Shown here piece after piece: positions 1 to 54,384 of a stretch of 54,384 nucleotides of DNA. Both the position numbers and the translations under genes were made by a program. Under the pieces are notes generated by a model, which searched no databases, was not told the DNA's origin, and saw only the letters and a program-made list of their open reading frames with translations. Every line of letters begins with the position of its first letter. Within the stretch, counting starts at the first letter, position 1. Origin of the DNA: Streptacidiphilus carbonis (GTDB lineage Bacteria > Actinomycetota > Actinomycetes > Streptomycetales > Streptomycetaceae); contig NZ_BBPM01000021.1 of the NCBI RefSeq assembly GCF_000787775.1, positions 65,332-119,715 on the forward strand, given 5' to 3'.

Positions 1-725
1 GGGGCGGGACCAGCGACTTCTCCGTCTCGCTCGCGCCCTCCTCGGCCTCGGTGGCCCAGGGCGGCTCGGCCACGGCGGCGGTCTCCGTCGGCGTCACCTC
101 AGGCAGCGCCGAATCGGTCAGCCTCAGCGCCTCCGGTGCGCCCTCCGGCGTCGGCGTCTCCTTCAGCCCGGCCTCGGTCAGCTCCGGCGGCAGCTCCACA
201 CTGACCGCCACCGTCGGCTCCTCCGTCGCGGCCGGAACCTACCCGATCACGGTCACCGGCACGGCCGCCACCGGCAGCCACACCGCGACCTACTCACTCA
301 CCGTCACCACCAGCGGCGGGGGCGGCGGAGGCGGAGGCGGTGGCGGCTCGCTCACCAATGCCGGCTTCGAGACCGGCAGCCTCAGCCCGTGGACCTGCCA
401 GTCCGGCAGCGCCGTCGTCTCCACCCCGGTCCACTCGGGCAGCCACGCGCTGCAGGTCACGCCGACCTCCAGCACCACCGGCGAGTGCGACCAGACCGTC
501 ACCCTCTCGCCCAACCACAGCTACACCCTGACGGCCTGGGTCCAGGGCCCCTACGCCTACGTCGGCGTCAGCGGCGGGGCCAGCGCCAGCACCTGGTCCA
601 ACGGTTCCAGCTGGAACCAGCTCTCCATCCCCTTCACCACCGGCAGCAGCGGGACGGTGACCGTCTTCGTCCACGGCTGGTACGGCCAGGCCGACGTCTA
701 CGCCGACGACCTGACGCTCGGCTAG
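1..725 (+). CDS. 3' end of a secreted multidomain protein with C-terminal carbohydrate-binding module (5' truncated)
   Basis: The reading frame is open from the window edge, so the true start lies upstream; a GTG at 51 is internal. The visible part has an Ig-like Ser/Ala/Gly-rich repeat of the kind found in streptomycete secreted proteases and glycosidases, then an eleven-residue glycine linker. A module of about 125 residues follows, beginning near SLTNAGFETGSLSPW and ending with HGWYGQADVYADDLTLG. That module resembles the CBM_4_9-like domain on streptomycete GH18 chitinases and similar enzymes. The protein is therefore probably exported and binds insoluble polysaccharide. The catalytic domain is outside the window and could be a chitinase or an S53/S8 peptidase. 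A strong hairpin follows the stop. Confidence 0.8.
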   Translation, partial: GGTSDFSVSLAPSSASVAQGGSATAAVSVGVTSGSAESVSLSASGAPSGVGVSFSPASVSSGGSSTLTATVGSSVAAGTYPITVTGTAATGSHTATYSLTVTTSGGGGGGGGGGGSLTNAGFETGSLSPWTCQSGSAVVSTPVHSGSHALQVTPTSSTTGECDQTVTLSPNHSYTLTAWVQGPYAYVGVSGGASASTWSNGSSWNQLSIPFTTGSSGTVTVFVHGWYGQADVYADDLTLG

Positions 726-738
726 CAGCCCCTGACGT

Positions 739-781
739 CCGCCCGCCGTCCGGTGATCACGACCACCCGGACGGCGGGCGG
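739..781. terminator. Rho-independent-type hairpin after the CBM gene
   Basis: A 15-bp perfect stem (arms 739-753 and 767-781, CCGCCCGCCGTCCGG and its complement) surrounds a 13-nt loop. It starts 14 bases after the stop at 725. No T-tract follows, which is usual in this GC range. It could serve both converging genes. Confidence 0.7.
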
Positions 782-1023
782 GCACTGCTCCTCGCGGCCG
801 AGTCGTTCGGGACCGCCACGGCAGCGGCCCCATAGTGTCGTCCTCCAGGAGACTACGACGTCGGGCTCTTCGGGCTCCCAGCACATCAGCACGCACATCG
901 TTCAGGCGCGACACGGACGCCGTCCGCGCCGACCCCGCCACGCTGAAGCGGATGCTGGAGGGGACGCAGCCCGCTGCTTGAGCGGTCAGTTGTCGTGGAC
1001 CACGGCACGAACGCGCCCACAGG
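782..1023. other. Intergenic region without a convincing gene
   Basis: Between the terminator and the minus-strand monooxygenase-like gene there is no recognisable gene. A GTG-initiated frame at 835-981 (48 codons) ends in a mildly protein-like stretch, RRDTDAVRADPATLKRMLEG, but it has no clear ribosome binding site and I do not recognise it. It may be a gene remnant. Confidence 0.4.
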
Positions 1024-1446
1024 TCAGCGGGCGGCGCCGGCTTCGGTGGCGTCCAGCCGGGCCTGATCGGCGAGGTGCTGCCTGGCGTTCGCCCAGGTGA
1101 TCGGCAACTCCGCCACCGGCACCTCCCAGAAGGTGAACGTCGATTCCCGCATGGTGGGGCGCAGGCCGTTCATGATGCTCCGATGCGGCTCAGTGGCAGC
1201 GAACGCATAGAGAGCGTCACGGTCCTCCCAGGCGGAGAGCGTGAAGAACGTCCGCTTCAACGGCTGGGCGATGAGCGAGGCGCCCAACGCGCCCGGTGCG
1301 GAGCGCACCTGGCGCCACGCCGAGAGCGCCTTCACAAAGAAGCCCGGCACGTTCCTGGCGGATCGCACCTCGAAGCGGGAGGCCATGACGAACGCCTGAG
1401 TGTTCGGCGGGGCCGGGTTCGGAACCGTCCAGGGAAGAGTTGGCAT
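1024..1446 (-). CDS. Monooxygenase-like / DUF3291-type protein
   Basis: The product is about 140 residues. It begins MPTLPWTVPNP and contains PGALGASL, TFFTLSAWED and a TEPHRSIMNGLRPTMR block typical of DUF3291/antibiotic-biosynthesis-monooxygenase-like proteins with a dimeric alpha+beta barrel. I chose the ATG at 1446 because GAAGGCGAG lies just upstream and the in-frame extension to 1518 crosses the promoter. The gene is divergent from a MerR regulator at 1611, and a MerR-style promoter and palindrome lie between them, so MerR control is likely. The substrate is unknown. The family call is from motif memory, not a search. Confidence 0.75.
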   Translation of the reverse strand: MPTLPWTVPNPAPPNTQAFVMASRFEVRSARNVPGFFVKALSAWRQVRSAPGALGASLIAQPLKRTFFTLSAWEDRDALYAFAATEPHRSIMNGLRPTMRESTFTFWEVPVAELPITWANARQHLADQARLDATEAGAAR

Positions 1447-1477
1447 CGTACGCTCGCCTTCATGACTGGAGAGTGGC

Positions 1478-1518
1478 AGTATCCATACTAGATAGTCATG
1501 GTTCCTAATGTCTGTCAA
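1478..1518 (-). promoter_or_regulatory. Promoter and palindromic operator for the monooxygenase-like gene
   Basis: Reading the minus strand, a consensus -35 TTGACA (1513-1518) and a -10 TATCTA (1489-1494) are 18 bp apart. A palindrome AGTAT-CC-ATACT (1478-1489) abuts the -10. A related GAGTGGGAGTATC motif lies at about 1557-1569 next to the MerR gene. MerR proteins act on long-spaced promoters, so this is a plausible site for the neighbouring regulator. Confidence 0.55.
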
Positions 1519-1610
1519 TGGGGTGAGCCCGCCCCCGGGGTCCGGTCACGTTTGGCGAGTGGGAGTATCTACAACTGGAAGAGTGACAGCAGGCGCAGTG
1601 ACAGCGAACA

Positions 1611-2303
1611 GTGGCAGAAGCCGTTGGCCGGTCGAGGCAGGACGAATTGCGAATCTCTGAGTTGAGCCGCCGTAGCGGGGTGCCGAACGCGACGATCAAG
1701 TTCTACCTGCGCAAGGGGCTGCTGCCCCCGGGGCGCGCCACGGCCGCGACCCAGGCCGAGTACGACGAGACCCACCTGCGGCGGCTGCGGCTGATCCGGG
1801 CCCTGATCAGCGTTCGAGGCCTCACGGTGAACGCCACCAGGGAGGTGTTGAGCGCCGTCTCCGAACACGAGGCCGACGTACACCAGGTGCTCGGGCTCGC
1901 ACTCGGCGCCAAGCGGGTGGACCAGGACGGGGAACCCGACACCCAGCCCGGCATGTCCGACGTGGACGCGCTGGTGGCACGGCTGGGGTGGCAGCTCTCG
2001 GAGCACACCCCCGCCCGCGGCGTGATCGCCGAGACCCTGGAGACCCTGCGCTCCCTGGGCACGGACTTCAGCTGGCGCGCCCTGGTCCCGTACGCCGAGC
2101 TCGCCCAGCGGACTGCCGTGCTGGACCTCGACCAGCTCAAGGACACCGACGACGCCCTGGAGCGAGCCGAGCGGGCCGTCCTGCTGACGGTCCTTCTGGA
2201 GCCGGCCCTGCTGGCACTGCGCAGGATGGCCCAGGAGCACGAGTCCGCGGTGCGGCACGGTGCTATCCCCGGGCCCTCCGTGCCCGGCCCCGGCGGCGGT
2301 TGA
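1611..2303 (+). CDS. MerR-family transcriptional regulator
   Basis: The 230-residue product starts at a GTG. The N-terminal MerR HTH (about residues 12-80) reads LRISELSRRSGVPNATIKFYLRKGLLPPG, followed by the usual second-helix block YDETHLRRLRLIRALISVRGLT. The C-terminal 140 residues form a long helical effector region that I cannot assign; no cysteine metal-binding loop typical of MerR/CueR is present, so a small-molecule ligand is more likely. The start is preceded by three imperfect AGTGACAGC-type repeats (1583-1617) that could be autoregulatory. It is divergent from the monooxygenase-like gene. Its last 41 bp overlap the convergent histidine kinase gene. Confidence 0.88.
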   Translation: MAEAVGRSRQDELRISELSRRSGVPNATIKFYLRKGLLPPGRATAATQAEYDETHLRRLRLIRALISVRGLTVNATREVLSAVSEHEADVHQVLGLALGAKRVDQDGEPDTQPGMSDVDALVARLGWQLSEHTPARGVIAETLETLRSLGTDFSWRALVPYAELAQRTAVLDLDQLKDTDDALERAERAVLLTVLLEPALLALRRMAQEHESAVRHGAIPGPSVPGPGGG

Positions 2304-3642
2304 GCGCGCCTCGGCGCGGGGGTGGGGCGGACAGGCCGAAGGTCACCGAGACCAGGGCGCCGCCCATCGGGCCGCGGCCGATGGCGACGGTGCCGCGGGT
2401 GGCGGCCGCGGCGCGGCGGGCGATGTCCAGGCCGAGGCCGGTGGACTCGGTGCTGACGCCGCGCACCAGGGCGCCGTCCGGGTCGCTGATGCCGGGGCCG
2501 GCGTCCTCGACGGTGAGCAGCACCAGCTGGGCCGCCCGGGTCAGCCGGACCGCGAAGGCGGTGCCCGGGGCGGTGTGCCGGAACACATTGCCGACCAGGG
2601 CGTCGACCACGGCCGCCAGGTCGTCCTCGGGCAGGTCCACCGGGGCGTCCTCGCCGGTCACCTCCACCAGACAGCGGCGCTCCTGCTGTTCGGCGAGAGT
2701 GGCCCAGAAACCGGCCCGGCGGCGCACCACCTCGGGCGCCGGGCACAGCACCGCCGCCCGGGCCGGACCGCCGTCCCCCGCGGCGACCGCGCCCATGTGC
2801 CCCACCGCGAGCGGTGTCCTGGCAGCGGTGATCACGGCATGCAGCTCCGACTCCAGCTGAGCCACCGCCGCGGTGATCCTGGACGCGTCCGGCGAGGGCG
2901 GCATCCGGTCGGTGGCCAGGTGCAGCGCGGTCAGCGGGGTCCGCATCCGGTGCGACAGGTCGGCCACCAACTCCCGTTCGACAGCCAGGAGTTCGAGCAT
3001 CCGCTCGGCCATGGCGTTGAACGCCCGGCCGGCCTCCAACAGCTCCGGCGGCCCGTTCGGCTCCACCCGCGACTCCAGGTCGCCCCGTCCCAGCGCCCGG
3101 GCCGCCCGGGACAGTCCGCGCGAGGAGTGCACCACCCGGGCCGCGAGCCGGTCGGCCACCAGCACCGAGCCCAGCACCAGCCCCAGCGCCAGCAGGGCCA
3201 TCACCGTGAGCGAGACGGTGACGCCTTGCGCCAGCGCCGCCTTCGGCAGCGACTCCTCGACCACGGCCACCCGCCCCTGGCCCAGCACCACCGGCTGCAG
3301 ATACACCCAGCCGCCGTCCGGCAGCCCCTGCGCCAGCGACTCACCCTCCTGCTGCGCCCGCAGCAGCATCGCGGCGGGCGCCCGGGCCGAACCGATCGAC
3401 TGACCGTTCGGCAGATGGACGCCGAGCCGTCCGTTCGGGTCCAGCCCGGAGACGGCCTGGCGCAGCTCGGCCGGGTCGGCGGTCAGGGTCAGCACCGGCG
3501 CCAGCGCGGCGGCCCGCTGCTCGGCTCCGGTGACCGCCTGGTTCCGGGCCTCCGAGCGGACCAGCAGCGCCAGTGGGATGAGGAAGGACAGCGCCACCAT
3601 CGAGGTGACCGCCAGGGCGACCCCGGCCAGGGTCCGTCTCAT
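2263..3642 (-). CDS. Sensor histidine kinase, two-component system
   Basis: The 459-residue membrane kinase has TM1 at about 7-29, an extracytoplasmic sensor of about 110 residues, TM2 at about 141-163 and a HAMP segment. The H-box ADLSHRMRTPLTAL has the phospho-acceptor at His231. The ATPase domain shows the N-box VVDALVGNVFRHT, G1 VEDAGPGI and G2 STGLGLDIARR. The C-terminus ends in a basic Arg-rich tail. Its start codon overlaps the response regulator stop by 4 bp (ATGA), so the two are translationally coupled. The signal is unknown; a divergent secreted protein (4397) may belong to the same module. Confidence 0.93.
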   Translation of the reverse strand: MRRTLAGVALAVTSMVALSFLIPLALLVRSEARNQAVTGAEQRAAALAPVLTLTADPAELRQAVSGLDPNGRLGVHLPNGQSIGSARAPAAMLLRAQQEGESLAQGLPDGGWVYLQPVVLGQGRVAVVEESLPKAALAQGVTVSLTVMALLALGLVLGSVLVADRLAARVVHSSRGLSRAARALGRGDLESRVEPNGPPELLEAGRAFNAMAERMLELLAVERELVADLSHRMRTPLTALHLATDRMPPSPDASRITAAVAQLESELHAVITAARTPLAVGHMGAVAAGDGGPARAAVLCPAPEVVRRRAGFWATLAEQQERRCLVEVTGEDAPVDLPEDDLAAVVDALVGNVFRHTAPGTAFAVRLTRAAQLVLLTVEDAGPGISDPDGALVRGVSTESTGLGLDIARRAAAATRGTVAIGRGPMGGALVSVTFGLSAPPPRRGALNRRRGRARRARG

Positions 3643-4361
3643 CGGGGCGTCACCAGTTTGATGCCCACCCCGCGCACCGTGCGCAGCAGCACCGGCGCCG
3701 CGGCGCTCTCGCCGAGCTTGCGGCGCAGCGCGGACAGGTGCACGTCGACCGTCTGGTCCTCGACGTACGGCTCGCGCCAGACCTCGGCGAGAATGCGCCG
3801 CTTGGACACCACCAGGTCGGCGTTGGCGGCCAGGAAGGCCAGCAGGTCGAACTCACGGCGGGTCAGCGGCACCTCCCGGCCGTGCAGATGCGCGGTACGG
3901 GATCCCGGGTCTATCCGCAGCGGGCCGACCGCGACCGGTTCGCGCAGCAGCGGCGGCCCGTCCTGCAGCGGCGCCGACGGCCCGGACGGGGCCTGCGCCG
4001 GGCCCGATCGGCGCAGCACCGCGGCCAGCCGGGCGGTGAGCTGGCCGCCGGAGAAGGGCTTCACCAGGTAGTCGTCGGCGCCCGCGTTGAGCAGCCGGAT
4101 CACCTCGGCGTCCTCGTCCCTGGCGGTCACGATCAGTACCGGCACCCGGGAGATGCCGCGGATCATGCGCAGCGCGTCGCCGCCGTCCAGGTCGGGCAGG
4201 CCCAGGTCCAGGATCACCGCGTCCAGCGGTCCCCGGGTCACCTCGCGGAGTCCGCCGAAGCCGTCCGGGGCGCTGCGCACGACGTGGCCCTCCCCGGTGA
4301 GTATGTCGATCAGTTCGGCACGTATGCCGGGATCGTCTTCCACGACGAGGACGCTGGCCAT
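3639..4361 (-). CDS. OmpR/PhoB-family response regulator
   Basis: The 240-residue protein has a receiver domain (MASVLVVEDDPGIRAEL, phospho-acceptor Asp52, switch Lys101 in YLVKPF), then a linker and a winged-helix trans_reg_C domain ending VLLRTVRGVGIKLVTPR. An in-frame GTG three codons upstream (4370) is an alternative start. I prefer the ATG at 4361 because the receiver domain begins there. Only about 26-35 bp separate it from the divergent gene at 4397, so the promoters must overlap or one transcript is leaderless. It is the first gene of the operon with the kinase. Confidence 0.93.
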   Translation of the reverse strand: MASVLVVEDDPGIRAELIDILTGEGHVVRSAPDGFGGLREVTRGPLDAVILDLGLPDLDGGDALRMIRGISRVPVLIVTARDEDAEVIRLLNAGADDYLVKPFSGGQLTARLAAVLRRSGPAQAPSGPSAPLQDGPPLLREPVAVGPLRIDPGSRTAHLHGREVPLTRREFDLLAFLAANADLVVSKRRILAEVWREPYVEDQTVDVHLSALRRKLGESAAAPVLLRTVRGVGIKLVTPR

Positions 4362-4396
4362 GCCGCACACCGTAACCGATCGGCCATGATGGGGCC

Positions 4397-4957
4397 GTGC
4401 CCCGGCCTCTCCACTACTTCCTGATATGGCTCTCGTGCACGGCGCTGACCGCCACCGCGGTCCTGCTGACCGTGCGTTTCGTGGTGGGCTCCACCACTCC
4501 GCTGCCGCCCACCGCGCGCGGGGTGTCCACGGTGCTGGCCACCGGCGCGGCGGTGGCCTCGGCAGGGGCCGCGCCCTCGGCGGTGACGGGATCCCCGGCC
4601 CCCGCGCCGAGCTCTCCGGCGCCGTCGCCGTCGCACCGTCAGCAGCCGTCCCGGCCGTCCGCCCCGGCCTCGCAGTCGCCCTCGGCCGCGCCGCCGCACC
4701 ATTCCGGTTCCGCGGACTGCTCCGGCGGGGCCGGGGCGCACAGCTTCGAGTCGGCCGGCGGCCAGGTGACCGTCCGATTCGGCGCGGACGCCGTCTGCCT
4801 GGTCTCGGCGGTGCCAGGTCTGGGCTTCACCACCAGCACCACGCAGTCCGCCCCGGACACCCTCACGGTCACCTTCACCGGCGCCCACCACCGCTCCGAA
4901 CTCACCGCGAGCCTTCAGCCGCAGGCCCAGGAGGTCACCCGCGAGGTCTCCTGGTGA
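4397..4957 (+). CDS. Secreted or membrane-anchored protein of unknown function
   Basis: The 186-residue product has an N-terminal hydrophobic segment (about 6-30, YFLIWLSCTALTATAVLLTV), a Pro/Ser/Ala-rich linker (about 50-100) and a small C-terminal domain with two cysteines (CSGG and VCLVSAV) that may form a disulfide. The start is a GTG immediately after GGGGCC, with no proper ribosome binding site; leaderless translation is plausible. The gene is divergent from the OmpR/HK operon with almost no spacer, which suggests control by that response regulator or a role as accessory sensor protein. I do not recognise the C-terminal fold. Confidence 0.75.
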   Translation: MPRPLHYFLIWLSCTALTATAVLLTVRFVVGSTTPLPPTARGVSTVLATGAAVASAGAAPSAVTGSPAPAPSSPAPSPSHRQQPSRPSAPASQSPSAAPPHHSGSADCSGGAGAHSFESAGGQVTVRFGADAVCLVSAVPGLGFTTSTTQSAPDTLTVTFTGAHHRSELTASLQPQAQEVTREVSW

Positions 4958-5110
4958 CCCGTCCGGCGCACCGCAACGGACCCTGCGGCGTTCCTTAGCG
5001 CAACCTGAAGTTGGTGCTCACAGCGGCTCCGGAGGCCGGAAGGGCCCTAGGGTCGTGCCCGCCGCAGCCGGACCGACCGCTGCGTCGACTCGAACCACGA
5101 GGTGCCCCCG

Positions 5111-5980
5111 ATGAGCTCTTCCCGCCGTGCCCGACCGCACAACTCCCGGTCCGGGCAGCACCGTTCGCGGCGCAAGCCGAGGTTCCGGCTGGCCCTGACC
5201 GGAGCCGCGGCCCTCGCCGTGATCGGCGGCGGCACGGCCTTCGCCTGCATGGACGTGCCGCAGGTGTCCGCAGCCTTCGGCGTCGGCAGCGGGCACGGGA
5301 CGCACCACGCCGGCGGGTCCGGTGCGGCAGGCGCGAGCGCCCGGCCCAGCCGCACCGCCGCCGCCCCCGCGATGGCGACGATCGCGCCGGCGCGCGGCAA
5401 GCCGAGCGTCCACCCGACGGCGAAGCCCAGCGGGAAGTCCTCGGCGAGGCCCTCCGCCTCGCCCTCGGCGCACCCCGACGCCCGGCCCACCACCGCCGCG
5501 CCGACCACCGCGGCACCGGCGTCCGCTCCGACCGCCACGTCGACCACAGCCGCGAACGGCGACGCGGTGCAGCAGGTACTCGCCCTGATCAACAGGGCCC
5601 GCGCCGCAGCCGGACTCTCCCCGTACACCCTCACCGCCGGACTGAACGCGAGCGCCGCCGCGCACAACAAGGTGATGGCGTCCGGCTGCGGCCTCTCGCA
5701 CCAGTGCCCGGGCGAGCCCGCCTTCGGTGACCGCGAGAACGCCGCCGGTGTGCAGTGGACCTCGGCCGGCGAGAACATCGGCGAGGGCGGCGGGGTCGAC
5801 TCCTCCGACGCCGCGATCGCCACCAGCGCGGTCGGCCTCACCCAGATGATGCTGGACGAGAAGGCCCCCGACGACGGCCACCGCAAGAACATCCTCAGCA
5901 GCAGCTTCACCCGCGTCGGCATAGCGGTCTACCGCGACAGCTCCGGCACGGTCTGGCTGACCCAGGACTTCGCCAACTAG
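5111..5980 (+). CDS. Secreted CAP-domain (SCP/PR-1-like) protein
   Basis: The 289-residue product has a basic N-terminus and hydrophobic segment (FRLALTGAAALAVIGGGTAFA) acting as signal or anchor, then a 100-residue Pro/Ser/Thr/Ala-rich low-complexity linker. A C-terminal CAP domain (about 155-289) begins QQVLALINRARAAAGLSPY. It keeps the AAAHNKVMASGCGLSHQC, SAGENIGEG and GHRKNILSSSFTRVGIAV blocks, including the histidine-containing cleft motifs, and ends WLTQDFAN. I chose the ATG at 5111 because ACGAGG lies about 8 bp upstream; a GTG at 5102 overlaps that site. CAP proteins are extracellular with varied roles, so the function here is not predictable. Confidence 0.9.
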   Translation: MSSSRRARPHNSRSGQHRSRRKPRFRLALTGAAALAVIGGGTAFACMDVPQVSAAFGVGSGHGTHHAGGSGAAGASARPSRTAAAPAMATIAPARGKPSVHPTAKPSGKSSARPSASPSAHPDARPTTAAPTTAAPASAPTATSTTAANGDAVQQVLALINRARAAAGLSPYTLTAGLNASAAAHNKVMASGCGLSHQCPGEPAFGDRENAAGVQWTSAGENIGEGGGVDSSDAAIATSAVGLTQMMLDEKAPDDGHRKNILSSSFTRVGIAVYRDSSGTVWLTQDFAN

Positions 5981-6011
5981 GCCGAGTCCGGCCGGTCATG
6001 GGAGTGGCCAC

Positions 6012-6043
6012 CGCGCGGGGCCCGCAGCTGCGGGCCCCGCGCG
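6012..6043. terminator. Bidirectional terminator between the CAP gene and rpmB
   Basis: This is a perfect 32-bp palindrome (16-bp half CGCGCGGGGCCCGCAG) centred on AGCT between two converging genes. It would form a GC-rich hairpin on either strand. Confidence 0.8.
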
Positions 6044-6064
6044 AGCATGGGCGGAGGCGGAGCG

Positions 6065-6286
6065 CTACGTGGTGCGGCGCTGGACCTTCCCGGCCTTCAG
6101 GCAGGCGGTGCAGACCTTGAGCTTGACCGGTCGGCCGTCGACGACCGCCTTCACGGGCTGGATGTTCGGACGGAACATTCGCGCCGAGCGTCCGAAAACG
6201 CGCCGCCTCTGGGCGTTGCGCCCCAGCCGGGCGACCTTGTTGCCGAAATGCGGCTCCTTGCCGCACACGTCACAGCGTTGGGACAT
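6065..6286 (-). CDS. rpmB: 50S ribosomal protein L28, four-cysteine zinc-binding form
   Basis: The 73-residue product begins MSQRCDVCGKEPHFGN and ends VCTACLKAGKVQRRTT. Two CxxC pairs (Cys5/8 and Cys59/62) make it the zinc-binding (C+) form. The usual SHSHRRT segment of actinobacterial L28 is replaced by a longer basic segment (RLGRNAQRRRVFGRSARM) before PNIQ, so it is longer than the housekeeping L28 as I recall it (about 61 residues). The ATG at 6286 is correctly spaced from GAGGAG; an ATG two codons upstream sits too close to it. It stands alone, without other ribosomal protein genes, so it is likely a paralogue of the housekeeping copy. I see no Zur-type box upstream. Confidence 0.9.
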   Translation of the reverse strand: MSQRCDVCGKEPHFGNKVARLGRNAQRRRVFGRSARMFRPNIQPVKAVVDGRPVKLKVCTACLKAGKVQRRTT

Positions 6287-6562
6287 CAGCATTCTCCTCG
6301 AAGAGGGTCTCTCGATGGCATGCCGACCGCCCAACGCGACGTCGATCGAGGTGGGAGAGGTGCCGCTGCGGAAGCGGTGGTCGACGGCATGGGAAACACA
6401 GGCAGCGTTCAGCACGCAGCGTCGGGGAATCGACCGCTGTCGCACGCCGGATGAGGTGTCTCGACCTGTGCCGTCTCTAGAACATGCGGATGATCGTAAC
6501 GGGCCGCCGCCAGCGCATTCAACCGGTTTGGCGACCCGCACGGGCCCGATTGGAGCCTCGCT

Positions 6563-6616
6563 GGTCCGCCCGGTCCGCCCGGTCCGCCCGGTCCGCCCGG
6601 TCCGCCCGGTCCGCCG
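6563..6616. repeat. Tandem 9-bp repeat, six copies
   Basis: The unit GGTCCGCCC is repeated five times, followed by a sixth GGTCCGCCG. Read in the various frames it gives simple repeats (Arg-Ser-Ala, Arg-Pro-Val, or Gly-Gly-Pro on the other strand). No gene supports translation here. Confidence 0.9.
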
Positions 6617-6804
6617 GTCCGGCGTCCGGACTCCGGGCCGGGGCAGCGTTCGAGGGGCGCCGCTTCTCGGCAGGCCAGCTCGCTGTATCCGGGGTGTGAT
6701 CGTAGGAGCGGAGGTGGAGAGCCTGCCTCCGCAGGCCGCGCCGGCGTCGCCTGCACGATCGGCGATCTCTACCGCATGACACTCCGCCGGACACCATCCG
6801 GTGG

Positions 6805-6919
6805 CGCTTCGTCAGGTGGCCTGGTGAGGCCACCTGACGAAGCGACAGATGAGGCTTCCGCGTGCTTGGGAACGGCGTCCTGCGCCGGGACTCGACAGGC
6901 GGAAGCCTCGCTGTCTGTC
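6805..6919. repeat. Pair of adjacent long inverted repeats
   Basis: The first hairpin has perfect 18-bp arms (6805-6822 and 6827-6844; CGCTTCGTCAGGTGGCCT) around a GGTG loop. The second has 11-bp arms GAGGCTTCCGC (6851-6861) and its complement (6899-6909), extended by GACAG (6844-6848) pairing with CTGTC (6911-6915). Either strand could fold. No open frame justifies it as a terminator: the nearest upstream plus-strand gene ends at 5980. Confidence 0.8.
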
Positions 6920-7048
6920 GGTCCGGGGGAGTGTCTGAGGAGTGGTCCTGGCCATTGCATGGTGACTTGAGCTGGTCAGAGCTGTCAAGGACCCGCTCGG
7001 CGAGTGGTGTTCACCAACCCTGCACACATAATCTCCATAAGCCACCTG

Positions 7049-7097
7049 TTGACATGCCCACTTGGTCTAGTCCAATTTGAAGGGGCGGGTGTTCACC
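7049..7097 (+). promoter_or_regulatory. Promoter with DasR-like (dre) operator
   Basis: A consensus -35 TTGACA lies at 7049-7054, followed by CTTGGTCTAGTCCAAT (7061-7076). That is a near-palindrome differing by about one base from the DasR core TGGTCTAGACCA and overlapping the expected -10 position. Two copies of the small palindrome GGTGTTCACC flank it (7007-7016 and 7088-7097). DasR represses chitin/GlcNAc genes and some antibiotic regulators. Here the next plus-strand gene is the dioxygenase at 7313, after a 235-base leader. It could also be a leftover chitinase promoter. Confidence 0.6.
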
Positions 7098-7312
7098 GAG
7101 TGAAGGAAGCGACACAACTGGACCCGCAGCGCATGCCCCGCCGCAGCGTCAGCCCGTCCTGGGCTGCCCGGCGCCTCGCACCCATGCCGATTCCGCGTCG
7201 ACCCCGGCGGTTCCACCGCGCCGGGCCCGACGCAGGCCGCAGCGAACCCCCCGACACGGCCGTCGGGTGCGTTCCGCGTGCCCCGCCGAGTCTCGAAACT
7301 TGGAGCGAAACC

Positions 7313-8422
7313 ATGCCGACGCCCGACCCCTACCTGTTCCGTGCGCCCTCGGACCTGCCGTACTTCAGCTCCGACGGCGAGAAGTACCTGGCCCTGACCC
7401 CCCTGCGGGACCTGGAGAAGTCCCGCCCGCTGCGGGTGCTCTCCGAGGAGGACTTCGCCTTCTGGCAGACCTACGGCTACGTCGTGGTGCCCCAGGCGAT
7501 CCCCGCCGCGGCGGCCGCCCGGCTGCTCGACTTCGCCTGGGACTTCCAGGGCCTGGACCCCGCCCGCCCGGACACCTGGTACCAGGACCGCCCGTTCCGT
7601 ACCGACCTGGACCGGGAACTGCACATCTACGGCTTCGTCGAGGCCTACCAGCACCAGCTCATCTGGGACAGCCGGCAGAGCCGGCGGGTCTACGACGCCT
7701 TCGTCGACGTGTGGGACTGCGAGGAGCTCTGGGTCAGCCTGGACCGGCTCAACCTCAACCCGCCCAACGTCAGGAACCGTGACCGGGCCCTGATCGCGCC
7801 GACCGAGCGCGGCTTCGACATCGAACTGCACTGGGACGTGGACACCACGCTCGGCGTGCTGCCGCAGCGGGTGCAGGGCCTCATCGCGCTGAACGACACC
7901 GGCCCCGACGAGGGCGGGTTCCAGTGCAACCCGGAACTGTTCCGCCAGTTCGACCGCTGGAAGGCGGTGCAGCCGCCCGGCCGGGACCCGATCCGGCCCC
8001 GGGTGGACCGCGAGCTGATGCCGGTGGTGCGCCCGCAGCTGCGCGCCGGCGACCTGCTGATCTGGAACGGGCTGCTCGCCCACGGAGTGGCCCGGAACAC
8101 CTCGGCGAACGGGGTCCGCTCGGTGCAGTACCTGTCGATGATGCCCGCCCTGGAGTCCCACACGGAGCTGCGCCGCTCGCGCATCGACTCCTGGCGCACC
8201 CTCAGCACCCCGGACTGGAACGGCACCCTGGTCGGCGACGCGGTCAGGCACGAGTCGCTGCGCTACGGGCCGGCCGAGCTGAACGGGCTGGGGCGCAGGC
8301 TGCTGGGCCTCGACTCCTGGCACGACGGCGGTGACGGCGACAGCGACAGCCACGGCGCTGCCGCGGACGAGCGCGGGTCCGACCTCATGAGCGGAGAGCA
8401 CGCATGCGCCGTGTCTGTCTGA
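7313..8422 (+). CDS. Phytanoyl-CoA dioxygenase (PhyH) family Fe(II)/2-oxoglutarate oxygenase
   Basis: The 369-residue product has the PhyH double-stranded beta-helix with the metal triad HWD (His173-x-Asp175) and distal His257 in LLAHGVARN; Arg269 is a candidate 2-oxoglutarate ligand. The N-terminal part, FAFWQTYGYVVVPQAIP, is the classic PhyH entry strand. The ATG at 7313 follows TTGGAGCG by 7 bp; the frame is open further upstream but unlike the family. It is the first gene of a five-gene operon and its 3' end overlaps the next gene by 19 bp. The likely role is hydroxylation of an amino-acid or lipid-like pathway intermediate. The C-terminal 40 residues are Asp/Ser/Gly rich and poorly conserved-looking. 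Confidence 0.88.
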   Translation: MPTPDPYLFRAPSDLPYFSSDGEKYLALTPLRDLEKSRPLRVLSEEDFAFWQTYGYVVVPQAIPAAAAARLLDFAWDFQGLDPARPDTWYQDRPFRTDLDRELHIYGFVEAYQHQLIWDSRQSRRVYDAFVDVWDCEELWVSLDRLNLNPPNVRNRDRALIAPTERGFDIELHWDVDTTLGVLPQRVQGLIALNDTGPDEGGFQCNPELFRQFDRWKAVQPPGRDPIRPRVDRELMPVVRPQLRAGDLLIWNGLLAHGVARNTSANGVRSVQYLSMMPALESHTELRRSRIDSWRTLSTPDWNGTLVGDAVRHESLRYGPAELNGLGRRLLGLDSWHDGGDGDSDSHGAAADERGSDLMSGEHACAVSV

Positions 8423-9750
8423 CCCTGCCCACCGACCGGGCCTGCGCCGGGACGATCGGTGCCGTGCACCAGGAGGCCGCCTGGGCGGCCGCCAACTTCG
8501 ACGTCGAGGTGCACCTGCTGGTGCTGGACTCCTCCGACCCGGGCACCTTCGCCGAGCACGCCGCAGCCGTCCGCGCGGCGCCGACGGTGCCGAACGTGGT
8601 GGTGCACCATCTGGACGAGGCCGCGCAGCGCGCGTTCCTGCGCGAGGCGATCGACCGGGCGGAGGTGCTCCAGCCGGACCTGGTGCTGGCGCTGATGCTG
8701 CCGAGCCGGTCCTCCTACGGCGCCTGCACCAACCGGGCGTTCCTGATCGCCAGGGCGCTGGGCTGCGAGTCGGTCCACCGCCGCGACTCCGACCTCCGCT
8801 ACCAGCTGCTGGACGGCGTCCCGGTCCATCCGGTCCGGCACGAACTGGCCTCCCTGGGCAGGCGCGCGAGCGAGGCGGCCGCGGGTGTCGACGAGATCGA
8901 CCTGGACCCGGCGTATGCGCACCGGCCGGTGTCCATGGTCGGCGCCTCCTTCGTGGGCGAGCTCTCCGTCGACATCGGCGAGGTCGAGCGGCTGGACCCG
9001 GAGGTCTACCACGACCTCGTCAGCCTGTGGGCGCCGGCGGACTGGTCGGCGGAGCAGAAGCGGGACCTGGTCGCCGAGTCGTTCCGCGGCGCGGGCAGCG
9101 AGACGTTCAGCGGAGACCGCGCGACGCTGACCGTGGTGGACCCGATGCGGGTGGACATGAGCAATATCAGTTTCCACCAGGTGCAGGAGCTGGTCCCGCT
9201 GCCGCCGGGGACCGAGACGATCGGCAGCGACTACTTCCTGATCCATCTGGTCCACGACGCCGGACTGCCCGGTGTGCTGCACAACCGGCACATCGTCAAC
9301 TACTACACCCCCGAGCGGCGCACCGACGCCGGGTTCGCCGCCTACCACGTGCGGCTGGTGAAGTTCTTCCTGTCGATGCTCTACTTCAACGACGTCTACG
9401 CCCGGATGGCGGCGGCCGGCGAGTCGCTGCTCGACGACCAGGACCGGGTGCGGCCCGATCTGATCGCCCGGTTCCTGCGGCAGAGCGCCGAACTCGACCG
9501 GGGCGAGAACGTCCAGCGGTTGCGCAGCCTGGACCGCTCCTACCGCAGACTGGGCGGCCGTTACGCGGCCTTCGCCGACCTGCTGGCCGTCCGCGGCCCC
9601 CGGCTGCTGGACGAGGCCCGGCGCGACATCGAGGACTTCGCCCTGCTGACCGAGGTCTGGGGTCCGCTGATGCGGGCTGCCGCGGTCACGTCCCTCGACC
9701 CGCGCACGTCTCCGGCGCCGGGACGGCAGCTGGAGCGCAGCCGCACATGA
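8404..9750 (+). CDS. DUF6271-like protein, possible GT-A-type transferase
   Basis: The 448-residue product begins MRRVCLTLPTDRACAGTI and has alternating beta/alpha stretches (VEVHLLVLDSS, NVVVHHLDEA, SYGACTNRAFLIARALGC). An HRRDSD motif (125-130) follows a hydrophobic strand, as the DxD motif does in GT-A glycosyltransferases. Later conserved-looking blocks are SMVGASFVGELSVDIGE, MSNISFHQVQE and IGSDYFLIHLVHDAGLPGVL. I recall this family as DUF6271 in streptomycete clusters; no function is established to my knowledge. It is embedded between the dioxygenase and the decarboxylase with overlapping starts and stops. The nucleotide-sugar idea is inference from the DxD-like motif only. Confidence 0.75.
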   Translation: MRRVCLTLPTDRACAGTIGAVHQEAAWAAANFDVEVHLLVLDSSDPGTFAEHAAAVRAAPTVPNVVVHHLDEAAQRAFLREAIDRAEVLQPDLVLALMLPSRSSYGACTNRAFLIARALGCESVHRRDSDLRYQLLDGVPVHPVRHELASLGRRASEAAAGVDEIDLDPAYAHRPVSMVGASFVGELSVDIGEVERLDPEVYHDLVSLWAPADWSAEQKRDLVAESFRGAGSETFSGDRATLTVVDPMRVDMSNISFHQVQELVPLPPGTETIGSDYFLIHLVHDAGLPGVLHNRHIVNYYTPERRTDAGFAAYHVRLVKFFLSMLYFNDVYARMAAAGESLLDDQDRVRPDLIARFLRQSAELDRGENVQRLRSLDRSYRRLGGRYAAFADLLAVRGPRLLDEARRDIEDFALLTEVWGPLMRAAAVTSLDPRTSPAPGRQLERSRT

Positions 9751-11003
9751 CGCACCGGAACGAGCCGCTGTCCGGAGTCATGTCCGACGCACTGTCCGAC
9801 GTACTGTCCGACGCCCTGTCCGCCGCCGCCGGGGACCGCATCTTCTTCGACCTCGACGGGATCGAGGCGCGCTACGCCGCCCTGCGGCGCGAACTGCCGC
9901 AGGTGGGAATCCGCTTCGCAGTCAAGGCCTGCCCGGTGGACGAGGTGCTGGCCTGCCTGGCGGGACAGGGCGCCGGCTTCGACGCGGCGTCCCCGCAGGA
10001 GATCGTCCAGGCGCTGCGGACCGGATTACCCGCCGGCTCCGTCCACTACGGAAACACCGTCAAGTCCGATCGGAACATCGCCGAGGCCCACCGGCTGGGT
10101 GTGCGCGACTTCGCCACCGACAGCGTCGCGGACGTCGCCGCGATAGCGCGCCACGCTCCCGGCGCGCGGGTCTTCTGCCGGCTGGCCACCAGCGGCGAGG
10201 GCGCGCTGTGGGGTCTCAGCAGGAAGTACGGGTGCTCGGCCCGGGAAGCGCCGGCGGTGCTGGCGGCGGCCCGGGCGGCGGGTCTGACCCCGGCGGGCCT
10301 GTCGGTGCACGTGGGCTCGCAGCAGATGACCGCAGGGGCCTGGCGGGACGCCTTCGACTCGCTGGCCGGGACGCTCGCCGCGCTGAACCGGCGCGGCATC
10401 CACCCGGACCACGTCAACCTGGGCGGCGGCCTGCCGGCCCTCGGCTACCTGGACCGGCACGGCCGGCCCCTGGAGCCGCCGCTGGACAAGATCCTGGCCG
10501 TGATCCGCGAGGGTGCGGCCCGGCTCCGGGAGGTGTCGGCCCGGCCGCTGGACCTGATCATGGAGCCGGGCCGGCACCTGGTGGCCGACCACGGCGCGAT
10601 CCGGGCCCAGGTGGCCCGGCTGACCGCCCGTCAGCAGCCGGGCGGGGAACGGGAGCACTGGCTCTACCTCAGCTGCGGCAAGTTCAACGGCCTGTACGAG
10701 ATGGACGCGCTGCAGTACCGGCTGGTCTTCCCCACCCATAGCCCGGACGCGCCCCGGGTGCCCGCCGTGGTCGCCGGTCCCACCTGCGACGGCGACGACG
10801 CCTACCCGCGCGGGCACAGCCCGGTCCCGGTGCCCCGGGACCTCGACTCGGGCGATCCGGTCTGGGTGCTCTCGGCCGGCGCCTACGCCACCAGCTACCT
10901 CACCCAGGGGTTCAACGGCTTCCCGCCGCTCGGCCACACCTGCGTGCGCGGCAGCGGGCTGCCCGCTGCGAGCGCAGAGAGCGCAGGGAGGCCGCGTGGC
11001 TGA
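9747..11003 (+). CDS. PLP-dependent decarboxylase, fold type III (ornithine/diaminopimelate decarboxylase family)
   Basis: The 418-residue product keeps the alanine-racemase-like barrel motifs: FAVKACP with the PLP lysine at Lys60, GFDAASPQEI, YGNTVKS, VHVGSQ, the phosphate loop NLGGGLP, EPGRHLVAD, CDGDD (347-351) and GAYATSYLTQGFNGF with catalytic Tyr380. This is typical of Orn/Lys/Dap decarboxylases of group IV. The ATG overlaps the upstream stop (ATGA). A second ATG at 9780 is possible because residues 12-27 form an SDAL/SDVL repeat encoded by a 12-bp tandem repeat. In this operon it probably decarboxylates a basic or modified amino acid, or a conjugate, to an amine. Confidence 0.9.
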   Translation: MTHRNEPLSGVMSDALSDVLSDALSAAAGDRIFFDLDGIEARYAALRRELPQVGIRFAVKACPVDEVLACLAGQGAGFDAASPQEIVQALRTGLPAGSVHYGNTVKSDRNIAEAHRLGVRDFATDSVADVAAIARHAPGARVFCRLATSGEGALWGLSRKYGCSAREAPAVLAAARAAGLTPAGLSVHVGSQQMTAGAWRDAFDSLAGTLAALNRRGIHPDHVNLGGGLPALGYLDRHGRPLEPPLDKILAVIREGAARLREVSARPLDLIMEPGRHLVADHGAIRAQVARLTARQQPGGEREHWLYLSCGKFNGLYEMDALQYRLVFPTHSPDAPRVPAVVAGPTCDGDDAYPRGHSPVPVPRDLDSGDPVWVLSAGAYATSYLTQGFNGFPPLGHTCVRGSGLPAASAESAGRPRG

Positions 11004-11550
11004 GGAGTTGAGTATCCGTCGGATCCGTCCGGACGACTGGGACGGCATCGTCGCCCTGGAGTCCCGCGCCTACGCCCCGCTCGGCCTGTCGGAGCAGCGG
11101 GCGGCGCTGGAGTCCCGGGCGCGGGCCTCCCCGGCCACGTGCTTCGTGGTCGAGTTCGAGTCGAGAGCGCCGCTGCGACGTCGCGTCGCAGCGTACGCGC
11201 TGGCTCTGCCCTATCCCAGGTTCCGGTATCCGGGACTGGGCGAGCCGGAGCAGGAGGCCTTCCGCGCAGGCAACCTGCATCTGCACGACCTGGTCGTCGC
11301 CGAGGAGCTGCGCCGCCGCGGGCTGGCCGCCCGGCTGCTGGCCCGGCTGGAGGTGGTCGCCCGGACGCAGCGGCACCGGCATGTCTCCCTGGTCGCGGTC
11401 GCCGGCAGCGAGTCCTTCTGGTCGCGCCACGGTTTCGCCGTCCACCGCGATGTCGCCGCCGAGCGGCACTACGGCGCCCGCGCCGTCTACATGTCCAAAC
11501 CGCTCGGCGCCCCGCCGCACGGCTCACCCCCGCACCACGAAGGAGACTGA
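10996..11550 (+). CDS. GNAT-family N-acetyltransferase
   Basis: The 184-residue product starts with GTG after GGGAGG and overlaps the decarboxylase 3' end by 8 bp. It has the GNAT beginning LSIRRIRPDDWDGIVALESRAY, a core strand LHLHDLVVAEELRRRGLAARLLARLE containing the acetyl-CoA motif A (RRRGLA), and the motif B-like SESFWSRHGF. In this operon it may acetylate, or otherwise acylate, the amine made by the neighbouring decarboxylase, either as tailoring or self-protection. The substrate is inferred from context only. Confidence 0.88.
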   Translation: MAEELSIRRIRPDDWDGIVALESRAYAPLGLSEQRAALESRARASPATCFVVEFESRAPLRRRVAAYALALPYPRFRYPGLGEPEQEAFRAGNLHLHDLVVAEELRRRGLAARLLARLEVVARTQRHRHVSLVAVAGSESFWSRHGFAVHRDVAAERHYGARAVYMSKPLGAPPHGSPPHHEGD

Positions 11551-11555
11551 CGCCC

Positions 11556-12812
11556 ATGTTCCGTGTCCAGGACGAGTTCCGCCGGACCCAGCTGGCGGTG
11601 GTGGCGCTGTTCTGCTCGCTCGGCTTCCAGTACGCCACCTGGGCCTCGCGGATACCCGCGATCAAGGCGCACCTGGGTCTGAGCGCGGCCGAGGTGGGCC
11701 TGCTGCTGATGGCCACCGGCGTGGGCGCGGTGGCGTCGTTCCCGCTGGTGGCGCTGCTGATGAAGCGCCTGGGCTCGCGCCGGCTCTCGCTGCTGTCGGC
11801 GCTCTGCCTGGCCCTGCTGCTGTTCGCCATGGCTGAGCTGCCGGACTATCCGACGGCACTGGTGGTGATGTGCGCCGACGGTGTGCTGGTGGGCGCGTTG
11901 AACGTGGCGATGAACGCGCAGGGCGCGGCGCTGGAGGTGCGGTTCGGGCGGAACACCATGGCCACGCTGCACGCCACCTTCAGCGGCGGGTCGCTGGTGG
12001 CCGCGCTGATCGCCTCCGGCATCAGCCTGCTGACCTCGTCCGTGCTGCTGCACTTCACGGTCGCCGCGGGCCTGCTGCTGCTCGCTGTCGCCTACGCCCG
12101 GCCCGGCCTGCTGACGCAGGACAAGCCCGCCGGAGCGGCCGAAGCCGCCGAAGCCGCCGGTCCCGGTGCGTCCGGCGAGGTGAAGGAGCCGAAGGAGCGG
12201 CGGCGCAGGCTGACCCTGCCGGCCCGGCTGACCCTGTGGATGGGCCTGGCCATGGCCTTCGGCACCGTCACCGAGGGGGCCATGAACGACTGGTCCTCGC
12301 TCTACCTCAAGGACGTCGCCAGGGCGTCGGCCGGGCTGGCGCCCATGGGCATCGCGGTGGTCTCGGTCACCATGGTGCTGGCCCGCCTGCTCACCGACGG
12401 CCGGCGCGACCGCTGGGGCGACGGCCGGATCGTCCGCACCGGCAGCGCGCTGGCTGCCCTGGGCCTGGCACTGGCCCTGTTGAGCGGAGGCCTGGTCCCG
12501 GCGCTGATCGGGTTCGCCTGCGTGGGCCTGGGCGTCGCCGCGGTCACGCCCTGCGTCTACGTGGCGGCGGCGGCCCAGGGGTCGGACGCGCTGACGCTGG
12601 TCGCCACCATGGGCACGGTCGGCCTGCTGGCCGGGCCACCGGTGATCGGATTCATCGCCAACGCGAGCGGCCTGGTCTGGGGCATGGGCGCGGTCGCCGC
12701 CTGCGCCCTGATCGTGTCGCTGTGCGCGACCCGGATCCACTGGGCCCCGGCCGTCGACTCCGCGCACGAGCCCGGGCCCCGGGCCACCCCGGTCGAGGCC
12801 GAGGCGGTGTAG
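11556..12812 (+). CDS. MFS transporter, probable exporter
   Basis: The 418-residue product has 12 predicted hydrophobic segments in two halves, separated by a charged loop (about 190-225, ending EVKEPKERRRRLTLPARL). Signature stretches include ATWASRIPAIKAHLGLS near TM1 and GSRRLSLLSALC in the loop between TM2 and TM3, of the kind seen in YbjJ-like MFS proteins. The ATG at 11556 follows AAGGAGA by about 9 bp, and only 5 bp separate it from the GNAT stop. As last gene of the operon and followed by a strong terminator, it is the likely exporter of the pathway product. Confidence 0.88.
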   Translation: MFRVQDEFRRTQLAVVALFCSLGFQYATWASRIPAIKAHLGLSAAEVGLLLMATGVGAVASFPLVALLMKRLGSRRLSLLSALCLALLLFAMAELPDYPTALVVMCADGVLVGALNVAMNAQGAALEVRFGRNTMATLHATFSGGSLVAALIASGISLLTSSVLLHFTVAAGLLLLAVAYARPGLLTQDKPAGAAEAAEAAGPGASGEVKEPKERRRRLTLPARLTLWMGLAMAFGTVTEGAMNDWSSLYLKDVARASAGLAPMGIAVVSVTMVLARLLTDGRRDRWGDGRIVRTGSALAALGLALALLSGGLVPALIGFACVGLGVAAVTPCVYVAAAAQGSDALTLVATMGTVGLLAGPPVIGFIANASGLVWGMGAVAACALIVSLCATRIHWAPAVDSAHEPGPRATPVEAEAV

Positions 12813-12824
12813 CGGGTCCCACGG

Positions 12825-12858
12825 GTGCGGGGCCGCGGCAGGTGCCGCGGCCCCGCAC
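12825..12858. terminator. Bidirectional terminator at the end of the five-gene operon
   Basis: A 16-bp perfect GC-rich stem (GTGCGGGGCCGCGGCA, arms 12825-12840 and 12843-12858) closes a 2-nt gap between the converging MFS and GH99-like genes. Confidence 0.85.
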
Positions 12859-12873
12859 CGGCGCGTCGGAGCG

Positions 12874-14526
12874 TCAGAGCAGGTCGAACTGCTCCCAGGT
12901 GCCGATGGCGGTGCGGTTGGCGATCAGCGGGCTGGCGCCGGCGTTGTCCGCGGTGACGTAGCAGTTGTTCACCAGGGCGAGCAGGCTGACCGTGCCGTTG
13001 GAGTTGTGCACCAGCTTGAAGGTCTCCCAACCGCCGACCGAGGTGCGGTTGGCGATCAGGGCCTTGGCCCCGGCGTTCTCGGCCGTCACGATCATGTTGT
13101 TGGCGTGGGCCCGCAGCGCGATGTTGCCGTTGCCGGCGTCGAGCTGGTCGAACTGCTCCCAGGGGCCGACCGCGGTGCGGTTGGCGATCAGCGGGTCCGC
13201 CCCCGCGTTGTCCGCGGTGACGATCATGCTGTTGGCGCGGGACCGCAGGCTGATGACCGTGGTGCCGCCGCTGCTGACGACGGGTTGGGTGGGCCGGGTG
13301 GCGGTCAGCGCGATCTGGCCCTTCAGCATCCTGCCGCCGTCCGCGGTGAGGCGGAGGTAGTAGTCGCTGCTGCAGGCGGTGCCGTCCTCGTCCAGGGCGA
13401 GCAGCCCTGATCCGGTGGGGACGCCGGCCGCGGTCGCGGCGGTCTTGGCGATCTGGTTGCCCTCGTTGAACTCGTCGAACATCGAGATGTAGATGCCCTG
13501 CGCGCCCACCCGCTTCATGTTGTAGAACTGCCGCCACATGAAGTCGCCGTGCGCGCGCTGACGGGCCGACAGGTCGCCGGGCAGCACGCACGGCTGGTAG
13601 TCGATGCCGTTGGCGTTGCAGTCGGCCTGGTCGCCGGTGTTGACGTTGGTGTAGAAGCTGTCGGAGTCCGCGGCGGTGCCGATCCGGCCGACCATCCAGG
13701 GCGAGATCATGTTGAAGGCGTGGTAGACGTCCAGGTAGCCGGCCCGGGAGTCGTTGACGCCGGTGCGCCAGTAGGTCGGCACCCCGCCCATCACGTAACA
13801 TCCCTGGCTCTTGAACCAGTTGACAACGTCGAGGCAGGTCGCCGCGTCCCACGGGTGGTTGCTGTCGTTGAAGCCGAACCCCCAGATGCCGACCACCGGC
13901 TTGCCGTTCTGGTGCGCGTAGGCGGAGGAGGAGGTGTAGGCGGACATCTTGTTGGTCCAGTCCGCCTTGATCTCCGCCTGCATGCTGGTCCAGCCGCTGA
14001 CGTCGTACATGATGTAGAACTTCACGCCGTGGCTCTCGGCGGAGGTGCGCACCAGGGCGGTGACGGCGTCCCGGATCGGCCCCTCGCCGCCGGTCGGGTT
14101 GAAGCGCTGGAGGGCGGCGGTGTCGCAGCCGTTCTGGGACATCCAGGCGAAGTGGGTGTCGGTGCTCTGGGCGTCGTAGTTGGAGTAGAGCTTGGCGGCA
14201 GCGCCGTTGCCGAGGGCGGCGAAGCCCGTCTGGTAGCTCTTGCTGTACTCCGACATGTCCGGCCAGGCCTTGATGCCGCTGTTGCTGGGGGAGGGCGGCT
14301 GGGAGGAGTTGGGGCTCCAGTGCCACCACGCGTTGATGGGGGAGTTGTCGCCGATGCAGGCGAACCAGCCCTGGTAGCCGACCGTGATCTTGCCGACCAC
14401 GTCCCCGGCCGGGCTGGCGGCCGGTTGCGCGGACACGGCGGCGCTGGCCGCGTCCCAGGCCGGCAGTGCGCCGACGGCGGTCCCGGCGACGGCGATGCCG
14501 ATGAATGTACGACGAGTCATGCCCAT
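12874..14526 (-). CDS. Secreted GH99/GH71-like glycoside hydrolase with C-terminal fascin-like beta-trefoil
   Basis: The 550-residue product has a Tat-type signal (MTRRTFIGIAVAGTAVGALP with the RR pair). A TIM-barrel-like catalytic region follows (about 45-400; VGYQGWFACIGD, KFYIMYDVSGW, KPVVGIWGFGF, GIYISMFDEFNEGNQIAK). The FDEFNEG block would hold the acidic catalytic residues. The last 125 residues comprise three repeats of roughly 45 residues with the motif NNMIVTAENAGAKALIANRT, as in fascin-type beta-trefoils that bind carbohydrate. The start is 14526 or the in-frame ATG at 14520; neither has a strong ribosome binding site. The enzyme probably attacks an alpha-linked polysaccharide outside the cell, consistent with the GH87-like neighbour. 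Confidence 0.82.
   Translation of the reverse strand: MGMTRRTFIGIAVAGTAVGALPAWDAASAAVSAQPAASPAGDVVGKITVGYQGWFACIGDNSPINAWWHWSPNSSQPPSPSNSGIKAWPDMSEYSKSYQTGFAALGNGAAAKLYSNYDAQSTDTHFAWMSQNGCDTAALQRFNPTGGEGPIRDAVTALVRTSAESHGVKFYIMYDVSGWTSMQAEIKADWTNKMSAYTSSSAYAHQNGKPVVGIWGFGFNDSNHPWDAATCLDVVNWFKSQGCYVMGGVPTYWRTGVNDSRAGYLDVYHAFNMISPWMVGRIGTAADSDSFYTNVNTGDQADCNANGIDYQPCVLPGDLSARQRAHGDFMWRQFYNMKRVGAQGIYISMFDEFNEGNQIAKTAATAAGVPTGSGLLALDEDGTACSSDYYLRLTADGGRMLKGQIALTATRPTQPVVSSGGTTVISLRSRANSMIVTADNAGADPLIANRTAVGPWEQFDQLDAGNGNIALRAHANNMIVTAENAGAKALIANRTSVGGWETFKLVHNSNGTVSLLALVNNCYVTADNAGASPLIANRTAIGTWEQFDLL
12877..13255 (-). repeat. Three in-gene repeats encoding the fascin-like trefoil
   Basis: Three DNA repeats of about 133-135 bp lie inside the 3' part of the glycosidase gene. 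The anchor GGTGCGGTTGGCGATCAG recurs near 12910, 13045 and 13178. Their close similarity suggests recent internal duplication or homogenisation of the beta-trefoil lobes. Confidence 0.8.
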
Positions 14527-14624
14527 GATGTGGGTTCACTTTCCAGGGATCGGTGGTGGGTTTCGGTAGGTGATGCCGAAGTGATGAAGGTCAGGGGCGA
14601 TGGGCGACCGGGGGTGATGGGGGG

Positions 14625-16970
14625 TCAGGAGGCGAAGGCCCCGAATCCGGAAAGCTGTCCGGCCGGCCACCCGGTGTTGCCGGTGAAGGTCAGCCGCAGG
14701 TACCGGGCTGCGGTGCCGGACGGGAGGGTGACGGTGACCGTGTTGCCGGTGGCGGGATCGAAGGTGTGGCCCGCCGAGGCGGTCAGCGTGGTGTACGTGC
14801 CGTTGTCGGTGCTGCCCAGGACGGAGAAGGTCTCGGTGCGGGCGGACCAGGCGGTGGCCGGCGGAAGGGTCAGCACGAGCCGCCCCACTGCGTGGGTGGC
14901 GCCGAGGTCGACGGTCAGGCTCTGCGGGAAGGCGTTGTCGGTGCTCTCCCAGTAGGTGTCGGCATTGCCGTCGACCGTGTTGGAGGCGGTGTAGTTCTGG
15001 GTGTGGCCGGTGTCGGACACCGTCGCGCGCAGCGCCAGGTCGGTGCCGGCCGGCGGGGCAGTGGTAGGCGGCGCAGTGGTCGGCGGGGCGGTGGTCGGGG
15101 TGCCGCCGCCGGTCGGGGCGGGGCCGGTCGGCGGCAGCCCGGTCGGCGTCGGGAAGGCGGTGAGCACAGGTGCGGTGCTCCAACCGCTGTTGCCGCTGCC
15201 CTGGTTGATGGCGAAGGTGCCCGCGCTGTTGTTGGGGTAGCCGTAGTTGTACGCGCCCGCGACCTTGACGTTCGACGCGGTGAGCCCGCTGACCGAGGCG
15301 GAGCCCGTGGTCTCGGCCTGGAATACCGTGGTGCCGGTCCAGTTGACGGTGTTGTTGCTGAAGACGAGACCGGAAACGGCGTAGCCGGAGCCGCCGCCGG
15401 AGACGATCTCGAAGGCCTCGTAGGGGCTGTAGTAGACGGCATTGCCGCTGACGTTCACGGTCGCGTCGGTGAAGGCCGAGTTGAACGAGTCGAAGCGCAT
15501 GGCGCCCATCGCGTGGCCCCAGTTGGGGTTGAGCGCGCCGGTGCGGATCAGGGTGTTGTCGGAGACGGTGGTGGTTCCGGACAGCGGGGTGAACGGGGAC
15601 AGGAACGCCTGGTTGGAGACGGCGATCCCGCTGCCCAGGGCGTTGGTGTCGGCGATGGTGTTGCCGGTGACGGTGTTGCCGGAGCCGCCGTAGACCGCGA
15701 TGCCGTTGGCCAGCGTCGGCTGGACGACGGTGTTGTGGCTGAGGGTGATGCCGGTGTCGGGCGACGGCATGGACCACAGGGCCAGTCCGTCGTCGCCGGT
15801 GTTGCGCAGGAAGTTGCCGGTGACGGTGTCGTTGCTCGCGTTGCCGTTGAAGTTCAGGCCGTCGGCGTCGGTGGACAGCACGACGCAGTTCTTCACGGTG
15901 ATTCCGCTGTTGCCGTACTGCAGCCAGAAGCCGACGTTGGTGTCCTGGATCCACAGCCCGTCCACTGTCGCGCCGCTGCCCAGCGACCCGTTGACGGCGT
16001 TGGCGGAGCTGTCGTCGTGCCGGCCCACGGTGGAGCCGAGGATCGCGAAGCCGCTGAGGTTGACCGGGCCGGACACGGCCGAGCCGTTGTTGATGAACTC
16101 GTTGGTGGCCAGCTGCGAGTACCAGCTGCCCGCGCCCACGAAGGTGGCCTTGGCGACCTGGAGCGCGGAGGTGATCCTGAACGTGCCCTGCGGTATCCAC
16201 ACCGGCACGCCCGCCGACGCTGCGGCGGCGATGGCGGTACGGAAGGCGTTGGTGGAGTCGCCGCTGCCGCTGGCGTCCGCACCTTCGCTGACCACCGAGA
16301 CGGAGCCGGCGGGCTGGGCGGCCGGAGCGGCGACGTCGAAGAAGTCGGCGACGTCGAGGGTGTAGGGCAGGGCCGTGTCGCCCGCGTCCACCTGGAACTT
16401 GACGGTCGATCCGGCGGCCACCGTGGAGGGGAGCCGCAGCCGGGCGTCGTCGTAGAGCTTGTGGGTCCTGCTGCCGGTGATGCCGGTGCTGATGTAGCTG
16501 TAGGCGGAGGTGAGCGGGAGTTCCGTGCCCAGCCTGGTCCCGTTGACGTAGACGGAGAGCCTGCCCGAGGCGCCCTGCGGGACGGCGTAGTGCAGATCCA
16601 GCGCGTTGGCTGCGGACGACAGGGTGAACTGCAGGTACTGGCCCTGCGCGGTGAGCTGCACGGCCTGCCGGCCCGAGGCCTCGGTGGCCAGGTCTCCCTG
16701 GGTGTAGTCGGGACCGATCACCTTGCCGTCGGTGGCGGCCTGCGCGCCCTCGGCCTCGTACTCGGCCATGCCGGGGACGGCGGCCCCGCTCGTGCTCGCG
16801 GCGGCCGCGGCGGTGGCCGTGCCCGGAACGACGGCGGCGCCTGCCGGGTCCCACGGGGAGGTCGTGAGAAGTAACCCGAGGGTGGCGGCGGCCAGGGCGG
16901 TGGCTCCGGCCAGCGCCTGGGCCCGCAGTCCGGGCCGGTACTTGTGGCGGGAGCGGGAGGCGGTGTTCAA
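14625..16970 (-). CDS. Secreted GH87-like alpha-1,3-glucanase (mycodextranase) with CBM35-like and F5/8-type domains
   Basis: The 781-residue product has a signal sequence (LRAQALAGATALAAATLGLLL), an N-terminal CBM6/CBM35-like domain (about 68-215, MAEYEAEGAQ...) and a right-handed parallel beta-helix (about 225-625). The helix carries STDADGLNF (Asp368, Asp370) and NTGDDGLAL (Asp393, Asp394), matching the three-aspartate active site known for GH87. A Pro/Thr linker leads to a C-terminal F5/8-type C (CBM32-like) domain (about 650-781). The start is a TTG at 16970, supported by AGGAAGGA 5 bp upstream and by the signal peptide; further upstream the frame is proline-rich noise. The likely substrate is alpha-1,3-glucan or mixed alpha-glucan; other beta-helix families cannot be excluded. 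Confidence 0.82.
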   Translation of the reverse strand: MNTASRSRHKYRPGLRAQALAGATALAAATLGLLLTTSPWDPAGAAVVPGTATAAAAASTSGAAVPGMAEYEAEGAQAATDGKVIGPDYTQGDLATEASGRQAVQLTAQGQYLQFTLSSAANALDLHYAVPQGASGRLSVYVNGTRLGTELPLTSAYSYISTGITGSRTHKLYDDARLRLPSTVAAGSTVKFQVDAGDTALPYTLDVADFFDVAAPAAQPAGSVSVVSEGADASGSGDSTNAFRTAIAAAASAGVPVWIPQGTFRITSALQVAKATFVGAGSWYSQLATNEFINNGSAVSGPVNLSGFAILGSTVGRHDDSSANAVNGSLGSGATVDGLWIQDTNVGFWLQYGNSGITVKNCVVLSTDADGLNFNGNASNDTVTGNFLRNTGDDGLALWSMPSPDTGITLSHNTVVQPTLANGIAVYGGSGNTVTGNTIADTNALGSGIAVSNQAFLSPFTPLSGTTTVSDNTLIRTGALNPNWGHAMGAMRFDSFNSAFTDATVNVSGNAVYYSPYEAFEIVSGGGSGYAVSGLVFSNNTVNWTGTTVFQAETTGSASVSGLTASNVKVAGAYNYGYPNNSAGTFAINQGSGNSGWSTAPVLTAFPTPTGLPPTGPAPTGGGTPTTAPPTTAPPTTAPPAGTDLALRATVSDTGHTQNYTASNTVDGNADTYWESTDNAFPQSLTVDLGATHAVGRLVLTLPPATAWSARTETFSVLGSTDNGTYTTLTASAGHTFDPATGNTVTVTLPSGTAARYLRLTFTGNTGWPAGQLSGFGAFAS

Positions 16971-17304
16971 CGGGATCCTTCCTGGGGACGGGAGGCGACC
17001 TGGTCGATGCGCAGGACGGAGCGGTACAGGGTCGGGCGGAACAGGGTGAGGCAGGGCAGGGCAGGGCTGGCTGGGCTGCGTGACGACAGGGGCCTGACAC
17101 GGTGACAACTGGCCCTGCGGCTGGGGGTGGTGAGCCGCGCGAGGGCAGGATCGTGTTTGAGAAGTGAACCAATCGATCGCGATCAGTTCGCAATTTGCCC
17201 TGTGCTGTCAAATATTTGCTTCGAGACTTGATTGAACTGCTTCAAACCTGACGGAGTCAAGGTCTGGACCAATCCGGAACCCGGTGGATCATGTGAAACT
17301 TTCT
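16971..17304. promoter_or_regulatory. Regulatory region upstream of the GH87-like gene
   Basis: These 334 bases hold no gene. On the minus strand a -35-like TTGACA lies at 17206-17211. Three palindromes cluster there: GATCGCGATC (17175-17184), CAAATATTTG (17209-17218) and TTGAA-CTGC-TTCAA (about 17231-17244). The AT content is well above the surroundings, as expected of a promoter. A GGCAG-type short repeat lies in the untranslated leader near 17045-17065. The sigma factor gene upstream ends at 17305, so this is the GH87 gene's own promoter. Confidence 0.5.
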
Positions 17305-19326
17305 TCACCCCGGATGGGCGCCGAAGACCTGGTGCAGAATGTCCATGTACGCGCCGTGGCCGCTGGAGCTGGGCCAGGCGGTGGCCGATTCCACCGCGGT
17401 GCCCTCGCCCCACTCGTTGTAGGTCACGACGAGTTGGAACGGCGCGCCCGAAGTGGCGACCGCGGTGGCGTCGCTGCGGAACCGGGCCAGGTCGCGGGGG
17501 ACCGTCGGGGTGGCGGCGTCGTTCTTCCAGAAGCCCGGGGAGAGCACCGCCGAGTAGCCCTGTTGGATGTCCAGGCCGGATTCGTACTGATGCCAGCCCT
17601 GTGGTTGGTCGGCACAACTGCGGTAGCCGCCGAACACCTTGAGCACGACGTAGTACCCCTCGGTCCGGTTGGCCTGCGCCCAGCGGGTGGCCATGGCGCA
17701 GCCGTCGTCGCCCGAGGCGTAGACGAAGACGACCGGTTTCCCGTCGATGTGCAGCCAGGTCGGCTGGTCGGAGTACTTGCGCAGATAGCTGAGATCCGAC
17801 GTGATCGTCGCCACCGAGGGGTTGGAGTAGGCCTCCTCCTCGTAGTAGACGGTCCAGGAGAAGCCGAGCTTGGCCCCCTCGGACATCAGCAGCGGCAGCC
17901 GCTTGTCCTCGCGCTTGCCCGCGCCCCACCAGGAGGAGATGCCGGCTTCGAGCCCGCCGTACTGCATGTCCTTGATCTGACGGTCGACCGTGGCCGGGTC
18001 GTCGACGGAGTAGTAGCCGGCCGAGGGCTTGTACTTGCTGCCTCCGTTGGCGAAGTTCTCGCTGTACCACGGGTAGTAGAAGGCGGCCCGCACAGGCAGC
18101 TTGGCACTGCTGACAGTTGGCGCCTTCGCCGGTGCGACCGGCTTGGGGGCGGAGGCCTTCGCGGACGGCGCGGGCTTGCTCGGCGACGGCGGCTTGGCGA
18201 CCGGTGCGGACTCGGGGGCCGTCGCCGCCGCTCGGACCGAAGGAGCGGCCTGGGGGGCGTTCTTCGCATCGTGCCCGAACGCCCCGCCGGTGCAGGCCAC
18301 TGCTCCGCCCACAAGGACCACCGAGGCGGCGGAGGCGAGGACGGCGGCCTTGCCCAGGGACACGCCACCACCCCAGGCATGGGCCGAACGGCTTCCCGTC
18401 CGTGCAGCTCTGCCCGCGCCACGAGCGACCGTCCGGCCCGCCGCCGCGCTTCCGCCGCCGCCGATCGCCGCGCCGCCCGCCGCTGCGCCGACCACCCCGG
18501 ACCGCGCCAGGGTCAGCAGCACCAGCGGCACCGGTGTCAGCGCCAGCCCGGACAGCAGTCGTTCGGCCGGCACCGTCTGCCGACCCAGCCCGGCGCACTG
18601 CGCGCAGCCGCGCACATGACGGGCGATCCGCTTGCGCCACAGGCCGGCCGGTCGGCCGTCCCAGCCGCGCAGCACGGTGTCGTGCTCCGGACACCGGGGC
18701 ACCGCCTTGAGCGAGCGGACGACCGCCCGTGCCGTCTCCAACTGGGCCTTCATCCGCTGCACCCGGACCGCGGTCTGCGGCATCGGCAGGTCCATCGCGG
18801 CGGCCAGTTCACTGCGGGTCAGCTGGCCCGCGGCCTCCAGCCACCACAGCGACAGCAGTTGCCGGTCGCCCGCGTCCAGCCAGCGGGTGGCCTCGGCCAC
18901 CTCCTGGCGCTGGTCGGACAGGCTCAGCTCGGTGACCGTCAGGTCGACGAAGTCCGCCCCCGGATCGGCCAGCAGCGCCGTCTCCTCCAGGCCCTCGATC
19001 GGTGCGGTGGCCGGCTCGCCGCGACGGATCCGCCAGTGCTTGCGCACCTGCCGCATGGCGATCGCGACCAGCCAGGACCTGAACGCCTCCGGGTCCTGCA
19101 GCTTCCGCACGTCGCGGATCATCTGCAGCATGATCTCCTGCACGACGTCGTCGATGTCGGCGGGGGAGTTCAGCGCCCGGCCCACGATGTTGTAGACCAG
19201 CGGCAGGTAGTCGGCCACCAGCGCGTCCAGCGCCTGCTGGTCGCCGGTCCGAGCGGCCCGCACCACGTCGACCGGTGTCCACGGCCCGTCCGGCCGGTGC
19301 TGTCCACTGCGTGAGAACTGGGTCAT
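17305..19326 (-). CDS. ECF sigma factor fused to zinc anti-sigma motif, membrane segment and GH99-like domain
   Basis: The 673-residue product combines four parts. Residues 25-100 are sigma-70 region 2 (ALDALVADYLPLVYNIVGRA, DIDDVVQEIMLQMIRDV) and 145-205 are region 4 (LTRSELAAAMDLPMPQTAVRVQRMK). Residues 212-244 carry C-x24-H-x3-C-x2-C, the zinc-binding anti-sigma signature. Hydrophobic stretches follow at 256-290 and 324-345. A Pro/Ala/Lys-rich linker (355-410) leads to a 260-residue GH99-like domain starting AAFYYPWY, with NEWGEG (Glu638, Glu641) matching the GH99 catalytic pair. ECF groups with C-terminal carbohydrate-active domains are known in actinobacteria; the target and signal of this one are not. 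I use the ATG at 19326, after AGAGG at 13 bp; a GTG at 19365 is possible. Confidence 0.88.
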   Translation of the reverse strand: MTQFSRSGQHRPDGPWTPVDVVRAARTGDQQALDALVADYLPLVYNIVGRALNSPADIDDVVQEIMLQMIRDVRKLQDPEAFRSWLVAIAMRQVRKHWRIRRGEPATAPIEGLEETALLADPGADFVDLTVTELSLSDQRQEVAEATRWLDAGDRQLLSLWWLEAAGQLTRSELAAAMDLPMPQTAVRVQRMKAQLETARAVVRSLKAVPRCPEHDTVLRGWDGRPAGLWRKRIARHVRGCAQCAGLGRQTVPAERLLSGLALTPVPLVLLTLARSGVVGAAAGGAAIGGGGSAAAGRTVARGAGRAARTGSRSAHAWGGGVSLGKAAVLASAASVVLVGGAVACTGGAFGHDAKNAPQAAPSVRAAATAPESAPVAKPPSPSKPAPSAKASAPKPVAPAKAPTVSSAKLPVRAAFYYPWYSENFANGGSKYKPSAGYYSVDDPATVDRQIKDMQYGGLEAGISSWWGAGKREDKRLPLLMSEGAKLGFSWTVYYEEEAYSNPSVATITSDLSYLRKYSDQPTWLHIDGKPVVFVYASGDDGCAMATRWAQANRTEGYYVVLKVFGGYRSCADQPQGWHQYESGLDIQQGYSAVLSPGFWKNDAATPTVPRDLARFRSDATAVATSGAPFQLVVTYNEWGEGTAVESATAWPSSSGHGAYMDILHQVFGAHPG

Positions 19327-19445
19327 GACTATGGAGGGCCTCTGATCGGCGTCGCGATAACACAAATCTGCTCGCTCGGGCGGAGGTCCGCGTCGCGGCC
19401 GACCGCTCCGTGCGCCCGGGTGGACAACCCGACGACTTCGTCGCG

Positions 19446-19766
19446 TCAGCGTCGGCGGGGAAGACGACCCACGAGTTCGTGGATCTGCTCGAGCTGGACG
19501 GCGAGGTCCGTGGCAGTCGTCGCCGTCTCGGTCATGAGCCGTCCCACCACCGTTGCCGCCGGGTCAAGCGCCATTGCGCCCAGGCCGGCGAAGCTGAGAA
19601 GCAGGCTCTTGGACAGCAGCTCAGCCAGCTCGGCGAGCGCGGCCAGGGTCCGTGCGAGGTCTTTCGGTTGACTGAAGCCGGTGTCGCCGTGGGCGAGACC
19701 GGCCGTCAGCTCCCGCAGGTTGTCCCGCGCCTGCATCGCATGATGGCTGGGAATGCTGGTACCCAT
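19446..19766 (-). CDS. Small helical protein of unknown function
   Basis: The 106-residue product is mostly helical, with heptad-like hydrophobic spacing: NLRELTAGLAHGDTG, LARTLAALAELAELLSKSLLLSFAGLG and LAVQLEQIHELVGRL. There is no signal peptide, cysteine or known motif. The ATG at 19766 has AAGGAC about 13 bp upstream. It lies between the ECF gene and the amidohydrolase, all on the same strand, but with gaps of 119 and 168 bp. Coding character is good (third-position GC), but I do not recognise the family. Confidence 0.65.
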   Translation of the reverse strand: MGTSIPSHHAMQARDNLRELTAGLAHGDTGFSQPKDLARTLAALAELAELLSKSLLLSFAGLGAMALDPAATVVGRLMTETATTATDLAVQLEQIHELVGRLPRRR

Positions 19767-19934
19767 CGCGCTGGAGTCCTTGTCTTCGACGACAGGCGCC
19801 CACTCTGCCGTACCCGGCGCTGCCGCACACCCCCGCGATGTGCGGGTGCCGGCTCCACTCGGTGCGGCAGGCCGCCGGCGGACCGTCCGGGGGGTGCGCT
19901 GTGGCGGTGGGGCAGGGATGGAACTGACGGTGGT

Positions 19935-21599
19935 TCACAGATCCGCGATGGTTTCGGCGGACCGGCTGACCGGGAGTGAGTCGGTCAGCTCGGGGCTGTG
20001 GACGGGGCGGCCGCCGAGCAGGGTGTGGGTGGGCTTGAGGTCGCGCAGGGCGTCGCCGGTGCAGCGGGCCGGGTCCTGGTCCCAGACTGTGAGGTCGGCG
20101 AGGCGGCCGGGGGTGAGCGTGCCGCGCAGATGCTCCTCGCCGGTCAGGCGGGCGGCGTTGACGGTGTGCAGGGCGACGGCCTCGTCGTAGGTGATGGCGT
20201 GCTCGAGGCCCTTGACGCCGATGACGGTCTGCCGGGTGGTCATGCCCCAGACCGAGCGCATGGCCCCGAACCGGCCGACCGGGAAGTCGGATCCGGCACT
20301 GACCTGGGCGCCCAGGTCGACCCAGCCGCGGGCGGGGAAGAGCCGGGCGACCCGCTCCGGGCCCCAGAAGCCCTCCTCGACCTCGGCGGTGTCGTGCAGC
20401 AGCGGCTGCTGGATGGTGACCGGGACACCCAGGGCGACGGCGCGGGCGCGCTGCTCCGGCCCGGCCAGGCCTCCGTGCTCCATCACCAGCGTGCCGGCGG
20501 GCAGACCGGGGTTGCGGTCCAGGACGCGTTCGTAGACGTCCAGCAGGACGCGGACCGCGCGGTCGCCGTAGGCGTGGGTGCCGACCCGCCAACCGCGGCG
20601 GACCACTGCCTCGACCGCCTCGACCAGCGCGTCCGGCTCCCAGGTCAGCATCCCGGAGAAGGTGTGGTCGCAGGCGTACGGCTGCTCGGTGGCCCCGGCC
20701 TCCAGGCCCCCGTCCAGGCCGAACTTCACGCCCCACACCGACAGCCACGGGTCGGAGTCGTCACGCCACTCCTCCATGGCGTCGAGCACGTTCTCCACCT
20801 GGGCCGCGCTGGTCAGTCCGAGCGCGGAGACCAGCGCCCGCACCCGGGTGCCGAGCGCCCCCGCCGCACGGGCGGCCAGGAGCACCGCGTAGTCCTCAGG
20901 GGTGACCGCGCAGTCGCGCACGGTCCCGATGCCCGTGGCGGCGTAGTCGCGGCCGGCCAGACGCAGTCCGTCGATGCGCTCGGTCCGGTCCGGGGCCGGG
21001 ACCAGGCGCTCCACCAACCGCAGGGCGTTGTCGATCAGCCTGCCGTCCAGCCTGCCGTCGGCGCCGCGGCCGATGGTGCCGCCGGGCGGCACGGGGGTGT
21101 CCTCGGTGATGCCCGCCAGACGGAGCGCGAAGGTGTTGACGACGTCGTTGTGGCCGCCGCGCTTGACCAGGACCGGGTGCCGGTCGGTGGCCTGGTCGAG
21201 CTCCGCCGCGGTGGGCATGCGGCGCTCGGCCAGATTGAGTTCCTGCCAGTTGGTGGTGGTGCGGATCCACTCGCCCTCGGGGGTGACCGCGGCCCGCTGC
21301 CGGATCAGGTCCAGGAACTCAGGGATGTTCCGGGCCCGGTGGACCGGGACGTCATGGGCGCCGAGCGCCGCGAAGATCAGGTGGGTGTGGGTGTCGTCGA
21401 ACGCCGGCAGCACGGTGGACCCCGGCAGGTCCAGGACGGTGGTCCGGGCGGTCACCCAGGAGTCCAGGCCGTTCGGGTCGGCGGACAGCGCGGCGATGCG
21501 TTCCCCACGCACCGCCAGGGCCCGCTGCGGGGCCTGGCCGGGCACCAGGGTGTGCACCGCAGCGGCCCGGACCAGCAGGTCGGCTCCATGATCAGTCAT
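19935..21599 (-). CDS. YtcJ-type amidohydrolase (Amidohydro_3 family)
   Basis: The 554-residue metal-dependent hydrolase has an N-terminal beta-sandwich (LLVRAAAVHTLVPGQ) and a TIM barrel with the metal motif FDDTHTHL (His71, His73). WGVKFGLDGG supplies the carboxylated-lysine or equivalent position, GTHAYGD and VMEHGG supply histidines, and the terminal aspartate lies in VSAGSDFPV. It ends with the usual LADLTVWDQDP strand. GGGAGAAG lies just before the ATG at 21599. The family hydrolyses formyl, carbamate or amide substrates and specificity cannot be read from sequence. It is divergent from an Lrp-type regulator with 121 bp between, a common regulator/target arrangement. Confidence 0.9.
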   Translation of the reverse strand: MTDHGADLLVRAAAVHTLVPGQAPQRALAVRGERIAALSADPNGLDSWVTARTTVLDLPGSTVLPAFDDTHTHLIFAALGAHDVPVHRARNIPEFLDLIRQRAAVTPEGEWIRTTTNWQELNLAERRMPTAAELDQATDRHPVLVKRGGHNDVVNTFALRLAGITEDTPVPPGGTIGRGADGRLDGRLIDNALRLVERLVPAPDRTERIDGLRLAGRDYAATGIGTVRDCAVTPEDYAVLLAARAAGALGTRVRALVSALGLTSAAQVENVLDAMEEWRDDSDPWLSVWGVKFGLDGGLEAGATEQPYACDHTFSGMLTWEPDALVEAVEAVVRRGWRVGTHAYGDRAVRVLLDVYERVLDRNPGLPAGTLVMEHGGLAGPEQRARAVALGVPVTIQQPLLHDTAEVEEGFWGPERVARLFPARGWVDLGAQVSAGSDFPVGRFGAMRSVWGMTTRQTVIGVKGLEHAITYDEAVALHTVNAARLTGEEHLRGTLTPGRLADLTVWDQDPARCTGDALRDLKPTHTLLGGRPVHSPELTDSLPVSRSAETIADL

Positions 21600-21720
21600 C
21601 GTCTTCTCCCACGTCAGCTCGGCACTCTCGCTCTACCTCCACTGTTCTACGGACTCGCCGCAGGAAGACATACCCATCGGGGCCATAAACGCAGGAACAA
21701 CGCCATCGATACCGCCTACC

Positions 21721-22707
21721 ATGCAGATCATGAGACAGGAACTCGACGAGACGGACCGTCGGATCACGGCCGTCCTGCTGGCCTCGCCCCGTGCCTCCTG
21801 GCGCGACGTCAGCCGCTGTCTGGGGCTGTCGGAGCGCACCGTCGTACGCCGCGCCGCGCCGCTGTACGCCGACGGGACCCTGCGTGCCACCGCCGTGCGC
21901 AACCCGGCCCGGCTTCCCGGCCTGGTCCCGGTCGCGCTGCGGATCCGCTGCCGTCCCAACAAGATTCGGCAGGTGGCCGGCGCCCTCTCCCGCCGCGCGG
22001 ACACCGTCTGGGTGGACATCCTCGGCGGCGGCGACGAGATCTCCGCCATCTTCTTCCTGGACGGCCCCGACGCCCGCAACACCCTGCTGCTGCGCGACCT
22101 GCCGGCCACCGACGCGGTGCACTCCTGGGTCGCGCACACCCTGCTGCGCGTCTACCTCGCCGCCTTCCGCTGGACCGCGGGCCTGCTCTCACCCGAGGAG
22201 ACGGCCGGTCTCGCCGCGGTTCCGCCGACCGCGCCACCAGCGCCCCTCGACCTCGACACCGCCCTGATCGCGGCCCTCGCCGAGGACGGCCGCGCCACCT
22301 ACACCGACCTCGCCCTCCGTGCCGGCACCACCCCGCTCACGGCCCGTAGGCGGCTGGACGCCCTGGTGCGCGGCCAGGCCGTCCGGTTGGCCACCGAGGT
22401 GGACCTCGCGCTGCTCGGTGTGCACGCCGAGGCCCTGCTGTGGATCACTGTCCGACCCGGGGCGCTGGAGTCCACGGCCGAGGCCCTGACCGCCCACCCG
22501 CAGGTCCGCTTCGCGGCGGCGACGACCGGCCCCGCCAACCTCCTGATCGCCCTGGCCGCCACCGACCTGGACGCCCTCTACACCTTCCTGGTCACCACCA
22601 TCGGCCCGCTGGGCGGGATCACCGCCATCGAGACCACCCCGCTGCTCGCCACCGCCAAACGCACCGGCCTCATCCGCGGTACGAACCACGGTGAGCGCGT
22701 GCTGTAG
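21721..22707 (+). CDS. Lrp/AsnC-family regulator with two HTH and two sensor domains
   Basis: The 328-residue protein is twice the usual Lrp length. The first HTH (LDETDRRITAVLLASPRASWRDVSRCLGLSERTVVRR region, about 5-45) and its ligand-binding half are followed by a second HTH (LDLDTALIAALAEDGRATYTDLA region, about 178-215) and a second RAM-like domain. The ATG at 21721 lacks a ribosome binding site, and an ATG at 21730 is equally possible; leaderless translation is plausible. It is divergent from the amidohydrolase and probably controls it. The ligand would be an amino acid or a derivative related to the amidohydrolase substrate. Confidence 0.88.
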   Translation: MQIMRQELDETDRRITAVLLASPRASWRDVSRCLGLSERTVVRRAAPLYADGTLRATAVRNPARLPGLVPVALRIRCRPNKIRQVAGALSRRADTVWVDILGGGDEISAIFFLDGPDARNTLLLRDLPATDAVHSWVAHTLLRVYLAAFRWTAGLLSPEETAGLAAVPPTAPPAPLDLDTALIAALAEDGRATYTDLALRAGTTPLTARRRLDALVRGQAVRLATEVDLALLGVHAEALLWITVRPGALESTAEALTAHPQVRFAAATTGPANLLIALAATDLDALYTFLVTTIGPLGGITAIETTPLLATAKRTGLIRGTNHGERVL

Positions 22708-22709
22708 CG

Positions 22710-22727
22710 GGCCGGGCGTCTCCGGCC
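22710..22727. terminator. Weak hairpin between convergent genes
   Basis: A 6-bp stem (GGCCGG/CCGGCC) with a 6-nt loop lies in the 54-bp gap between the converging Lrp and LacI genes. A second small hairpin (CGGTC/GACCG) follows. Position supports a terminator, but the stem is short. Confidence 0.35.
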
Positions 22728-22761
22728 GGCGTGGCGTCGGTCCGTCGCGAGCGACCGGTGG

Positions 22762-23964
22762 TCAGGCAGGGCGGGGCGCCGGGCCGGCCGAGTCGCGGAC
22801 GACGACGTGGGTGCCCATCTTCGTCCGCTGCTGGGCGCCCGGGTGGTCGGCGCGGTTGAGGGCGAGCCGGACCGCGGTGCGGCCCAACTCCTCGTGCGGG
22901 ATGTGGACGGTGGTGAGGGCCGGGTAGAGCTCCTGGGCCAGTGGGATGTCGTCGTTGCCGACCACCGAGACGTCCTCCGGGACGCGCCGGCCGGCCTCGC
23001 GCAGGGCGTGCAGCACACCGGCCGCCACCATGTCGGTGATGGCGTAGACCGCGGTGAAGACGACCCCGTCGGCGATCAGTCGGAGGGTCTGCTCGTAGCC
23101 CGACTCCCGGGAGAACTCCCCGGGGACCATGAGTGACTGATCGGGCGTCAGCCCGCGGCTGAGCAGCGCCCGTTCGTACCCGCGGACCCGTTCGTCCGAG
23201 GTGGAGAGGCCGGGCTGGGTGCCCAGCAGCACGATGCGCTCATGGCCCAGCGAGAGCAGATAGCTGGTCATGGCGAAGGCGCCGCCCTCGTTGTCGTACT
23301 CGACCACCGTCTCCGGCACGTCCGGGCCGAGCGAGGGGCGTCCGGCGAGGACCAGTCGGGAGCCGGCCGCGTCCAGCGCGCGGGCGAGCTTGACCATGCG
23401 CTCGCCGTACCCGGGGGTGGACGGCGCGCCGCCCACCAGGACCACCGCCTCGGCGCGCTGCTCGCGCATCAGGTTGATGACGGCGAGCTCGCGGGCCGGG
23501 TCGCCGTGCGTGGTGCAGACCAGGCACAGCCGGCCCTCGGCGGTGGCCTGCTGCTCCACTCCCATGGCGATATGGGCGAAGAAGGCGCCGGTGATGTCGT
23601 TGACGACGAAGGCGACGGTGTTGGAGGTGGAGGCGACCAGGGCGCGGGCATAGGCGTTGACGACGTAGTCGAGGTCGCGCATGGCGCGCTGGACCCGGGA
23701 CCTGGTGGAGCCGGCGACCGGGTAGGTGCCGCCGATGACCCGGGAGACGGTGGCGGGGGAGACCCCGGCCCTGGCCGCGACCTCCTTGATGGTGCCGCGC
23801 TTGATCTCGCTGCCGCGCTTGGCGTCTCCCTCGCGCTTGGCGTCTCCCTCGTGTTTCACGTCGCCCTCGGGCCGGCCCCCTCCTTCGTGTCCCGGGCCGT
23901 CGTCCCGCCGTGTCCCACGCTTCGCCATGGTGTCGCCGCTCTTCCCGCTCGTCCGCCCGCTCAT
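22762..23964 (-). CDS. LacI-family transcriptional regulator with charged N-terminal repeat
   Basis: The 400-residue protein has its LacI HTH at about 57-80 (GTIKEVAARAGVSPATVSRV) and hinge VQRAMRDLDYVVNAYARAL. The periplasmic-binding-like sensor domain reads NTVAFVVNDITGAFFAHIAMGVE through VVGNDDIPLAQELYPALTTVHIP. An unusual N-terminal extension of about 55 residues contains hexapeptide repeats of the type EGDAKR, encoded by 18-bp tandem repeats near 23821-23874. An ATG at 23928 (MAKRG) is an alternative start that keeps the repeat. A matching operator sits in the promoter of the divergent ABC transporter/lyase operon, so it likely represses that operon until a sugar or oligosaccharide binds. 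Confidence 0.92.
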   Translation of the reverse strand: MSGRTSGKSGDTMAKRGTRRDDGPGHEGGGRPEGDVKHEGDAKREGDAKRGSEIKRGTIKEVAARAGVSPATVSRVIGGTYPVAGSTRSRVQRAMRDLDYVVNAYARALVASTSNTVAFVVNDITGAFFAHIAMGVEQQATAEGRLCLVCTTHGDPARELAVINLMREQRAEAVVLVGGAPSTPGYGERMVKLARALDAAGSRLVLAGRPSLGPDVPETVVEYDNEGGAFAMTSYLLSLGHERIVLLGTQPGLSTSDERVRGYERALLSRGLTPDQSLMVPGEFSRESGYEQTLRLIADGVVFTAVYAITDMVAAGVLHALREAGRRVPEDVSVVGNDDIPLAQELYPALTTVHIPHEELGRTAVRLALNRADHPGAQQRTKMGTHVVVRDSAGPAPRPA

Positions 23965-24024
23965 CCGCTCCGTCGCTGCATCGTAGGAGGTGCGGCACCG
24001 CGGAGCAGTACCTCCCTGCAGTGT

Positions 24025-24574
24025 TCAGGCCACCCGTTCCAGGTCGGCGAGGAGAATCTGGTGCTGCAGCGGCAGTCCCTCGACCAGGGGTTCGACTTCT
24101 TCGACGACGGTACGGCCGAGCCGTTCCAGTTCATTGCCCTGGGAGCCGGCGATGTGCGGGGTGAGCAGGACGTTGGGCAGCGTGAAGAGCGGGGAGTCGG
24201 CCGGCAGCCCGCGCTCCCAGCAGCCTTCGGTGACCAGGCTGCGGATGCTCCCCGCCGCGTGCGGCACGGCGCGCAGCCGGGGGGCCGCGGCCAGTACCTC
24301 CGCGTCCGGCTGCGGGCAGCCCCAGCCGGTGACCAGGATCTCGGTGCCCTCCAGCGCCATGGCCGCGGCGGACCGGCGGAAGTCGCGGACCACCAACGAG
24401 TCGTCGACCTCGACCAGTTCCTTCAGCCGGTTCATCAGCCGCAGCGGGAACAGTCCGGAGAGGTGCTCGGGCGCGATGGCGAACAGCGCGGTCGCTCAGC
24501 CACGGTCCCTGCTTCCCGGCGTGGTACGGACGGTGGCCTGAGCCGGGCGGACCGAAGCTGGGCAGGGGGGTCAT
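24025..24574 (-). pseudogene. Decayed D-2-hydroxyacid dehydrogenase with internal deletion
   Basis: A good start (ATG at 24574 after AGGAG) opens MTPLPSFGPPG, but the family's N-terminal sequence (ALFAIAPEHLSGLFPLRL) then continues in another frame after an in-frame stop near 24496. From 24435 the frame reads VTGWGCPQPDAEVLAAAPRL and GCWERG, then jumps directly to LPADSPLFTLPNVLLTPHIAGS, which belongs near the C-terminus. About 190 residues, the whole Rossmann NAD-binding core and catalytic Arg/Glu region, are missing at about 24205. The remaining frame codes for 136 residues that cannot be a dehydrogenase. Full-length relatives typically lie in carbohydrate loci. Confidence 0.85.
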
Positions 24575-24853
24575 CGCGCTCCTGAGCTGCGGGCCCGGTC
24601 TTCGAACCGGGAAGGGGAACGTTCAGAAATCGCTTTCCAAGCTAGCGAGACGGCCACTGCGGGTCAACGGGGCGGTCCCGGAAGATCTCAAGGGAAGCGG
24701 TCGAACGGCTGGTGAGCAGCGGTAATGGTGGTCACGTGGCCATTCCCAGGGCCGGGACCCGGGAGTTTTCGCTGTACGACATCTTGCCCGACCGGCAGCC
24801 CACCCCTAACTTGCGTAGAGACCGATTTCTATCGCACCTCCAGGAGGAGTTCG
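24575..24853. promoter_or_regulatory. Divergent regulatory region with a LacI-family operator
   Basis: The region between the pseudogene and the ABC operon contains GAAATCGCTTTC (24626-24637), an inverted repeat with central CG typical of LacI/GalR operators. It is more AT-rich than its surroundings. A related ACCGATTTCTATCG stretch lies at about 24820-24833. The plus-strand start at 24854 has a perfect AGGAGG just upstream. The LacI gene at 22762 is the obvious candidate binder. Confidence 0.65.
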
Positions 24854-26185
24854 ATGAACGGCAGACCGGCCGCCATGGCCACCGCAACCGCAGTGCTGCT
24901 CTCGATATCGGTCCTGGCGGGTTGCTCCAGCGGCGCCAAGACGGCCAAGTCGAGTGGTCCGGTCACCATCGAGTACTGGAGCTGGGAGGAGTCGCCTACG
25001 GTCGATCCGGTGGTCGCCAAGTTCAACGCGACCCACAAGGACGTCCAGCTGAAGTTCGTCAAGGAGGCCGACAACCCCGGCACCCAGCAGAACGTACGCA
25101 ACGCGGTGGCCGCCCAGAAGAACGTGCCCTGCCTGGTGCAGAACTTCGGCGAGGCGCCGTCGCTGGCCTCCGAGGGGCTGGCCGACGACATCACCGCCGA
25201 CCTGGACCCGTACCTGAAGCAGGGCCTGTTCGCCCAGTCGGCGCTCGCCTCGGCCCAGGCGGGAGGCAAGTACTACGCGGTTCCCGGCGGCTCCACGCCG
25301 GCGTTCATGGTGATCAACCGAAAGCTGTACGACCAGTACGGCGTCGCCGTCCCCAAGACCTGGGCCGACGTGATCGCGGCCGGCAAGGTGTTCAAGCAGC
25401 ACGGCATCTATGTGATGAACCTGGCCGGCGAGGACCCGAGCACCCTGATCAACCTGGTCCAGCAGGCCGGCGGCAGCTGGTACCGGATCGACGGCGACAA
25501 GTGGAAGGTCGACTTCCTGTCGCCCGAGTCCCTGAAGGCCGCCTCGGTCGTGCAGCAGCTGATCGACGACAACCTGGTGGCCCATCAGACCTACACCGAC
25601 AAGCCGGCGCTGATCAGCTACTTCGACTCCGGAAAGATGGTCTCGCTGCCCACCTCCACCTGGCAGTTGGCGTCCTACGAGCTGAACTACAAGAAGTCGC
25701 TGGGCGACTGGGAGCCGGTGGACCTGCCGCAGTTCACCGGTGCCACGAAGTTCGTCACCCCGAGCCACTCCCCGACCAGCGGGGTGATCGTTCCCAGGGG
25801 CTGCGCGCATGTGAAGGAGGCCGTCGAGGCCGGGGTCTGGCTGAACACCTCCAAGGACGCCATCAATGCCTCCTACCAACAGGACACCGGGCAGTACACC
25901 TGGCCGGGCGCCATCCCCGACCCCTCGCCGTGGGTCGACTCGGTGGTGCCCGACAAGCTCTTCGGCACGCACAAGTCCGAGGCCGGCGGCGTCATCCTGA
26001 AGGCCGCCAGGAGCGGCAGGGACACCTGGGTGGCGGGCCCCGACTACACCGGCATGTTCGCCGAGCTGCAGGACCAGTGGGCGAAGGTCGTCACCAAGCA
26101 GACCACCCTGCAGGCGGCACTGCAGCACATGCAGCAGTGGACGGTGGCCGACCTGACGAGCAAGCACATCAATGTGGAGGGCTGA
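24854..26185 (+). CDS. ABC sugar transporter, substrate-binding lipoprotein
   Basis: The 443-residue product has a lipoprotein signal ending in the lipobox LAGC (Cys24), then a family-1 solute-binding fold. Typical segments are GPVTIEYWSWEESPTVDPVVAKFNA near the N-terminus, YYAVPGGSTPAFMVINRKLYDQYGV, and GAIPDPSPW near the C-terminus. The start is decided by AGGAGG 7 bp before the ATG at 24854; the frame is open further upstream but unsuitable as a signal peptide. It is the first gene of a four-gene operon with two permeases and a polysaccharide lyase, so the ligand is probably an oligosaccharide released by that enzyme. Confidence 0.93.
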   Translation: MNGRPAAMATATAVLLSISVLAGCSSGAKTAKSSGPVTIEYWSWEESPTVDPVVAKFNATHKDVQLKFVKEADNPGTQQNVRNAVAAQKNVPCLVQNFGEAPSLASEGLADDITADLDPYLKQGLFAQSALASAQAGGKYYAVPGGSTPAFMVINRKLYDQYGVAVPKTWADVIAAGKVFKQHGIYVMNLAGEDPSTLINLVQQAGGSWYRIDGDKWKVDFLSPESLKAASVVQQLIDDNLVAHQTYTDKPALISYFDSGKMVSLPTSTWQLASYELNYKKSLGDWEPVDLPQFTGATKFVTPSHSPTSGVIVPRGCAHVKEAVEAGVWLNTSKDAINASYQQDTGQYTWPGAIPDPSPWVDSVVPDKLFGTHKSEAGGVILKAARSGRDTWVAGPDYTGMFAELQDQWAKVVTKQTTLQAALQHMQQWTVADLTSKHINVEG

Positions 26186-26189
26186 CGCG

Positions 26190-27122
26190 GTGGTAGCCGA
26201 CGTCCGCAGTGCAATCCCGACGGCACCGAGGCTCCCGTGGAAACGGATCATGGCGCTGAAGGGAGCCTCCTTCACCGCCCCTTTCTTCCTCGGGTTCGCC
26301 GTCTTCACGCTGGCGCCGATCGTGCTCGCGCTGCGAGAGAGCCTCTACACCAAGGAGAGCGCAGGGCTCGGCTTCGGCCCGGCGACCACTAGGTTCAGCG
26401 GCTTCGCCAACTTCTCCCGGGGCTTCCAGGACACCGCGTTCTGGTCCGCGATCCTGCGCGTCGCCCTGTTCGCCGTTGTCGCCATCCCCACCATCATGGT
26501 GCTCAGCCTGGCCATGGCGCTGCTGCTGGACGCACTGACAACCCGCCTGGCCGGACGCTTCCGGGTGCCGCTGCTCATCCCCTACATGATCCCGGGCATC
26601 GTCGCGGTGCTGATCTGGATCTACCTCTACAGCCCGGTGGTGGGCCCGCTGACCCCGTTCTTCCACCTGTTCGGGATCAACGCGGACTTCTACAGCGGCA
26701 GCATGGTCTGGATCTCCATCGGCAATCTGCTGGCCTGGAGCGGCATCGGCTTCAACATGCTCATCGTCTACTCGGCGCTGCAGGCCGTGCCACGGGAGAT
26801 CTTCGACAGCGCCCGGGTGGACGGGGCCTCCGAATGGCGGATCGCCTGGTCCATCAAGGTCCCGCTGGTGCGCCGGTCGCTGGTGCTGATCACTGTGCTG
26901 AGCATCATCGGCACGCTGCAGATCTTCAGCGACCCGATGCTGTTCCGCACCATGACGCCGGAGACCGTGACCCGCGACTTCACCCCGATCATGGCGATCT
27001 ACGACTGGGCCTTCCAGCAGGGCGAGTTCAACTACGCCGCCGCCCTCTCGATCATCCTCGCGACGGTGGTCGGCACCGTGTCCGCCGTCTTCTACAAGCT
27101 CACGAACAGGGCCCCGGTATGA
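26190..27122 (+). CDS. ABC sugar transporter permease, MalF type
   Basis: The 310-residue protein has six transmembrane segments and the EAA loop EIFDSARVDGASEWRIAWSI for contact with the ATPase. I use the GTG at 26190, 8 bp after GGAGGG; an ATG at 26172 overlaps the end of the binding-protein gene and lies before that ribosome binding site. It overlaps the next permease by 4 bp (ATGA). No ATPase gene is in the operon; in streptomycetes a shared MsiK-type ATPase usually serves such importers (known for the family, not shown here). Confidence 0.92.
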   Translation: MVADVRSAIPTAPRLPWKRIMALKGASFTAPFFLGFAVFTLAPIVLALRESLYTKESAGLGFGPATTRFSGFANFSRGFQDTAFWSAILRVALFAVVAIPTIMVLSLAMALLLDALTTRLAGRFRVPLLIPYMIPGIVAVLIWIYLYSPVVGPLTPFFHLFGINADFYSGSMVWISIGNLLAWSGIGFNMLIVYSALQAVPREIFDSARVDGASEWRIAWSIKVPLVRRSLVLITVLSIIGTLQIFSDPMLFRTMTPETVTRDFTPIMAIYDWAFQQGEFNYAAALSIILATVVGTVSAVFYKLTNRAPV

Positions 27123-28048
27123 CGTCGACGCTCCAGCCGCCACCCACCGCCGCCGACCCCACCGCCCGGGTGCGGGCCCTGCGCCGGCGCACCGCACCCG
27201 GAGCGGTCCGGCACGGCCGACGCACCAAGGTGCTGCTGCTGACCGGACTGACCTTCTTCACCGTCTACGCGCTCGCGCCGGTGTGGTGGCTGATCGTCGC
27301 CGCCACCAAGGACCAGAACGACCTCTACACCACCAACGGCCTGTGGTTCGCGCACCTGAGCCTTGGCGACAACCTGCGCCAGCTGTTCACCTACCAGGAC
27401 GGGATCTTCCTGCGCTGGATGGGCAACACCGTCGTCTACGGCCTGGTCAGCACTACCGGTATGACGGTGATCTGCGTCGCCTGCGGATACGGGCTGGCGA
27501 TGTACCAGTTCCGGGGCCGGGGCGTGCTGATGGGCTGCGTCATCGGCTCCTTCCTGGTGCCCGGCGCCCTGCTCACCATCCCCTCCTTCCTCCTGTACAG
27601 CGACCTCCAACTGATCGACACCCCCTGGGCGATCATCGTGCCCGGCTGCTTCAACTCCTTCTCGGTCTACCTGGCGAAGGTCTACGCGGAGGGGGCGATC
27701 CCGCCCGAACTGCTGGAGGCGGCCCGGATCGACGGCGCGGGGGAGTACCGCATCTTCTTCCGGATCGGCTGCCGGCTGATGTCGACCGGCGCCGCCACCG
27801 TCTTCCTGCTCGGCTTCGTCGCCAACTGGAACAGCTTCTTCGGACCGCTGATCTTCCTGCGCAGCCAGAGCAGATGGACCGTCATGCTGGGCCTCTACTC
27901 CTGGCTCAAGGTCAAGACGGACAGCTCCACCGACCTGACCGGCATGGTCGTCGTCGGCTCGATCGTCTCGCTGCTGCCGATGGTGATCCTGATGATCTCC
28001 CTGCAGCGCTACTGGCGCTCCGGGATCACCCTCGGAAGCCTCAAGTAA
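27119..28048 (+). CDS. ABC sugar transporter permease, MalG type
   Basis: The 309-residue protein has six transmembrane segments. The N-terminal cytoplasmic stretch is Arg/Pro-rich, followed by VLLLTGLTFFTVYALAPVWW. The EAA loop is ELLEAARIDGAGEYRIFFRI, and the protein ends in the usual QRYWRSGITLGSLK tail of MalG-type permeases. The ATG overlaps the previous stop. It pairs with the MalF-type protein to form the importer channel. The next gene, the lyase, begins 23 bp after its stop. Confidence 0.93.
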   Translation: MTSTLQPPPTAADPTARVRALRRRTAPGAVRHGRRTKVLLLTGLTFFTVYALAPVWWLIVAATKDQNDLYTTNGLWFAHLSLGDNLRQLFTYQDGIFLRWMGNTVVYGLVSTTGMTVICVACGYGLAMYQFRGRGVLMGCVIGSFLVPGALLTIPSFLLYSDLQLIDTPWAIIVPGCFNSFSVYLAKVYAEGAIPPELLEAARIDGAGEYRIFFRIGCRLMSTGAATVFLLGFVANWNSFFGPLIFLRSQSRWTVMLGLYSWLKVKTDSSTDLTGMVVVGSIVSLLPMVILMISLQRYWRSGITLGSLK

Positions 28049-28071
28049 CCATGACCCCAGGGAGAATTCGT

Positions 28072-31000
28072 ATGTGGCAAGATCCGACGGCCAGACCCGG
28101 AAGAGCCCGCTGGTGGGCGGCCGCAGCAGCACTGTTCGCCCTGCTGGTGGCACTGGTGCCGGCGCTTCCGGCGGCGGCGTCGACCGTGGCGGCGGCACCG
28201 GTGGCGACGGCGTTTCCCGCCGTCGTACTGAACCAGGTCACCAGTAGCGCCGGCTTCGTCCATCCGGGGATCGCTGTGAGCGCGTCCAACCTCCGACTCG
28301 CGCGTCAGGAGGTGCTCGACAACCAGGAGCCGTGGGCCTCCTACTACGCGGCGATGGTCGGCACCTCGTACGCGTCGGCCACCCTGACCCCCGTGAACCA
28401 CAGCTCACAGGTCGACACCCCGGGAACGACCGCGTTCAACTCGCAGGGGGTCGAGGCGAAGTTCATCGCGGACGCCTTCGGTGCGTACACCCAGGCGATC
28501 CAGTACTACATCACCGGCAACCCGGTGTACCGCGAGAACGGCATGCACATCATCCGGACCTGGTCGCACATGGACCCGGCCAAGTACGCGGCCTACGCCG
28601 ACGCGCACATCCACGCCGGCATCCCGCTGATGCGGATGCTCGCCGCGGCCGAGATCTTCCGCTACTCCACGGTGAATCCCACCGCGGGCGGTTACGACAC
28701 CAGCTGGACCGACGCGGACACCGGCAATCTGACCACCAACCTGATCACCCCCGTCATCAAGACCCTGCTGTACGGCAACACCTTCTTCATGAGCCAGCAG
28801 TCCTACCCGCTGGTCGGCGAGCTGGCCGGCTACATCTTCAGCGACGATCGGGCCGGCTACGACCAGGGCGTCGAGTGGTTCTCCGTCAACTCCGGAAACC
28901 CGGACACCGACACCAACGGGTCGCTGATCGACCTGATCCCCAGGATCAGCGCCAAGGACCCAGGCAACCCCTACGGCTACTCATTCGTCCAGGAGCAGGA
29001 GATGGGCCGCGACCAGGCCCACGCCTGGGACGGCATCAACGCCCTGACCGAGATCGCCCGACTGCTCACGGTGCAGAACACCAAGCTGGACCCGGTGGCC
29101 GGCACGGTGTCCACCAAGAAGAACGCGGTGACCCCGTACGCCTTCGGCAGCGACCGGTTGCTGGCCGGTACGGACACCTTCTACGCCTACATGATGGGGA
29201 GGACCATCCCCTGGATCGACACCACCGGCGGTCCCGGAAAGCCCTCCGAGGCGTACCGGGGACGGCAGTTCGACCCCATCGACGAGCTGTACAACATCTA
29301 CAGGTACAGCCTGGGCGTCAATGTCCAGAAGCAGGCCCCGAACGTGGCGAAGATGGCCCAGCAGGCCGACGGACCCGAGTTCTACTGGGGCACCAGCCTC
29401 TACAACTTCTGGAACAGCAACCCGGACTACAACCCCGACTACTGGCTCTCGCTGCCCGAGCAGGTGGCCGGGCAGGTCCGGCCCACCCAGCCCAACGCCC
29501 TGGTGCAGGTGGCCGACCGGAGCATCCCGCTGGACAGCCGCTCCAAGGTGCACTCGGTCGACGGGCACGACGTGGTCCGGATGCAGGCGTCCAGGAAGGG
29601 CACCAGCATCGCGGTCCGCACGCTGATGTACGACAGCCAGAACGGCTACAGTCCGGTCGGGGTGCTGATCCGGACCACCGGCCCGGCGACGCTCCAGATC
29701 CGCAAGAACATGTCACTCGCCCCCTACCACACCGTCAGCCTGCCTGATACGCACGGCCAGTGGCGCTATGTCGTCTACGACATGGACTACGCGGTGGTCC
29801 CCGGCAGCACCGGGGGCGCGAACCTGGCGTACTACACCGTCGTCGGCGCCTCCGATGTGAACGTCGACATCGACAGCGTCAACCTGCAGGCCAAGGCCCA
29901 GCTCACCCCGCCGGCCTTCGCGCAGGGGCAGCAGACCACGCTCATCGGGGTGGCCGGCGAGACCCTCAGCCGGTCGCTCGCCGCGACCGACGCGGGAGGC
30001 GACGTCCTCAGCTACGAGGCCCCCGCGCTGCCCGAGGGAGCGACGGTCGACACCGCCACCGGGGCCTTCAGCTGGACGCCGACGGCCTCGCAGGCGGGCA
30101 CCGCGCAGCAGACGGTCGTCGCCTCCGACGGCACGGTCGACACCGTCCTCAACGTCACCCTGGTGGTAGCCCGCGACCGGCAGAGCGCGCTCACGTCTGC
30201 ACAGACCGGATTCGACGCCAAGGCGACCTATGTCAGCACGACGCTCGACGCGTTCCATGCCGCGGTCGCCGCAGTCCGGTCCACCATCGGCACCGCCGAC
30301 GACAGCACGTTCCTGGCCGGCCTGGCCACCGTGCAGCGGGCGGTGCAGGCGCTGCGACTGCTCAACCCGACCCTCGCCGACGACGGCTCGCTCGACTACC
30401 CGGCGCTGGTGACCTCGTCGCTGCCCTCGACCGCCCTGGGGAACATGGTCGACGGTGACGTCAACACCTACTCGGGCGACCTGAAGGCCCCGTTCACGGT
30501 GGACTTCGGCGCCGGGTTCCGGGTGACGGCCAGTGCCTTCGGGCTGCGGGCCCGCTACAACTTCGCCAACCGCTCGCAGGGCGCCAATGTCTACGGCTCG
30601 AACGACGGCCGGACCTGGACCCAGCTGACCTCGAAGGAGACCACCGACACCACCCCGGGCTTCGCGATGGAGACGATCCCGGTCCGGAGCGAGGTGCAGA
30701 ACCAGTCCTATCGGTTCTTCAAGGTCCAGGTCGACGACCCGGGCGTGGCCACCGACCCCAACTATCCGGGAATCTCCTCCTTCAGCGAGTTCCGGATCCA
30801 CGGGGTCAGGGCCGAGGCGGTCCAGACGATCTCCTCGGTGCACCTGTCGTCCGACGACACGGTGGCGGGCCAGGCCGTCAACGGGGACACGGTGACCCTC
30901 GACCTGGTGGCCGCACAACCGCTGGCCGCGCTGAAGGCCACCGTCGAAGGCGTCGCCGCGACGGTCACCAGCACCGACGCCGAGCACTGGAAGGCCACGG

Positions 31001-31572
31001 CGGTACTGCCGGAGAACGTGGCCTACGGACGCGCCCTGCAGTTCACCGTCGACTCCACCACCGCCGACGGCCGGATCGGCGCGACCGTCTTCCAGAGCAC
31101 CGACGGATCCGCGCTGCAACTGTGGAACACCCATGTGAGGGTCGCCGCCGTCTCGCCGTCCTGGGTCGTCGCGTCCACCCCGCAGTGGCCGGGCACGGGC
31201 ACGGCGGCCGCCAACGGCTGGCGGATGTTCGACGGCGACATCACCACCTCCACGGACACCACCGCCTCCAACGGCTGGGTGACGGTCACCCCGACCGACG
31301 GCTCCTCGCTGAGCTTCGACGCGGTGCGGATCCACGCCCGGGCCACCTACCCGAGCCGGGCCAACGGCACGGTCGTGCAGGGGTCCACCGACGGCGGCGC
31401 CACCTGGCAGACGCTGGTCACCATCTCCGGCGTGACCAGCGACCAGCAGTGGTACACCTTCACCCCGCCGCAGCACGAGTCGGTACCCATGCTGCGGGTC
31501 CTGGACGACCACGGCGGCAACACCGACCTCGCCGAGGTCCAGCTGCTGCAGTTCGACCAACTGCCGCAGTAG
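28072..31572 (+). CDS. Large secreted alginate-lyase-like polysaccharide lyase with Ig-like and F5/8-type modules
   Basis: The 1,166-residue product has a signal sequence (WWAAAAALFALLVALVPALPAAAS) and an alpha/alpha-toroid domain of the alginate_lyase type (about 55-420). Clues are YYITGNPVYRENGMHIIRTWSHMD, HIHAGIPLMRMLAAAEIFRYS and QEMGRDQAHAWDGINALTEIA. A beta-rich domain with a CBM6-like fold follows (about 480-610), then a putative Ig module (FSWTPTASQAGT) and an F5/8-type C-like domain (about 790-905). Further beta modules end the protein. The ATG at 28072 follows GGGAG by 7 bp; an ATG at 28051 is too early for it. Co-transcription with the importer suggests it releases the imported oligosaccharide, probably a uronic-acid polymer fragment. 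Substrate and exact PL family are uncertain. Confidence 0.82.
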   Translation: MWQDPTARPGRARWWAAAAALFALLVALVPALPAAASTVAAAPVATAFPAVVLNQVTSSAGFVHPGIAVSASNLRLARQEVLDNQEPWASYYAAMVGTSYASATLTPVNHSSQVDTPGTTAFNSQGVEAKFIADAFGAYTQAIQYYITGNPVYRENGMHIIRTWSHMDPAKYAAYADAHIHAGIPLMRMLAAAEIFRYSTVNPTAGGYDTSWTDADTGNLTTNLITPVIKTLLYGNTFFMSQQSYPLVGELAGYIFSDDRAGYDQGVEWFSVNSGNPDTDTNGSLIDLIPRISAKDPGNPYGYSFVQEQEMGRDQAHAWDGINALTEIARLLTVQNTKLDPVAGTVSTKKNAVTPYAFGSDRLLAGTDTFYAYMMGRTIPWIDTTGGPGKPSEAYRGRQFDPIDELYNIYRYSLGVNVQKQAPNVAKMAQQADGPEFYWGTSLYNFWNSNPDYNPDYWLSLPEQVAGQVRPTQPNALVQVADRSIPLDSRSKVHSVDGHDVVRMQASRKGTSIAVRTLMYDSQNGYSPVGVLIRTTGPATLQIRKNMSLAPYHTVSLPDTHGQWRYVVYDMDYAVVPGSTGGANLAYYTVVGASDVNVDIDSVNLQAKAQLTPPAFAQGQQTTLIGVAGETLSRSLAATDAGGDVLSYEAPALPEGATVDTATGAFSWTPTASQAGTAQQTVVASDGTVDTVLNVTLVVARDRQSALTSAQTGFDAKATYVSTTLDAFHAAVAAVRSTIGTADDSTFLAGLATVQRAVQALRLLNPTLADDGSLDYPALVTSSLPSTALGNMVDGDVNTYSGDLKAPFTVDFGAGFRVTASAFGLRARYNFANRSQGANVYGSNDGRTWTQLTSKETTDTTPGFAMETIPVRSEVQNQSYRFFKVQVDDPGVATDPNYPGISSFSEFRIHGVRAEAVQTISSVHLSSDDTVAGQAVNGDTVTLDLVAAQPLAALKATVEGVAATVTSTDAEHWKATAVLPENVAYGRALQFTVDSTTADGRIGATVFQSTDGSALQLWNTHVRVAAVSPSWVVASTPQWPGTGTAAANGWRMFDGDITTSTDTTASNGWVTVTPTDGSSLSFDAVRIHARATYPSRANGTVVQGSTDGGATWQTLVTISGVTSDQQWYTFTPPQHESVPMLRVLDDHGGNTDLAEVQLLQFDQLPQ

Positions 31573-31790
31573 CAGCGGGACAGGCAACTGGAACTGAGCA
31601 GCCGGCGGTGCATGCTGGACCTGGTCCGGGCGGCTGTGCGCGGAGAGCGGTGGTCACGCGGACCGTCCCCCCGCCGCCGGGCGGCGGCCTGGTCCGACCG
31701 TGACGGCGCCGACCGGGGTGTCGCAACGCCGGCGAAACAGCCCGCCGTGCACCATGTGCTGTTCGGCAGGGGAACCAGGAGGGGCGCGGA
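31573..31790. other. Intergenic region with weak hairpin
   Basis: The 218 bases between the lyase and the second two-component system hold one small hairpin, CCGCCG/CGGCGG at 31671-31687, and no gene. It must carry the promoter of the response regulator operon, but I see no clear consensus. Confidence 0.4.
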
Positions 31791-32453
31791 ATGCGGATTC
31801 TGATCGTGGAGGACGAGCCGCTGCTGGCCCGTACGGTCGCTGCGGGGCTGCGTGAGGAGGCCATGGCCGTGGACGTCGCCGGCGACGGCGCCGAGGCGCT
31901 GGAGCGGCTGGCCGTCCACGACTACGACGTGGTGGTGCTGGACCGGGATCTGCCGGGCGTGCACGGGGACGAGGTGTGCCGGCAGCTGACCCGGTCGGGA
32001 GCGACCTGCCGGATCCTGATGCTGACCGCGGCCCGGAGCCTGGACGACACCGTCGCCGGCTTCGGGCTGGGCGCCGACGACTATCTGGCCAAGCCGTTCC
32101 GGTTCCCCGAACTCGTGGTGCGCATCCGCGCCCTGTGCCGTCGGGGGCCCAATGGCAGGCCGGTCGCCCTTGAGGCAGCCGGCGTGCGACTGGACCCGCA
32201 CCGTCGCGAGGTGGTCCGCGAGGGGCGTGAGATCCGCCTGACCCGCAAGGAGTTCGGCGTCCTGGAGCTGCTGCTGGCGGCCGACGGCGGCGTCGTCAGC
32301 GCGGAGCAGCTGCTGGAGAAGGCATGGGACGAGAACGCGGACCCGTTCACCAGCGCCGTGCGGATCACGATCTACTGGCTGCGACGCAAGCTGGGGGATC
32401 CACCGCTGATCCACACCGAACCCGGAGTCGGCTACCGGCTGGCGGACCGGTGA
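31791..32453 (+). CDS. OmpR/PhoB-family response regulator
   Basis: The 220-residue product has a receiver with phospho-acceptor Asp51 (VVVLDRDLPG) and switch Lys101 (YLAKPFRF), then a winged-helix domain ending LIHTEPGVGYRLADR. The start follows an AGGAGGGG stretch. It overlaps the kinase gene by 4 bp (GTGA). The genes downstream are the kinase and a small secreted protein, so the regulon may include an envelope function. Confidence 0.94.
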   Translation: MRILIVEDEPLLARTVAAGLREEAMAVDVAGDGAEALERLAVHDYDVVVLDRDLPGVHGDEVCRQLTRSGATCRILMLTAARSLDDTVAGFGLGADDYLAKPFRFPELVVRIRALCRRGPNGRPVALEAAGVRLDPHRREVVREGREIRLTRKEFGVLELLLAADGGVVSAEQLLEKAWDENADPFTSAVRITIYWLRRKLGDPPLIHTEPGVGYRLADR

Positions 32454-33562
32454 CCGCGCGTGGGGCCGGGCTGACCATCAGGACGCGGCTCACCCTGATC
32501 TACGGCGTCTCGTTCACGCTCGCGGTGACCCTGCTGTCGGTGGGGGTGTACCTGTTGACGTCGACCGTCCTGACCGCTGCGCCCACGCCCGCAGTGCCGG
32601 CGACGGGGCCGGCGGCCGGGTCCGGGCAAACCTCGGACACCTGGCACGGCGTGCTCCTGTCGGCTGTGGTCGCGCTGGTCTTCGGCATGGCCGTGGCGTC
32701 AGTCCTCGGCTGGACCGTCGCGGGCCGGATGCTCGCGCCGATCAGGCGGATCACCGCGGTCGCCCGAGAGACCGCCTCGCACGACCTGCAAGCACGGGTC
32801 GCGCTGGACGGTCCGCAGGACGAGATCAAGGAACTCGCCGACACCTTCGACACCATGCTGGCCCGGCTGGAGCGGACCTTCCAGGCCCAGCGCCGCTTCG
32901 CCGCCAACGCCTCGCACGAGCTGCTGACCCCGCTGACCATCAGCAGAACCCTCCTCGAAGTGGCCGCCGCCACACCAGGCAAGTGCGACGTGGGCGTCCT
33001 CACCGACACCCTGCTGGCCATCAACAGCCACAGCGAGCACCTGGTGGACACCCTGCTCGACCTGGCCCGCGCCGAGCACGGCATCGCCGCCGCCGTACCG
33101 GCGGATCTCGCCGCGGCCGCAGAGACGGCCCTGGCGGAGACCCGCGCCGAAGCGAAGGACCGGGACCTGGCGATCGAGGTGAGGTCCGCCCCGGTCCGCG
33201 TCGACGGAGATCCCGCGCTCCTCGAACGCCTCGCCGTCAACCTGCTGCGCAACGCCGTACGGCACAACCACGACGGCGGTCGGGTCCTGGTCCATGTCGT
33301 GTCGGACCAGGACGGACCGGTGCTCGCCGTGTCCAACACCGGCCCGGAGGTTCCGGCCGGCCTCGTCGACGGACTGTTCGAGCCGTTCGTCCGCGCTGCT
33401 CCCCGTACCCGGGGCAGCAGCCGGGACAGCCACGGACTCGGGATGGCGATCATCCGTGCGGTGACCGAGGCGCACCACGGCACCGTCACCGCGCAGGCCA
33501 ATCCGGGCGGCGGACTGACCGTCAGCGTCCGCTTCCCAGCGCCGTCGAGCACCGAACGCTGA
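32450..33562 (+). CDS. Sensor histidine kinase
   Basis: The 370-residue protein has TM1 at about 15-37, a very short extracytoplasmic loop of about 30 residues, TM2 at about 66-90 and a HAMP domain. Its H-box is FAANASHELLTPLTISRTLL (His156); the N-box is NLLRNAVRHN and the G2 box HGLGMAII. The short sensor loop is typical of intramembrane-sensing-type kinases that respond to membrane stress. The GTG start is coupled to the response regulator stop. Confidence 0.93.
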   Translation: MTARGAGLTIRTRLTLIYGVSFTLAVTLLSVGVYLLTSTVLTAAPTPAVPATGPAAGSGQTSDTWHGVLLSAVVALVFGMAVASVLGWTVAGRMLAPIRRITAVARETASHDLQARVALDGPQDEIKELADTFDTMLARLERTFQAQRRFAANASHELLTPLTISRTLLEVAAATPGKCDVGVLTDTLLAINSHSEHLVDTLLDLARAEHGIAAAVPADLAAAAETALAETRAEAKDRDLAIEVRSAPVRVDGDPALLERLAVNLLRNAVRHNHDGGRVLVHVVSDQDGPVLAVSNTGPEVPAGLVDGLFEPFVRAAPRTRGSSRDSHGLGMAIIRAVTEAHHGTVTAQANPGGGLTVSVRFPAPSSTER

Positions 33563-33831
33563 CGCGGCGCAGGGCGCAGGCGTCCACTCGGGGCGGGTTG
33601 GCGGCAGCGCTGGCGGTGCTGCCCTGGATGCGCGCGTCCGGGTCGGGGCGGGTGGCACGGCCGACCCGATGGTGCGTCATGTCAGTTCATATTCGGGGGT
33701 CCATATCGATGACGCAGGCCGTCGGAGCGGCACCGAACGCGGACGAAACCCCGGCGCTGACTGAATGGGTCCACCAGGGCGGAACGCGCCGTCCCGGTGG
33801 ACCTCGGTCCCGCAGTGAAGGGAAGTACGAA

Positions 33832-34071
33832 ATGAGCAAGATCAAGCGCAGGGCGGCGGTCGCAGGCGGTGCCGTGCTGGTCAGCGTGCTGGCCGGGGCG
33901 GGTGCCGTCTACGCCGCGTCCCCCGGCGGCAGCCACGGCTGCGGCTCGGGCACGTCGTTGACCAAGGCGGTCGGACCGAACGGCAGCACCGCGAGCGACG
34001 CCAAGGGCGCCTCGGACGGCGGACCGCTGTGCGTCGCACCGGTCGCCCCACTGGCTCCCGTCTCCCGCTGA
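33832..34071 (+). CDS. Small secreted protein
   Basis: The 79-residue product has a signal sequence (KIKRRAAVAGGAVLVSVLAG followed by AGAVYA) and a short mature part of about 50 residues rich in Gly/Ser/Pro with two cysteines (HGCGSG and GPLCVAP) that may form a disulfide. The ATG follows GAAGGGAAG by 8 bp. It lies 269 bp behind the histidine kinase; the gap holds no gene. A strong terminator follows. It has no recognisable family and could be a substrate or signal of the two-component system. Confidence 0.7.
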   Translation: MSKIKRRAAVAGGAVLVSVLAGAGAVYAASPGGSHGCGSGTSLTKAVGPNGSTASDAKGASDGGPLCVAPVAPLAPVSR

Positions 34072-34078
34072 CGGACCG

Positions 34079-34107
34079 ACGCGGCGCCGGGTCCCCCGGC
34101 GCCGCGT
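34079..34107 (+). terminator. Terminator after the small secreted protein
   Basis: A 13-bp perfect stem (ACGCGGCGCCGGG with its complement) and a 3-nt loop begin 7 bp after the stop. Confidence 0.85.
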
Positions 34108-34214
34108 CCCTTGGGGGTTTCCGTGAATCTCTGACGGTTCGGGGCGAGCACAGGTGAGGGGCCCGTCTCCCGGTCGTGGTGGGAGACCAGTACCCGCCGT
34201 GGGACGATGGGCGG

Positions 34215-34673
34215 GTGCTGTTGCGTATCGAAGGCTACGACCTGCCGGGACGTCACTGCGGACCCGGACCGGACTTCCCCGGGGCCGGGAACGTCCACGT
34301 CGCCGTGCAGCGCAAGGACAAGCCGGGCGAGCTGCTGGACCTGCAGCCGGGCGACGCGGACGCGGTGTCGTGGGATCTGGAGTGCGAGCCGTTCACCGAC
34401 TCGGAGGGCCTGCTGACGCTGCGCGGCCGCTACATCCAGAACCGGTTGGGCGGCCGTTTCGTCTACCTGTCCTGGGGCGAGGTGGGCACGGACGGCGGCT
34501 TCCGGATGTTCCGCCGGGCCAAGCTGCTGCTGTCCGGCGTCGAGCCGGACGTCATGGCCGCGGCGGCCGGGACCGGCCTGCTGCTCGCGAGGGTCCGGAT
34601 GGCCGACGCCAAGGGCAACCCGGTCTGCGCCAGGCCCGACGTGGAGTGGAGCGCGCCGCACACCGCAGCCTGA
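34215..34673 (+). CDS. DUF5990-family protein
   Basis: The 152-residue product starts with LLRIEGYDLPGRHCGPGPDF and continues VHVAVQRKDKPGELLDLQPGDA, followed by a domain ending LLLARVRMADAKGNPVCARP. This matches the small actinobacterial family I recall as DUF5990, function unknown. I choose the GTG at 34215 because the conserved domain begins there; a GTG at 34176 would add 13 residues. It is a single gene between terminators. Confidence 0.7.
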   Translation: MLLRIEGYDLPGRHCGPGPDFPGAGNVHVAVQRKDKPGELLDLQPGDADAVSWDLECEPFTDSEGLLTLRGRYIQNRLGGRFVYLSWGEVGTDGGFRMFRRAKLLLSGVEPDVMAAAAGTGLLLARVRMADAKGNPVCARPDVEWSAPHTAA

Positions 34674-34716
34674 CCAGCCGCCAGGTGTGCGCAGCCGCTC
34701 ACCGGGGTTCCTGGTC

Positions 34717-34929
34717 TTACCGGGGGAGGTCGGCGGTCTCGATGGTCCAGTCGCCGATGGGGACGATGTCGCCGTACTTGTAGGGGATCTGGATGCTGTA
34801 GGCGGGGCGTCCTTCGATCGTCTCGATCTGGTAGGCGTGCAGGCCGGTGCCGTTACGGGGATCGACGATCAGGTGGTGCGGGATGCCCACGGCCGGATAG
34901 CCGCGCATCTTGGCGACATAGTCGTTCCG
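34717..34929 (-). pseudogene. 3' remnant of a Uma2-family (DUF820) nuclease-like gene
   Basis: The minus-strand frame reads YVAKMRGYPAVGIPHHLIVD, then YKYGDIVPIGDWTIETADLP and a stop. It matches the C-terminal 70 residues of actinobacterial Uma2 proteins (restriction-endonuclease-like fold). The preceding PD-(D/E)xK half is absent, and the sequence upstream is Arg-rich noise antisense to the VOC gene. The family is abundant and often fragmentary in streptomycetes. Confidence 0.8.
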
Positions 34930-34992
34930 CTGTCGGCGGAGGCCGGGCCCGGCCGAGCGGACCCGGCCTGGTGAGCGGCCTACGCTGGGGGT

Positions 34993-35334
34993 ATGGCACT
35001 CGACCTTTTCGCAGGCATCCCGGTCACCGACTACACAGCTGCCCTGGCCTGGTACGAGAGGCTGCTCGGCACTCCACCGACCTTCTTTCCGCACGACACG
35101 GAGGCGGTCTGGGGACTCGCGGAACACCGCTACCTGTACATCGTGCAGCGGCCGGACGGGGCGGGAAGCGCGATGCACACCGTCATCGTTGACGACATCG
35201 ACACCCGGATCGCCCAGATGGCCGAGCGCGGACTGGAGCCGACGACCCGTCAGAGCTATCCGGAGGGCATGTGCAAGTTCACCTTCCACGATCCGGACGG
35301 CAACGAGATCGGGTTCGGCGGGGTCTCGCCCTGA
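34993..35334 (+). CDS. VOC-superfamily (glyoxalase/bleomycin-resistance-like) protein
   Basis: The 113-residue product has one VOC module: MALDLFAGIPVTDYTAALAW, then LLGTPPTFFPHDTEAVWGLA, MHTVIVDDIDTRIAQM and FHDPDGNEIGFGG. The DPDGNEI block carries the C-terminal metal-binding glutamate. The ATG follows TGGGGGT. It runs divergently over the Uma2 remnant. The substrate is unknown. Confidence 0.9.
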   Translation: MALDLFAGIPVTDYTAALAWYERLLGTPPTFFPHDTEAVWGLAEHRYLYIVQRPDGAGSAMHTVIVDDIDTRIAQMAERGLEPTTRQSYPEGMCKFTFHDPDGNEIGFGGVSP

Positions 35335-35355
35335 GCGGTAGCGCTGGGCACGGAA

Positions 35356-35385
35356 ACCGCCCCGACCGGTGCCGGCCGGGGCGGT
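35356..35385. terminator. Bidirectional terminator between VOC and propeller genes
   Basis: Arms of 14 bp (ACCGCCCCGACCGG and a complement with one mismatch) around a TG loop lie between two convergent stops at 35334 and 35405. Confidence 0.75.
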
Positions 35386-35404
35386 CCGCACTGCGCGGTG
35401 GCCG

Positions 35405-36556
35405 CTACTGGGCCACGATGCCCTCGCCGCCGGCCGCGCCGGGCACGGTGACCGAGCCGACCGGGGTCAGCGAGCCGCCGGCGCCCACGCGGTACTCGTC
35501 CACGACGCCGCTCGCGCCGGTCTGGGCGTAGAGGTAGCGGCCGTCCGAGGAGGCCGCCGCGTCGACGGTTCCGCCGTCGGTGGCGGTGTTGCCGAGCGGG
35601 GTGAGGCTGCTGTGCGCACCGGTCGTGTAGCCGGAGAGGCTGCCGCTGCCCGCGTTGGAGGCGTACAGGTGGTTCCCGTCCCTGACGATCCAGCAGGTCG
35701 CGGCCTGCCCGGTGGCGGCGGGGGCGCCCAACGCCGTGACCCTGCCGTCGCGACCCACGGTGAAGGTCGCCACCGCGTTGCCGCCGGCCTCGGTGACCTG
35801 CAGCCGGCCCGCACTGTCGAACACGAAGCCGAAGGGCACGGCGCCGGGCTCGGTGTTCACCACCGGGGTGGCCGCAGGGGCTCCGGAGGCGCTCAGCCGG
35901 AACACGTCGATGCTGTTGGCGGCCGCCTTGGTGGTGACCACGAGCCGGGTGCCGTCCGGGGTGAAGGCGATCTCACCCGGCGTGTGGGTGAACTGGGGAG
36001 TGGCGGACGGGTCCAGTCCCAGGCCCCGGTTCCAGGAGGGGATGGAGACCAGTCGGTCACCGATCCGCACGAACCCCTGCACCGAGCCGCCGCCCAGGGC
36101 GTTGGCGACGTAGACCAGGTTGCCGTGGACGGCGACGCTGACCGGGAAGGAACCCCCGGAGGCTATCTGCTGGGTGCGCCGGAGCCGGTCGCCGTGCACC
36201 GCGAACACGGTGACGGTGTTGCTTCCCGCGTTCACGGCGTAGAGCAACTGGTGCTCGCGGTCGTAGGCGAGCGAGCCCTGGGAGGCGAGGTGGTCCACGG
36301 CCGAGCCGGCCAGGACGCCGCCCAGGCCGCCGGTGGCATAGCTGCCCGCCGCGGTGAGGGAGCCGTCGGCGGCCCGGTCGTAGGCGACCACGGTGTTGCC
36401 GCCCGGGTTGTCGGTCTGCACGAAGACCGCGGAGCTGTGCGACCCGGTGTGGAACGGGGTGGCCGCGGAGGCGGGGGCGGCGAGCCCGACGGCGGCGGCG
36501 AGCGCGGCGCCGGCTGCGGCGGTGATCCGGGCGGTACGGGCGGGAGTCATCATCAA
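35405..36556 (-). CDS. Secreted lactonase-like beta-propeller protein
   Basis: The 383-residue product has a signal sequence (ITAAAGAALAAAVGLAAPASA). Seven-bladed-propeller repeats follow, of the type AVFVQTDNPGGNTVVAYDRAADG, QLLYAVNAGSNTVTVFAV and NLVYVANALGGGSVQGF, as in the 6-phosphogluconolactonase (PF10282) family. The export signal argues against a pentose-phosphate role; secreted relatives are of unknown function. Three ATGs in a row (36556, 36553, 36550) follow GGAG; the middle one has the best spacing. It is a monocistronic gene. Confidence 0.87.
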   Translation of the reverse strand: MMMTPARTARITAAAGAALAAAVGLAAPASAATPFHTGSHSSAVFVQTDNPGGNTVVAYDRAADGSLTAAGSYATGGLGGVLAGSAVDHLASQGSLAYDREHQLLYAVNAGSNTVTVFAVHGDRLRRTQQIASGGSFPVSVAVHGNLVYVANALGGGSVQGFVRIGDRLVSIPSWNRGLGLDPSATPQFTHTPGEIAFTPDGTRLVVTTKAAANSIDVFRLSASGAPAATPVVNTEPGAVPFGFVFDSAGRLQVTEAGGNAVATFTVGRDGRVTALGAPAATGQAATCWIVRDGNHLYASNAGSGSLSGYTTGAHSSLTPLGNTATDGGTVDAAASSDGRYLYAQTGASGVVDEYRVGAGGSLTPVGSVTVPGAAGGEGIVAQ

Positions 36557-36598
36557 TCTCCGTAGCTGGAACGGCAGTGTGGACTGACCGCAACGCTA

Positions 36599-36757
36599 GG
36601 TCGGATCAGGGCGTAGTATCGCGACAAATACGGCATATCGCATATCCGTTCGCGCCCCGTAAGGAGTCGACTCCGCATGACGACGTCATCCGCCGCACCG
36701 CGGCGGCGTCCACCTGCATCAGCCGGCGCCGCCGAGGCCCGGGACGGAGTCTCCTGA
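36599..36757 (+). other. Intergenic region with possible short ORF and palindromes
   Basis: A strong ribosome binding site (AAGGAG, 36661-36666) precedes an ATG at 36677 that opens a 26-codon frame (MTTSSAAPRRRPPASAG...) ending at 36757 inside the convergent membrane protein gene. GGAGTCGACTCC (36663-36674) is a 12-bp palindrome. AT-rich repeats (CGGCATATCGCATATCCG) upstream look like a promoter. This may be the intact start of a gene whose rest was deleted, or a small peptide. Confidence 0.35.
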
Positions 36758-38020
36758 CGGGCTGTCGGCTTCGGGCTCCCGGTCCAGGAACTCGATGACG
36801 GTGACGGCGAACAGCACGGCGAGCACGATGCCGACCACGACCCAGCCGGTGGGGTAGGACCACAACGCCAGGGTCAGGCCGCCGGCCGCGAGGGCGGTCC
36901 ACACCAGCCAGCGCTTCCAGCGGTGCACGAAACCGGGCACCGGTCCCAACCGCAGACCCATCTGCTCCCCGGCGTCGCGGGTGGCGCCGATACCCGCGGA
37001 CCAGAGCGACCGCAGCTGTGCTGCCCGGCGGCCGGGCCCGGAGAGCCAGGCGCCTAGGGCGACGGCGATGCCCAGCACCGCGACCGAGCGCACCGCGGTG
37101 CGCAGGAAGCGCACCAGCTGGTCGAAGACGGCGGCTGCGGCGTCGGAGGCGACCGTGGCCGGAAGTCTGTCCAGGTAGATCGCGCGCCCGACCACCAGGC
37201 CCAGGCCGAGCAGCAGCGCCCCGGCGGCGACCAGCACGGCGGCGGTGACCAATGCCCGACGCCTGCGCCGGGCCAGCCAGACCGCGAGTGCGGCCAGCAG
37301 GACGGTGAGTACGCCGAGCCAGTCGCCGAGCAGCTGCAGCAGCCGGAACCCGGTCCTGGCGGCGCTGATGTGTTCGGCGTCGAAGACGGTGAAGGAGGTG
37401 TGCACGGTGGGGATCTTCGCGGCGATGGTCACCCCGGAGTCGACCAGTCGCTGCTTGACCTGGTCGATGACGGGTGCGAGGTCGATGGTGACGCTGTTGT
37501 CGGTCAGCCGCACCGCGCCGCCGCCCTTGCCGGTGAGGGCCTTGACCATGCTGGTGTGGATGCGACGGTTGGCGTCGGTCCAGAAGGTCCGGAACCAGCT
37601 GCTGGAGACGACCGCCAGCGTCTGCTTCTGGACGAAGCCGGCCAGTGCGCTCTCGATGGGCGTGCCCAGCCGTCCCAAGGCCCGGGTCAGCAGCGGCCGG
37701 TCGGTCGGCGCCACCTGCTCCAGCAGGGTGTTCAGGTCAAGGTGCTGGGAGACTGCTGTGCCGGCCCGGGCGGCGATCGCCTCCTGGACCGCCGGGCTCT
37801 CCACCAGCGGACCCATGGTGGCGACGTAGCGGTCGGTGTCACCCATGATGCTCGCGGTCCAGGAGGCGACCACCGCCAGCGGCGTCAGGATGAGCACCAG
37901 CGCCAGCAGGATCCCTGCTCCGGTCGAACGCAGCCGGTGGTGCGGACGGGAGAGCTCGGCCACCTGGTGCCGCAGCCGATCGAGCTCCGCCTCGTCAGCG
38001 CGTCCGGGTTGCCCGTCCAC
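36719..38020 (-). CDS. Integral membrane protein of unknown function
   Basis: The 433-residue protein has TM1 at about 35-55 (GILLALVLILTPLAVVASW), a large extracytoplasmic domain of about 160 residues (VATMGPLVESPAVQEAIAAR through FDAEHISAARTGFRLLQ) and four or five further hydrophobic segments. The C-terminal half holds those segments with Arg-rich loops, and the tail is acidic. The pattern (TM, extracellular helical domain, multi-TM) is frequent in streptomycetes, but the function is unknown. The gene stands alone. The start is the ATG at 38020, with GAGGGCACCGTGG upstream. Confidence 0.8.
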   Translation of the reverse strand: MDGQPGRADEAELDRLRHQVAELSRPHHRLRSTGAGILLALVLILTPLAVVASWTASIMGDTDRYVATMGPLVESPAVQEAIAARAGTAVSQHLDLNTLLEQVAPTDRPLLTRALGRLGTPIESALAGFVQKQTLAVVSSSWFRTFWTDANRRIHTSMVKALTGKGGGAVRLTDNSVTIDLAPVIDQVKQRLVDSGVTIAAKIPTVHTSFTVFDAEHISAARTGFRLLQLLGDWLGVLTVLLAALAVWLARRRRRALVTAAVLVAAGALLLGLGLVVGRAIYLDRLPATVASDAAAAVFDQLVRFLRTAVRSVAVLGIAVALGAWLSGPGRRAAQLRSLWSAGIGATRDAGEQMGLRLGPVPGFVHRWKRWLVWTALAAGGLTLALWSYPTGWVVVGIVLAVLFAVTVIEFLDREPEADSPSGDSVPGLGGAG

Positions 38021-38458
38021 GGTGCCCTCCGATCCGTCGTCGTACCCGGCAGAGATCCAGTCAACGGGCCCGTACCGGAAGCAGCGAGCGGGGTTGACCC
38101 GTTGGGAGATCCTGCTGACGGACCGTTTCAGTGGGTGCTGAAGCCGACGATCGCGGCGACCGGTGCAGCCAGGAGGACGAACGCGACTGCCAGCAGCGGC
38201 CGCACGGGCGCGTGGCAGCGTGACCGGAAGGGCATCGCCGAGCCCGAGCTGATGGTTCCCCAGGGCATGGCCCTGTTCGGCCGCCTGAGCGGGTCGCCGT
38301 CAACACGGCCTCGGGTCGGCCGCCGTCCACCGGACGGAGCACTCGGATGGTCGGCGCGGCCCGGTCCCGCGAGAGTGGCCGGGAGTGCCGCAGTGCGCGG
38401 CACCGCACCATGGTCCGGTCGGTCGCAACGCCGGAAGGCCGGGAAAGGGGAGCTGGAC
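38021..38458. other. Intergenic region with a possible 35-codon membrane peptide
   Basis: Between the membrane protein gene and the alkyl sulfatase there is one candidate small gene on the minus strand, 38128-38235. It would encode MPFRSRCHAPVRPLLAVAF followed by VLLAAPVAAIVGFSTH, a basic start and one transmembrane helix. Its ribosome binding site is weak. The rest carries the sulfatase promoter; I see no clear consensus. Confidence 0.4.
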
Positions 38459-40354
38459 ATGGCCCAGGACGACCGGTCGAAGGAAGCCCAGGCGGGGATC
38501 GCCGCCGGAAACGAAGCGGTACTCAAGCAGTACCCCTTCGAGGACACCAGCGACTTCGACGATGCCGCCCGGGGCCTGCTGGGCACCCTGGAGGACGGAC
38601 TCATCCCCGGTGCCGACGGGAAGCCGGTGTGGGACCTGAACGCCTATGCCTTCCTGGACCAGGACTGCCCGCCCACCGCCAACCCCAGCCTGTGGCGCCA
38701 GAGCCGGCTCTCCTCCGGTCACGGCCTGTTCGAGGTCGTCGAGGGCATCTACCAGATCCGCGGGTTCGACCTGTCCAACATGACGGTGGTCGAGGGCGAG
38801 CGCGGGGTCCTGGTCATCGACCCGCTGATCTCCACCGAGACCGCAGCGGCGGCTCTGGCCCTGTACCGCGCCCACCGCGGCGACCGGCCGGTGACCGCGG
38901 TGCTGTACACGCACAGCCATGTGGACCATTTCGGCGGCGTCAAGGGCGTGGTCAGTGACGAGGACGTGGCCGGCGGGATCCCGGTCATCGCTCCCGAGGG
39001 CTTCCTGGAGCACGCGGTCCGCGAGAACGTCTACGCGGGCACCGCGATGGCCAGGCGTGCCGCGTACATGTACGGCGCGGCCCTGCCCACCGGTCCGCAG
39101 GGACAGATCGGCACCGGTCTGGGCCAGACCACCTCCACCGGCACGGTGAGTCTGATCCCGCCCACGCTCACGGTCACCCGTACCGGGCACACCGAGACGG
39201 TCGACGGCATCCGCATGGTCTTCCAGCTGACCCCGGGCACCGAGGCCCCGGCCGAGCTGAACATCCACTTCCCGGACCGGTCCGCGCTGTGCATGGCCGA
39301 GAACGCCACCCACAACCTGCACAACCTGCTGACCCTGCGCGGCGCGGAGGTCCGCGACCCCCGGGTCTGGGCGCGCTACCTGGCCGAGGCGGTCGAGCTG
39401 TTCCTGGACGGTACCGACGTCGCCTTCGCCTCCCACCACTGGCCGGTGTGGGGTCGGGAGCGGGTCCAGGAGTTCCTGTCCGAGCAGCGTGACACCTACG
39501 CCTATCTGCACGACCAGACCTTGCGCATGCTCAACCAGGGGCTGACCGGATCGGAGATCGCCGAGCGGATGCAGATGCCGCCGGCCCTGGAGCGCGCCTG
39601 GCACACCCACGGCTACTACGGCTCGGTCAGTCACAACACCAAGGCTGTCTACCAGCGCTACCTGGGCTGGTTCGACGGCAATCCGGCCCACCTGTGGGAG
39701 CACCCTCCGGTCGAGGCGGCCACCCGCTACCTCGCCTTCATGGGCGGTTCCGACCAGGTGCTGCAGAGTGCCCGCAAGTCCTTCGCGGAGGGCGACTTCC
39801 GCTGGGTGGCCCAGGTGGTGAACCATGTGCTGTTCGCCGAACCCGACAACGCCGAGGCGCGCGGACTGCAATCGGACGCCCTGGAGCAGCTCGGCTACGG
39901 CAGTGAGAACGGTCCCTGGCGCAACTTCTTCCTGATGGGCGCTCTGGAACTGCGTCACGGCCCGGTCGGCACCCCGACCGTTGCCGCCTCGCCGGACCTG
40001 ATGGCCGCGCTGACGTTGGACCAGCTGTTCGACGCCCTCGCCATCCGGGTCGACGGCCCGCGCAGTTGGGACAAGACCATCACCGTGCGCTGGAACCTGG
40101 AAGGCGGCGAACGCATCACGATGCGTCTGCACAACGGCGTGCTGACACACGCCTTCGGTGACAGCAGGCCGGCCGGCGACCCGGATGTGGAGATCACCCT
40201 CGCTGAGGCCGACCTGCGGGCGGTCCTGCTCGGTGTGGTCCCGGCGGCGGATCTGACCGGGCGGGCGCGGGTCTCCGGCGACCCGGGCAGGCTGGCCGAA
40301 CTGCTGGGCTGTCTGAGCGCCCCCGACCCCGACTTCGCGATCGTCACTCCCTGA
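38459..40354 (+). CDS. Alkyl sulfatase (type III, SdsA1-like metallo-beta-lactamase-fold enzyme)
   Basis: The 631-residue product has the zinc motif HSHVDH (His152-His157) and further ligands around AENATHNLHN and ASHHWPVWG. A helical dimerisation domain follows (about 360-490, HDQTLRMLNQGLTGSEIAERM), then a C-terminal SCP2-like sterol-carrier domain (about 510-631, TVRWNLEGGERITMRLHNGV). This order is that of SdsA1-type sulfatases, which hydrolyse primary alkyl sulfates such as dodecyl sulfate. There is no signal peptide, so it is cytoplasmic. The ATG at 38459 follows AAGGGGAG by 7 bp. Confidence 0.93.
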   Translation: MAQDDRSKEAQAGIAAGNEAVLKQYPFEDTSDFDDAARGLLGTLEDGLIPGADGKPVWDLNAYAFLDQDCPPTANPSLWRQSRLSSGHGLFEVVEGIYQIRGFDLSNMTVVEGERGVLVIDPLISTETAAAALALYRAHRGDRPVTAVLYTHSHVDHFGGVKGVVSDEDVAGGIPVIAPEGFLEHAVRENVYAGTAMARRAAYMYGAALPTGPQGQIGTGLGQTTSTGTVSLIPPTLTVTRTGHTETVDGIRMVFQLTPGTEAPAELNIHFPDRSALCMAENATHNLHNLLTLRGAEVRDPRVWARYLAEAVELFLDGTDVAFASHHWPVWGRERVQEFLSEQRDTYAYLHDQTLRMLNQGLTGSEIAERMQMPPALERAWHTHGYYGSVSHNTKAVYQRYLGWFDGNPAHLWEHPPVEAATRYLAFMGGSDQVLQSARKSFAEGDFRWVAQVVNHVLFAEPDNAEARGLQSDALEQLGYGSENGPWRNFFLMGALELRHGPVGTPTVAASPDLMAALTLDQLFDALAIRVDGPRSWDKTITVRWNLEGGERITMRLHNGVLTHAFGDSRPAGDPDVEITLAEADLRAVLLGVVPAADLTGRARVSGDPGRLAELLGCLSAPDPDFAIVTP

Positions 40355-40399
40355 CGCCGGCCCCTCCACCTGTGGAAGTCGACCTGTGGTGAGGCGACA

Positions 40400-40431
40400 A
40401 CGTGCTGAGGCGGCCACGTGCTGAGGCGGCC
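40400..40431. repeat. 16-bp direct repeat, two copies
   Basis: ACGTGCTGAGGCGGCC occurs twice in tandem, preceded by a degenerate copy, in the spacer before the DUF6325 gene. It could be a regulator-binding repeat or a chance duplication. Confidence 0.75.
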
Positions 40432-40529
40432 GCGTGGGGATGCGACAGGCGAGTCCGGCCCCTAGGCTGCCCGATATAGGGGCTTTGTTCCTATTAGTGA
40501 TCGTCAATGAGCAGAAGGGCGGTACGCCG

Positions 40530-40970
40530 ATGCCAGACGGACTCAGGGCGGACACAGTCGGTCCGGTCGATGTGGCCGCCGTCGCGTTCCCGGGAAACCG
40601 GTTCAACGGCGACGTCGCCCCCGCGCTGCGGGAACTGCAGGACAGCGGGACCGTCCGGATCCTCGACCTGACCTTCGTCAGCAAGGGCGCCGACGGTTCG
40701 ACGGCGGTGGTGGAGCTGGAGGACGCGGGCCTGGCGGATGCCTTCGACAGGGTCGCGGTGCGCGAGTTCGACCTGCTCAGCGCGGAGGACCTGAACTCCG
40801 TGGCGGAGTCGCTGCCGGCGGAGTCCTCGGCCCTGGTGGTGGTCTGGGAGAACACCTGGGCCGCGCGCCTGACCGCCGCACTGCGCGGGTCGGGCGGCCA
40901 GGTCGCGCTGCTGGAACGCATTCCGCGCGACACGGTGGTCGCCGCGATCGAATCCCTGGAAGAGGAGTAG
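40530..40970 (+). CDS. DUF6325/DUF1269-like protein
   Basis: The 146-residue product starts at the ATG after AAGGGCGG and reads VDVAAVAFPGNRFNGDVAPAL, then ILDLTFVSKGADGS. Near the end ALVVVWENTWAARLTAALRGSGGQVALLERIP is characteristic. It has no membrane helix. I recall this family as DUF6325, usually encoded next to a SHOCT protein, as here (6-bp gap). Function unknown. Confidence 0.75.
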   Translation: MPDGLRADTVGPVDVAAVAFPGNRFNGDVAPALRELQDSGTVRILDLTFVSKGADGSTAVVELEDAGLADAFDRVAVREFDLLSAEDLNSVAESLPAESSALVVVWENTWAARLTAALRGSGGQVALLERIPRDTVVAAIESLEEE

Positions 40971-40976
40971 ACGGTC

Positions 40977-41279
40977 ATGATCCGCAGAAGGATGGGACGC
41001 CCGGGCCTGCTCGGCACCGTGGCCCGGACGGCCGTGGTGGCCGGAACTGCGAGCGCGGTCTCGGGCCGGGTCCAGCGGGGTGCGGCCGAACGCAGCGCCG
41101 GGCAGCAGGCGCTGGCCGAGCAGCAGGCCATGGCCCAGCAGCCGGTTGCCCCGCCGGCTCCGGCGGCGCCCGCCCAGGACCGGGTCTCGCAGCTGACCGC
41201 GCTGGCCGACCTCAAGGCCCAGGGTGTGCTGACGGAAGCCGAGTTCGAGAGCGAGAAGGCCAGGATCCTCAACGGCTGA
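40977..41279 (+). CDS. SHOCT-domain protein
   Basis: The 100-residue product has a basic N-terminus with a weak hydrophobic stretch (LLGTVARTAVVAGTASAVSG), a Gln/Ala/Pro-rich centre and a C-terminal SHOCT motif (VSQLTALADLKAQGVLTEAE followed by FESEKARILNG). SHOCT domains are short oligomerisation modules. It is co-transcribed with the DUF6325 gene and may act with it at the membrane. Confidence 0.85.
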   Translation: MIRRRMGRPGLLGTVARTAVVAGTASAVSGRVQRGAAERSAGQQALAEQQAMAQQPVAPPAPAAPAQDRVSQLTALADLKAQGVLTEAEFESEKARILNG

Positions 41280-41313
41280 GGTGCCGCCCGGCTTGCGCGG
41301 TGCGTTGGTGCCG

Positions 41314-42042
41314 CTACCCCCACGCGCTTACGTCGTCCAGCAGGCTCTGCAGGAATCCGCGTGACTCGTCGGCGTCCAACGAACGCCGGGACAGGTACTG
41401 GAAGCGTTCGAGGTGGCCCTCGACGACCTCTGGGACGCTCTCGAACCCCTCCCGGTACCCCTCGACGAACACCAGTCGCTCGACCGGCCGTTCGAGGTCC
41501 AGCGCCATGAACGCGGCACGTCCCTGGGCCGGTTCGGTGAACGGCAGCACCCGCACCGTGAACCGTTCCGGGAGAGCCAGCAACTGCCCGATCTGTCCGC
41601 GCATCACCTCGGGACCGCCGACAACCGAGCGCAGCGCGGCCTCGCCGATGACCGCCTGCACCGGCACGCCGCCGCGGGCCCGTGCCTTCCGCTCCTCGTG
41701 CACCTCCCGGTACGCGGCGACGGCCTCCGGCGTGGGCTGGCCCAGCGGCCCGGAGAGCAGGGCCATGGTGTAGTCGCCGGTCTGCATCAGCAGCGGGACG
41801 ACGGTCGGGGCCCAGCAGTAGATCATGGTGGCCCGCCGCTCGGCGGCGGCGACGGCGGTGACCGCAGGGGCGACCCGGATGACCGGGGTCCGGGACCGGG
41901 CGGCCGCGCGCAGCCGGACGTCATGCGGCTTGTCCGCGCGATTGCCGCCCGCTGTGATGCAGGACTGGTGCGGGAGTTGCCCGCACTGGGGGCATTCATG
42001 CAGCAGAGCCGCGCCGACTTCCACCTCTTGGATCTGGTTCAT
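41314..42042 (-). CDS. DUF5753-domain protein with zinc-finger-like N-terminus in place of the HTH
   Basis: The 242-residue product ends in a DUF5753 domain (about 70-240; MIYCWAPTVVPLLMQTGDY, LPERFTVRVLPFTEPAQGR, LVFVEGYREGFESVPEVVEG). In streptomycetes this normally follows an XRE-type HTH. Here the first 45 residues instead hold CPQCGQLPHQSC and a later His (Cys17, Cys20, Cys28, His40), like the small treble-clef finger found in phage/plasmid-type actinobacterial proteins. The start at 42042 has CAGGA upstream; 42051 is an alternative. Either a fusion creating a new protein or a decayed regulator; the frame is intact. XRE-DUF5753 regulators usually have DUF397 partners, and none is present. 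Confidence 0.8.
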   Translation of the reverse strand: MNQIQEVEVGAALLHECPQCGQLPHQSCITAGGNRADKPHDVRLRAAARSRTPVIRVAPAVTAVAAAERRATMIYCWAPTVVPLLMQTGDYTMALLSGPLGQPTPEAVAAYREVHEERKARARGGVPVQAVIGEAALRSVVGGPEVMRGQIGQLLALPERFTVRVLPFTEPAQGRAAFMALDLERPVERLVFVEGYREGFESVPEVVEGHLERFQYLSRRSLDADESRGFLQSLLDDVSAWG

Positions 42043-42163
42043 GGAGACCATCCTGCGACGTGGGTGACCACCTGTCAGCCGGTGCCGGGGGTGAACCTGC
42101 CACAGCGGACGATCGGACTATGCCAGCAGCTGATGCGCCGGTCGCGGCCGGTCTCACGGGCTG

Positions 42164-42655
42164 TCAGCCGCGGTTGGTTCCGGGCTCGTGCCCGGGTTCC
42201 TTCGCAGGTCGAGGGGTCTCGCGCCAGGCCGCCATCGCGAAGTCCCACTCAGGACCGCTGAGGGCGGTGAGCGATGCGGGGAAGAGGCCGTCCTCCTCCT
42301 TGGCGATGTGCTGGTGCAGACCGTCCAGTGCGGTCAGGACCAGGTCCGCGTCGCCGGGGTCGCCGAGGTCGGCGGCGGCCAGCAGGGCGTGGAGTTCGCG
42401 GTGTTCGCGGACCAGGTCGTCGATGTACGCGGTGTACTCCGGGTCCTGGGCCATCACGGCGAACAGGCCGTCCTCCTCGCCGCGCCAGTGCGCGGACAGC
42501 TCGGCGGAGATCCGGTCCACCAGCACCCGGGCCGTCGCCGTCCCGCCCCGCTGCAGCGCGCGCCGGAAGTCCCCGGCCAGGTTGGTCACCGACTCGTGCT
42601 CGGCGATGAACTCCCTGATCAGCGGGATGTCGCGGCAACCGCAGTAGTGGCACAC
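42164..42655 (-). CDS. Hemerythrin-like (HHE) domain protein
   Basis: The 163-residue product has an N-terminal CHYCGC cluster, then an HHE-type four-helix bundle. The iron-ligand-type residues lie in FIAEHESV, HWRGEEDGLF, LVREHRELH and HQHIAKEEDGLFP. Such proteins bind a di-iron centre and sense or store O2 or NO. The GTG start has GGGAG 11 bp upstream. A long inverted repeat lies just upstream and may control it. Confidence 0.87.
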   Translation of the reverse strand: MCHYCGCRDIPLIREFIAEHESVTNLAGDFRRALQRGGTATARVLVDRISAELSAHWRGEEDGLFAVMAQDPEYTAYIDDLVREHRELHALLAAADLGDPGDADLVLTALDGLHQHIAKEEDGLFPASLTALSGPEWDFAMAAWRETPRPAKEPGHEPGTNRG

Positions 42656-42674
42656 CTCGGAGTCTGCTCCCTGA

Positions 42675-42720
42675 CATTTCGGCCATGTGCGTCGTTTATA
42701 TGCCGCACAGGGCCGAAATG
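42675..42720. repeat. Long inverted repeat upstream of the hemerythrin gene
   Basis: Arms of 17 nt (42675-42691 and 42704-42720: CATTTCGGCC-A-TGTGCG against CGCACA-G-GGCCGAAATG) with a single internal mismatch flank an AT-rich 12-nt centre containing TTTATA. It lies 20 bp upstream of the hemerythrin GTG and 65 bp after the DUF1801 stop. It could be an operator for a dimeric regulator, a translation-controlling hairpin, or a terminator. Confidence 0.8.
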
Positions 42721-42784
42721 ACCGGCAGTCAGCCGGCCGGGCGTGTCCGCCGGTTGCGGGGCCGGCCGATGGTCCGTGCCGTCG

Positions 42785-43126
42785 TCAGGACTCCAGTGCG
42801 GCGCGGATCAGCCCCCGCAGTTCGTCGTCGGTGACGTCGGCCGCGTCCTGCGGACGGAGCCGGATGGTCGCCTTGCCGTGGAGGAGTGCTGGATGGCGGG
42901 CGATGAATTCGGCATCCGCACCGGCGCCCCACCCGTAGATCGAGATGCCGTGCTTCCAGGCCCCGACGTGCAGCTTCCGCTTGCCCACCCGGTAGGTCGG
43001 CATCCCGTAGGACAGCACGGGCGCCGCCCCGGGGTACGCCTCCAGGATCAGCCCGCTCACCCGGTCGAACAGCGGGCGGTGCTCGGAGGGGATTCCGTCG
43101 ATGTAGCGCTGCGCTTCCCTGTCCAT
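42785..43126 (-). CDS. DUF1801-family protein
   Basis: The 113-residue product reads MDREAQRYIDGIPSEHRPLF, then PGAAPVLSYGMPTYRVGKRK and IYGWGAGADAEFIARHP. It shows the YdhG/iron-chaperone-like fold (DUF1801), with the conserved SYGMPTY block. It is cytoplasmic with no enzymatic motif. It is read toward the hemerythrin gene with a 129-bp gap. Confidence 0.87.
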   Translation of the reverse strand: MDREAQRYIDGIPSEHRPLFDRVSGLILEAYPGAAPVLSYGMPTYRVGKRKLHVGAWKHGISIYGWGAGADAEFIARHPALLHGKATIRLRPQDAADVTDDELRGLIRAALES

Positions 43127-43175
43127 GCGACCATTCTGGCGGCCGACCTCCCCGGGCGCCTGCGGGCTGCCCGGT

Positions 43176-43670
43176 TCACTTCCTGGCGGGCAGGGCCAGC
43201 CACTCCTGCCAGGAGAGGTCGCGGCCGATGCAGCGGGGGTGCCGGAACGGCCAGTCGGCGGCTATCCAGTCGGGGACCAGGGCGTCCAGTGCCTTCTCGA
43301 CCTGTGTGCCGACCAGCTCGTCCACCACCCACCAGGACAGCTCGGCGTCGGCGTCCTGCTTCTCCGGCGGGTCGATGTAGACGCAGCCCAGCAGCGCCGT
43401 CTCGTCGGCGTCGAACAGCGCGTAGTTGAAGGACTGGTGGGCGTCGGCCTCGCGCTCGTGCCGGGCCAGGTCCTTGCGGTCCTCCTCCTCGGTCATCGTG
43501 GCCGCGGGCCAGCCCCATGCCTCGCCGAAGATCGACCAGAGCCGCTCCCGCGAACCCATCACGGCCGGGTAGTCGATTTCGGTGTCGGTGGCCCGGATCG
43601 GACGCAGGTGGTAGCCGTCGAGCACGGGGACGCGGAGGGGGTGGACGAAGTCTTCGGGCAGCCAGGTCAT
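43176..43670 (-). CDS. GNAT-family acetyltransferase
   Basis: The 164-residue protein has GNAT strands and helices: LDGYHLRPIRATDTEIDYPAV, FNYALFDADETALLGCVYID and AELSWWVVDELVGTQVEKAL. The RRxGxG/A acetyl-CoA loop is degenerate (DELVGTQVEKAL). The ATG at 43670 begins MTWLPEDF, and an in-frame TTG at 43709 lies at a possible -35. Substrate unknown. Confidence 0.82.
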   Translation of the reverse strand: MTWLPEDFVHPLRVPVLDGYHLRPIRATDTEIDYPAVMGSRERLWSIFGEAWGWPAATMTEEEDRKDLARHEREADAHQSFNYALFDADETALLGCVYIDPPEKQDADAELSWWVVDELVGTQVEKALDALVPDWIAADWPFRHPRCIGRDLSWQEWLALPARK

Positions 43671-43895
43671 GGGCGTGAAGACTACCCAGGTGTGGATCAG
43701 CTGCGTCAAGGCGCCCCGGGGGTCGTGGCGCCGGGCAGGGGCTGCGCCGACGGCGGGCCCGTGCGCGGGCGGCGTGCCGTTGCGGTCATCCTTCAGATGT
43801 ACCCCGGCTCAGCACAGGAGCTGACGTGCCGCCGGACGGACGGCGCTACTCTCGCCGCGTCGGGAGCAGGTCAACCGCGAGAGGGCGTAGAAGTC
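43671..43895. other. Divergent intergenic region before the ABC exporter
   Basis: No gene is visible in these 225 bases between the GNAT and the ABC genes. On the minus strand TTGACG (43704-43709) may be the -35 of the GNAT gene. The plus-strand ABC gene has GAGGG upstream. Confidence 0.4.
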
Positions 43896-44849
43896 ATGAT
43901 CGAGGCATCAGGCCTCACCAAGAGATACGGCGAACGGCTGGCCGTCGACCAGCTGACGTTCGCCGTCCGGCCGGGCCAGGTCACGGGCTTCCTGGGGCCG
44001 AACGGGGCCGGCAAGTCGACGACGATGCGGATGATCCTCGGTCTGGACGCCCCGACCGCCGGGAGCGTCACCATCGACGGAAAGCCGCTGGCCGCGATGG
44101 CGCATCCGATGCGCGAGGTCGGCGCGCTGCTGGACGCCAAGGCGATCCACGGCGGGCGCTCGGCCTACAACCACCTGCTGTGCCTGGCGCAGACCAACGA
44201 CCTGCCGAAGAGCAGGGTCGCGGAGGTCCTGGAGCTGGTCGGCCTGAGTGACGTCGCCAGGAAGCGGTCCAAGGGCTTCTCGCTGGGCATGGGCCAGCGG
44301 CTGGGCATCGCCGGCGCGCTGCTGGGCGACCCCAAGGTGCTGATGTTCGACGAGCCGGTGAACGGGCTGGACCCGGAGGGCATCCTCTGGATCCGGAACC
44401 TGATGAAGGGACTGGCCTCGGAGGGCCGCACGGTCTTCGTCTCCAGCCACCTCATGTCGGAGATGGAGAACACCGCCGACCACCTGATCGTCATCGGCCA
44501 GGGCCGGTTGATCTCCGACTGCACGGTGCAGGAGTTCATCGACCGCAACTCCGCCCTCCAGGTCAGGGTGCGCACCACCGAGCCGGAGAAGCTCGCCGAG
44601 CTCGTGGACACTGCGGGCGGCCGGGCGAAGCCCGGCGCCGACGGGACGCTGCTGGTCAGCGGTCTCGACCTGACGCAGGTCGGCGACCTCGCGTTCGACA
44701 ACGGCGTCCGGATCCACGAACTGTCGCCGCTGCAGGCCTCGTTGGAGCAGGCGTTCATGGAACTGACGAAGGACAGCGTGGAGTTCCACGCGACGGTCCC
44801 GGCGGCGCAGCTCGCGTCGGCGGACGGAAAGGTCGAGGCCGGATCATGA
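43896..44849 (+). CDS. ABC transporter ATP-binding protein (BcrA-like)
   Basis: The 317-residue product has Walker A GPNGAGKST (34-42), signature FSLGMGQRLG, Walker B VLMFDEP and the H-loop VSSHLMSEME, followed by the DUF4162-like C-terminal region typical of drug/peptide export ATPases. The ATG at 43896 follows GAGGGCGTAGAAGTC. The permease start overlaps its stop (ATGA). This ATPase/permease pair is an ABC-2-type exporter, often for peptides or antibiotics. Confidence 0.93.
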   Translation: MIEASGLTKRYGERLAVDQLTFAVRPGQVTGFLGPNGAGKSTTMRMILGLDAPTAGSVTIDGKPLAAMAHPMREVGALLDAKAIHGGRSAYNHLLCLAQTNDLPKSRVAEVLELVGLSDVARKRSKGFSLGMGQRLGIAGALLGDPKVLMFDEPVNGLDPEGILWIRNLMKGLASEGRTVFVSSHLMSEMENTADHLIVIGQGRLISDCTVQEFIDRNSALQVRVRTTEPEKLAELVDTAGGRAKPGADGTLLVSGLDLTQVGDLAFDNGVRIHELSPLQASLEQAFMELTKDSVEFHATVPAAQLASADGKVEAGS

Positions 44850-45742
44850 CGACTCTCACCGCTGTCGGCCTTCCGCCGGCCACCGGCCGGGCCGGTTTCG
44901 GCGGCGCCCTGCGCTCGGAGTGGACCAAGATCCGCTCGGTGCGGTCCACGGTGTGGACCCTCCTGGCGACCGCGATCGTCACCATCGGCATCAGCACGCT
45001 GTTCGCCTGGGGCTCGTCGGGACACACGGACATCCAGGACGTGCCGACCTTCGACCCGGTCCGCAGTGCGATGTTCGGCATCGTCTTCGGCCAGCTGGTG
45101 ATCGTGGTGATCGGCGCGATGACGATGTCCAGCGAGTACGCCACCGGGATGATCCGCACCTCGCTGACGTCCATGCCGCGCCGCGGGGTCGTCTTCGGCG
45201 CCAAGCTCTCGGTCTTCACCGGCGTGGCCCTGGTCACCGGCCTGTTCTGCAGCTTCACCTCGTTCTTCATCGGCCAGGCGTTCTTCGCCAAGGTGTCGGT
45301 CCATGATTTCCGGGGGCCGGTGGGTGCCAAGGGCCCGGGGCCGGCCGGCCATCCGGTCATCACCATCCATGACCTGTCGACGACGATCGGCGCACCGCAC
45401 GTCCTGCAGGCCGTGATCGGCGGCGGCCTCTACCTCGCTGTCAGCGGCCTGCTCGCCTTCGGCCTCGCGGCGCTGCTGCGGCACACGGCCGGCGCGATCA
45501 CCGCGGCCATCGGCGTGCTGTTCGTGACCTTCATCATGGCGCAGTTCCTGCCCTCGGACTGGGCCAAGCACGTCGACAAGTGGGTGCCGTTCTTCGCCGG
45601 CGGCCAGCTGTGGGGCCTGCGCAAGCTCGGCGACGGCAGCATCCCGATGCTGTCACCCTGGACCGGGTTCGCCGTCTTCGCAGCGTATGCCGCGGCCGTC
45701 ATCGTCGCCGGGGCGGTCCTGTTCAAGAAGCGCGACGCCTGA
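44846..45742 (+). CDS. ABC-2-type permease
   Basis: The 298-residue protein begins with a soluble start (ALRSEWTKIRSVRSTVWTLL) and has six hydrophobic segments, including LVIVVIGAMTMSSEYATGMI and LYLAVSGLLAFGLAALLRH. It pairs with the upstream ATPase. Its 3' end overlaps the convergent membrane protein gene by 20 bp. Confidence 0.92.
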   Translation: MTTLTAVGLPPATGRAGFGGALRSEWTKIRSVRSTVWTLLATAIVTIGISTLFAWGSSGHTDIQDVPTFDPVRSAMFGIVFGQLVIVVIGAMTMSSEYATGMIRTSLTSMPRRGVVFGAKLSVFTGVALVTGLFCSFTSFFIGQAFFAKVSVHDFRGPVGAKGPGPAGHPVITIHDLSTTIGAPHVLQAVIGGGLYLAVSGLLAFGLAALLRHTAGAITAAIGVLFVTFIMAQFLPSDWAKHVDKWVPFFAGGQLWGLRKLGDGSIPMLSPWTGFAVFAAYAAAVIVAGAVLFKKRDA

Positions 45743-46133
45743 CGTCCGCGCGGACCGGCATCATCCGGGTGTCGTACCGCCGTCGGTTCATCTCTCCGGC
45801 GCACAGGAACAGCACCGCGCCGGAGAGGAGGAGGCCTGCGACGAGCGCCGGCTCCTGGTTGGCGTGGTGCCAGAACGGGGCTCCGACGATGCCGATCGTG
45901 CAGCCGACGGCGGTGCCGATCGCGAAGTAGGACACCGGCCGGGGGCGCATGCGTCCCGCGACGGCCGCGGCGGCGCCGATGAGCACGGCGGCGACGAGGG
46001 GCTGCCACCAGTGGGCGGTGGCCTGGTCGTCGGCGTGCCGGGCCGGCAGCGCGATCCCGGCGAACAGGATCAGTGTGTAGATGATGCTCACGATGGCGGC
46101 CGTCCCCCTGGAGTACTGACTGACGGGTCCCAT
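45723..46133 (-). CDS. Small membrane protein of unknown function
   Basis: The 136-residue product has four hydrophobic segments (AAIVSIIYTLILFAGIAL, LVAAVLIGAAAAVAG, YFAIGTAVGCTIGIVGAPF, ALVAGLLLSGAVLFLCAG) and an Arg-rich tail. I take the ATG at 46133 (MGPVSQYSRG) because the frame upstream of it looks like noise; no clear ribosome binding site is visible. It overlaps the exporter permease on the opposite strand. Confidence 0.7.
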   Translation of the reverse strand: MGPVSQYSRGTAAIVSIIYTLILFAGIALPARHADDQATAHWWQPLVAAVLIGAAAAVAGRMRPRPVSYFAIGTAVGCTIGIVGAPFWHHANQEPALVAGLLLSGAVLFLCAGEMNRRRYDTRMMPVRADVRRRAS

Positions 46134-46472
46134 GATGTCGACCGGGAGGGCGCGGCGCCACAAGGCCCCGGCCGGAGCGGACTCAGCGCAGGACCACGGC
46201 CATCTGGCCGTAGGTGGCGTAGCCGGAGGGGCTGATCGTTCACGCCAGGGGTGCTCCGTTCGCGGGGCACGTCGAGGCGGGCGAGAGGGTGACGCCAGGT
46301 CAGGTCCGGTGCGGCGGCAGCCCCGGGAGCAGGCAGAGCCCGTACATCCTTCACACGACGCGGTCGCAGGCCCCCCGATCTTTGTGGCTTCTGCCAGTAC
46401 GGGCCGAACGCCGGGCGCGGAGAGACTGCCCGGGTGTCCCAGGCCGGGACACCACGACGGAGGGAGTCCGCG
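46134..46472. other. Intergenic region, possible gene remnant
   Basis: These 339 bases hold no intact gene. On the minus strand a short frame ending at 46183 reads ISPSGYATYGQMAVVLR, which looks like a real C-terminus but is only 18 codons long; it may be a remnant. The right end holds the GGAGGGAG ribosome binding site of the methyltransferase. Confidence 0.4.
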
Positions 46473-47222
46473 GTGAGCGGTGCGCAGCAGACGTACGACG
46501 AGATCGGTGAGGCGTTCGAGGGCTTCAAGAGCCTGCCGCTGGCCCGGTACGTGGAGGCGCCCAGCTTCCTCGGCATGGTCGGGGACGTCACCGGCCGGAA
46601 GGTGCTCGACCTGGCCTGCGGCACCGGCTTCTACAGCCGTGAGCTCAAACGGCGCGGAGCGGCGGACGTGCTCGGCGTCGACATCTCCGGTGAGATGATC
46701 CGCGCCGCCGAGGGCATCGAGCAGGCCGACCCGCTGGGGGTGCGCTACCAGGTCGGCGATGTGGCCGACCTGTCGCTGCCGGGGGAGCGGTTCGACATGG
46801 CGACCGCGGTGATGCTGCTGAACTACGCGGAGACCGTCGCCGAATTCGAGCACCTCTGCCGCAAGGTGCACCAGAGCCTGAAGAGCGGCGGTGAGTTCCT
46901 CATGCTCCACCAGACGCCGGACTACGACTTCTCCGGGCCGTCGCCGCGCCCGTACGGGTTCCTCACCGAGCTGACCGGCGAGCAGGCCGGCACGGGGCCC
47001 CGGGTGAGGGTCACCGCTCTGTTGGAGGGGGCGCCGATCACGTTCACCTCCGGTCTGGCACGCCGCGAGGTGTTCGAGACGTCCCTGGCCAGGGCGGGGT
47101 TCCGTGGGATCACCTGGGTGCCGACCGAGGTGTCGCCCGCCGGGACCGCCGCATATGGTGACGGATTCTGGGAGGACTACCGGGCCAACCCGGCGTTCGA
47201 GATGCTGCGCTGCCACGCCTGA
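46473..47222 (+). CDS. Class I SAM-dependent methyltransferase
   Basis: The 249-residue product has motif I LDLACGTGFYSREL, the acidic VLGVDISGEMI after strand 2, and the motif for strand 4 FDMATAVMLLNYAE. The C-terminal half is a variable substrate-binding region (FTSGLARREVFETSLARAGF). The GTG start at 46473 follows GGAGGGAG at 8 bp. No partner enzymes flank it, so the substrate is unknown. Confidence 0.9.
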   Translation: MSGAQQTYDEIGEAFEGFKSLPLARYVEAPSFLGMVGDVTGRKVLDLACGTGFYSRELKRRGAADVLGVDISGEMIRAAEGIEQADPLGVRYQVGDVADLSLPGERFDMATAVMLLNYAETVAEFEHLCRKVHQSLKSGGEFLMLHQTPDYDFSGPSPRPYGFLTELTGEQAGTGPRVRVTALLEGAPITFTSGLARREVFETSLARAGFRGITWVPTEVSPAGTAAYGDGFWEDYRANPAFEMLRCHA

Positions 47223-47271
47223 GGCAGATCCGCTCCGTTTCAGCTGTGGCTCTATGGATCTAACCGTCGTT

Positions 47272-47351
47272 ACACTTCTAGTGTGATGGAATTCGACGGA
47301 GGTCCGATGACCACCCCACCGCCCGTGCCCGCCCCGGGAGCCGCCACGTGA
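47272..47351 (+). promoter_or_regulatory. Operator-like palindrome and short leader ORF before the COG4280 gene
   Basis: ACACT-TCT-AGTGT (47272-47284) lies in an AT-richer stretch that looks like a promoter. Downstream, GACGGAGG precedes an ATG at 47307 that opens a 14-codon frame (MTTPPPVPAPGAAT) whose TGA overlaps the GTG of the membrane protein (GTGA, 47348-47351). Since the GTG has no ribosome binding site of its own, its translation is probably coupled to this Pro-rich leader. Confidence 0.6.
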
Positions 47352-48133
47352 GCTCCTGGGTTCTCTTCCTCACGGTCTTCCTCGCCTGCACGGTGGAGGC
47401 CGTCGAGGCGCTGACCGTCATCCTGGCCGCCGGGACCGCCCGGCACTGGGGCTCCGCCCTCCAGGGGGCCGGCGCCGCACTGGTCGCCCTCGCCGCCACC
47501 GTCGCGGTCCTGGGCCCGGCCGTCTCGCTGATCCCGATCAACGGGCTGCGCCTGGTCGTCGGCGCGCTGCTGCTGGTCTTCGGCCTGCAGTGGCTGCGCA
47601 AGGCCGTGCTGCGCGGCTCCGGCCACAAGGCCCTGCACGACGAGACGGCGGCCTTCGCCGACGAGGTGGAAGCCGCCCGCGCGGCGGCGGGCGGCGGGCG
47701 CGGCGCCGTGCGTGACTGGTACGCCTTCACCCTGTCCTTCAAGGGCACCTTCCTGGAGGGCCTGGAGGTGGCCTTCATCGTGGTCACCTTCGGCAACAAC
47801 CAGAAGGACGTGCCGGTCGCCGTACTCGGCGCGCTGGCCGCGGTGGTCCTGGTCGCCGCCGTCGGCGTCGCGGTCCGCGCACCGCTGGCGAAGGTCCCGG
47901 AGAACACCATGAAGTTCGTGGTGGGCACCATGCTCACCGCCTTCGGCGTGTTCTGGGCCACCGAGGGAACCGGGGCCCACTGGCCCGGCTCGGACACCTC
48001 GCTGCTGGTGCTGGTCCCGGTGGTGGCCCTGGTCGCGCTCGGCTGCACCGCCGTCCTGCGCCGCAGCGGCCCCGGCGCGAAGAACTCCGGGGGCACCCCC
48101 TCCGGCGCCCCCGTGGAAGGAAGCCTGACGTGA
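47348..48133 (+). CDS. COG4280-type membrane protein, possible cation transporter
   Basis: The 261-residue protein has six or seven transmembrane segments in two halves, each carrying an acidic motif within the membrane: CTVEAVEALTVILAAG near the start and KGTFLEGLEVAFIVVTFG in the middle. This internal repeat resembles UPF0016/GDT1-type cation exchangers, though the exact E-x-G-D motif is absent. The start is a GTG coupled to a leader ORF, and its stop overlaps the next small gene (GTGA). A ChrB-like gene is convergent, which hints at metal or oxyanion handling. Confidence 0.78.
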   Translation: MSSWVLFLTVFLACTVEAVEALTVILAAGTARHWGSALQGAGAALVALAATVAVLGPAVSLIPINGLRLVVGALLLVFGLQWLRKAVLRGSGHKALHDETAAFADEVEAARAAAGGGRGAVRDWYAFTLSFKGTFLEGLEVAFIVVTFGNNQKDVPVAVLGALAAVVLVAAVGVAVRAPLAKVPENTMKFVVGTMLTAFGVFWATEGTGAHWPGSDTSLLVLVPVVALVALGCTAVLRRSGPGAKNSGGTPSGAPVEGSLT

Positions 48134-48339
48134 CCCTGCTGCGCACGTTCGCGATGTTCTGGTACGACTTCATCGTCGGCGACGACTGGCGGGTCGCCGT
48201 CGGCGTGGTGCTGGCCCTGGCGGCGACCTACGGCCTGGTCCGGGGCGGGGTCGACGCCTGGTGGCTGCCGCCGGTCGCGGTGGTCCTGCTGCTGGGGCTG
48301 TCGCTGCGCCGGGCGGTGCGGTCGGCCCGGCGGGGGTGA
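48130..48339 (+). CDS. Small two-helix membrane protein
   Basis: The 69-residue product starts MTLLRTFAMFWYDFIVGDDW and has two hydrophobic segments (VAVGVVLALAATYGLV and WWLPPVAVVLLLGLSL) with an Arg-rich end. It is translationally coupled to the COG4280 gene and probably works with it. Confidence 0.8.
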   Translation: MTLLRTFAMFWYDFIVGDDWRVAVGVVLALAATYGLVRGGVDAWWLPPVAVVLLLGLSLRRAVRSARRG

Positions 48340-48378
48340 AGCGCGCGGTGGGACGGGGGTGAGACGGGGGACGGCCCG

Positions 48379-48984
48379 TCAGCGGCCCTCCCCCTCCTCG
48401 GCATAGACCCGGGCCGCGTACTCGTCCAGGACCTGCTCGCACCTGGCCAGCGCCGCCGTCGCCTCGGCCTTGCCGGACGCCGCCAGCACGTCCCGGTTCT
48501 CCACCTTGGCGAACCAGTTGCGCAGCTTCACCAGGTCCTCGTCGTTCTCCTCCAACTCGGCGTAGGTGAAGTGCTCGGCCCGGTACTCCTTCTCGATCTG
48601 CCCCAGGAAGTCCTGGCAGCGGTCGACGATCTCCTCGTACTCGTCGTCGCGGGCCGCGTTGAAGGCCTGCTCGATCTCCGCGCTGCCGGACAGCACCTCG
48701 GAGCCCAGCAGCAGCGCGCTGCCGCCCATTTCCACGATCTCGTTGCGCAGCACCCGCAAGGACCGCTCCGCGCCCGGGCCCTGCGGTAGCGCCGCCACCG
48801 AGTTCTGCAGGTAGATGGCGCCCAGGCCCTTGATCTTGCGCCACACCCCGGCCCGCAGCCGGGTCGGCTCGGCCGGGACCTTGTAGACCAGGACCAGCCA
48901 GCGCACCCCGGAACCCTCCGCCAGGTGCCCGTCCGCCCGCCCGGCGTCGCCCTTCGGACCGGGCTGTCCCACTGTCTGCGCCAC
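48379..48984 (-). CDS. ChrB N-terminal-domain protein
   Basis: The 201-residue product contains WLVLVYKVPAEPTRLRAGVW, then RKIKGLGAIYLQNSVAALP, the N-terminal domain of chromate-resistance regulator ChrB. A helical acidic region follows (QIEKEYRAEHFTYAELEEND). The C-terminal ChrB catalytic-like domain is absent. I choose the GTG at 48984, which is 6 nt from GGAGGA; the GTG at 48990 is too close. It is convergent with the COG4280 operon. Confidence 0.85.
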   Translation of the reverse strand: MAQTVGQPGPKGDAGRADGHLAEGSGVRWLVLVYKVPAEPTRLRAGVWRKIKGLGAIYLQNSVAALPQGPGAERSLRVLRNEIVEMGGSALLLGSEVLSGSAEIEQAFNAARDDEYEEIVDRCQDFLGQIEKEYRAEHFTYAELEENDEDLVKLRNWFAKVENRDVLAASGKAEATAALARCEQVLDEYAARVYAEEGEGR

Positions 48985-49087
48985 CTGCACTCCTCCGACG
49001 ACCGGTCTCGCGACCTACCTGATCAGCGTAGCCGTGCGGGCCGGACGCGGACGCACCGCGACCGGGCCGTTCGCAGCCGAGGGGACG

Positions 49088-49129
49088 CAGGATGCCCCGG
49101 CCGGCGTCACCGCCGGCCGGGGCATCCTG
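49088..49129 (-). terminator. Terminator of the phosphoesterase/ABC operon
   Basis: A 19-bp perfect stem (arms 49088-49106 and 49111-49129) with loop TCAC begins 18 bp after the stop of the minus-strand operon. Confidence 0.9.
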
Positions 49130-49147
49130 TGATGCGGTCGGGCTCCG

Positions 49148-51910
49148 TCAGTTGTCGTTCTCCGCCGACGGGATGGACGCGCCGGGCACGTCGTTCGGGG
49201 CGAGGATCTTGCTGTCACCCGGGTACGCCTTGGTCCAGTTGTGGGTCTGGTACCAGGTGAAGCGGTTCATCTGCTCGGGGTTGGCGTAGTCGGGCACGGC
49301 GCTCGGGCCGGTGAGCCGCTGGTGCGACTTCCAGCTGTTCCACTGCGCCGCGACCTGCTTCTCGGCCGCCGGCGGCGCGGTGGTCGCCGGGACCAGCGCC
49401 GCGGTGGGGTCCTGCGGCGCGGGGGTGTCCACGCCGCAGGGCGGCGGGGTGGAGAGACCGTCGGTCAGCGAGGTCCGGTTGGGCACCGCGGTGAACGGCG
49501 TGTAGTTGGGCTTCGAAGTGAACGCCCCGAACATCGGGGTGGCCGCGCTGTCCTTCTGGTTCATCGGCTGGACCCCGAGGATCTGCTCGATGGTGCGGAC
49601 CATGGTGATCTGCGAGTAGTAGTGGTTGTCGACGGCGCCGTGCTGGGCGTACGGGCTGATGACCTGGACCGGCGCGCGGTGGCCGTCGACGTGGTCCAGG
49701 CCGGCCTGGGAGTCGTCCTCGACCACGAAGATCGCGGAGTCCTTCCAGTACTTGCTGTGCGAGATCTCGTCGACCATCTTGCCGACCGCCAGGTCGTTGT
49801 CGGCGACCTCGGCGGCCGGGCTGGCCGGGCCGCCGGTGTGGTCGTTGGAGAACCAGAACATGTTCAGGTTCGCCGGACCGTTCTTCTCGAAGTCCTGCTT
49901 CCAGATCTGGTACTTGTAGGTGTCCGGGACGCTCAGGTCGAACAGCGGGAAGCCGGGCACCGACACCTTGTTGAGCGACGGGATCGCCGAGCCGGTCTGA
50001 ATCGGGTAGGCCGTCGACGCCCCGGTCGCGGCCATGGTCTTGGCGTCGCAGTACAGGTTCTGCCAGGTCGCGCCGGCCGGCTTGCTCTCCAGCGACTGGA
50101 ACTCGCCGTAGTCCTTGACGGACTTCCCGGCGGCCTGGGCGCCGGTCCAGATGAAGCCGGTCTTCTGGTGTCCGAGGACGTCGTTCTCGGTGTCGTAGCT
50201 GCGGGTGTACTCGCCGGCCGACGACTCGGTGTACTCCGGGTTGTCGGACTGCATCAGCCAGTTGTGGCCCTCGGCGGAGTTGGTGCCGACGTCGTAGAAG
50301 TTGTCGTAGAGCCCGAACTGCTGGGCCAGCGCGTGCTGGTTCGGAGTCACGTTCTCACCGAACTGCGTCAGCGCCGGGTCGCCGTTGCCCTGGGGCAGGT
50401 CGCCGAAGACCTGGTCGTAGGTCCGGTTCTCCTTGACCAGCAGGAAGACGTGCTTGATGGTCGACGGGTCGCCTATACGGGTCGGGACCGGCACGGCCTT
50501 CGTCTTCTTGGCGGTGGCGGCGGCGGTGCTGACCGAGCCGTTGGTCCAGCCGTTCTGCTGGAAGACCTTGACCGTCTGCTCCCTGACGACCCGGTCGCTG
50601 GGCAGCGTGAACGTGGTCAGGCTGGACGTGGTGTCGTGGGTGCCGTGCCCGGAGGCGGTGGTGGGGCGGAGGGCGTCGACGCCACGGGTGTTGGAGACCA
50701 CGATCTTCTTGCCGACCGTGGCTATCTGGGCCGGGAAGTAGTCGGTCGGCAGCAGGCCGATGTAGCTGACCGGCTCCTGCGCCCCGGAGTAGCGGTAGAC
50801 GGCGACCGCGTTGGCGCGGCCGAGCGTCACCAGCAGGTGGCCGTCGTCGGTGAGCGTCACGGCGTTGGGCTCGTAGCCGACCGACGCCTCCGGCCACGGC
50901 TGGGTGGTGATGGTCTGCACCACCCGGTCGTGGGCCGAGCTGATGACCGACACCTTGTTGTCGGCGGTGTCGGTGACGAACACCGTGCCCTTGCTGGCGT
51001 ACACCGCGGTCGGGTGCAGACCGACGTCGATGGAGCCGACGGCCGCCGCCGGGTCCGCCACATTGATGACGCTCACCGTGCCGGTGGTGGAGGCGCCGGT
51101 GACGGGGTTGGCCGGCACGTCGGTGCCGTAGGAGTTGATGGTGGTCTCGCCGGGCTTGGCCTGGCGGCCGCCCTCGTTGCTGACGTAGAGCTTGTTGCCG
51201 ACCATGGCGAGGCCGCGCGGCGCGATGCCCGTGGCCCAGCTCTGCACGATGGTCCCGGTCGCCGCGTTGATGGCGACGACCCGGTTCTGGCCGTTGACCG
51301 CGGAGTACACGGTGGAGCCGTCGGCCGAGAACACGGCCGCGCCCACCAGCGCGTGCTTGGTGCCGTCGACGGGGATGGAGACGACCACCGGGTTGGCGAG
51401 CGTGCCGTCCGGGTTCACCGTGAACCTGGTGTAGCCGTCGCTCTGGCCCAGCCAGAGCTGGGTGCCGTCGGGGGAGTAGGTCGGACCCTCCTGGCCCACG
51501 GAGGCGCTCTTGATGCGCAGGCCGTCCGCGGTGCCGGTGCCGATCCTCTGCTTCACCTGACCGGTCTTCAGGTCCATGATGACCAGCGCCGCGTCGCCGT
51601 CGGTGACCGCGGCCGCCAGCGTGCTGCCGTCGGGGCTCACCGTCGAGGACATGATCTTGCCGTCGTTGATGACGGTGCGGCTGCCGTAGGGGTTGAGGTA
51701 CTGGTCGTCGGACACGACCTGGCCCTTGGCGGTGACCTGGCCGACCTGCTGGGTGCCGAACTGCTGGGTAGAGGCGACTGCGGTGCCGGTGACGCCCAGG
51801 GCGACCGTGATACCCGCGGTGACCAGGGCGCTCCGCCGACCGACTCTCCGGCCGAGAACGTTGAGCTGGGGGGCCTGTTCCTTGATCCGACGCTGCCGCT
51901 TGACCTGCAC
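49148..51910 (-). CDS. Secreted YncE-like beta-propeller fused to phosphoesterase (alkaline-phosphatase superfamily)
   Basis: The 920-residue protein has a basic N-terminus and signal/anchor (RRSALVTAGITVALGVTGTAVA). A seven-bladed YncE-type propeller spans about 60-460 (repeats such as VFVTDTADNKVSVIS). The phosphoesterase domain (about 480-800; IKHVFLLVKENRTYDQVFGDL, NWLMQSDNPEYTESSAGEYT, FWFSNDHTGG, AIFVVEDDSQAGLDHVDGHR) keeps the metal-binding Glu-Asn-Arg-Thr, Asp-His and Asp-Asp residues of the PF04185 family. The GTG start at 51910 follows AAGGG. It is the last gene of an operon with an ABC exporter (4-bp gap). Substrate unknown; PF04185 includes phospholipase C-type enzymes. Confidence 0.88.
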   Translation of the reverse strand: MQVKRQRRIKEQAPQLNVLGRRVGRRSALVTAGITVALGVTGTAVASTQQFGTQQVGQVTAKGQVVSDDQYLNPYGSRTVINDGKIMSSTVSPDGSTLAAAVTDGDAALVIMDLKTGQVKQRIGTGTADGLRIKSASVGQEGPTYSPDGTQLWLGQSDGYTRFTVNPDGTLANPVVVSIPVDGTKHALVGAAVFSADGSTVYSAVNGQNRVVAINAATGTIVQSWATGIAPRGLAMVGNKLYVSNEGGRQAKPGETTINSYGTDVPANPVTGASTTGTVSVINVADPAAAVGSIDVGLHPTAVYASKGTVFVTDTADNKVSVISSAHDRVVQTITTQPWPEASVGYEPNAVTLTDDGHLLVTLGRANAVAVYRYSGAQEPVSYIGLLPTDYFPAQIATVGKKIVVSNTRGVDALRPTTASGHGTHDTTSSLTTFTLPSDRVVREQTVKVFQQNGWTNGSVSTAAATAKKTKAVPVPTRIGDPSTIKHVFLLVKENRTYDQVFGDLPQGNGDPALTQFGENVTPNQHALAQQFGLYDNFYDVGTNSAEGHNWLMQSDNPEYTESSAGEYTRSYDTENDVLGHQKTGFIWTGAQAAGKSVKDYGEFQSLESKPAGATWQNLYCDAKTMAATGASTAYPIQTGSAIPSLNKVSVPGFPLFDLSVPDTYKYQIWKQDFEKNGPANLNMFWFSNDHTGGPASPAAEVADNDLAVGKMVDEISHSKYWKDSAIFVVEDDSQAGLDHVDGHRAPVQVISPYAQHGAVDNHYYSQITMVRTIEQILGVQPMNQKDSAATPMFGAFTSKPNYTPFTAVPNRTSLTDGLSTPPPCGVDTPAPQDPTAALVPATTAPPAAEKQVAAQWNSWKSHQRLTGPSAVPDYANPEQMNRFTWYQTHNWTKAYPGDSKILAPNDVPGASIPSAENDN

Positions 51911-51914
51911 GGTG

Positions 51915-53294
51915 TTATCCCTTCGATGAGGCAGAGAGCAGTTCGACGTTGCCGTCGAACTGCCACAACGGGTTCGGCGCGTCCCCGTAGCGGGTGTGCA
52001 CCAGGAAGTAGCCGTTCACTTCCTTCGGTCCGTCGCCGTCGGCGACGTAGCGACCGTTCGCGGAGATGTCGAGTTGGTAGACGGCGCTTCCGCTGACCTG
52101 CACCCCGGGCAGGTGCCAGGTGACCACGCAGCGCCAGTCGTTGCCGGGGCCCTCGTTGTCGCCCTGGCCGCCGCCCCTGTCGCAGGACGCGGACACCTGG
52201 AGCTGCGCCTCGGTCACGGCGGGGCGGTTGAGCTCGTCCGTCTGCATCCGGTAGAGGTGCGCGAATGCGGTGGCGAGCGAGCGCTGGACCTTGTCCTGGT
52301 CGATGCCGGAACCGGTAGACGGGGTCGCGACCGCTACACCGGCGACGCTCACGGCGAGCAGCCCGGCCAGCGGCAGCAGCCCGAAGGTGACGCTGCGGCG
52401 ACCGGTGCCGTCGTACGCCGCGTTGGTGAAGTCGCGGCGGACGAAGACCGCATAGGCCGCCGCGGTCGCGGCCACCGCCCACACCAGACCGGCCGCGATG
52501 CTGATCAGCAGCGGTTCGAGCTGCGTCGGACCGGTGAACAGCCCGTTCCAGGAGATGAAGGCGTAGCCGGGCAGTGCGACGCGTACCGCCACGGGCAGCG
52601 GGAGCATCTGGGCGAGCGCCATCGCCAGCGCGACCAGCGCGGGCAGCAGCAGGCCCATCGGGGAGCGCCCCAGCGCGACCGAGCCGAGCAGCCCGATCGC
52701 GGCCAGGGCCAGGGTCGGCGCCAGTACGCAGACCCAGGCGAGCAGCACCTTGACGGCCGCGTCCGACGGCGTCAGCAGGTGCCCGTCGAGGCCGACCAGC
52801 GGACGGTTGCCGACCGCGATGAGCCCGCCGCCGGCACTGGAGCAGGCCAGCCCCGCCACGAGCAGCAGGATGAGGGTCAGGGCGGCCAGTGCCTTCGCCG
52901 CGAAGATCCGCCGGGGCGACCTGACCGCGACCAGCAGGTGGCGCCAGGTGCCGAGCCGGTCCTCGGCGGCGAAGACGTCGCCGGCCACCACCGAGATCAG
53001 CAGCGGCAGCGCCCAGCTGCCGGAGAAGCCGAGCACGACCAGCGATCCGGCCCACCCGGTGGCGTGCATCCAGCGGCCGAAGAGCGTGTCGGCGGGCAGG
53101 GTGCTCTGTTGGCTCACCGCGGCGACGAAGAGCGCGGGCGCGATCCAGCAGACCAGCACCAGCAGCCGGATCCGCCACTGGGAGACCAGCTTGACCAGCT
53201 CGAAGCGGTAGCCGCCGGCCAACGGGACGGGGTGTGCGCGAGTGGCCGCGGTGTCCTCGCGCGGCGTCGTGGTCGGGGTCGCGGTGGCGGTCAT
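51915..53294 (-). CDS. ABC-2-type permease with extracytoplasmic C-terminal domain
   Basis: The 459-residue protein has about six or seven hydrophobic segments (LLVLVCWIAPALFVAAVS, LILLLVAGLACSSAGGGLIA, LLPALVALAMALAQMLP, LAGLLAVSVAGVAVATP). After the last helix an additional domain of about 130 residues with two cysteines (SASCDRGGG and WRCVVTWHL) faces outward and ends near WQFDGNVELLSASS. The start overlaps the ATPase stop. The extra domain may contact the secreted propeller/phosphoesterase encoded next. Confidence 0.87.
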   Translation of the reverse strand: MTATATPTTTPREDTAATRAHPVPLAGGYRFELVKLVSQWRIRLLVLVCWIAPALFVAAVSQQSTLPADTLFGRWMHATGWAGSLVVLGFSGSWALPLLISVVAGDVFAAEDRLGTWRHLLVAVRSPRRIFAAKALAALTLILLLVAGLACSSAGGGLIAVGNRPLVGLDGHLLTPSDAAVKVLLAWVCVLAPTLALAAIGLLGSVALGRSPMGLLLPALVALAMALAQMLPLPVAVRVALPGYAFISWNGLFTGPTQLEPLLISIAAGLVWAVAATAAAYAVFVRRDFTNAAYDGTGRRSVTFGLLPLAGLLAVSVAGVAVATPSTGSGIDQDKVQRSLATAFAHLYRMQTDELNRPAVTEAQLQVSASCDRGGGQGDNEGPGNDWRCVVTWHLPGVQVSGSAVYQLDISANGRYVADGDGPKEVNGYFLVHTRYGDAPNPLWQFDGNVELLSASSKG

Positions 53295-54238
53295 CGGGCG
53301 GCCTCCTGGTCCTGCGGTTCGGTCAGGGCGAGCAGCGCGGCCTCCAACGGGGAGACCACCGGGGCGAGTTCGCGCACCGCGACGCCGTCGCGCGCCAGCC
53401 GCGCCACCAGTTCGTCGAGGGCGGGCACCAGGGCGCGGACGACGAACGCCTCGGCGCCGCGCCAGGCCACGGTGGACTCGACGACGCGGATCCCGGCCGT
53501 GCCGGCGGCCGCGCCGAGGGCGGCCCGGGGGTCGGAGGTGAGCAGCCGGTAGTCGAGTTCTCGGTTCTCGGCGGCGAGCTTGCCCAGCGGCCCGGAGAAG
53601 ACGACCCGCCCGGTGGCCAGGATGGTGACCTCGGAGCAGAGCTCCTCCAGGTCGTCCATCCGGTGGCTGGAGAGCACCACGCCGGTGCCCTCGGCGGCGA
53701 GCCGGGTCAGCACCCCGTGGACGTGCCGCTTGCCGGCCGGGTCGAGGCCGTTGGCGGGTTCGTCGAGCACCAGCAGTCGCGGCCCGGAGAGCAGGGCCGC
53801 GGCGAGTCCGAGCCGCTGGCGCATGCCGAGGGAGAAGCCGCGGGCCCGGTCGTCGGCGACGTCGGTGAGGCCGACCTCGGCGAGGATGTCGTCGATCCGT
53901 GCGGCCGCCGAGCCGCGGCCGCGCAGCGCGGCCAGCGCGGCGAGGTTCTGCCGGGCGGTGAGCGACGGGTACAGGCCCGGTCCGTCGACGAATCCGGTGA
54001 CGCCGTCAGGGGCGTCGAGGGCGCGGCGGACGGTCGTGCCGAGGATGTCGAGTTCGCCGCTGTCCGCCGCAGACAGGCCCAGCAGCAGACCGAGCAGCGT
54101 GGTCTTGCCGGCGCCGTTCGGTCCGACCAGACCGTGGATCTGACCCTGCGCCACATCCAGATCGACGTTGTCGAGCGCGACGATGTCGCCGAAGCACTTG
54201 GTGATCCCACGAGCCCGGACGGCAAGGCGTGCATCCAT
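53291..54238 (-). CDS. ABC transporter ATP-binding protein
   Basis: The 315-residue product has Walker A GPNGAGKTT, signature FSLGMRQRLG, Walker B LLVLDEPANGLDP and H-loop LSSHRMDDLEEL, with a C-terminal DUF4162-like region. The ATG follows GAGAAGGG by 6 bp. It is the first gene of the ATPase-permease-phosphoesterase operon. Confidence 0.93.
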   Translation of the reverse strand: MDARLAVRARGITKCFGDIVALDNVDLDVAQGQIHGLVGPNGAGKTTLLGLLLGLSAADSGELDILGTTVRRALDAPDGVTGFVDGPGLYPSLTARQNLAALAALRGRGSAAARIDDILAEVGLTDVADDRARGFSLGMRQRLGLAAALLSGPRLLVLDEPANGLDPAGKRHVHGVLTRLAAEGTGVVLSSHRMDDLEELCSEVTILATGRVVFSGPLGKLAAENRELDYRLLTSDPRAALGAAAGTAGIRVVESTVAWRGAEAFVVRALVPALDELVARLARDGVAVRELAPVVSPLEAALLALTEPQDQEAAR

Positions 54239-54384
54239 AAGTCACCCTTCTCACAAAAGCCTCCACGGACTCTAGGGACTCCGCACAGCACGGCCACAGG
54301 CTGACAGTTGAACGTTCGTGGAACGGAGGACGACCGGTGCGCGCCACGCCGGAGGGGCGGGTCCGGATGGGACCCCCCCCCTCC
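54239..54384. promoter_or_regulatory. Upstream region of the last operon, with edge hairpin
   Basis: The last 146 bases contain the operon's ribosome binding site and a TAGAGT -10-like box (minus strand, about 54269-54274). A near-perfect GGAGGGG...CCCCTCC inverted repeat lies at 54351-54384 at the window edge and may be a terminator of the next gene outside the window. Confidence 0.4.

Follow-up and report, generated by a model that had tools for sequence, protein, structure and literature searches.

According to the excerpts of PMC8999054, PMC5826349 and PMC10766802, the ECF52 and ECF53 groups consist of sigma factors fused to a zinc-finger anti-sigma domain and membrane helices; some of them carry carbohydrate-binding or glycosyl hydrolase domains, and activation is presumably proteolytic. 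In the excerpt of PMC5826349, the ECF52 protein SCO4117 of Streptomyces coelicolor combines an ECF sigma factor, a zinc finger, a transmembrane region, an extension rich in proline and a carbohydrate module in one chain, and influences development and secondary metabolism. The module of SCO4117 is carbohydrate-binding, whereas the outer domain studied here is of the GH99 type, and the motif proposed for SCO4117 (CSGYN-17-SRHA) is unlike the site described below. ECF53 proteins (for example WP_030276194.1 from Streptomyces) likewise have a fused anti-sigma part with membrane helices, and their descriptions as excerpted (PMC8999054, PMC10766802) mention no GH99 sensor, promoter or sensor–target rule. 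In the SigI/RsgI systems of Clostridium thermocellum the outer domains of RsgI (CBM, GH10 and others) sense glycans and stepwise proteolysis frees the sigma factor for cellulosome genes; unlike the single frame described below, the sigma factor and its anti-sigma factor are separate proteins, an autocleaving periplasmic domain is present in most RsgI, and the excerpt (PMC12203970) does not mention a zinc motif. IutY of Pseudomonas putida (ECF243) has a membrane-bound anti-sigma part fused behind the sigma domain but answers a siderophore, and the excerpt of PMC8999054 mentions neither a zinc motif nor a glycosidase.

The window analysed here, 54,384 nucleotides from Streptacidiphilus carbonis, contains a fused sigma gene of this kind, the architecture being a known one because ECF52 and ECF53 have already been described. 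The earlier note on this DNA had rightly stated that ECF groups with C-terminal carbohydrate-active domains are on record and had pointed to ECF52/ECF53; compared by description, the zinc anti-sigma motif, the membrane helix and the carbohydrate-related C-terminal domain are all present. Among the matches listed in the open-access literature, as far as excerpted, none describes a GH99 sensor, this promoter or a sensor–target rule, and none beyond the papers cited above deals with sigma factors carrying a fused AbfB or CAP sensor. New here are the inference of a single membrane helix, a common promoter-like site and the occurrence of that site also before secreted neighbours.

The fused sigma gene and its proposed mode of action

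The features referred to below, all on the minus strand, are as follows.

19333..19367, minus: promoter-like site ATTTGTGTTAT...CCCTCC, leaderless-like, 6 nt ahead of the sigma ATG (dyad and matrix)
17305..19326, minus: fused ECF sigma factor, whole gene, 673 aa (one intact 673-codon frame plus stop)
19024..19221, minus: sigma region 2, residues 36–101 (Pfam Sigma70_r2, E 1.9e-15)
18736..18915, minus: sigma region 4, about residues 138–197 (TIGR02937 span; helices in the predicted model)
18595..18693, minus: zinc anti-sigma motif C212-x24-H237-x3-C241-x2-C244 (read from the sequence)
18490..18546, minus: first hydrophobic segment (261–279), proline-broken, probably no membrane helix
18292..18348, minus: predicted single transmembrane helix (327–345), positive charges ahead (charge pattern)
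18100..18291, minus: Pro/Ala/Ser/Lys linker (346–409) (sequence)
17308..18099, minus: GH99-fold sensor domain (410–673), inferred to be extracellular (Pfam GH99, PDB and structure matches)
17401..17418, minus: NEWGEG motif with two conserved glutamates (residues 637–642) (alignment)
14625..16970, minus: GH87 alpha-1,3-glucanase with a signal-peptide-like start and an F5/8-type C domain (profile and PDB matches)
12874..14526, minus: P0003, a weakly GH99-like hydrolase with a signal-peptide-like start and a carbohydrate-binding-type C-terminal domain

The sigma gene, whose strand had been left unstated, is real and intact. GC at its third codon positions is 0.91, exceeding that of the first and second positions in eight of nine slices; the positions hardly differ in the Ala/Arg-rich stretch 301–375. 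The earlier note had considered a frameshift hidden in the linker; none was seen from codon-position GC or from the frames of relatives, which are open in five loci (L008–L012) and in a sixth, plasmid-borne one (L097). A search for tandem repeats inside the gene found none, and there was no phage-defence match at 0.001.

One polypeptide thus carries, in order, an ECF sigma factor, a zinc anti-sigma motif, a membrane helix, a Pro/Ala/Ser/Lys linker and a GH99-fold domain, and the frame, the profile matches and the sequence motif bear out the fusion as it had been proposed. The profiles suggested for checking it gave Sigma70_r2 and GH99; Pfam models of region 4 gave no match at E up to 1, so that region 4 is called from TIGR02937 (sigma-70 ECF; residues 32–197, E 3.5e-18, 65.8 bits against a cut-off of 42.9) and from PDB alignments, in which residues 21–196 align with SigE. 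Whole-length matches of the N-terminal model (pTM 0.57) are loose, the best having a TM score of 0.27 by query length and an rmsd of 10–14. Pfam zinc-finger models, searched up to E 1, did not match the zinc motif, which is present in all 25 sigma genes of the first set (in L010 the scripted spacing is 17, owing to a second Cys closer to the His).

We assign a probability of roughly 0.6 to the reading that the protein is a one-protein glycan sensor with a membrane-held sigma factor. The fused zinc anti-sigma domain would silence the sigma regions at the cytoplasmic side of the membrane, and a single membrane helix and a flexible linker would lead to an extracellular GH99-fold domain. That domain would bind a polysaccharide, most probably one from microbial or fungal walls, and might cleave it as well. 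Once the outer domain is engaged, the sigma factor would be set free, probably by regulated proteolysis within the membrane or close to it. From the TTTNTGTTAT-N19/20-CTCC site the free sigma factor would then transcribe its own gene and, by read-through, reach the adjacent secreted enzymes. Of this reading, computation shows the anatomy, the fold, the conservation of the site with its rarity in the genome, and a neighbour that recurs; the outward topology, the use of the site as a promoter by this sigma factor, the ligand, the proteolysis and the control of the neighbours are proposed. Release without proteolysis, in which the zinc domain merely opens when the outer domain binds, appears unlikely. 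According to the excerpt of PMC5826349, Pinto and Mascher put forward two routes for ECF52, a proteolytic cascade or a conformational change, but a sigma factor that stays tethered would need to work at the membrane, and IutY, the fused case named as experimentally characterised in the excerpt of PMC8999054, is cleaved by Prc and RseP. This type of sensor, with a GH99 domain, was not met in the literature examined, as far as excerpted, and the promoter-based hypothesis is testable at once.

The promoter-like site of the fused sigma genes

Most of the fused-sigma genes have in common the promoter-like site TTTCTGTTAT-N19/20-CTCC. Dyads were counted upstream of 19 of the 25 sigma genes, the near-copies L016, L019, L020, L022, L023 and L028 being left out. 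The best dyad, GTTAT-N19/20-CTCC, occurred in 10 of the 19, against a maximum of six for any dyad in 100 shuffles; TGTTAT-N18..21-CTCC was found exactly in nine (0.01 expected) and with at most one mismatch in 13 (0.15 expected). A site matrix was built from 15 training sites, that of the window included. Among the ten other sigma genes of the first set, the near-copies L016, L019 and L023 reach 20 upstream and L020 reaches 19.8, with scores below 20 before the sigma gene in L002, L022, L025, L027, L028 and L029. Within the window, the site before the sigma gene is the only one scoring 20 or more.

Plasmid relatives served as an untrained test of the matrix (16 of 18 records, namely L097, which is H10, and 15 others; H15, from the strain already represented by H14, and H27, a partial match, were left out). 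Eleven of the 16 score at least 20 within 150 bp before the sigma gene, whereas the reversed controls gave one score of 18, one of 19 and none of 20 or more. The remaining five lack such an upstream site: L107, L110 and L111 show nothing that scores 17 or more in the stretch scanned, and in L109 (19.7) and L112 (21.5) a site lies behind the sigma gene.

The strict pattern has two matches in the 8.46 Mb genome, the same number as its backward control, so that only the location differs, both matches being at fused-sigma loci. TTTSNGTTRT-N19/20-CTCC has four matches against none in the control, all four at fused-sigma loci; this pattern was written with all four already known, and the search adds only the absence of a fifth. 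Its matches on contig C43 and on the plus strand of C137 lie outside the matrix training. A search allowing one mismatch was rejected as a site finder since it was swamped by chance matches (31 against 46 in the control for N20, 55 against 20 for N19). When 60 of the 86 one-mismatch places were scored with the matrix, places without a locus and contig-end places such as L041 (C98:58) being left out, three scored 24 or more, each at a fused-sigma locus. The best of those scored outside the known fused-sigma loci is L053 (C126:57020-57049), at 19.1.

The two-block form and the spacing of the site suit an ECF promoter, and from its sequence and position the site is probably the promoter read by the fused sigma factor itself. 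That it is instead the site of another regulator, which controls the fused sigma genes, is a reading of low probability: it would accommodate the five plasmid relatives that are without a site before the sigma gene, three of them down to a score of 17, but the extended pattern occurs nowhere in the genome beyond the fused-sigma loci (in a search that was not blind), the site stands 6 nt ahead of the ATG in the window, and its form suits an ECF promoter.

Directly upstream of the site there is a 106-aa open frame (19446-19766, minus), with no homologue at 1e-8 in loci L001–L029.

Outer domains and membrane topology

The Pfam GH99 family PF16317 matches residues 429–539 only (E 1e-12, 48.3 bits against a cut-off of 33), and no other protein of the genome matches it at 0.001. 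A profile of seven relatives aligned with BtGH99 in order, first through a strong WWG stretch and the following Glu and then through the NEWGEG stretch, which aligns with NEWHEG of BtGH99 (0.033 taken alone); the FYYPWY stretch is collinear with BtGH99, without being significant. Both glutamates of NEWGEG, which had been proposed as a catalytic pair, are invariant in the seven-sequence alignment. Relatives without the glutamates and any membrane segment had been suggested as counter-evidence; the five whole GH99-type relatives L008–L012 keep the two glutamates and a membrane segment. The BxGH99 variants E333Q and E336Q appear in PDB titles, and we take these positions to be those of the E-x-x-E motif. 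The outer domain has the same fold and NEWxEG motif as the GH99 endo-alpha-mannosidases and mannanases (BtGH99, BxGH99 and human MANEA), but it is shorter (264 residues against 320–362 in the matched chains) and, unlike these, joined to a sigma factor. A predicted model built from seven sequences is of low confidence (mean pLDDT 57.8). By profile and by its two glutamates the domain is GH99-type, and it may have endo-alpha-1,2-mannosidase or mannanase activity.

The genome of S. carbonis has three paralogues, 48–51% identical over residues about 10–410, and scanning the genome collection yielded 22 loci, among them L026, which is no more than a GH99-like fragment. On the common chassis the outer domain may be Glyco_hydro_cc (which we take to be GH128-type), CAP, AbfB or a right-handed helix; Pfam was run on ten members, ten more and L112, and other types were assigned by sequence likeness. 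L002, L003 and L014 have in common an outer domain without a Pfam match, which is also seen in a wall-anchor-type secreted protein (L090:8807-9685). In a tree built from 25 chassis sequences, the six rows of the GH99 type form one clade (100/98) that covers Streptomycetaceae, Catenulisporaceae and Micromonosporaceae, and the sensor label changes seven times, against 14.6 times when shuffled (near-copies included). Two Micromonospora members, L027 and L028, are fused sigma factors with neither a membrane helix nor a sensor. The L026 fragment, from Planotetraspora thailandica, is without a sigma or membrane part; at L026:7870-8435 a site scoring 22.0 precedes a lipoprotein-like signal peptide, with the second half of a GH99-like domain in another frame, perhaps a decayed free-standing relative of the sensor.

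The swapping of outer domains bears on the idea that the GH99 domain serves chiefly as an enzyme anchored at the surface, with the sigma part reporting the state of the cell envelope rather than a glycan. Retention of both motif glutamates in the seven aligned sequences is what an active enzyme would lead one to expect, and no second PF16317 match at 0.001 exists in the genome; against this, other members carry AbfB or CAP, not known enzymes, in the same place, so that the common function is more likely sensing. We regard the surface-enzyme idea as distinctly improbable, and return to the glycan sensor.

The earlier note had left open whether one or two helices cross the membrane. A membrane segment is indeed present, and one helix, with the outer domain outside, is favoured as the simplest reading. 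Topology was measured in the 25 sigma genes and counted in 23, L027 and L028 being left out as lacking a membrane segment. Hydropathy reaches at least 1.6 in the first segment of 19 of the 23 members and in the second segment of 20; since the first passes so often, the argument rests on charge and comparison. Proline occurs in the first segment in 23/23 members and in the second in 2/23. In windows of up to 20 residues before and 20 after the second segment, net charge is higher before than after in 22/23 (means +4.3 and −1.1). Taken together, the charges, the proline in the first segment and the types of domain that relatives carry in the outer position would place the glycosidase outside. 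Two helices, which would make the GH99 domain a cytoplasmic sugar sensor or enzyme, are very improbable, for despite the hydropathy of the first segment its invariant proline, the charge rule, a following loop that would face outside with on average 5.5 Lys/Arg, the exported-type domains of relatives (CAP, AbfB and right-handed helix) and the wall-sorting-like tail of L108 all speak against them.

L108:6001-8847, on a Streptomyces cyaneofuscatus plasmid, encodes a 949-aa fused sigma factor with a helix-type domain, ending in LAETG, a hydrophobic stretch and RRKRS, which we take to be a wall-sorting-signal-like motif; no anchor family was reported in it at 0.001. With such a tail the C-terminus of L108 would lie outside, and the protein might perhaps be fixed to membrane and wall together, suggesting a tension sensor.

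Adjacent secreted enzymes and possible sensor–target matching

Downstream on the same strand, the GH87 gene (best PDB match 7c7d, 2.8e-165) lies 334 bp from the sigma gene and P0003 98 bp further. The earlier note had described GH87-like and GH99-like neighbours: the GH87 enzyme is real, but the other is only weakly GH99-like. P0003 has no PF16317 match at 0.001, and its plasmid homologue matches at 0.00059, short of the curated cut-off. A comparison of the GH99 sensor with P0003 showed weak homology only (BLAST 0.002 in one comparison, hhalign probability 56%). The C-terminal domain of P0003, presumably carbohydrate-binding, resembles a domain in a GH18 protein.

A P0003-type neighbour is present in three of seven GH99-type loci, that of the window included. 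In Streptomyces sp. NBC_00564 (L097) the homologue lies 107 bp behind the GH99-type sigma gene (69.6% over 93%), and in Streptacidiphilus jeojiense (L009) a relative is divergent from it; none was found in the flanks examined of the other four (L008, L010, L011 and L012). Since a homologue adjoins a GH99-type sigma gene in two other loci, a functional link between P0003 and the sigma factor is likely. Catenulispora rubra has a GH87 relative (40%) two genes behind its sigma gene, and GH5 enzymes occur in Catenulispora and Actinoplanes loci. The substrate theme would be glucans and mannans of microbial or fungal walls.

In the window the sigma gene alone carries a promoter-like site, none being found by pattern or matrix before the GH87 gene or P0003. 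Control of these two genes is therefore proposed from gene order, and would proceed by read-through; no minus-strand terminator was reported between the sigma gene and GH87, which is weak evidence. Of the self-contained circuit that had been suggested, the conserved promoter-like site of the sigma gene supports one part, and neighbours without a site of their own count against a simple form of it, as does the 334 bp gap between the sigma gene and GH87.

Elsewhere the site also precedes secreted-type genes. In the genome of S. carbonis it stands on C43 before a secreted-type gene with a wall-anchor-like tail (Gram_pos_anchor, just under the cut-off), whose unnamed domain is 44% identical over 156 residues (4.5e-34) to the sensor of the adjacent sigma paralogue. 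On C137 it precedes a thaumatin-family gene divergent from a Glyco_hydro_cc-type paralogue. In L102, L105 and L106 it precedes CAP proteins that adjoin CAP-type sigma genes and are 50–55% identical to the sensor. GH10-GH62 enzymes follow the site behind the AbfB-type sigma genes of L112 and of L109, where a small annotated ORF intervenes. In L029 the site precedes the gene of a lectin-bearing pectate lyase, which is divergent from a helix-type sigma gene. Other cases do not fit: L100 combines a CAP sensor with a metalloprotease-like target bearing a lectin; on C98 the site precedes a secreted-type protein adjoining a paralogue, with an unnamed-domain sensor and a different target; L024 has only a small ORF; and in L027 (21.4) and L028 (18.7) the site lies behind the sigma gene and is aimed back at it. 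Neighbours without a site are a CAP protein (45%) in L107 and wall-polymer-type proteins in L110 and L111.

The thaumatin domain of C137 is in a different frame from the apparent signal peptide behind the promoter site (L092:9703-10902), its frame (9749-10867) overlapping that of the signal peptide; this may be a frameshift, an assembly error or decay. The window itself contains, on the plus strand at 5573-5971, a CAP-domain stretch 32–37% identical to the CAP sensors of relatives, without a promoter-like site nearby.

These loci hint that the outer domain often resembles, or has a target in common with, a secreted protein under sigma control. A general rule, by which the sensor is tethered kin of the secreted protein that it switches on, is put forward tentatively and with less than even confidence, together with the suggestion that the four paralogues, which use nearly one promoter, may form a cross-talking array. 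If true, the cell would gauge a polymer using a copy of the tool due for secretion, and different wall polymers would each raise one common programme. A sensor made of a single protein, with an outer domain that can be exchanged, would be useful in engineered polysaccharide reporters, and the promoter, the targets and the sensor–target rule would help to predict which polymer a soil actinomycete senses and which proteins it secretes.
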